From a virus, in IMG/VR virus record IMGVR_UViG_3300021373_002079, positions 1 to 25,839 of that record: DNA of 25,839 bases. One strand, written 5' to 3'. Positions 1 to 25,839 of the stretch are shown here, one piece after another (within the stretch, counting starts at the first letter, position 1; the number at the start of each line of letters is the position of its first letter). The notes under the pieces were generated by a model, which saw only the letters and a program-made list of their open reading frames with translations, was not told the origin of the DNA and did no database searches. A program made the position numbers and the translations under genes.

Positions 1-204
1 GCTTGCGGACGAATAGGAAAATGTGGTGCTACCGTCTGCATCTCCCAAGATGAACCACTCCTTGTCATTCCAGCTATCTCTTGAGTCTTTAATTAGCTCC
101 CTCGCTAGGTTATTAACCTGACTGGGTGCCATACCTTCAGCACTTGATACTCCATTGACAGAAACATTATTGCTAGAGGTTGTACTATAATTTTTTGTTG
201 CCAT
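1..204 (-). CDS. Tail fibre / receptor-binding protein, N-terminal fragment (cut by left edge)
   Basis: Open minus-strand frame of 68 codons from the ATG at 204 to the window edge, with no stop. The start MATKNYSTTSSNNVSVNG, followed by SSAEGMAPSQVNNLARELIKD, resembles the N-terminal virion-anchoring segment commonly seen at the start of tail-fibre proteins of marine phages; the distal receptor-binding part lies outside the window. It follows the 649-aa ejection-type protein and shares one base with its stop (TAATG), so it is probably translated by coupling. Family recognition is from memory of this N-terminal pattern; the host receptor cannot be predicted. Confidence 0.7.
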   Translation of the reverse strand, partial: MATKNYSTTSSNNVSVNGVSSAEGMAPSQVNNLARELIKDSRDSWNDKEWFILGDADGSTTFSYSSAS

Positions 205-2153
205 TAGTTATTTCCTTTTAATTGTAAAACTTCATATTTTGGTTTTCCATTTACGGTTGATTGTTCGTTAGGATTGTTGATTTGACCACTTGTTCTGCCA
301 GCATTCTCAACAATAGCTCTAGTATTTTGAATCCATTTGTCTTTGTTACTACCTAAGTTAATCATTCTGTTTATTGCATCTTCAGTAAAAAAGATTTCTG
401 CTAATTCTTTCCCTCTTGATTCAGCTATTTTGTTTGATATATAATTAAGAACGGGAACTCTATCTAAAGAAACATTGAAAACATTATCTTTCAATCCCGC
501 TGTAGTTTGTGATCTTAGCATTGTATCTGATCCTTTTTGTGGCAGATAGCTCGTTGCCTCAAAGACTTCCATTATATTTTTAAAACCTTGTACGGCCTTA
601 TCTGGATCTTTGCCTTGAGAAATAGCTACTCCCCTGATCATTTCAAGAGAAAGAGCTTTTTGACCTTTTCCCATAAACATCTCATAAATTTGACCACCAT
701 ACAGATCAGTTGGCTTACCTTTAGTGATATTGTTTATTTTCTTATTAACGACAATCCCGGCTAATTCTGGAAACAGCTTAGGATCAATCTTATTTAATTC
801 GTTACTAAGTCTTTTTATGTTTATTGGATCGAGGTTTTTTGGATCAAAAAGAGTATTCTCTAATAAAGTAAAGGTTGGATTTGTTACTTGTGTAAGATCC
901 CCTTGTTCTAGATTTAACGTTCTAAATTTATCAGCAAATTTTTTATTAGCTTTAGCCGTAAACTCAGAAGCCCTAGTAAAGTATTCGTTGCTGTCTAATA
1001 TGCCTTTTATATTTCCAGCTTGTTTCCCGTAAAGAATTCGAGTCGCTCCGTCTAGCTCTGCATTTTGTGATTGCTTCGTTGCAAACTGATAAGCGTCTTG
1101 TAAATTTGTATTAGTTATTTGACCGCTTTTTGATTTTAGTCGATTTGCAATTTGAGCAAAGTGAACTCTGTTAGCTACAGACTCATTTTTCACTGCTGTT
1201 TCAAGTAAATCTAAATAGGTTTCACCAGCCATATTTAAATCAGTTGCTTGATCAAACTTAGCCCAGCCACCTTTTTTAAGAGTTCTTGCTTTAAAATTTA
1301 TAGCTTGGCTTAATTTTTCTTGTTCTTTTACGAGAGTATTTACAAAATTATTAGTAAAACCTTTTGTATCAACTTTAGACATATCTATATCTGGAAATGT
1401 CTCGTTTAAGAATTTTCTGTTAGTATTAGAAATTTGAGGAAATCTATCTTTAGTAAAATTATTAACAATACTCATTCCCCCTTCAGATTTTCCAATAGCA
1501 TCTAAAGAGCCGAGCATTGTTTTATCACCAGAGACTTTAGCGATTGCTTCTGGCATAGATAAGTCTATTCCAAACTCTTTTGCTTTTTGTACGAGGTCTT
1601 CAGCTTCTTTTACCTTACCTTGTTGTTTAAGATTTTTAATTGTGTTACTTAAATTTGCTAAATATTGAGGATTTTTAAAACCGAAAAATAAATTACCAGC
1701 TATATCAGCCCCTAAGCCAGCAATAGTTGATCCTGTTTCTCCTAAAACTCCCTCTGAACCTTCTTTAACAGCTCCAGCTCCAGCTCCTACACGACCGGGG
1801 ATTTTACCAAAAAATCTTCCGCCCGTTCCGTACTCTGACATTGTTTCAGCAAACTCACCCAATTTTGTTTTTGGTGTATATCCAATAGGACTATCTTTTA
1901 TAAATTGTTCAACTTGTTGATAAGACGGAACATAGGAGATATTAGTTCTTTTAAACTCTGTTTTGTTTTCTGGATTTAAAAGACCTTGTATTTTATTAAT
2001 CCCGAGCTTACCAAGATTGTATAATTCTTCTGGTGCAGAAAGTAATCCGCCAACACCTTTAGCTATACCAGAGACGCCAGATCGAGCGACGTCTATCGGC
2101 GTTGAAATTTGTCCTGTTTTTTTAGTGTATGGTATTAATGGAATTTTACTCAT
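204..2153 (-). CDS. Internal virion / DNA ejection protein (649 aa)
   Basis: Large protein with an N-terminal Gly/Ala-rich hydrophobic stretch (about residues 25-40, VSGIAKGVGGLLSAPEE) and a second Gly/Ala-rich segment near 125-160 (GRVGAGAGAVKEG, GADIAGNLFFG), then a long Lys/Asn/Glu-rich helical region. Large proteins with small membrane-active segments at this place in the operon, between tail proteins and fibre, are typical of podovirus ejection proteins (P22 gp16 or T7 gp15/gp16 role), which leave the capsid at infection and help DNA cross the envelope. No lytic transglycosylase motif is evident. Its start overlaps the upstream gene by 8 bp (ATG inside the previous frame's end). Function is inferred from size, composition and position. 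Confidence 0.6.
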   Translation of the reverse strand: MSKIPLIPYTKKTGQISTPIDVARSGVSGIAKGVGGLLSAPEELYNLGKLGINKIQGLLNPENKTEFKRTNISYVPSYQQVEQFIKDSPIGYTPKTKLGEFAETMSEYGTGGRFFGKIPGRVGAGAGAVKEGSEGVLGETGSTIAGLGADIAGNLFFGFKNPQYLANLSNTIKNLKQQGKVKEAEDLVQKAKEFGIDLSMPEAIAKVSGDKTMLGSLDAIGKSEGGMSIVNNFTKDRFPQISNTNRKFLNETFPDIDMSKVDTKGFTNNFVNTLVKEQEKLSQAINFKARTLKKGGWAKFDQATDLNMAGETYLDLLETAVKNESVANRVHFAQIANRLKSKSGQITNTNLQDAYQFATKQSQNAELDGATRILYGKQAGNIKGILDSNEYFTRASEFTAKANKKFADKFRTLNLEQGDLTQVTNPTFTLLENTLFDPKNLDPINIKRLSNELNKIDPKLFPELAGIVVNKKINNITKGKPTDLYGGQIYEMFMGKGQKALSLEMIRGVAISQGKDPDKAVQGFKNIMEVFEATSYLPQKGSDTMLRSQTTAGLKDNVFNVSLDRVPVLNYISNKIAESRGKELAEIFFTEDAINRMINLGSNKDKWIQNTRAIVENAGRTSGQINNPNEQSTVNGKPKYEVLQLKGNN

Positions 2154-3447
2154 TTTTTTTTAACTCATCTAGATTTGGAATGCCTACAGGCGCACTATAA
2201 AAACCGTTTCTTGTAAAACGGAAAACTGCTCTACCCTCTTGAATATCTATTAGAACAGCTGATCCTTCATCGTAATCTCGTTCTTTTTCTATCTGTGATA
2301 AATGATTTTGATACTCGGTTCCGTACACATCAACATCAAAACTTTCACCCTCATTTTTAAACTGTTCGATAAGCTGTGATCCTAGTAGTTTTTTCATTTC
2401 TTGATCTAGGATTGACCCGTTTTCTTTCATATATTCACTTTCAGCTAGACCCCAAGCAGAGGAGATTTGTTGTCCTGATGCGTCTGGATTTTTTGCTAAG
2501 TAATCCATAGTCCATTGATCATAGAAATTTTTCTTATCAATAACCTTTTGATTGGTCTTTTCTAGGATCTGTAACATTAACTCAAGACCTTTTTTGGTTT
2601 TACCCATAGTTGGAGAAATCTGTCCAAAGTAATCCATTTCTCTTTCAGAAACAGCACCTTTGGTATTTTGAATTTGCCCCATAACGAAAGAACCGAACTG
2701 AACATTTAAGTTTTCAATATTAGATACATCTCCGCCCAGGATTTTCATAACGTCTGCTTTTGTTTGAGAGAATGCACCAAACATATTTTCATCAACGCCA
2801 GCCATTAAATTTTGAATAGTATTAATTCTATTTAAGTTTTCGTTTGCTCCTTTAACTTCCTCTCCATAAACCTTGCCAAGTTCCATAAAGTTTTCAGCTC
2901 CGACTTTATCTAATTCACTTCTTCCGCCGGGTAAGGTTACAGTAGTATTGCCACCTTTGGCTAAATTGACAGGAAGGCCGTCGCTACCCATAGCAAAATT
3001 ACCGTCTGTAATTCCAAACTTTATTCTTTCTTCCATTGTCATTGGTCGATAAGTTTTAGCTTTACCTCTATCAGTAACTAGTTGATTACCAGCTTGCATC
3101 GCTTCTGATAAGGCTTGTCCAAAAGTAATAGGGACTGGAGAATATCTGCCCGCTCCTAATAATCCTTGAGTAAATCCTGTGCCAAAGTCTGTTCCTACAA
3201 AATTACTTACACCTTGTAGTAAGTTATTTCCTCTACTTGGTGATTTAGCTCCCATTTTTACGTTACGGCTAGTTGCAACTGGGGTCGTATTTGCAGTCGT
3301 CTGATTAGTTTGTGTTGTTGGTTGTGTTCTAGGAAGAAGACCTTGTTGTATTTTTTGTTCTTGAATAAATTGTTGGTTGGGGCTTCCCTGTCCTAATAAA
3401 GAATATTTATTAGCGATACTATCTTGGTCAAATATTGATCTAGCCAT
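2146..3447 (-). CDS. Putative internal virion protein (433 aa)
   Basis: Unrecognised at the sequence level. The N-terminus is Gln/Thr-rich and low-complexity (QPTTQTNQTTANTTPVATS, about residues 40-60). A Gly-rich stretch follows (GTDFGTGFTQGLLGAGRYSP, about 85-105), then a mixed alpha region with NLMAGVDENMFGAFSQTKAD and a conserved-looking AVSEREMDYFGQISPTMGKT. That last pattern (VSxxEMxYF...ISP) recurs in internal or ejection proteins of marine podoviruses, as far as I can recall. Start shares the TAATG overlap with the upstream gene, and the stop overlaps the next gene. Best guess is a second ejection/internal core protein. Confidence 0.55.
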   Translation of the reverse strand: MARSIFDQDSIANKYSLLGQGSPNQQFIQEQKIQQGLLPRTQPTTQTNQTTANTTPVATSRNVKMGAKSPSRGNNLLQGVSNFVGTDFGTGFTQGLLGAGRYSPVPITFGQALSEAMQAGNQLVTDRGKAKTYRPMTMEERIKFGITDGNFAMGSDGLPVNLAKGGNTTVTLPGGRSELDKVGAENFMELGKVYGEEVKGANENLNRINTIQNLMAGVDENMFGAFSQTKADVMKILGGDVSNIENLNVQFGSFVMGQIQNTKGAVSEREMDYFGQISPTMGKTKKGLELMLQILEKTNQKVIDKKNFYDQWTMDYLAKNPDASGQQISSAWGLAESEYMKENGSILDQEMKKLLGSQLIEQFKNEGESFDVDVYGTEYQNHLSQIEKERDYDEGSAVLIDIQEGRAVFRFTRNGFYSAPVGIPNLDELKKNE

Positions 3448-4265
3448 TATCCCATAGCTCCTAATAATCCACCGCCTACGGCTCCAACCATAGGGTTAAT
3501 ACCCGGAACCATACCCGCTAACTTTGCACCAGATAAAGCTCCACCAAGTAAGCCAGCTCCTTGATTTCTAAATACTGGCTGTGTTTGAACAGTTGAGGTT
3601 GGTACGTTTGCACCTAACGCTCCTAAGTATTGGTTTAATTTTAAATATGGTTTTTGTTGTTCAAAATCAAATCTTGCTACGGCGTCTTGTAGTTTTGCCA
3701 TATCTAAAGACTCTCTTTCAGATCCTACACTTGCTAGAGCTTGAATATCATCATAATCAGCCTGAGCTAGTCCCGGAGCTAATTGAGTTGCTTGGAACTG
3801 TCTATCTCTTTCACGATTAAACTGATCTCCATAAACTTGATTTGCAAGTTGACCTAAGCTTCTTGATAAGGTTTCTTGATTTGCTGAACTTCCTAATCTA
3901 CCAGCTTTACTAAACTGTGATTGTACTTGTGAGGTTACGTCTCCCGCCATTTGATCAAATAAAGCTTGGGTGTAAGGATTTGAAGTTGGAGATAAATAAT
4001 CTCCAGATAAAATTTTATTTATTTCAGATTGTGCAGATCCTAACAAGGGATTACCACTTGTAGCTCTTGCTCTTGCTAATTCTAAAGCCGTATCTGTTTC
4101 TGGTGAAAAATCAACGTAAGTTGCTTCCGGGAAAAAGTTTGGCATATCAGACTGATATAATGATTGCGCATCGTCCATAGCGACATCAAGATATGGTCTA
4201 ATAAAATCTGAAGGTTCTGCTTCAGTGGTTGTTGTTATATTTTGTGGTGTACTACCTTTTGACAT
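3447..4265 (-). CDS. Putative internal virion / tail-associated protein (272 aa)
   Basis: Helical Gln/Ala-rich protein with a distinctive central segment (FSKAGRLGSSANQETLSRSL, about residues 120-140, then QVYGDQFNRERDRQFQAT) and a hydrophobic Gly-rich C-terminus (GAGLLGGALSGAKLAG, PGINPMVGAVGGGLLGAMG). The A-G-R-xGSSAN pattern with a glycine-zipper tail is common in small virion proteins encoded beside ejection proteins in marine podoviruses, comparable in place to T7 gp14 or P22 gp7. The C-terminus could insert in a membrane. Two bases separate it from the upstream GNAT-like gene; its stop forms TAATG with the next gene. Role inferred from composition and position. Confidence 0.55.
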   Translation of the reverse strand: MSKGSTPQNITTTTEAEPSDFIRPYLDVAMDDAQSLYQSDMPNFFPEATYVDFSPETDTALELARARATSGNPLLGSAQSEINKILSGDYLSPTSNPYTQALFDQMAGDVTSQVQSQFSKAGRLGSSANQETLSRSLGQLANQVYGDQFNRERDRQFQATQLAPGLAQADYDDIQALASVGSERESLDMAKLQDAVARFDFEQQKPYLKLNQYLGALGANVPTSTVQTQPVFRNQGAGLLGGALSGAKLAGMVPGINPMVGAVGGGLLGAMG

Positions 4266-4267
4266 GA

Positions 4268-4675
4268 TTATATTTCCTTACTTAGTAAAACTGCTTTCTC
4301 CTTAAATCCTTTGAGTTTTTTTACCCAGCCTTTACGTCCAGCGACTTCGACTTGGGTACAATTATTTTTTTTTGCAAATTTTTCGATAACTTGCTGTATT
4401 TGATCTAACCAATTTTCTAAGTTAGATCCCCCGGCTAAAACATAGCGAAGTATTTTAGCTCTAGGATATGATGCTATTTCTGTTACAACGGCACTTTCAA
4501 TTCCGTTGTTCCAACTAATAAACAGTTGAAATCTTTCTTTCTTTATCCCTTCTTCGATATCCATGATGTTATAGGTGTCATCTAAAGCCTTCTCTAATAA
4601 AGGGGCTACAGTTGACCAGATCATGAAGAGATCTTTTTTAGGAACTTGAGTACAAACGTTATCCGATAATGACAT
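4268..4675 (-). CDS. GNAT-like small protein of phage tail operons (135 aa)
   Basis: The frame is open upstream to 4732, but the ATG at 4675 (MSLSDNVCTQVP) is a better start: it leaves a 17-bp overlap with the upstream gene and removes a hydrophobic stretch that is only that gene's shadow. The C-terminal half reads VVTEIASYPRAKILRYVLAGG, then LENWLDQIQQVIEKFAKKNNC and VEVAGRKGWVKKLKGFKEKA. This matches the acetyltransferase-like fold seen in many phage virion operons (strand-turn-strand, then an ARGRxGW-like motif at the acetyl-CoA loop position). A substrate cannot be named, and it may have kept only the fold as a structural part. Confidence 0.55.
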   Translation of the reverse strand: MSLSDNVCTQVPKKDLFMIWSTVAPLLEKALDDTYNIMDIEEGIKKERFQLFISWNNGIESAVVTEIASYPRAKILRYVLAGGSNLENWLDQIQQVIEKFAKKNNCTQVEVAGRKGWVKKLKGFKEKAVLLSKEI

Positions 4676-4985
4676 AAGACAAATTCTGATCAGTGTTTGA
4701 AGAACTACTATGATTAATAGTACAGCTACCACTTGCTCTTGAAGTGATAAATAAACTATTCATAGCTGTTCTAGCATTTGCTGATCTTGGCATAAACAGT
4801 ATGACCGAATTTGCTCCTATTCGTGCGTCTGACAACGTTGTAGAAGTTGCTGAGGCAGTAAGCGTAATGTCTCCAGTGCTATTTATTTTGCCGTCCATAA
4901 CATTATTTATTGTTATAGCGCATTGTCTAGCATGAGCCTTAGTATCAGGATTAGTTAATGGTACATTTAAAAACTGATTGGCCAT
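4659..4985 (-). CDS. Head- or tail-fibre-like virion protein (108 aa)
   Basis: Small beta-rich protein: MANQFLNVPLTNPDTKAHARQ, then CAITINNVMDGKINSTGDIT, TTLSDARIGANSVILFMPRS and a Ser/Thr-rich C-terminus (TINHSSSSNTDQNLSYVIIG). The order (helix with AxxxNNxMDGKxN, then repeated Thr/Ser strands and DxRIGxxSxIxFMP) is a recurrent small virion protein in podovirus operons next to tail-hub genes, where it resembles short fibre or decoration subunits. TAATG overlap with the tail-hub gene upstream; 17-bp overlap with the GNAT-like gene downstream. The exact virion location is unknown. Confidence 0.55.
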   Translation of the reverse strand: MANQFLNVPLTNPDTKAHARQCAITINNVMDGKINSTGDITLTASATSTTLSDARIGANSVILFMPRSANARTAMNSLFITSRASGSCTINHSSSSNTDQNLSYVIIG

Positions 4986-6469
4986 TATCTACGTCCTTCT
5001 TGTCTTACCTCTACATCAACTCCACTTAGTGTTGAAAAGTTTCCACTAACAGAGATCCTCATTCGGTGGTACCGATTGGTTGTTCTAAGGGGACAATCCC
5101 CACTATCTCGAACTGTTACAGCTGTTCCTTCTGTTACAGAGTTTATTTGTGAAGCTCTGCTTATCGGGGTTACTGTTACAGTCGTGTTCTCTCCGTTAGC
5201 ATCAACAATAGGTCTCGCATTAATAATTGTGCTACGTCTATTCTCAACACCTTCAAACTCTGAAGTGTCCACTGTCGCTGACAATGATCCACCTAAGAAT
5301 TTCCCAAACTTTTTATTTTCAGAAAAGCCACTCAGTCCTAGAATACCTTCGTTATAAAAGAATGAGTCAAGTGATCTTGGAAGTTCATCTATCGTTCCAA
5401 GGGTATCTAATGACTCCAAAGTATTAAACGCTTCTTGTGAAGCTGTATTCATAAAGAGTAAGGCTAGTCCAGATCCCGTTGACCATTTATCAACGGTATA
5501 ATTATAAATTAATAATTTGTTGTTTACGCCAACCGCTCCTGTCGCTCCTGATCCTCTATAAGACCAGACAACGATACTATTATTAGGGTCGATAGCACTG
5601 TAAACTGTCTCCGGGTTAGCTGTAAAATCCTCAAAAAATGTGTTATTTACACGCCCTGTCCCGATAGGAATTAACTCAGCACCACCTTTTAATGCATAAA
5701 AGCCGTCCTGTGATAAAAAATAAATCGTATTACCAAAGGTAACAATAGACCTTGGAGCAAAAGCTCCCACATTTCCTATTTTATTGAAAGAAAATATAAG
5801 CGGAGTTCCTATGTACTCCATTCGATAAATAGCTCTTTCAAAAAATACAATTCCAAAAGACTCTGATCCGACAATACCCATAAGTCGTCCATGCTCACCG
5901 GGGATATCTTGAAATCCACTTTGGGTAGCTTGGCTTGGTGTCCATGTAGAGCTGTCATTAATACCTGACCATTTAACTCGTTGAGGATATTCAACGCTCG
6001 ACTCTTCTGTGTAACCAGTTACAACAAAGTCTCTTATAACAGCTAGATATTTTGCTTTTAAAGAAACTCTATCTGAAAATGCAGTATCAGTTCCTTCTTC
6101 AAACTTTTGTATGTTATCTGCAAAGTTAGTCGCTAAAACATTATTGCCAAACTTAGCAAAGTTCCAATAATCTTTTGAACCTTCTGTCGTGCTATTGTTA
6201 TATCCACCAGCTTTGCTTTTATCTACGAAGTCTCCACTACTATTCATTTGATAGAGCTTTGTCTCATCACCAGCATAGTTTGTTGTTCCTGTAGCTCCAA
6301 TAGATGTAAATAAACCTAGTGGGTTTGTGTTTGTTGCTACAGTACTGAGTTCAACAAATCCCGGGAAGCTTTTATATCCGTCAACAAGAGGAATAACATT
6401 GTCTGCTTTTAATGCTCCCGTATTCTTATAAGTCGGAAGATCAGTTTGTAAATCTCCAAATTTGATCAT
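4985..6469 (-). CDS. Tail hub / packaged-DNA stabilisation protein, P22 gp10-like (494 aa)
   Basis: Beta-rich protein with repeated short strand motifs (YAGDETKLYQMNSSGDF, FAKFGNNVLATNFADNIQKF, RVKWSGINDSSTWTP, RSIVTFGNTIYFLSQDGFYA), a pattern seen in propeller-like tail nozzle proteins (P22 gp10, T7 gp12). Such proteins sit beneath the portal-adaptor ring and close the DNA channel. The N-terminus, in which the chain fixes on PTYKNTGALKADNVIPLVDGYKS, is typical. Length fits the family. It directly follows the adaptor gene with a TAATG overlap, matching the usual adaptor-then-hub order. The fold is inferred from repeat character; no structure comparison was possible. Confidence 0.65.
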   Translation of the reverse strand: MIKFGDLQTDLPTYKNTGALKADNVIPLVDGYKSFPGFVELSTVATNTNPLGLFTSIGATGTTNYAGDETKLYQMNSSGDFVDKSKAGGYNNSTTEGSKDYWNFAKFGNNVLATNFADNIQKFEEGTDTAFSDRVSLKAKYLAVIRDFVVTGYTEESSVEYPQRVKWSGINDSSTWTPSQATQSGFQDIPGEHGRLMGIVGSESFGIVFFERAIYRMEYIGTPLIFSFNKIGNVGAFAPRSIVTFGNTIYFLSQDGFYALKGGAELIPIGTGRVNNTFFEDFTANPETVYSAIDPNNSIVVWSYRGSGATGAVGVNNKLLIYNYTVDKWSTGSGLALLFMNTASQEAFNTLESLDTLGTIDELPRSLDSFFYNEGILGLSGFSENKKFGKFLGGSLSATVDTSEFEGVENRRSTIINARPIVDANGENTTVTVTPISRASQINSVTEGTAVTVRDSGDCPLRTTNRYHRMRISVSGNFSTLSGVDVEVRQEGRR

Positions 6470-7098
6470 TATACCACCGCATCAGCTGACATTTGTAAAG
6501 TTTGTGAAGCGGTTCGACCATTCTCTGAACTCGTATTAGCAATTTTTAAAGCTTCTTTATAAAGCTTCGCCCACACATCTAATCTTTCATCTTGCATTAA
6601 GAAGGGAGAAGACTCAGCAAGAGCAGAATATAAATAAATGTCTGGGTAGTTTGTGAGAATATCGTTAGTTGCGTTTGAGTCTGATAGAGCTGTAACTTTT
6701 TTAAAATGTCCTAATTCTAAAGTAACGGCGGAGTCTGGCTTTACACCAAGTAATATTTGACCGCCAACAATAGTAAAAAATGAAGGTTTTCCAGCACTAA
6801 CGCTGGTATTGTAATCTTTTAAGAAATCAAAAGGCGCTTTGTATTGAAGGATTGAGTAAGGATTTGATCTATAAATAACGTACTTTGCTTCAATAAATCC
6901 CGTCGGTAAATCGTAAGCCTGTGTTCCTGACACTGTAGTTGTTGCAGTGTCAACGACTTCCATTTCTCTAACTCGTAACTCGTTATTAATACGAGACTCA
7001 GCCAAAGAAATAAAATCTGGTATGTATGATGTTAAATCATCTCTATTCAGATAATTTGCTATAGCTGTTTTTAAGTTAGTAAAATTAGATATTGCCAT
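6469..7098 (-). CDS. Portal-tail adaptor, P22 gp4 / T7 gp11-like (209 aa)
   Basis: The N-terminus (NFTNLKTAIANYLNRDDLTS, then YIPDFISLAESRINNELRVR) is the helix pair found in podovirus head-tail adaptor proteins. It is followed by TTVSGTQAYDLPTGFIEAKY, the beta strand region of the family, and a C-terminal helical part (LYSALAESSPFLMQDERLDV, LYKEALKIANTSSENGRTA). It would form the ring joining portal and tail hub. Length near 200 aa is normal. The start shares TAATG with the preceding gene and the stop shares TAATG with the hub. Family call is strong on pattern; gp numbering is analogy only. Confidence 0.72.
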   Translation of the reverse strand: MAISNFTNLKTAIANYLNRDDLTSYIPDFISLAESRINNELRVREMEVVDTATTTVSGTQAYDLPTGFIEAKYVIYRSNPYSILQYKAPFDFLKDYNTSVSAGKPSFFTIVGGQILLGVKPDSAVTLELGHFKKVTALSDSNATNDILTNYPDIYLYSALAESSPFLMQDERLDVWAKLYKEALKIANTSSENGRTASQTLQMSADAVV

Positions 7099-7436
7099 TA
7101 TAGTTTGCCTTTATAAATCCTTAAATCTAGGTTATCTGGATCGTTTAACCATTTTTTCATTCTATCCCAGTCTTTGACAGTGCCGTTTACGTTCATAATT
7201 CCTTGTTGTGATAATTTAATAACAACACTCCATGGGATTGATGCTACCTTATACATCTTAGCATCTTGAAAGCCTTTTAATTTATAAGCTTCATCGTTAG
7301 CGTCTCTTTTATTGTTTTTTAAAATCTCTGATACATCTTGAGAGTTTTCAATGTGAATTTTTTTCTCTCCTTCGTCTAAGTGTATCTTTGATTTCATTAC
7401 ACCCGTTCCGCTATCAAGGCTTATTTTTTTGGTCAT
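7098..7436 (-). CDS. Unknown virion-operon protein (112 aa)
   Basis: Not recognised. Charged, soluble, Lys/Asp-rich protein with no membrane segment and no cysteine. The N-terminal third is polar and probably flexible (KISLDSGTGVMKSKIHLDEG). The C-terminal half looks folded: QDAKMYKVASIPWSVVIKLS, then GTVKDWDRMKKWLNDPDNLD ending in RIYKGKL. It lies between a short basic gene and the adaptor, with TAATG overlaps on both sides, so it is made in step with tail-joining proteins. A head-completion or connector-assembly role is possible from position only. Confidence 0.55.
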   Translation of the reverse strand: MTKKISLDSGTGVMKSKIHLDEGEKKIHIENSQDVSEILKNNKRDANDEAYKLKGFQDAKMYKVASIPWSVVIKLSQQGIMNVNGTVKDWDRMKKWLNDPDNLDLRIYKGKL

Positions 7437-7639
7437 TATATTTTTATTGCTTTTGCTATTTCTTTATCAATGGTGTCCATAACTGCTAAACCTTGGTTTG
7501 CAATTCTCTTTTTACCCATTTGTAAAAATCTATCACCAGCTGAAGTTTTTGTAGGTACTTCTTTCCCGTCGCCTCTAGTAAGAGTTAAGTTACTTTTACC
7601 TTTGTGGCTTCCTCTTTTATAAATTGATTTTTTAAACAT
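7436..7639 (-). CDS. Small basic protein after the capsid gene (67 aa)
   Basis: Not recognised. Lys/Arg-rich N-terminus (FKKSIYKRGSHKGKSNLTLT) followed by a short helical region (DRFLQMGKKRIANQGLAVMD). A strong Shine-Dalgarno (GGGAGAAACT before the ATG) supports the start at 7639 and independent initiation after the hairpin that separates it from the major capsid gene. The TAATG overlap couples it to the 112-aa gene. It is very basic and could bind DNA or the capsid interior; this is inference from charge and location. Confidence 0.55.
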   Translation of the reverse strand: MFKKSIYKRGSHKGKSNLTLTRGDGKEVPTKTSAGDRFLQMGKKRIANQGLAVMDTIDKEIAKAIKI

Positions 7640-7661
7640 AGTTTCTCCCTAATAAATTGAA

Positions 7662-7681
7662 GAGGGGGAATAATCCCCCTC
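7662..7681 (-). terminator. GC-rich stem-loop downstream of the major capsid gene
   Basis: Perfect 8-bp inverted repeat GAGGGGGA (7662-7669) and TCCCCCTC (7674-7681) with a 4-nt loop, 17 bp past the capsid stop. On the transcribed minus strand the stem is followed by TTCAATTTATTAGG, not a clean U-run, so it looks more like a partial terminator, an mRNA 3'-end stabiliser or a processing site than a full terminator. That would raise capsid mRNA over downstream tail mRNA. It is by far the most GC-rich short block in its neighbourhood. Confidence 0.65.
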
Positions 7682-7698
7682 AGAGATATAAATATTAA

Positions 7699-8673
7699 TT
7701 ACGCAGTTAAGTTAAAGATAGAGAAGTTAGCGTTAGGACTTTGTGCGATTAAACTCCACTCACAAAGTAATAATCTTTTCTCGTTATCACCAGAACTTGC
7801 TAATTCTTTGGTCGAAAAAGGACGAAGCGTCCCCATAGCCCAAGAATCTGTCTGGACAATGTCAACTCGATTTGCTTGCTGTAATCTATTTGGCACGAAT
7901 GATAATTCGCCAAAATCTGACACATAGATATCTACTGCCCCTATGACTGACATTGAAGAAGCGTCTCTATATGCAGTTGATACACCGGTAAATGCACTTG
8001 CAGTTTGCTTGTGCGAAGGAGACATCATTACTGCTTCTGGGTTTCCGCCTAATTGATAGGCTTTTAAAATACCAGCTTTTAATAGAGCTTCAGTGTATGT
8101 ACGGTTCGTGCCACCAGCGATTGCGGTAGCGCCTGTGCCTGCGGGCGACGCAGACGGAGATCCACCTACAGAGAAGTTACCCGCTGAAGTTGAAGTACCC
8201 GGAATGTTTCCGCCTACCCAAGTTCCAAAAGATGCTGACTCTCTGGCTGTGCCGGACGAACCAGACGCTTTAGCGTTTTCTACGCCAACCATAGCTCTTT
8301 CGATATCTTTCTTTAGCTCTTTACCTACTTTTGCAAGTTGATAAGCAAGCTCTGAACCTTTACCAGCCTGATCGACTGACTCAACGGTTCCAGATACGGT
8401 TACTGCTTTTGCAGAAATTTGGGAGTTATTGTTTAGTTTAACGGTTGCAGTTGTTGCTACCGCAGTGTAATCGTCGCCTTCCTTTTGGGCGTTTGCTCCA
8501 GCATCAGCTAGCGCATCGACCGACCATTCGTGGGTCGTGTTTGTTATGTTAGTTTTTCCAATTCCACTCATAAAAGGGGTGTCTGACGGAGCTATTGAAT
8601 AAATTATGTCCTCAAACGACTCTTTCATAGAGTTGGAATCAAAAGTTTCAAATGTATTTGTTGGAACTGCCAT
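7699..8673 (-). CDS. Major capsid protein, HK97-fold DUF5309/SU10-type (324 aa)
   Basis: The N-terminus MAVPTNTFETFDSNSMKESF, then IYSIAPSDTPFMSGIGK and HEWSVDAL, is the recognisable opening of the SU10/DUF5309 major head protein group: the N-arm, the 'I.p.dTPf...ig' segment, then a Trp-containing strand. A Gly/Ser/Thr-rich insertion near residues 150-190 (SVGGSPSASPAGTGATAIAG) probably forms an exposed loop on the capsid. NPEAVMMSPSHKQTASAF and TKELASSGDNEKRLLLCEWSL near the end match the family's C-terminal core. Length is normal. The Shine-Dalgarno AAAGGA precedes the ATG. It follows the scaffold gene, the standard order for tailed phages. Confidence 0.85.
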   Translation of the reverse strand: MAVPTNTFETFDSNSMKESFEDIIYSIAPSDTPFMSGIGKTNITNTTHEWSVDALADAGANAQKEGDDYTAVATTATVKLNNNSQISAKAVTVSGTVESVDQAGKGSELAYQLAKVGKELKKDIERAMVGVENAKASGSSGTARESASFGTWVGGNIPGTSTSAGNFSVGGSPSASPAGTGATAIAGGTNRTYTEALLKAGILKAYQLGGNPEAVMMSPSHKQTASAFTGVSTAYRDASSMSVIGAVDIYVSDFGELSFVPNRLQQANRVDIVQTDSWAMGTLRPFSTKELASSGDNEKRLLLCEWSLIAQSPNANFSIFNLTA

Positions 8674-8692
8674 TTGAATATTTCCTTTCTAT

Positions 8693-9748
8693 TTAGATTG
8701 CTTTGTTATTTATCATCTCAAGAAATACCGAACTTGCGTCATTGACTTTTCCGGACTTCTTGAGTCTGTCCATTTGAGAATTAAACTTTTTTGAATTAGT
8801 AGAAGGATCAACTTTAGTTTTATTGTTAGTACTTAAAACTCTAGGAGTCTTATTGACTTGTTTCTTTTTTAAATTTGACTGTTTCAATTTATGATATTGG
8901 AAAGCGTCGGCCAGTAATAATACTGATCGGTGATCTACAAGAAGACCTATTTCTTCATTTGTAAATCCTCGCTCTTTTGCAAAGTTAACTAAGTTTTGTC
9001 GATAAGTTTCTCCCTTATCCTTGTCTGCATATATCGGAAGTTTTTCAGCTAACTTTTGTCTTTCGTTAACTAGGTACTGATTATAGATTTGGTCTTGCTC
9101 TTGTTGTTTGATCAGATCAAGTTGTCGCTTTTCTTCAGATACTTGTCTTTTTTCATCATTTCTTTTATCAATTTGAGCTTTTTGCCTGACATATTCAGCG
9201 GGGTCTTCTTTATATAAGCGTTCTAAATCAACGTTTTGAGTATCAACTTGTGATAAAGTCTTTTCCAACTGTTCTAATTTTTGTCGGTATAATTCTCGTT
9301 GTTGCTTTGCCACTTCACCCTCTTGTAACACTTGGTTTCTCATCTGATCGAATTCTTTTCGCTCATCAGATAACTTTTGTGTTTTTTGGGTGTAATCTTT
9401 TTGTCTGAGTCTATCCTTCTTTAACTCCTCTAAGGTTATTTTCTCGCCTTCTAGTTCGATAAAATCCTCGGTAGTTTCAGTTGGTTCTTCTTCTAAAAGA
9501 TCAACTAGCTCTGCGTCTTCTCCGAGTTCATCAGTATTCTCTTGAGAATTGACTTCCTCTTTGCTGGACACTTCGCTCTCGATTTCATGATTCCTTGTGG
9601 CTTCTGGTTGACTTGATTGTTCTTGTAAACCGAGAAGGTTCTTCATGTCTTCGACTGCGTCTCGTTCGGACTTGTATTGTTTCTGTTCAACCGGTTTCTG
9701 TTCGACAGATTTATCGGTTGCAGAATCCATTACTGGTTGTTCTGCCAT
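8693..9748 (-). CDS. Capsid scaffolding protein (351 aa)
   Basis: Very acidic N-terminal half (SEVSSKEEVNSQENTDELGE, AELVDLLEEEPTETTEDF), a diagnostic short element EGEKITLEELKKDRLRQKDY around residues 95-120, then a long Gln/Lys/Glu coiled coil (KLSDERKEFDQMRNQVLQEG onwards) and a basic C-terminus (LKKKQVNKTPRVLSTNNKTK, ending MDRLKKSGKVNDASSVFLEM). The acidic arm, coiled coil and basic capsid-binding tail are the usual scaffold plan. It is immediately upstream of the capsid gene, separated by 19 bp that hold the capsid ribosome site. AGGAG precedes its own ATG. No protease domain is fused. Confidence 0.8.
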   Translation of the reverse strand: MAEQPVMDSATDKSVEQKPVEQKQYKSERDAVEDMKNLLGLQEQSSQPEATRNHEIESEVSSKEEVNSQENTDELGEDAELVDLLEEEPTETTEDFIELEGEKITLEELKKDRLRQKDYTQKTQKLSDERKEFDQMRNQVLQEGEVAKQQRELYRQKLEQLEKTLSQVDTQNVDLERLYKEDPAEYVRQKAQIDKRNDEKRQVSEEKRQLDLIKQQEQDQIYNQYLVNERQKLAEKLPIYADKDKGETYRQNLVNFAKERGFTNEEIGLLVDHRSVLLLADAFQYHKLKQSNLKKKQVNKTPRVLSTNNKTKVDPSTNSKKFNSQMDRLKKSGKVNDASSVFLEMINNKAI

Positions 9749-9757
9749 TTATTGCTC

Positions 9758-10006
9758 CTATTTTTTTTCGGATTGCTTTTGTTTTGCCAACTTACCTGTC
9801 TCCATGACAGTTTGTAGTTGCATCAGTACAACTTCTAACATTCTTCTCATACGAAAAATATTTTCCCTTTGTTCTGAATTTTTATCGTCTGAGTTTAACC
9901 ATTCATTCATTAACTCAGTTCTAACTTTTTGGACAGCCTCTATAAATAAAGGCTCCTCTAAAATTTGTTTTGCTTTATTACCTCTAGAAATTTCTTGATC
10001 TGACAT
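9758..10006 (-). CDS. Unknown helical protein between scaffold and 336-aa gene (82 aa)
   Basis: Not recognised. Predicted all-helical and charged, with no cysteine or membrane span: KAKQILEEPLFIEAVQKVRT, then NEWLNSDDKNSEQRENIFRM and MRRMLEVVLMQLQTVMETGK. The C-terminus is Lys/Glu-rich. The heptad-like spacing suggests an oligomerising helix pair. Position next to the scaffold, and TAATG coupling to the upstream gene, suggest a capsid assembly accessory protein. Small proteins of similar look sit beside scaffold genes in many P22-like marine phages, but I cannot name a family. Confidence 0.55.
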   Translation of the reverse strand: MSDQEISRGNKAKQILEEPLFIEAVQKVRTELMNEWLNSDDKNSEQRENIFRMRRMLEVVLMQLQTVMETGKLAKQKQSEKK

Positions 10007-11016
10007 TATCTACCGCTTGTAAATCCAACACCCGGTTTAAATCTACTGTAACCAAAGTTTGTTTTGTTTCTCTCTATGTTCTTAGCAACATTAGATCTGT
10101 AAACATCATCGTTTCTTGATCTATTACCTTGTGAATCGACAGAAGTAATTGGTTGTGTACCGAGTAAGCTTCCAGTTAAGTCTTCAGCAATAGGAGATCC
10201 ACTTCTATCTTTATTTGAAGGTCTAGATGTTCCTGTAAGCGGGTCATAAACCATAGGAGCTGGGTTCATTACAGAGTCTATAGCTTCTGCATTTGTCATT
10301 GTCTGACCACCGTCAACGGTTGTCATGTTGTTTGCTACTGACTTATAATATTGATTTGGTGAATATATATTGTAGAGATCGTTTCCTAAACTTTGGCCAT
10401 AGCCTAAATCTGTATATGTTTGTAGCGCTTTATTGTATTGGTTTTCTCTTAAATACGGCATTCCAAACAATGTATCAATAGCTCCTAAGCCTACATTTAA
10501 GAAGGGATTAAGAACTCCTTCACCTAAGCGATTGGTGGTAGGATCAAATTTCAAAAAAGTACCTTCACCTAAACCTTGAGTTACATAGTCATCTAAAAAG
10601 TTTGATGCACCAAAAGGCTGAGTAAGGTCTTTTGACATTCTTAAATAATTTAATTCGTCTTTAGTGGGTTGGTCTTGATTGCCGTCGCTAGTATTTGCTT
10701 CATCTGTAGCTACCTCTGGTAACACACAAGCTTTTAGTACAGGATCATAAACTCTACCTTCTCCCGGGTACAACTGATCACAATTTGGAACTTCCGTTAA
10801 AGCTTCGTTTGCTCTTGTTTCATTAAAAGTATTTATAATTGAATTTGGAAATCTTGCAGAAGGATCAAGCTCTCCCGCTTGTTCTTGTATGGTTCTAGTA
10901 TCATAGATCGGGTTACGATACATACCCGCTGAGTTAATTGACGTTGGAGTATTTCTCTCAACTAATTTATTTTGTATAATCTCTTGGGCTATACTACTTT
11001 GCATAAAAGGGATCAT
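10006..11016 (-). CDS. Unknown structural-operon protein between portal and scaffold (336 aa)
   Basis: Not recognised. Mostly polar and Asn/Ser/Tyr-rich, with likely disordered ends. A Cys pair frames NCDQLYPGEGRVYDPVLKAC (about residues 78-97), resembling the small 'C...YP-G-YDP..-C' motif seen in some surface or disulphide-stabilised modules. A Pro/Gly-rich central section (GEGVLNPFLNVGLGAIDTLF) could form a short amphipathic or membrane-active helix. The C-terminus ends FGYSRFKPGVGFTSGR. TAATG overlaps at both ends tie it to the portal and the 82-aa gene. An internal virion or portal-associated role is a guess from place. Confidence 0.55.
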   Translation of the reverse strand: MIPFMQSSIAQEIIQNKLVERNTPTSINSAGMYRNPIYDTRTIQEQAGELDPSARFPNSIINTFNETRANEALTEVPNCDQLYPGEGRVYDPVLKACVLPEVATDEANTSDGNQDQPTKDELNYLRMSKDLTQPFGASNFLDDYVTQGLGEGTFLKFDPTTNRLGEGVLNPFLNVGLGAIDTLFGMPYLRENQYNKALQTYTDLGYGQSLGNDLYNIYSPNQYYKSVANNMTTVDGGQTMTNAEAIDSVMNPAPMVYDPLTGTSRPSNKDRSGSPIAEDLTGSLLGTQPITSVDSQGNRSRNDDVYRSNVAKNIERNKTNFGYSRFKPGVGFTSGR

Positions 11017-13061
11017 TATCTACCTTGCACCATGTTTTTCATTAATTTGTCTCTCTCTAAAGTTTCTTTTGCATCATCTTTAAGAATTTGATTTGCTAAT
11101 TTTTCTTTTTGCATTTGATCAAGATTTTCGTCTCTAATAATTTTAGTTGCGAGTTTTTGCTCTTCGAGACTCATCTTTTGTCTATTCATCTGAGCGTCTT
11201 GATTTAATTTTTGTGTTTTTAAACTTAGTTCTGCTTTGTCTTTTGCTTGACGCATAGCTAATTCTTGTTGTGCAAGTGTCAACGGATCTGGTTTTGGTTG
11301 TTTAGGCTTTGGTGGATTAGTAGCTGGGTTCTTGAAGAACTGATCAGCGTTTTTATACCCGGCATTTTCTAAATACTTGGATATTGTGTTATAAACATTT
11401 TGACTATCAACAATACCCATACCGCCTTTAGCTAAAATCTTTTCTTGGACATTTAATATTCTTGTTAAAACATCAAGTCTTTGATCTTGTGATCCTGTTC
11501 CTAGGCCAACAACGACAGTACAATTATATCGGTCGTTCCATTCTCTCGGATTGACACTAATAAACTTTCCTCGAAGTCTAATAATTCTTTCATGATCTTG
11601 ATGCGTACAGATTAAGGTTAATAAACCTTGAAACATTCTCTTAACACCGTCTGCAAAGTTTCTCGCAATCATTTCAATACGTTGTGTACCCGCATTCATT
11701 AACTGATTAGTGCTAGTTGCTGTCGTATGAGATTTATTAATAGCGTCTGGGTTTAATCCCATTTGTGTTCGTGATACACCAGAGCGAGCTTCTCTAATCT
11801 CATCAATTTTATTCATCACAGCAAGAGACTCGTTCATGATGTTTGGAGTTTGCAGTGGTCTTACAGCATCAGGACTTTTCACTCTGACAATTCCCCCTGG
11901 GCGAGACACTAGTAGGTCATCAATGTTTGCCATAGAGTCTTGAACAACAAGACGAGAATTGTTTTGTAAATAAGCGTTGTTTAAAATTTGTCTGAGTAAT
12001 GTGCTTTTTACTTGTTGGATATCACCAATTAAATCGTATTGAGATAAACCAAAAAACTTATGAGGCATCGGAAGAGCTACTGCCATAGAAAAAGGGATCT
12101 GTTCGATTTCTTCGTTTTCTAATAGCTGATATGTATTAAATCCATTACCACCCACAGTAACTTTTCTTAGCTCTGCTATACCGTCGTTATCAAAATCAGT
12201 TCTGAGATAACACTCAGTTACTAAAACTGTAGTCATTGAAGGATCAATGTTTTGATAATTAAAATCAGTAGTAGAGTCTTCGTAAGATTTTCTAGTTACC
12301 GCTTCGTCGTTGTAAACTTCTTCATCAGAAGGGGGAAGTTCTTCGACAGCTTCTCTATCAAAGCCCATATCAATAAGCTCTGATCGTGTTTTATAAACTC
12401 GTTGTGCAATAAAATTACAATCATCTAAGTTTGTAGCATTACGAGAGATCATCATATTTTCCGGGGGAACGTTTTCGATTGCCACTCTCCCGATTTCTTT
12501 TACTCGCTTAACTTCACAGTCATAGGTTTTGACTTGAGTCTTATCGTCAAACTTTTCTGTAAAGTCTATAATCTCTACTTCGTTATCTGCTAAGATTGAA
12601 TTGAACTCGTCTTCTGTAAGTCCAGAATAATTTTCTTTCTTTTGTTGCCTTGATGTCTTCCAATAATATTTTACAAAACCATTTTTAGAGATCAGGGCAT
12701 CTTTAAACATCGTATGTAAGATCTGATAACCATTGTTATCTTTATTAAAGATGTGATTAATATAATCAGTCGCTTGTTCGCAATACTCTACGTCTTCCGG
12801 TTGCTCAGGCTCAAAATGAACTATGGACTCACCTTGAGTAAAAATTCTCATCATAGAAGGCATAATAGTTTCTATGGTCTCTAAAAGATCTTGAGATACG
12901 ACTTGGCTCTGGCCTTCTTGTTCGTTACCAAGAGGCTCTCCAAGATAATACTTTAAACCTTCTTTTCTGTGTTCTGATAAATCTCCACCATAAAATCCTA
13001 ATGAGTTTGTGATCTCTTGTGATACGAGAGAGAGTAATTTGTCGTCTGTTAATTTTGCCAT
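11016..13061 (-). CDS. Portal protein, P22-like (681 aa)
   Basis: Length and order fit P22-type portals. The N-terminal helices (QEITNSLGFYGGDLSEHRKE, then EGLKYYLGEPLGNEQEGQSQ) and VVSQDLLETIETIMPSMMRI are the family's opening motif. The wing and stem regions follow (MPHKFFGLSQYDLIGDIQQV, then STLLRQILNNAYLQNNSRLV, DEIREARSGVSRTQMGLNPD). The C-terminal 100 residues are a Gln/Lys coiled coil (LAQQELAMRQAKDKAELSLK), a likely barrel extension as in P22. It forms the dodecameric DNA channel at one capsid vertex and receives DNA from TerL. It starts one base after the TerL stop (TAA-C-ATG). Confidence 0.88.
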   Translation of the reverse strand: MAKLTDDKLLSLVSQEITNSLGFYGGDLSEHRKEGLKYYLGEPLGNEQEGQSQVVSQDLLETIETIMPSMMRIFTQGESIVHFEPEQPEDVEYCEQATDYINHIFNKDNNGYQILHTMFKDALISKNGFVKYYWKTSRQQKKENYSGLTEDEFNSILADNEVEIIDFTEKFDDKTQVKTYDCEVKRVKEIGRVAIENVPPENMMISRNATNLDDCNFIAQRVYKTRSELIDMGFDREAVEELPPSDEEVYNDEAVTRKSYEDSTTDFNYQNIDPSMTTVLVTECYLRTDFDNDGIAELRKVTVGGNGFNTYQLLENEEIEQIPFSMAVALPMPHKFFGLSQYDLIGDIQQVKSTLLRQILNNAYLQNNSRLVVQDSMANIDDLLVSRPGGIVRVKSPDAVRPLQTPNIMNESLAVMNKIDEIREARSGVSRTQMGLNPDAINKSHTTATSTNQLMNAGTQRIEMIARNFADGVKRMFQGLLTLICTHQDHERIIRLRGKFISVNPREWNDRYNCTVVVGLGTGSQDQRLDVLTRILNVQEKILAKGGMGIVDSQNVYNTISKYLENAGYKNADQFFKNPATNPPKPKQPKPDPLTLAQQELAMRQAKDKAELSLKTQKLNQDAQMNRQKMSLEEQKLATKIIRDENLDQMQKEKLANQILKDDAKETLERDKLMKNMVQGR

Positions 13062-13062
13062 G

Positions 13063-14319
13063 TTATACGATTGCTAATTTGGGATATTCTATTTTGGAAC
13101 TCCATTGTTTACTTTCATTTAACCCAACACATAAATATCGAAAACTATCTGCGCTATGAGATGTCCAATTATGTTCAGGTCTATTTTTATTTTCTCCTTT
13201 ATCGTTCGTCGCCCAACGATATTGTCTTAATGCATCTAATCCTTGTTTTGTTTTTTCAAAATCAAACCAGCATCGACCCAAGGTCATTCTGACTTGGTTA
13301 ATACCGTCTTGAATAGAGAGTTTTGGTACAATAGAAACAGGCATACCCAAAGACTGAGCTACTTCAAATCTTGATTTACCCGTTCCTAGCTCCCGCACCT
13401 TAGCGTCATGTGGGAAATTGTGTACGTCATAAAGATAGCCTTTATCTTGAAGGACACTTGCGTAGTAATTTAAGCTCTCTCCAGAGTCTTCAAAATAATC
13501 TATTAAGTGTATTGAGGTTCCGACTTGCTGAACAAACCATATAGCGGTCTTGTCTTGCATACCCAGATCCCAAAAAGTAGAAACTTTGTATTTCGTGTCA
13601 TAAGGAACTTTTGTAATTCTTCCTTCTTCATCACACTTTTGTAATGATGCAGAATAAATAGATCCTATAGCTTGAGCATCAAAAGAACATTCATATTCAG
13701 CCTCAAACGTTTCCGGGGGCATAATTCTTTTCGCTTCTGCTAGTTCGTCATCATCTATAATTCCTGTTTCAGACGCTTTAAATATTTTGCCAAACCATTG
13801 ATCCTCTTGTTGCGAGATCTGATACATCTCAAACAAAGGAGAAGCAAATCCATTTGGAGTTCCTTGGAAGATAACTCGTCCACGCCTATCACTAGTAGCT
13901 GGTCGTATTATCTCTGAAAACATATTAGGCGGAAAGTTTTGATACTCGTCCAGAATGCATTCATCAATATAAATACCACGAAGACTATTAGGTCTTTCAC
14001 AACCTAGTAATTGTATTCTTGCTCCGTTAGGAAAATCTGCTCTTAGTTCTGTCTCATGATAATCCATGTTAGGAATTACCGAGGTATAGTGTTTTAAAAA
14101 GTCCCAAGCTATTCTTTTTGCTGAAGAATACGTCGGGGCTATATAAAAACAGCGAGGTCTTGGCAAAGGACACGTTAAAGCGGTCTTTATAAGCTCATTA
14201 ACGGCTAGTACGGTCTTACCAAAACGTCTATGACAGACTAAAACGTTAAATCTTTTTAAATTACTATGTATTTCTTTTTGTAATTTTCTTGGGGTATAAG
14301 GTATTTGTATTTTTCTCAT
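13063..14319 (-). CDS. terL: Terminase large subunit (418 aa)
   Basis: ATPase-nuclease motor that packages DNA. Visible motifs: adenine-binding Gln region QKEIHSNLKRFNV (14-26), Walker A CHRRFGKT (29-36), Walker B ILDEY with D124/E125, and coupling motif VIFQGTPNG. The nuclease domain starts at VSTFWDLGMQDKTA (first catalytic Asp) and continues with NFPHDAKVRELGTGKSR and the terminal WTSHSADSFRYL (last acidic residue). All core residues are present. At 418 aa it is compact; these 'Terminase_6'-type proteins are often 420-480 aa. Its start shares TAATG with a small upstream gene. The portal follows at one base. Confidence 0.9.
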   Translation of the reverse strand: MRKIQIPYTPRKLQKEIHSNLKRFNVLVCHRRFGKTVLAVNELIKTALTCPLPRPRCFYIAPTYSSAKRIAWDFLKHYTSVIPNMDYHETELRADFPNGARIQLLGCERPNSLRGIYIDECILDEYQNFPPNMFSEIIRPATSDRRGRVIFQGTPNGFASPLFEMYQISQQEDQWFGKIFKASETGIIDDDELAEAKRIMPPETFEAEYECSFDAQAIGSIYSASLQKCDEEGRITKVPYDTKYKVSTFWDLGMQDKTAIWFVQQVGTSIHLIDYFEDSGESLNYYASVLQDKGYLYDVHNFPHDAKVRELGTGKSRFEVAQSLGMPVSIVPKLSIQDGINQVRMTLGRCWFDFEKTKQGLDALRQYRWATNDKGENKNRPEHNWTSHSADSFRYLCVGLNESKQWSSKIEYPKLAIV

Positions 14320-14540
14320 TATTTAACATTTCTTTCCTTAACCCCCCTTAACTCATCTTGAGCATGTTTCTTTAAAATTCTTAAATTTCTAATTGATGTG
14401 TAGCGGTAAAGAGCTTTTAAGGCGCAATCACGGAATACACTATCATCCTCACCAACATCCATTTTTAGTTCAAAAAGAAGTTCATCATATTCAGAACTAA
14501 TTTTATTAATATCAGCTATTAATTTTTCTTTTGTTTTCAT
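14319..14540 (-). CDS. Small helical protein before TerL (73 aa)
   Basis: Not recognised. An ATG lies further up at 14555, but the ATG at 14540 has GAGG about 10 bases before it while the first has no ribosome site, so 14540 is preferred. Charged helical chain: EKLIADINKISSEYDELLFE, then FRDCALKALYRYTSIRNLRI, with a Lys-rich C-terminus. TAATG coupling to TerL suggests a packaging accessory. It could also be a second small DNA-binding partner for the terminase. Confidence 0.55.
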   Translation of the reverse strand: MKTKEKLIADINKISSEYDELLFELKMDVGEDDSVFRDCALKALYRYTSIRNLRILKKHAQDELRGVKERNVK

Positions 14541-14656
14541 AGTACTTAACCTCATAAATTTATTATCTATAGTTATGTGTATGAAAATTCAGTTTTTTTC
14601 CAAATTTTCTTACATAGTACTATGTGATTTTTTGCATTTTTTTTGCAAAAATCTTT
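14541..14656. promoter_or_regulatory. AT-rich gap with perfect 14-bp palindrome
   Basis: Non-coding gap within the otherwise tightly packed late operon. It holds ACATAGTACTATGT, a perfect palindrome at 14612-14625; a half copy (CATAGTAC) recurs near 14538, just at the start of the next gene. Beside it is an AT-rich hairpin-like stretch (TTTTTGCA then GCAAAAA, about 14628-14651). Together these look like an operator or promoter feeding the small gene, TerL and portal. No strong -35/-10 pair stands out on the minus strand. Confidence 0.45.
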
Positions 14657-14851
14657 TTATTCTTTTTTATCGCTAGATTGACCTAAATAATCATTTATTC
14701 TGGCCACTGTATTCCCCTTAACAACGCCTTTACCAGCTGTTTCAGGTAAAACAGTTCTTTCATTTAACATTTTTAACGCTTCACCTAAAAAGTCCATAGG
14801 AGCTTTTTTGGTCGTCGATTTTTTTTTGCCTGTTTTGGTCTTTTTTGTCAT
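14657..14851 (-). CDS. Small basic protein (64 aa)
   Basis: The ATG at 14851 follows GAGG at a good distance and is preferred over the upstream in-frame ATG at 14899. The N-terminus is Lys/Thr-rich (MTKKTKTGKKKSTTKKAPMD) and resembles a DNA- or RNA-binding tail; the rest (FLGEALKMLNERTVLPETAG, VARINDYLG) may be a short folded helix pair. It overlaps the end of the Cys-rich gene by 71 bp in another frame. Unknown family; a packaging or DNA-binding role is inferred from charge only. Confidence 0.5.
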   Translation of the reverse strand: MTKKTKTGKKKSTTKKAPMDFLGEALKMLNERTVLPETAGKGVVKGNTVARINDYLGQSSDKKE

Positions 14852-15101
14852 TTTTTGCCTCAAAATAGTGTTTACCACATAGAAAATAGTAACTCCCATG
14901 TGTTGTTTTTAATGCAAATGATCCCCATGACCCACATTTACAACAAACTTTATACTTCTGCTCTTCTTGTCTATTCCAATTAATGATTTGTATTCCGTTA
15001 TATGCCATAAAACTCGTAGTAAAATCTCTTCTGACTAGAAATTGGTTACAATGACATTGTCGCCGATGCCAAGGGGGTGCATACCATATATAGTATGCCA
15101 A
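14781..15101 (-). CDS. Cys-rich zinc-ribbon-like protein (106 aa)
   Basis: Holds metal-ligand groups: C16-x-C18, then C53-C54-x-C56-G and C75-x2-H78 (KVCCKCGSWGSF, YFLCGKHYF), consistent with one or two zinc knuckles. The first group exists only if translation starts at the TTG at 15101, which has GAGG just before it; an internal ATG at 15008 would keep only the later knuckle. The start region lies directly on a 16-bp palindrome (15081-15096). Small zinc-ribbon proteins near terminase genes are frequent in phages and may bind nucleic acid. Overlap with the next gene is long and makes the C-terminus less certain. Confidence 0.5.
   Translation of the reverse strand: MAYYIWYAPPWHRRQCHCNQFLVRRDFTTSFMAYNGIQIINWNRQEEQKYKVCCKCGSWGSFALKTTHGSYYFLCGKHYFEAKNDKKDQNRQKKIDDQKSSYGLFR
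15081..15096. promoter_or_regulatory. 16-bp palindrome, copy A
   Basis: ATACCATATATAGTAT: near-palindromic, with ATAC/GTAT ends. It matches the copy at 15198-15213 at 14 of 16 positions. It sits at the 5' end of the Cys-rich gene, next to its TTG start, where a bound protein could block transcription or initiation. The spacing between copies (117 bp) allows looping. Operator function is inferred. Confidence 0.5.
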
Positions 15102-15206
15102 AATAGCCTCAAAAATGCCTCAGAAAAACGGCTAAAAACCTATGTTTTTCAAGGGTAAAATTTGTTGCATAATCTACATTAGAGGAACAAAAAACACATA
15201 CTATAT
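15102..15206. promoter_or_regulatory. Short gap between twin palindromes; no gene seen
   Basis: No convincing gene. The stretch lies between the two palindromes and upstream (on the minus strand) of the Cys-rich gene. It contains TTGAAA (a -35-like hexamer) on the minus strand and short GAGGC direct repeats near 15106-15125, but no clear -10 follows. It is the likely site of a late sub-promoter. Confidence 0.35.
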
Positions 15207-15213
15207 TTAGTAT
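15198..15213. promoter_or_regulatory. 16-bp palindrome, copy B
   Basis: ATACTATATTTAGTAT, with perfect 6-bp arms ATACTA/TAGTAT around TATT. It overlaps the stop codon of the small membrane protein gene (15207-15209). Pairs with the similar copy at 15081. Likely operator by form; the binding protein is unknown. Confidence 0.5.
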
Positions 15214-15383
15214 CTGCCTATAAGGGATCTGACCACAGAAATTATTTTATTCGTAATCACATTCAAAAACTTTAATGTTTTCAATACTAATCTGTATAGC
15301 CAACCTATACACCATACCACTATTTCGATTAATTTCATTATATATTCATCAATTTTGGATAATATTTCACTTAATTTATTCAT
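15207..15383 (-). CDS. Small membrane protein after TerS (58 aa)
   Basis: The frame is open further upstream, but that part lies inside TerS; the ATG at 15383, 14 bases after the TerS stop, is the natural start. Amphipathic N-terminus (NKLSEILSKIDEYIMK), then one hydrophobic span (LIEIVVWCIGWLYRLVL) and a basic C-terminus (VVRSLIGRY). It could be a pinholin-like or superinfection-related inner-membrane protein, but nothing specific supports this. Its 3' end overlaps palindrome B. Confidence 0.5.
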   Translation of the reverse strand: MNKLSEILSKIDEYIMKLIEIVVWCIGWLYRLVLKTLKFLNVITNKIISVVRSLIGRY

Positions 15384-15396
15384 ATTTAATTCTTTA

Positions 15397-15870
15397 CTAC
15401 TTACCCCATTCAAAGAGTATCTTTTCTCCTGATGATGTTTGAATAGCCATACTAGCTTTTTCTTTGTCTGTACCATATTGAGAAGGAGCAGTCTTCCCGG
15501 CGAAGTACTGTACGTCTTTAACGTAGATCTCAAACAGTTTCATCTCTGGTAAGGTAAGCTTCTCTCCCCTCTCTACTTTGTCAAAGTATTGTTTAAACTT
15601 TTCTTTCTTCTCTTGTTGCTGATACTCAGTAGCCCATTCTCTTGCACTGTAGTATTCTCTCTTTAGATCTTTGTCTTTGTCTAGGTAATCAGTAAAGCCT
15701 GTGTAGCTTAGCTTGTTCTTTTTGATAGCTTCAATAACAGTTTTCCCGGACTGTATATCTTGCAATACTGCTTTCACTAAAGTGGAGCTGTACTTCTGCG
15801 GACGTCCTACTTTCTTAGTGGATTGTTTTATCTGTTTCGATGATGTCGTTTGTTTCGTAACCATGTTCAC
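15397..15870 (-). CDS. terS: Terminase small subunit (157 aa)
   Basis: Binds the packaging site and recruits TerL. N-terminal basic tail, then the family helix-turn-helix: KVGRPQKYSSTLVKAVLQDI, SGKTVIEAIKKNKLSYTGFT, a 'GRPxxY...G.s...a....-s..tf..yl' pattern typical of TerS. A long charged helix follows (YYSAREWATEYQQQEKKEKF) for oligomerisation, and the C-terminus (AGKTAPSQYGTDK) resembles the beta-barrel region. The GTG at 15870 or the ATG at 15864 could start it; neither has a strong ribosome site. It is separated from TerL by four small genes, an uncommon spacing. It overlaps the upstream 63-aa gene by about 50 bp. Confidence 0.75.
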   Translation of the reverse strand: MNMVTKQTTSSKQIKQSTKKVGRPQKYSSTLVKAVLQDIQSGKTVIEAIKKNKLSYTGFTDYLDKDKDLKREYYSAREWATEYQQQEKKEKFKQYFDKVERGEKLTLPEMKLFEIYVKDVQYFAGKTAPSQYGTDKEKASMAIQTSSGEKILFEWGK

Positions 15871-16006
15871 TTGCTATTAACTCTATAAAGGCTTTGGCTG
15901 TATTCTTATCTAAAAAAGGATTAATCTTAATTACTACTGAAAATGTTCCGTCGCTCTCTTCATATATGATAAACCGACTTGTATTCTGATAATCTTCTAA
16001 TTTCAT
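15815..16006 (-). CDS. Unknown small protein overlapping TerS (63 aa)
   Basis: Not recognised. Acidic chain (YQNTSRFIIYEESDGTFSVV, then IKINPFLDKNTAKAFIELIA) with a beta-beta-alpha look. It begins 15 bases after the stop of the 86-aa gene. Its last 50 bp lie in the TerS start region in a different frame, so one of the two overlapping ends could be shorter. Possibly coupled to TerS translation. A small DNA-mimic or regulator is conceivable from acidity but unproven. Confidence 0.45.
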   Translation of the reverse strand: MKLEDYQNTSRFIIYEESDGTFSVVIKINPFLDKNTAKAFIELIASEHGYETNDIIETDKTIH

Positions 16007-16021
16007 TACATATAACTCTAT

Positions 16022-16282
16022 TCAATTCGTCCGGCCTGTTCCTAAACTCCTCACGAAGTTTTTTTTTTCAGTAGCGAATTTATCTTTAAGCTTGATAACA
16101 TATCCTGGGCTAAGACCTACAGTCGTGCAAACAAATTGAAAATTAGGATTGTCTTCATTGAACCAAGCTACAGCTTGAGCTTTGACATAAGGATTATAAC
16201 CTTGGTCTCCGGACATACCTAAGGCGTCTCGCATGGCTTGGGATATTACTTCAATATAAAGCTGTGTTTCGGGTATATACAT
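16022..16282 (-). CDS. Small HTH-like protein (86 aa)
   Basis: Chain MYIPETQLYIEVISQAMRDA, then AVAWFNEDNPNFQFVCTTVG and LSPGYVIKLKDKF. The 'A..W......F..VC...GL.p..V' pattern is a recurring phage helix-turn-helix signature near terminase and regulator genes. It is the first gene after the 22-bp palindrome array, so it is the best candidate for control by it. GGAG and AAGGA precede the ATG at 16282. It could act as a transcription regulator; target unknown. Confidence 0.6.
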   Translation of the reverse strand: MYIPETQLYIEVISQAMRDALGMSGDQGYNPYVKAQAVAWFNEDNPNFQFVCTTVGLSPGYVIKLKDKFATEKKNFVRSLGTGRTN

Positions 16283-16402
16283 TCCTTAATCTCCATACCC
16301 AATTCATAGACACAATTCTCGACTATGTAGTTATAGTAACACATAAGTTCGGTTATAACGGTGAACGTTAAGTGAACAGTGCTGTAGAATGGTATTAATT
16401 TT
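16283..16402. promoter_or_regulatory. Leader between palindrome array and 86-aa gene
   Basis: No gene supported. Contains a direct repeat GTGAAC (about 16362 and 16373, 11 bp apart) and -10-like TATAAC/TATAAT-type hexamers on the minus strand. A minus-strand promoter for the 86-aa gene and TerS region is likely here, close to the palindrome array. A single open frame across the array (to 16464) is probably accidental. Confidence 0.4.
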
Positions 16403-16468
16403 TGATACTGACAGTATGGTTTTTTAATACTGACGGTATTGATTATTAATACTGACGGTATCAATTTT
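16403..16468. repeat. Three palindromic repeats with exact 22-bp period
   Basis: The core ATACTGACGGTAT (ATACTGACAGTAT in the first) occurs at 16405-16417, 16427-16439 and 16449-16461. Each core has ATAC/GTAT arms around five bases, and the starts are exactly 22 bp apart, two helical turns. A half-core (GGTAT at about 16391) extends the period one step to the left. The spacers are AT-rich. This is the form of a replication iteron or a cooperative operator. It lies between the DUF1376-type replication operon and the 86-aa HTH gene and ends on the stop codon of the 54-aa gene. Confidence 0.8.
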
Positions 16469-16632
16469 TAATATCGCTTTCTTTTAAGATCATTTAACCA
16501 TAATTCATAATCAATCTTATGAACTTGATCTTTTATTAATTGATATTGTGAACGTTGCTCTTTAGTTAATTTTTGATGATTTTGTAATATTATCTTTAAT
16601 TGATTGTAAATTTTAAGAAAGTTTACTTCCAT
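16468..16632 (-). CDS. Small helical protein (54 aa)
   Basis: A short frame of 55 codons. The ATG at 16632 overlaps the end of the 161-aa gene by 10 bp. The chain MEVNFLKIYNQLKIILQNHQ, KLTKEQRSQYQLIKDQVHKI ends YELWLNDLKRKRY. It is helical and basic at the C-terminus. Its stop touches the palindrome array. Function unknown; translational coupling to the previous gene supports it being real. Confidence 0.55.
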   Translation of the reverse strand: MEVNFLKIYNQLKIILQNHQKLTKEQRSQYQLIKDQVHKIDYELWLNDLKRKRY

Positions 16633-17108
16633 AAATCTACTAATACTTGGAGTCCTTCTCGAAAGTCTTTCATATACTTTTTAGCTGGCAAATTATCAAC
16701 TAAGACGTCAATTATTATTGGAGCGTATTTTTTTAATGAGTTGTTGGCTCTCTTAATCTCAGCCTGACAATCATTTACTGAGTTCATTGTGGCCTGTATA
16801 TCAGCTTGTATATGATCTTTGACTAATACAGCTGTCATTCTTTGATTATATCCCGCTAAATGCCATAGGTTCTGATACTTATAGCCAGCGGTAAACATTA
16901 AATCGTTGAGATCCTTGTCTTTAGGATAAAGTAAATTCTTTCTATAATACCAATGAAGTATGTCTTTGTATTTAATTTCGAGTCTTTTTGGCTCTTTAGC
17001 TTGTTCAACGTACTCAACTTCTTGATAATCTGGGAGTCGATAAAACTTTCCATTTTCTCCCCGGATAATGTCCTGACCCCCATAATCTGAGATCTTAGCC
17101 TTACCCAT
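16623..17108 (-). CDS. Unknown early-operon protein (161 aa)
   Basis: The ATG at 17108 (MGKAKISDYGGQDIIRG) overlaps the upstream gene's stop by 8 bp (ATGGGTAA) and is preferred to the longer frame starting at 17207. Domain signs: a short N-terminal beta region (GENGKFYRLPDYQEVEYVEQ), then IKYKDILHWYYRKNLLYPKD and a C-terminal helical part (VNDCQAEIKRANNSLKKYAP). No catalytic motif is obvious. It belongs to the early operon with the DUF1376-like protein and could be a replication accessory. Not recognised. Confidence 0.55.
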   Translation of the reverse strand: MGKAKISDYGGQDIIRGENGKFYRLPDYQEVEYVEQAKEPKRLEIKYKDILHWYYRKNLLYPKDKDLNDLMFTAGYKYQNLWHLAGYNQRMTAVLVKDHIQADIQATMNSVNDCQAEIKRANNSLKKYAPIIIDVLVDNLPAKKYMKDFREGLQVLVDLWK

Positions 17109-17439
17109 TATTTTTAACCTTAGTAAGCCATAAATCTCTATTACGTTTGTAGTAAACAATATCTGCTTCAACAGCGTTTGAAGTTTTGGAATACATATCG
17201 TAAACAATATCTCTTACAGTAGATCTATTTAAACCATGAGCTAGTGCTAGTTCATTAAAGGTTCTGTTATCTCTAGATACTTGAATGAAAAAATCTAAAT
17301 TACGATTGATCTTAGCTGTGTCTTTTGCCCTGATAGGATAATCTTTTAATATTTGTGATATACGATCCCTGTTTAATGTCCAATAGAACCTAGATCTTCC
17401 TAAAGGATTACGGATTGATTTTGCCAAATTTTTTCTCAC
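17101..17439 (-). CDS. HTH DNA-binding protein (112 aa)
   Basis: A basic N-terminus (RKNLAKSIRNPLGRSRFYW) is followed by a helix-turn-helix: FNELALAHGLNRSTVRDIVY (about residues 60-79) is a textbook tri-helix with A, G and SxV at the turn. It probably starts at the GTG at 17439, giving a 32-bp overlap with the previous gene. It resembles small phage activators or sigma-like switch proteins in the early operon. It could regulate the late operon downstream. Exact family not determined. Confidence 0.55.
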   Translation of the reverse strand: MRKNLAKSIRNPLGRSRFYWTLNRDRISQILKDYPIRAKDTAKINRNLDFFIQVSRDNRTFNELALAHGLNRSTVRDIVYDMYSKTSNAVEADIVYYKRNRDLWLTKVKNNG

Positions 17440-18181
17440 ATCTATTGATCATCTCTGACTGAGCGCTTATCCACCAACGACCTATTTTTTTTGCGTGTTC
17501 CCAATTGCTTCTATCCATGTTTTCTTCAAACTCTTTTTGCTCTTCAGGACTTGGTTCAGTAACTACATTGTCCAGATAACATTCTCCATTTAACCAAGTA
17601 GCCGGGTGTTTTGAAAATTTTTGGTTTACTTCAAAGTGTTCGTTGTAAAGCCTTTGTAGTTCAACGGGTTTATTCTTCCATTCTTCCGGGAGCTTATTAA
17701 AAGCTTTACGAGCATGACCAACACCAACTTTGTTTTTGACGTCTTTCCAAAACAATTCAAAATTAATTGGCTGAGGTTTTTTTATATTATTATTATTAGA
17801 AGAAGAGGAAGAAGAAGAAGAAGAGAGAGGTTCCTTAGAGGTTACCTCGAGGCTACCTAAAGGTTCGCTCTCGGTTAGCTTTATCTTTTTTTGTCTTAAT
17901 GAATTTTCTTTTTGTTTTACTATTTGATCTTGTAATTCTTTATGATGATAAAAGCCATTCTCTAAAACAAAGAAGGTAGATATGATATAATGAAACTTCG
18001 TATCATCACACTTAGACTTTATTCTGTTAATAACACCTTCGGATAGCCCGGTTTCTCTTTCACACCAATATTTAAGCTTTAGATGCTGATATATACCAAG
18101 CTCTTCAAAGTCTAGCTCTAGTGTCTGAGCTAGTGTATTTGTGGCATATTCTTTATACCAAGGTAAATCTGTTGAACTCAT
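17408..18181 (-). CDS. DUF1376-type replication protein / replisome organiser-like (257 aa)
   Basis: N-terminal domain (residues 1-110) follows the DUF1376 pattern: LPWYKEYATNTLAQTLELDF, EELGIYQHLKLKYWCERETG, then VLENGFYHHKELQDQIVKQK. The linker is a Ser run followed by Asn (SSSSSSSSSNNNN, about 121-133). The C-terminal region FWKDVKNKVGVGHARKAFNK and HPATWLNGECYLD is the tail found in phage replication initiator/organiser proteins. It likely recruits the host helicase to the phage origin. It overlaps the upstream gene by 4 bp (ATGA). The Ser/Asn runs are encoded by triplet repeats that can vary in length without a frameshift. Confidence 0.7.
   Translation of the reverse strand: MSSTDLPWYKEYATNTLAQTLELDFEELGIYQHLKLKYWCERETGLSEGVINRIKSKCDDTKFHYIISTFFVLENGFYHHKELQDQIVKQKENSLRQKKIKLTESEPLGSLEVTSKEPLSSSSSSSSSNNNNIKKPQPINFELFWKDVKNKVGVGHARKAFNKLPEEWKNKPVELQRLYNEHFEVNQKFSKHPATWLNGECYLDNVVTEPSPEEQKEFEENMDRSNWEHAKKIGRWWISAQSEMINRCEKKFGKINP
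17785..17826. repeat. Triplet microsatellite (ATT)n/(GAA)n
   Basis: Runs of ATT then GAA triplets on the + strand, which encode the Asn and Ser tracts on the minus strand. Repeat length changes would alter only the linker. The boundary is approximate. Confidence 0.6.
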
Positions 18182-18402
18182 AATAGCTTTATTCCCCCTT
18201 TAGATGCGCTTATGAAATCGACCCAACCCTTAGCTCTGAGCTTGTAAAGGAGCTTATGGATATTGCTCTTAACACACCCATATTCACTAGCTAATTCCTC
18301 ATAAGTGGGGGAAACACCGAGAGACAGCCTATTTCTGAGAATAAGGAGTAGCTTATTTTGACACTTGCTTAAAACGATTTTCTCATTTTCTAAGCCAGTC
18401 AA
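18178..18402 (-). CDS. Winged-helix DNA-binding protein, LexA-N-like (74 aa)
   Basis: A single winged helix-turn-helix: QNKLLLILRNRLSLGVSPTY, EELASEYGCVKSNIHKLLYK, LRAKGWVDFISASKGGIKLL. The 'p.Ty.eLa...g...s.i...l..L..kGwi......rgi.l' layout is that of the LexA N-terminal or replication-regulator wHTH. No peptidase part. It starts at TTG (18402) with GGGG upstream. It is the first gene on the minus early operon, divergent from the CI-like repressor, the position of a Cro-type regulator. Confidence 0.65.
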   Translation of the reverse strand: MTGLENEKIVLSKCQNKLLLILRNRLSLGVSPTYEELASEYGCVKSNIHKLLYKLRAKGWVDFISASKGGIKLL

Positions 18403-18531
18403 TGGGTGTTCCCCACCAGTGGAAAGCTTGCGGAGGAAAAATTGGGTTTTTTGCTTTCCATGATTTGATTAGATTTATTTTGATTTTTTTTTCAATAGTA
18501 TAATTTTTCTACAAAGAAATGGTTGAACGCT
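18403..18531. promoter_or_regulatory. Divergent promoter-operator region of the genetic switch
   Basis: Separates the repressor (+) from the wHTH gene (-). A perfect TATAAT sits at 18499-18504 on +, placing transcription start about 20 bases before the repressor ATG. A minus-strand TTGAAA lies at 18490-18495, so the two promoters probably overlap. An 8-bp inverted repeat TGGAAAGC (18420-18427) / GCTTTCCA (18453-18460) spaced 25 bp covers the minus-strand start region and is a good operator candidate. Confidence 0.6.
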
Positions 18532-19287
18532 ATGAGAAATAGTGTAACTTTATGGGATAATTATTTAGGGGATATAGTGAACGGTAAAAAGAAATTAGTT
18601 GAGATTTTGGTTTCAAAACAGCATGACTCTAGAAAGTCATGGAACCAGATTTGTAAAATTGTTGGCCTGTCTCCTTCAGTTGTATCTAAATTTTTACAAA
18701 CAAAAAGTGATATTTCAGTAGAATCTTTAAACAAACTATTAAGATATTTTAATGTTGACATCTATCATTCTGCTACAAATAGCCTTGGAGATAGAAAATT
18801 TGACTCCACAACTAAAGTTCCTGTAATTGGTATTTCATGCGATAATGGGGTAGTTCATCACCCTAGATTATCTGATCCAACTGATATGTTGCGATCAAAT
18901 ATATGGCGTGGATATCACTGTATTTTAGTCAAACATGATCCAATATATGATTATCAATGTCTTTTTGATCCTCAAAATGACTTCGCTAAAAAACCAGAGG
19001 TCATCGCTAATCAATTTCTTTATTCCTTACTAAAGTATAAACCTCAAAAAGATACACCCGTAACTCATTATAAAGATGAAGTATTTGTTTTTTGTAATGC
19101 AAAATATGTACTTAATAAAAAACAAGTTATTTGCATTGATGAAGTAACAAAAACAGAGATAAATATAGACATTAAAAACGTTTTTAATTGGTACAATATT
19201 GAAGCTTTATTTGCTCCTAGAACTTTTAAATCAACAAGAATAAATTCTTTGCACGATCAAGTTTATAATCAGCCTTCTAACTCTTAA
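18532..19287 (+). CDS. CI-like repressor with degenerate C-terminal domain (251 aa)
   Basis: N-terminal HTH: KSWNQICKIVGLSPSVVSKF, LQTKSDISVESLNKLLRYFN (XRE-like). A linker leads to VPVIGISCDNGVVHHPRLSD, which resembles the region that opens S24/LexA-type repressor C-domains. However, there is no visible 'GxSM' Ser motif or matching Lys, so RecA-driven self-cleavage looks lost. A TTG 9 bases upstream (18523) could start it; neither start has a Shine-Dalgarno, so a short-leader mRNA is likely. It lies at the head of the plus-strand recombination/integration block, a plausible lysogeny maintenance gene. Confidence 0.65.
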   Translation: MRNSVTLWDNYLGDIVNGKKKLVEILVSKQHDSRKSWNQICKIVGLSPSVVSKFLQTKSDISVESLNKLLRYFNVDIYHSATNSLGDRKFDSTTKVPVIGISCDNGVVHHPRLSDPTDMLRSNIWRGYHCILVKHDPIYDYQCLFDPQNDFAKKPEVIANQFLYSLLKYKPQKDTPVTHYKDEVFVFCNAKYVLNKKQVICIDEVTKTEINIDIKNVFNWYNIEALFAPRTFKSTRINSLHDQVYNQPSNS

Positions 19288-19317
19288 ATACTGTTACCTT
19301 ATATAACCTACTGTTTC

Positions 19318-19348
19318 TTTTCGTAAAAAAATGTTTTTTTTAAGAAAA
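19318..19348 (+). terminator. AT-rich hairpin after the repressor gene
   Basis: TTTTC, one mismatch, then TAAAAAAA pairs with TTTTTTTA and GAAAA, with a 3-nt loop. It lies 30 bp past the repressor stop. The T8 run on + fits a weak intrinsic terminator that splits the repressor from the recombination operon. GC content in the stem is very low, so efficiency is doubtful. Confidence 0.45.
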
Positions 19349-19353
19349 TAGTG

Positions 19354-19381
19354 TTGCAATTTGTTACTTAATCAGTAAAGA
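19354..19381 (+). promoter_or_regulatory. Candidate promoter for the recombination operon
   Basis: TTGCAA (19354-19359), 16-bp gap, TAAAGA (19376-19381). The expected start of transcription is about 19388, at the first base of the conserved leader motif. The -10 is weak, so the prediction rests partly on the motif position. Confidence 0.45.
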
Positions 19382-19388
19382 TTTTAAT

Positions 19389-19408
19389 TAGCAAAACGAC
19401 GGAGAAAA
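19389..19408 (+). promoter_or_regulatory. Conserved leader motif, copy 1 (with ribosome site)
   Basis: TAGCAAAACGACGGAGAAAA, containing GGAG 6-7 bases before the ATG of a 24-aa ORF. Two near-identical copies are at 23353 and 23499 (one A/G difference in the shared 19 bases). Conservation beyond GGAG suggests a defined 5' untranslated element rather than just a ribosome site. Confidence 0.75.
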
Positions 19409-19410
19409 CA

Positions 19411-19485
19411 ATGGCAATAAATGCGGGTGAGCCACCCAGAGATGTTATCATCTCAAGGCTAATCAAAAAAAGGGTTTATCTATGA
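19411..19485 (+). CDS. Leader-type small protein (24 aa)
   Basis: ATG directly behind leader motif copy 1. The product MAINAGEPPRDVIISRLIKK RVYL is basic at the C-terminus. Its TGA overlaps the nuclease ATG (ATGA), so it probably couples translation of the nuclease operon. Too short to fold alone; could be a leader peptide or a small basic regulator. Not recognised. Confidence 0.6.
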   Translation: MAINAGEPPRDVIISRLIKKRVYL

Positions 19486-20372
19486 AGACGGTTCTTTTAG
19501 ATGACCCTAATCAATCAGATATAATTAATTATTTAATTAAATCTGTTCAGCGTGAACAAGACGAAGAGTATTTAGCAAGAAAAAAGACTCAGACTTTAAC
19601 CTCAGATATGAACTTATCTGACTTGTTAGAAGACGCTCCACTTGTTTATAAGAAAAACCAATTAAGAAATATTGAGATTGAAAAGAAAACTACGGATTTA
19701 ATCCCTATTGTTATCGGTCAATCATTTGAGCAATTTTTCTTAAAATACTTTCCCAGGGGAAAGTTTGAGCGGGAAGTTCCAACCTTTTTTAAAGTAAAAG
19801 GAAGTTATGGAACTTGGACAATATCTGGTCGTGCTGACTTAGTTCAATATCTTGGATTTGATAATGATAAGTTTTCTAATAAAGACATCATTATTCGAGA
19901 TTGGAAATCTACTTCAGCTTTTCAAATGGAGACTGTTCTCCGGGAGATCAGAGTATTTAAGAAAAAAGGTAAGCTACCAAAACATAAATACTTTTGGCAA
20001 TTACAAGCTTATCGCTACGCTTTTGAGCAAGGTGGATATAACGTTCATGATTTATCCTTGCTTATCTATTGTAGGCATTGGACTCATAGAAAATCACTAG
20101 AGATAAATAATTATCCGAAGAGTGAATTTTTTGAAGAGCCGTTGCCTTTACTTCCAAAAGATATAATCGAAAAACATCTTGCGGATAAAGTATCAGAACA
20201 TCAACTCATGGCACTAGGTCAAAGTGAAAAAGATGCTACCGAGCCTGTTTGTTCTGAAGAAACTCGCTGGTTTCGTAATGGGGTCTCAATGAGATGTGGA
20301 CTCTATTGTGATGTCGGTAAATCAGGGCTGTGTAATCAATTTAATAGGGAGAAAACTCAATATGCAAAATAA
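19482..20372 (+). CDS. RecB/Cas4-like PD-(D/E)XK exonuclease (296 aa)
   Basis: Nuclease core: GRADLV (D119), IIIRDWKST (D140, K142) and QLQAYRYA with QxxxY (173-177) are the RecB-family PD-(D/E)XK motifs. The C-terminus carries C257, C272, C276 and C284 (CGLYC, then LCNQ), a four-Cys group as in Cas4/AddB-type iron-sulphur nucleases, though all four are C-terminal rather than split. It would resect DNA ends for recombination or replication. It is followed by an SSB-like protein and an HNH protein, as in a phage recombination cassette. ATGA coupling to the 24-aa ORF. Confidence 0.75.
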   Translation: MKTVLLDDPNQSDIINYLIKSVQREQDEEYLARKKTQTLTSDMNLSDLLEDAPLVYKKNQLRNIEIEKKTTDLIPIVIGQSFEQFFLKYFPRGKFEREVPTFFKVKGSYGTWTISGRADLVQYLGFDNDKFSNKDIIIRDWKSTSAFQMETVLREIRVFKKKGKLPKHKYFWQLQAYRYAFEQGGYNVHDLSLLIYCRHWTHRKSLEINNYPKSEFFEEPLPLLPKDIIEKHLADKVSEHQLMALGQSEKDATEPVCSEETRWFRNGVSMRCGLYCDVGKSGLCNQFNREKTQYAK

Positions 20373-20808
20373 CGACAAAGGTCTAAGACCACACTTTAGA
20401 ATTAAGATACAAGATCAAAATGGTAAATCATTTGATGCTGGGGGAGTTTGGCATAAAGAAGGTAAGTACGGATTATTTTTATCTGGAACCTTTAACAACA
20501 ATGTTCAACTACAACCGGGTCAAAGGTTTATGTTAGCTATTCCAGACGAAAAGCTAAAAGGTAATTTAACAAGTTATTTTCAAGCAAATCCTCAACCACC
20601 AAAAGTAGAGAAAAAAGAATATAACAACAATAATTACAATAATAATCAAAACTATAATCGAGGTAATTATCAAAATAATGAGCCAAAGAGCTTAGGTAAT
20701 TCTATTCCAAATATTAGTCAATCATGGCCAGAAAGGAGTAATAAAAATGCTGAATACGGTAATGACGGACAAATCATTCATGATCAACCGAATGAAGATT
20801 GGAGCTAA
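20362..20808 (+). CDS. Putative single-stranded DNA-binding protein (148 aa)
   Basis: The ATG at 20362 follows GGGAG and overlaps the nuclease end by 11 bp. The N-terminal 85 residues (RPHFRIKIQDQNGKSFDAGG, VWHKEGKYGLFLSGTFNNNV, QLQPGQRFMLAIPDEK) look like a small beta barrel. A Gln/Asn-rich linker follows (NNNNYNNNQNYNRGNYQNNE), and the tail ends in acidic/aromatic NEDWS. OB-like core, disordered Asn linker and acidic tip mirror SSB organisation. No standard SSB motif is identical, so this is inference. Placed right after the nuclease, it fits a recombination partner. Confidence 0.55.
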   Translation: MQNNDKGLRPHFRIKIQDQNGKSFDAGGVWHKEGKYGLFLSGTFNNNVQLQPGQRFMLAIPDEKLKGNLTSYFQANPQPPKVEKKEYNNNNYNNNQNYNRGNYQNNEPKSLGNSIPNISQSWPERSNKNAEYGNDGQIIHDQPNEDWS

Positions 20809-21112
20809 GAAATATAGATCTGAAGTTCATTTAGGTTTTATAAGAACTCAACCTTGTATGGCTTGCGGTAGTGATCAAGGCGTTCAAGCTCACCATGTGA
20901 GAAAGAAAAAACCGGGACATCTAAAATCTATGGGATCTAGGGTATCAGACGAATTTACTGTACCTCTGTGTCATGACTGCCATACGTTATTGCACCAGCC
21001 AAATAGATCTGAAGATTGGTTCTGGGAAAATTGTTGTTTCAGAGATCCTTTTGAAATGGCTGAGAAATTATATCAACAAACATTAGATAGGTTAGGTATT
21101 AAAGATGAGTAG
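20747..21112 (+). CDS. HNH-family nuclease, Ref/DUF968-like (121 aa)
   Basis: AAAGGAG precedes the ATG at 20747. Zinc and catalytic residues are clear: C37-x2-C40, H49-H50 (AHHVRKKKPGH), C75-x2-C78-H79 and H83 (PLCHDCHTLLH). The 'CxxC...aHH...g.rvsDe...PLChxCH..lH' layout matches phage HNH proteins such as Ref/DUF968. These cut DNA in recombination or act with RecA. It overlaps the SSB-like gene by 62 bp in another frame, a long overlap, but the strong ribosome site supports it. Internal ATGs (20795) could give a shorter form. Confidence 0.7.
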   Translation: MLNTVMTDKSFMINRMKIGAKKYRSEVHLGFIRTQPCMACGSDQGVQAHHVRKKKPGHLKSMGSRVSDEFTVPLCHDCHTLLHQPNRSEDWFWENCCFRDPFEMAEKLYQQTLDRLGIKDE

Positions 21113-21314
21113 AACACAATGTGAAATGATCTTAGAGTATTTGAAGTCTGGTAAAGTATTAGATCCGATTACGTCTTGGAAAGAGTTTGGGAGCTACAGG
21201 CTATCTGCTCGAATTAAAGATCTAAGAGATAGAAACATACCTATTGAATGTTTAAGAAGGGTACACCCAGTAACAGGCAAAAAATATGGGGCGTATAGGT
21301 TGATCAATGAATAG
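21105..21314 (+). CDS. Phage winged-helix protein (HTH_39-like, 69 aa)
   Basis: SRTQCEMILEYLKSGKVLDP, then TSWKEFGSYRLSARIKDLRD, then GKKYGAYRLINE. This matches the small phage helix-turn-helix family in which 'q...ILxyLxxGkxLdpxxaw..fGs.RLsaRIxdLR..g' is the signature. It would be a DNA-binding regulator of neighbouring genes. It overlaps the previous and next genes by 8 bp each, so it is coupled within the operon. Confidence 0.7.
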   Translation: MSRTQCEMILEYLKSGKVLDPITSWKEFGSYRLSARIKDLRDRNIPIECLRRVHPVTGKKYGAYRLINE

Positions 21315-21660
21315 ACAAGAGCTACTAGACTTAGGCCATGATATAGATAAATTGATTTTTAAATATCATGAAGCTGGTCAACAACACGCTACAAAAAATG
21401 CTGAAGCTTGGTTTAAAGAACAGTCCATGAAAATCATTTTTAACGAAAAGAAAAAAGATTTGATTGGTAGAGGTCATAATGTTTCTCAATCTGAGATACA
21501 AGCGTTAGCTTCTGAAGAATACAAAACAGCTACAGAAGAGACTAAAAAAGCAAAAGAAGAAGCAAACAGTTTATCTATAGATATGAAAACTGTGGAATAT
21601 AAGCTTATGGCTCAATTCTCGTTAAACAAATTAGCAGTATCAGGGGGGAAATTGTATTGA
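21307..21660 (+). CDS. Unknown coiled-coil protein (117 aa)
   Basis: Charged helical protein (QHATKNAEAWFKEQSMKIIF, EYKTATEETKKAKEEANSLS) with no membrane segment, likely a dimeric coiled coil. The C-terminus ends VSGGKLY. It starts by an 8-bp overlap with the winged-helix gene and ends one base into the next ATG (TGATG). A host-interaction or recombination partner role is possible; no family recognised. Confidence 0.5.
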   Translation: MNRQELLDLGHDIDKLIFKYHEAGQQHATKNAEAWFKEQSMKIIFNEKKKDLIGRGHNVSQSEIQALASEEYKTATEETKKAKEEANSLSIDMKTVEYKLMAQFSLNKLAVSGGKLY

Positions 21661-21959
21661 TGACTCAACAATCTAATTATCTCTATACTATTTCTGATGT
21701 GGCTAATAGCTTTGGAGTCTCTAAAAAGACTGTATATTCAATGCTAAATACATTGAAGGAAGAATATCCACAGGAACAGTTCTTCGTGAGAATGCCTTTT
21801 CGCTTGAGATTTTCGCAAGGTCATATAGACAAGATAATAGAATGCTTAAACTCAAAAAGAGAGACAAAAGCTCCTACTGGCAAATCGAAGGAACAACTAT
21901 TGGCGGACAACGCATTCGACAATCCTCAGGTTGCAAAGGCAAAAAAGAAGCTGAGATAG
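21660..21959 (+). CDS. Excisionase / MerR-like HTH protein (99 aa)
   Basis: The ATG at 21660 overlaps the prior TGA by one base. NYLYTISDVANSFGVSKKTV, then YSMLNTLKEEYPQEQFFVRM, is a winged HTH typical of excisionase/AlpA-type proteins. It directly precedes the integrase, the usual xis place. The last 40 residues (KRETKAPTGKSKEQLLADNA) are encoded in another frame within the integrase start over 118 bp, which is long. A shorter functional core would end before this. Confidence 0.6.
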   Translation: MTQQSNYLYTISDVANSFGVSKKTVYSMLNTLKEEYPQEQFFVRMPFRLRFSQGHIDKIIECLNSKRETKAPTGKSKEQLLADNAFDNPQVAKAKKKLR

Positions 21960-22780
21960 TATTAAAAAGAATTGAGAATTTATATTACGATAAGTTGGCT
22001 GGTGAAAAGAAACACTGGCCAACTTTACTAGAGTCTTTAGAAGACTACATTGATGTAAAAAACCTTCATATCAATATCATAACCCAACTTAGGAAAGTAA
22101 CTGATAATTTTGGTCATACTTTCATAGATACTATAAAACCAACCTTCAGTGATCATATTAAATCTTGTTTAACTCCCGGAATAAAAAATAGTTCTGTAAA
22201 TAAAATAGTTAATTTAGTGCAAGCTATGATTAACTTACAAATGATTAAGTTAAATGCGCAACCAATAAAGCTTAATAAATTCTCTGTCGATGAAACAAAG
22301 ATAACTTGGCATAACGAAAAAGAATTTCAAACTCTGTTAGAGCATTCTGGTAAAGTAAGAGGGCTAATCTCATTTTTATATTATACCGGGTGTCGTATCT
22401 CTGAAGCTATTAGTTTAGATTGGAGAGATATTGATTATGAAGAAAATTTAATATCAGTCTTTATGAGCAAGACGAAGAAATATAAATACATCTACATAAA
22501 TCCTAAATTAAAAAAAGAGTTAGGCCAGCACCAGGGCAAAGGAAAAGTCTTTACTTATAATACAAGACATGGAATTAAAAGCTCTTGGAGAAAAATGGAA
22601 AAGCTCTCCGGGATAAAATCTAATCCACATAAGTTTCGTCATACGTTTGCTACAAGAGTTTTAAAAAACTCTGATATAAAAACTTTGATGAGTTTAGGGG
22701 GGTGGAGTTCTGAGAAAATGGCTTTGCGTTATGCAAAAGTTGTTGACACAAGAAAAGCTTCAGTAATTAAAAATTTATAG
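21842..22780 (+). CDS. int: Tyrosine recombinase / phage integrase (312 aa)
   Basis: N-terminal arm-binding domain (SSYWQIEGTTIGGQRIRQSS, GCKGKKEAEIVLKRIE), a short core-binding region, then the catalytic domain. Catalytic set visible: R185 (TGCRISEAIS), K210 or K212, H263-x2-R266 (HKFRHTFATR), W288 (GGWSSE) and nucleophile Y297 (ALRYAKV). All are present, so it should be active. Its stop codon (22778-22780) is directly followed by the first base of a tRNA gene, the most likely att site. It overlaps the xis-like gene by 118 bp. Confidence 0.9.
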   Translation: MLKLKKRDKSSYWQIEGTTIGGQRIRQSSGCKGKKEAEIVLKRIENLYYDKLAGEKKHWPTLLESLEDYIDVKNLHINIITQLRKVTDNFGHTFIDTIKPTFSDHIKSCLTPGIKNSSVNKIVNLVQAMINLQMIKLNAQPIKLNKFSVDETKITWHNEKEFQTLLEHSGKVRGLISFLYYTGCRISEAISLDWRDIDYEENLISVFMSKTKKYKYIYINPKLKKELGQHQGKGKVFTYNTRHGIKSSWRKMEKLSGIKSNPHKFRHTFATRVLKNSDIKTLMSLGGWSSEKMALRYAKVVDTRKASVIKNL

Positions 22781-22855
22781 GCTGGTGTAACTCATTGGTA
22801 GAGTACGTCCTTGGTAAGGACGGAGTAGGAAGTTCGATTCTTCTCACCAGCACCA
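22781..22855 (+). tRNA. tRNA-Thr (anticodon GGT), with encoded CCA
   Basis: 75 nt: 7-bp acceptor GCTGGTG/CACCAGC; D arm ACTC/GAGT; anticodon stem CGTCC/GGACG with loop TTGGTAA (anticodon GGT, reading ACC/ACT); 5-nt variable loop; T arm GGAAG/CTTCT with one G-T pair and loop TTCGATT; discriminator A; CCA at 22853-22855. All arms pair. It begins at the base after the integrase stop. A complete copy, not only a 3' half, makes a phage-borne tRNA and attP both likely. Confidence 0.9.
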
Positions 22856-22902
22856 ACACATCACCTCTGTTAAAGTAACATACGAAATTTCAATAGACCG
22901 TC

Positions 22903-22911
22903 TGGTAAAAT
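22903..22911 (+). promoter_or_regulatory. Extended -10 promoter for the 55-aa gene
   Basis: TGGTAAAAT (TGn then TAAAAT, 22906-22911) is an extended -10 element; the expected start lies at about 22918, 15 bases before the ATG. A -35 is weak. AAAGGA precedes the ATG, so this small gene has its own complete expression signals. Confidence 0.5.
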
Positions 22912-22932
22912 ATTTTCTGAAAGGAATTTACC

Positions 22933-23100
22933 ATGTCAAAAATTTTTAAAACTTTTATAAACCTATTTAGTACTGAACCGAATGCTGATAAAGCTTTAGT
23001 TAGCTTTTTAAAGAATGAATATAAAAAAGATTGGGTGTCTGCATACAACACTTACAAAGAAGAAGGACGATTACCAAACTATACTAGAAGATCTCTATAG
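22933..23100 (+). CDS. Small protein downstream of the tRNA (55 aa)
   Basis: ATG after AAAGGA. Chain SKIFKTFINLFSTEPNADKA, then LVSFLKNEYKKDWVSAYNTY and KEEGRLPNYTRRSL. Basic, soluble, helical; the 'fl..Ey.kDw..Ayn.yke.gr.Pny.Rr' layout suggests a conserved small domain, but I cannot name it. Being placed next to the tRNA in the att region, with its own promoter, fits a lysogenic conversion (moron-like) gene. Could also be host-derived. Confidence 0.6.
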   Translation: MSKIFKTFINLFSTEPNADKALVSFLKNEYKKDWVSAYNTYKEEGRLPNYTRRSL

Positions 23101-23108
23101 TGTGTCAA
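23081..23108 (-). promoter_or_regulatory. Candidate antisense promoter toward tRNA/int
   Basis: On the minus strand TTGACA (23108-23103), a 16-bp gap, then TAGTAT (23086-23081). A transcript would run antisense to the 55-aa gene and then to the tRNA and integrase. The -35 is a perfect consensus; the -10 matches 4 of 6. Unconfirmed. Confidence 0.35.
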
Positions 23109-23310
23109 AAGTGTGTCAATTTTTTTTACACAGTAGGTAACACTTTAAAAAAAGTATAGAGAAATAACGAGAAATATTGAAACATAGTGTGTCAAAAAAA
23201 GACACATTTCACGCTATTATTTGCAAAAATCAAGGGTTTCACAGTCTTGGTAATAATGCGTTACCCCTCATAATCAATAATTCTAGGACGTTTTGTGTAA
23301 ATTTGTGTCA
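23097..23310. promoter_or_regulatory. Gene-free region with clustered TGTGTC boxes
   Basis: The gap from 23101 to 23374 has no gene. ATAGTGTGTCAAAA occurs exactly twice (23097-23110, 23184-23197). Further boxes: GTGTGTCAA at 23111-23119, TGTGTCA at 23304-23310, TGTGTAA at 23294-23300, and inverted GACACA at 23201-23206 and TTACACA at 23126-23132. Neighbouring pairs are 10-11 bp apart. TGTGTC and GACACA form a 6-bp stem around A7 (23188-23206). Read on minus, each TGTCAA gives a TTGACA -35. A cluster of operators or promoters controlling the att region is likely. Confidence 0.6.
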
Positions 23311-23352
23311 AAAAAAAACGTTACTTTTTGTGAAAATTTGATACTTTCTTCT

Positions 23353-23371
23353 TAGCAAAACAACGGAGAAA
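23353..23371 (+). promoter_or_regulatory. Conserved leader motif, copy 2
   Basis: TAGCAAAACAACGGAGAAA, four bases (23371-23374 region) before the ATG of a 32-aa membrane ORF. TACTTT (23342-23347) is a weak -10-like hexamer 5 bases upstream. Shares 18 of 19 bases with copy 1 and all 19 with copy 3. Confidence 0.75.
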
Positions 23372-23374
23372 GAT

Positions 23375-23473
23375 ATGTTAAATCTAGCACTACATACGTT
23401 CGCTCATATATTTATGATAGGCGGTTTTCTAATAGTAATGAAGCTTTTAGTAGAAGCTATCTTTAATAAATAA
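23375..23473 (+). CDS. Single-pass membrane mini-protein (32 aa)
   Basis: Starts 3-4 bases after leader motif copy 2, with GGAG at a good distance. The chain MLNLALHTFAHIFMIGGFLI, then VMKLLVEAIFNK, is one hydrophobic span with a charged end. It could be a toxin-like, superinfection-exclusion or host-membrane modulating peptide; evidence is hydropathy and expression signals only. Confidence 0.6.
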   Translation: MLNLALHTFAHIFMIGGFLIVMKLLVEAIFNK

Positions 23474-23479
23474 GTAGAG

Positions 23480-23525
23480 GCCGGGATAAAATCCAAAGTA
23501 GCAAAACAACGGAGAAAATCCCGGC
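23480..23525 (+). ncRNA. Leader motif copy 3 inside a hairpin, no ORF (possible small RNA)
   Basis: GCCGGGAT (23480-23487) pairs perfectly with ATCCCGGC (23518-23525), with a further 3-bp TCC/GGA pairing inside; the loop carries the third TAGCAAAACAACGGAGAAAA (23499-23518). A TAAAAT at 23487-23492 could be the -10, giving a start at the motif. No start codon follows at a useful distance, and the late-operon 3' end lies just beyond on the opposite strand. It could be a regulatory RNA, a decoy of the leader, or a two-way terminator. Confidence 0.4.
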
Positions 23526-23587
23526 AACTAATCTATATTATCTTTTGACTTTATTTCAATAACTTTAAAAGTATTCTGTAATCCATT

Positions 23588-23809
23588 TCAAAAAACCTCT
23601 GATTTTTCATATGTCATCAGACATTTAAAATTATGACTTGCTAATACTTTAGTTTTAATGGTTTTAGCTTGAACATCTAAGTAATTTAAGCGTTTTTCGC
23701 ACTCTTCCAGAGTTGGGTATTCTTCCGAATAAGATAAACAAAATGGGTCAACATAATTTGCAACTGCGTAACTACATATATAACCAACTAAAAAGAATGT
23801 TTTTATCAT
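23588..23809 (-). CDS. Small exported Cys protein (73 aa)
   Basis: Hydrophobic N-terminus MIKTFFLVGYICSYAVANYV looks like a signal peptide or membrane anchor. The rest has Cys residues spaced as in a small periplasmic disulphide domain (DPFCLSYSEEYPTLEECEKR, then HNFKCLMTYEK). Small proteins of this plan recur at the end of marine phage late operons. ATGA overlap with the upstream gene. It is the last gene of the late operon. Role unknown; possibly lysis-linked or superinfection-linked. Confidence 0.6.
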   Translation of the reverse strand: MIKTFFLVGYICSYAVANYVDPFCLSYSEEYPTLEECEKRLNYLDVQAKTIKTKVLASHNFKCLMTYEKSEVF

Positions 23810-24051
23810 AATAATATGGTTTTCTTAATCCAGCCTTTAGGTATTATTCGACAACGCCCCCGGTCTTTTTCTTTAGGGTCTTTATTTTTATCTGCGCATA
23901 GGGTAATCGAGTCTTTTGTTTCTTTCACTACATAACCAAGACTTTGCATAATAGGTAGTTTAATTTTTAGAACGTCTTCAAGATCATGCCAGCCAGCACT
24001 CATCTCGTAAGCGTCAAACCACTCTATTTCTACTTTGTCATCATCGGGCAT
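23806..24051 (-). CDS. Unknown small late protein (81 aa)
   Basis: The ATG at 24051 with AAGG ten bases upstream is preferred to the TTG at 24060. Beta-rich chain: VEIEWFDAYEMSAGWHDLED, then LPIMQSLGYVVKETKDSITL, ending IIPKGWIKKTILL. The 'I.W.Da......W......i.sxGyvv.e.xd.i.l......IPkgxI' layout is a recurrent small phage protein family of unknown function. Overlaps the upstream gene by 11 bp. Confidence 0.6.
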   Translation of the reverse strand: MPDDDKVEIEWFDAYEMSAGWHDLEDVLKIKLPIMQSLGYVVKETKDSITLCADKNKDPKEKDRGRCRIIPKGWIKKTILL

Positions 24052-24277
24052 TTCTAACAAGCCTTGCTATCCTTTTAGAGTATTTAGCTCTTGATCCTGT
24101 TCCCCCGGCTTTTCTTTTCTTACTTGTACTAGCTGAATATTCTTTGGAAGAAAGTTTATCAATTACGCTTTTAGGTAGATATCTTTCTCCTGTCTTAGAA
24201 GAGGGCTTACCAGATTTGGTTGTCCACTTTTGCTTGCCCCATTTCTTTAAACTCTTCTGAGATTTTTTAAGAGGCAT
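24041..24277 (-). CDS. DUF5872-like basic protein (78 aa)
   Basis: LKKWGKQKWTTKSGKPSSKT, GERYLPKSVIDKLSSKEYSA, STSKKRKAGGTGSRAKYSKR. The 'SLkkWxkqxWxTKSGkpSxxTGERYLPxxxixxLsxxEYxxtxrkKRkx' layout is that of a small basic family (DUF5872, as I recall) found in marine phages and large algal viruses. Strong positive charge suggests nucleic-acid binding. TAATG coupling upstream. Function unknown. Confidence 0.7.
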   Translation of the reverse strand: MPLKKSQKSLKKWGKQKWTTKSGKPSSKTGERYLPKSVIDKLSSKEYSASTSKKRKAGGTGSRAKYSKRIARLVRNAR

Positions 24278-24456
24278 TATTTATATCCCCCGCCAGCTTT
24301 TTTGTAATCTCTTGCCAATTTTTGAGCCTTACGAGCAGACCACTTGCCAGCTGGAGTTCCCATAGTGTTGCTATTCTTAATCTGATTGAATAGTCTTTTA
24401 CGCAAAGAGGGCTTTGTGTAATTACCAGCTTCGTTGACTCTACTTTTTTTAGGCAT
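24277..24456 (-). CDS. Small basic marine-virus protein (59 aa)
   Basis: A 60-codon gene between two others, joined by TAATG at both ends. Chain MPKKSRVNEAGNYTKPSLRK, then RLFNQIKNSNTMGTPAGKWS and ARKAQKLARDYKKAGGGYK. The 'GNYTKPxxRKxLFxxIKxxxxxGxPxxWSARKAQxLAxxYKxxGGGY' pattern is one I recognise as widespread in marine phages and giant algal viruses. Probably binds nucleic acid or virion parts; function is not established. Confidence 0.75.
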   Translation of the reverse strand: MPKKSRVNEAGNYTKPSLRKRLFNQIKNSNTMGTPAGKWSARKAQKLARDYKKAGGGYK

Positions 24457-25124
24457 TACTTCTTTTTCTTTTTTGCTTTTTTCTTACCCTTTTTCATCAT
24501 TGGGTTCATTTTGCCGTTTACTTTCTTGGCTGTCTTTTTCATTCCACGCATTTGATTTATTCTCCTTTGTAAATTATGTCGATGTTCGACTGTTTCTTTG
24601 TAGTAGTCCGACTCCCAATATTTGTAGTAACCTATCTTTTTAAGTTTATCGGAAGCCTCTTCTAAATCCTGATATCTTTGTATCAAGACCATAGAAAACT
24701 CGTTATGAGATTGAAAGCCTGAGTCATACAAGAAATCAATATCATCATCTCCAGACCCCGGGTGAGAGGCCATGAGATAGCAGTCTTTCGGCATATAAAC
24801 AAAATTTAAAGCTTCTATACTTGCTGATAATTCTTCAGCTGATAGTGATAGATCAGAACAGCCTATGACTACAATTCTGTATTTAGTTCTTTTAAGTTTG
24901 TTAGCCCACGAAACAACTAAAGGCATCAGCTCATCAGAGCTGTGAACTTCTTCAACTTTAAATGTATTTTGTAATCTACATTGTCTCGCATACGGGCAAG
25001 TAGGGAGATTGCCTAGGTGTTTATTAGGCTTTTCTATTAAGGTCTTAGACCAATTTATAATGTCCTGTGTTATGGTTGCTACCACGCTAACAGTTCCAAG
25101 CTCTCCTACTCCAATAGTTTGCAC
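24456..25124 (-). CDS. Unknown late protein with Lys-rich tail (222 aa)
   Basis: The start is uncertain: GTG at 25124 overlaps the previous gene by 38 bp; GTG at 25085 would follow its stop. Folded region: NLPTCPYARQCRLQNTFKVE, then RIVVIGCSDLSLSAEELSAS and NFVYMPKDCYLMASHPGSGD, DFLYDSGFQSHNEFSMVLIQ. The CPYARQCR motif with later single Cys residues may bind metal or be redox-active. The C-terminus is helical, then a poly-Lys tail (MMKKGKKKAKKKKK), likely to bind nucleic acid or membranes. Similar proteins exist in marine phages but I know no function. Confidence 0.6.
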   Translation of the reverse strand: MQTIGVGELGTVSVVATITQDIINWSKTLIEKPNKHLGNLPTCPYARQCRLQNTFKVEEVHSSDELMPLVVSWANKLKRTKYRIVVIGCSDLSLSAEELSASIEALNFVYMPKDCYLMASHPGSGDDDIDFLYDSGFQSHNEFSMVLIQRYQDLEEASDKLKKIGYYKYWESDYYKETVEHRHNLQRRINQMRGMKKTAKKVNGKMNPMMKKGKKKAKKKKK

Positions 25125-25338
25125 TAAGTTTATTATTTGTATTTTTTATTCCGCCACTTCTAGCGCAATAACTCTTTTTAGCTTTAGGATTGTTTTTCTT
25201 GATAGACATACCCTTTGCACCAAAGTTAATTTTCTTTACTCTTCCGGTACTAGGGTCTCGGACGAAAACCTTAAATTTTTTTATATCGCCTTGGGTTGGC
25301 TTATTCAGAGTTACTTTTTTTCCTTTGTATGTAGCCAT
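25087..25338 (-). CDS. DUF5754-like small basic protein (83 aa)
   Basis: KKFKVFVRDPSTGRVKKINF, then GAKGMSIKKNNPKAKKSYCA and SANYWSRRAWNC. The 'KKfkVfvkdPxTGrvkkvxFGaxxmxIkkxnPxrrkSfxaRxxC......a.yWsrrxW' pattern is a well-known basic family in marine phages (DUF5754, from memory). Possibly a virion- or nucleic-acid-associated protein. TAATG overlap with the holin gene. Confidence 0.75.
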   Translation of the reverse strand: MATYKGKKVTLNKPTQGDIKKFKVFVRDPSTGRVKKINFGAKGMSIKKNNPKAKKSYCARSGGIKNTNNKLSANYWSRRAWNC

Positions 25339-25727
25339 TATTTTTTCAATAGTTTCATGGCTCCAGAAGCTCCCTTAATCCCAAATGATGCGCAACACGA
25401 AATATATAATAAATTCGTATAATAGCTTGGGAGACTATGCAGTGCCTCAAAGCCTTTTTGTATATGTTCTGTCCAACCGGGAACGAAGACTGCCACCGCT
25501 GGAACTAACAGGCATATTAAAATTAATTCGTCTTTCCAGCTCCCTTGCATTTGATCTACTGCGCTTTGCTCCCATTGTATTTTTCCGTTAGCGATGTCTT
25601 CTAATCTCTTCTTTTCAGCTTTTATCTCAGCTATTTTAGTTTCGCTTTTTAACTTTTTTGTCTGGACGAAGCCTTTGATTGTATCACCGGCAACACCTAT
25701 TAAGGGTTTTAATAACATTCCCCACAT
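25338..25727 (-). CDS. Holin, 3TM type (129 aa)
   Basis: An N-terminal helix (MWGMLLKPLIGVAGDTIKGF), a charged coiled region (TKIAEIKAEKKRLEDIANGK), then SWKDELILICLLVPAVAVFV and a last hydrophobic span YYTNLLYISCCASFGIKGAS. The 'GSWKDExLLIxLxxPaxxxFipg...GFexl...P.wY' pattern matches the GTA/phage 3TM holin family, which forms membrane lesions to release endolysin. No endolysin is in the window; it may be outside to the right. TAATG couples it to both neighbours. Confidence 0.75.
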   Translation of the reverse strand: MWGMLLKPLIGVAGDTIKGFVQTKKLKSETKIAEIKAEKKRLEDIANGKIQWEQSAVDQMQGSWKDELILICLLVPAVAVFVPGWTEHIQKGFEALHSLPSYYTNLLYISCCASFGIKGASGAMKLLKK

Positions 25728-25839
25728 TATGCGTACCTCATTCTTTCAGCTAGAGAGACACATCTATTTGGTGTTTGAACATACCACCTAGAGTCTTTCA
25801 TTTGATTGCTGGCTTCTTCCATATTACCTTCTTGTAGAG
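25727..25839 (-). CDS. C-terminal fragment of an unknown late protein (right edge)
   Basis: A minus frame open to the right edge and ending in TAA at 25727-25729, overlapping the holin ATG as TAATG. The visible 36 residues include EEASNQMKDSRWYVQTPNRC, then VSLAERMRYA. An internal ATG exists, so the full length is unknown. Lies upstream of the holin and may belong to a lysis or tail gene; no family recognised. Confidence 0.55.
   Translation of the reverse strand, partial: LQEGNMEEASNQMKDSRWYVQTPNRCVSLAERMRYA

Follow-up and report, generated by a model that had tools for sequence, protein, structure and literature searches.

The window analysed here is the entire 25.8-kb IMG/VR record of an uncultured marine temperate phage. 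It encodes an integrase, a tRNA-Thr, a DUF1376 replication protein and a set of late genes on the minus strand, and its large terminase is approximately 49% identical to those of HTVC010P-type pelagiphages. The tRNA-Thr gene (GGT; 22781-22855) is complete and directly follows the integrase gene, making it a probable attachment site; its best match among sampled alphaproteobacteria was 87%, and a search of Rfam over the window returned only this tRNA. We also observed that AGCAAAACRACGGAGAAA is present three times on the plus strand (19390-19407, 23354-23371 and 23500-23517), with 0.01 occurrences expected. The same element occurs three times in one close relative (G002) and in no other fetched relative, and is possibly a shared leader or ribosome-binding element.

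Between the replication and late genes, the minus strand carries p74 (18178-18402), the gene for the DUF1376/primosomal replication protein (17408-18181), p166 (16623-17108), p54 (16468-16632) and p86 (16022-16282). The p74 product is a LexA-DBD-like winged helix that lacks a peptidase domain. p54 is a small gene, absent in G002, which occupies a variable slot on the promoter side of p166. The p86 gene is the first of the late unit and is conserved in all relatives, and its product is helical with a possible HTH. Divergent from p74, the plus strand encodes a 254-aa CI-like HTH regulator (HTH_3/Cro-C1-type; 18523-19287), for which no match was found among INPHARED phages. An inverted repeat, TGGAAAGC...GCTTTCCA, lies between p74 and this repressor gene (18420-18460). 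In G007-G011, the arms differ (ATGGTGGTA...TACCACCAT) and yet remain complementary, so the repeat may be a covarying RNA hairpin.

The p166 product is a remote relative of DUF6456/GafZ and a candidate late activator or antiterminator. An alignment of p166 and its homologs matched DUF6456 by hhalign at 95.5% (E 1.4e-8, 109 columns), compared with at most 0.4% when columns were shuffled and 53.8% when the window's clade was used alone. The window p166 had no direct match in Pfam, and a p166 profile search of genome_contigs returned no match. Similarly, Foldseek searches of the PDB with AlphaFold models of p86 and p166, which were of moderate confidence, gave no significant match. DUF6456 is an annotation carried by GafA homologs (PMC9638019), and GafZ, an antiterminator that has its palindrome between the -35 and -10 elements, resembles the GafA C-terminal domain (PMC11150451). 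The presence of p166 in a temperate phage is a possible link to the regulators of gene transfer agents.

A 22-bp palindromic array upstream of a predicted late promoter

We compared the window with 11 close relatives, IMG/VR contigs (G001-G011) that encode p86 and have the window's gene order. In all 11, the DNA preceding p86 contains CACTGTTCACNTNAYGTTCA, an extended -10 element of the form TGNTAYTAT and the leader ACATAGTCRAGAATTGTG. The extended -10 of the window is TGTTACTAT (16333-16341, minus strand), and no -35 element is recognisable. A direct repeat, GTTCA-N6-GTTCA, is present as GTTCACTTAACGTTCA at 16362-16377 on the minus strand (GTTC-N7-GTTC, 16363-16377). This GTTCA box has a single occurrence in the window. 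Because of their conservation and position, we infer that the box, the -10 element and the leader constitute a late promoter, with the start of the late transcript predicted near 16326. At the 5' end of this transcript (16290-16330), a TAGTCGA-type stem (AGTCG/CGACT, TAGTC/GACTA) was noted in several lineages (also L133, L144 and L145); the hairpin in the window was not better than those in shuffles, and it was clearer in two distant lineages.

Directly upstream of this predicted promoter, within the 185-bp gap that separates p54 from p86, lies an array of palindromes; downstream of the promoter are p86 and the genes for terminase, portal and capsid. The original prediction described three cores starting exactly 22 bp apart, with a fourth half-site one period away, and the sequence confirmed both. 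Core 1, ATACTGACAGTAT (16405-16417), is a perfect dyad, while cores 2 and 3, both ATACTGACGGTAT (16427-16439 and 16449-16461), each have one broken pair. The additional half-site is on the promoter-proximal side at 16391-16396 and reads GGTATT on the plus strand and AATACC on the late strand. A degenerate promoter-distal half-site may be present at 16471-16476 (AATATC on the plus strand). With respect to the predicted start, the box is centred at about -44, the dyad of the proximal half-site at -63, and cores 1, 2 and 3 at approximately -85, -107 and -129.

The 22-bp array is real and far above chance expectation. It received the top Tandem Repeats Finder score in the window (103, with the next row at 47). 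The 26-bp pattern of core plus spacer, allowing up to three mismatches, occurred three times in the window and not at all in 100 shuffles. A palindrome-and-repeat score for the array was 43 at a period of 22 and did not exceed 32 at any other period; in simulation, none of 40 Markov genomes scored above 32 and none of 2,000 local Markov sequences above 33. No terminator-like site was found at the array, and promoter-like matches around it were no more numerous than in shuffles.

Tandem repetition of a palindrome places two dyads in every period, ATAC-N5-GTAT and GTAT-N9-ATAC, the latter centred on an A-tract, and the sequence fits either one as the putative bound dyad. The ATAC and GTAT letters were almost invariant over the 15 cores compared. 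The palindromic sites of 13-15 bp, repeated with a period of 22 bp, all lie on one helix face upstream of the predicted promoter. The array thereby has the tandem dyads of 13-17 bp with approximately two-turn spacing that are expected of a CI/Cro-type operator array, and the same-face spacing of the sites fits cooperative binding.

Distribution of the array and the GTTCA box

Among the close relatives, the array was found only in G002 and G004, as degenerate copies, and in G003, with fewer copies. A different gene takes its place in G001, and nothing is found there in G005-G011; the array is also absent from G115 and from all relatives that lack the GTTCA box. Between the window and G002, the ATAC/GTAT half-sites are unchanged, and the differences fall in the core centres, with a few in the spacers. 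The proximal half-site, one 22-bp period from the core array, is retained in G002 and G003, and as AATACTG in a distant lineage (the G114 lineage). The variable slot that separates p166 from the late promoter is a hot spot for small inserted genes, which differ among G001, L142/L143, L146 and L136. In G001, and in L142/L143, which belong to the G114 lineage, the array is gone and an inserted foreign gene fills the slot, with the box and the -10 element kept.

The distant lineage emerged from a paired-dyad scan, which identified marine phages with a 22-bp period (L056/L107 and L058) and later L118 (G114 lineage). Protein identity to the window is 25-32% in this lineage; over the aligned parts, p166 is 30%, p86 25% and p74 40% identical. 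The homologs of p166, p86 and p74 are arranged as in the window, with a GTTCA-N6-GTTCA box after the array. The array is located at the same place as in the window, within 1 bp relative to the -10 element, and yet it is inverted with respect to the promoter: the 22-bp repeat units of the two lineages are identical at 44 of 51 positions when inverted versus 34 of 51 in direct orientation. The nearest core is 79 bp from the -10 element in the window's clade and 78 bp in the G114 lineage, and the corresponding distances for the box are 39 bp and 40 bp; leader length differs by 18 bp. Thus, the array has a fixed position relative to a conserved promoter in two distant lineages. Since the inversion keeps the palindromic cores in phase, the constraint appears to act on the position of the cores. 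The array label requires at least three changes on the tree by parsimony, and the similarity of the arrays may therefore be due in part to transfer of the repeat.

An exact-pattern scan of viral_contigs with RGTAT halves had no match. Scanning genome_contigs for the array yielded 52 matches, all of them in unrelated bacteria and archaea. By eye, these were chance matches, simple tandem repeats or tandem operators of a TetR-like kind, and no prophage carrying these genes was recognised among them. A scan for the shared repeat unit found the array in no phages beyond the two lineages. The original prediction made its reading depend on finding the phasing in homologous phages. It is seen in some close relatives and in one distant lineage, and others are without it.

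Each genome with a GTTCA box has a single copy, and the box goes together with the LexA-DBD-like p74/p93. p74 was present in all box-bearing contigs in which the region is covered, and the box-less relatives G014, G116, L134, L135, L141 and L146 are without it; several of these box-less relatives have a TTGACA-type -35 in place of the box. On the p166 tree, the match between box and p74 amounts to a single change, so support for the link is real but modest. The phage p74/p93 protein may be the ligand of the box, because the box is found only in phages carrying p74. Host LexA is a possible ligand as well, because GTTC-N7-GTTC, the exact arrangement of the conserved box at 16363-16377, is the alphaproteobacterial LexA box (PMC3323433, PMC8565304).

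Possible functions of the array

From its sequence and position, the array is probably an accessory upstream operator array of the late promoter that serves a putative dimeric regulator. It would be accessory because phages can lose the array and keep the promoter. The original prediction had proposed a master operator between the early and late genes. The location was borne out, as the array is just upstream of the conserved predicted late promoter, but the word master found no support, because the array is one accessory element at one promoter, is absent in many relatives and has no copy at the repressor and early divergent region. Apart from an antisense frame, no gene was specific to the array-bearing phages. 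Compared with the CI-like repressor, a host protein or one of the conserved phage proteins p74, p86 and p166 is the likelier candidate for the array binder.

Binding by the CI-like repressor (18523-19287) would mean that a lambda-like operator triplet has been displaced to the late promoter, where it would silence the late genes in the lysogen. The genome does encode an HTH_3/Cro-C1-type repressor, and the dyads are operator-like with near-lambda spacing. Furthermore, a dyad almost identical to that of the array, AATACTGGCGGTATT / AATACCGCTAGTATT, is present in approximately 40 to 50 enterobacterial prophage contigs, and one example of the AATACTGGCGGTATT-bearing contigs aligns to the pL region of phi80/HK639. 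Lambdoid CI/Cro arrays, such as those of phi80 (JX871397) at pL/OL and of HK639-like prophages, likewise consist of two to three tandem palindromes near a phage promoter. However, the phi80/HK639-type sites have 25-bp spacing at the early promoter pL, whereas the array has 22-bp spacing at a late promoter, and the annotated operators of phi80 itself are unlike the array dyad in sequence. CI/Cro sites would be expected at the promoter of the repressor itself or at the early divergent promoter, and no array-like site is present there (18402-18540); the divergent region of relatives also lacks such a dyad. In addition, G001 has the most similar repressor (83%) and yet no array, and the G114 lineage shares the core though its repressor is marginally similar (26%, E 0.003). 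We therefore consider repressor binding to be improbable. Because the near-identical AATACTGGCGGTATT is found at pL, where phi80 has CI operators, the dyad type may be that of a regulator site, in keeping with an operator role for the array. Similar dyads occur both near lambdoid pL and, by eye, in TetR-like tandem sites of unrelated bacteria, so the type of dyad is not enough to identify the binder.

The variety of small genes in the slot and the inversion of the array in one lineage could also suggest that the repeats are neutral or mobile elements without regulatory function in a region prone to insertion. This seems quite unlikely, given that the half-site letters are kept while the core centres drift, that the distance from core to -10 is kept within 1 bp between lineages and that scans found the array in no other phage family.

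A second role put forward in the original prediction, that of iterons of the phage replication origin, which might be bound by the DUF1376/primosomal protein or p74, did not hold up and is very unlikely. Lambda-type iterons are likewise phased palindromes, the array is approximately 1 kb from the initiator gene, and the GC skew changes sign near 18 kb. However, the skew minimum near 18 kb coincides with the switch in gene strand and is not at 16.4 kb. Origin iterons should be kept wherever the initiator is shared, but the array is missing from relatives in which the DUF1376 and p74 genes are intact: G001, G005-G011 and G115 retain the replication genes where covered. Moreover, the cores keep a constant distance from the late promoter, and the spacers are inverted in one lineage.

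The iterons of the lambda origin lie inside the initiator gene O and adjoin an AT-rich region. They resemble the array in being phased palindromic repeats in a phage genome, but the array, approximately 1 kb from the initiator gene, does not share their placement within that gene next to an AT-rich region for unwinding. Repeats inside the DUF1376 gene fit this arrangement instead. Iterons of 11 bp, of the CCTTTAGGTRACCTYRAGGTDACCTC type, are found there at 17837-17869 (minus strand), followed by a polypyrimidine tract and an AT-rich stretch to approximately 17775, and these features are conserved in 8 of 8 phages compared. Same-codon conservation at the iterons, polypyrimidine tract and AT-rich stretch was 0.83-0.87, compared with 0.52 for the whole DUF1376 gene (permutation value for the iteron codons, 0.024). 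The segment 17775-17869 is likely the replication origin, and the internal repeats would fit a lambda-type origin inside the initiator gene. The origin candidate is thus shifted away from the array to another place.

Finally, it is highly unlikely that the array is merely intrinsically curved DNA, with two-turn-phased A-tracts aiding the promoter without a bound protein: A/T-rich spacers of 7-9 bp do recur every 22 bp, but the predicted curvature at the array is only at the 83rd percentile of the window (dinucleotide wedge model), and conservation is stronger in the half-sites than in the spacers.

A model for late transcription and its relation to known systems

In the favoured reading, a dimeric HTH-type protein that recognizes the ATAC...GTAT half-sites would occupy the repeats side by side. 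The bound array would then modulate transcription of the packaging and structural genes, with activation slightly more likely than repression given that the sites are upstream at class-I-like positions. Late firing would also require a protein at the GTTCA box, either the LexA-like p74 or host LexA, and p166, as a GafZ-like factor, would act on RNA polymerase.

The array appears to be real, conserved and regulatory, and of an ordinary type; what is newly recognised is the predicted late promoter. Little is known about how uncultured marine temperate phages control their late genes, and the present comparison separates the constant parts of such a promoter (box and -10) from a part that comes and goes (the array). 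A late promoter tied to a GafZ-like gene also has implications for the ancestry of gene transfer agent regulators. A more far-reaching proposal is that of a three-part late switch, new in phages, in which the protease-less LexA-fold protein p74/p93 occupies a box that replaces the -35, p166 causes antitermination and the 22-bp array recruits a further regulator. We regard this proposal as doubtful; if true, phage late switches of this sort would be the source from which GafA/GafZ control of gene transfer agents arose.

The CcGTA promoter PgtaT involves GafY, IHF and GafZ, with one GafY element at -123 to -113 (PMC11150451). Like PgtaT and the RcGTA GafA system, the predicted phage promoter precedes packaging and structural genes, has a putative regulator site upstream near -120, has a poor -35 and is associated with a gene, p166, whose product is a remote relative of the GafZ/DUF6456 regulators. 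In contrast to PgtaT, where one GafY element is combined with IHF and with a GafZ palindrome between the -35 and -10, the phage has a multi-copy 22-bp array, and no GafY homolog came to notice in it. It also differs from the CcGTA/RcGTA system in that p166 is a stand-alone gene.
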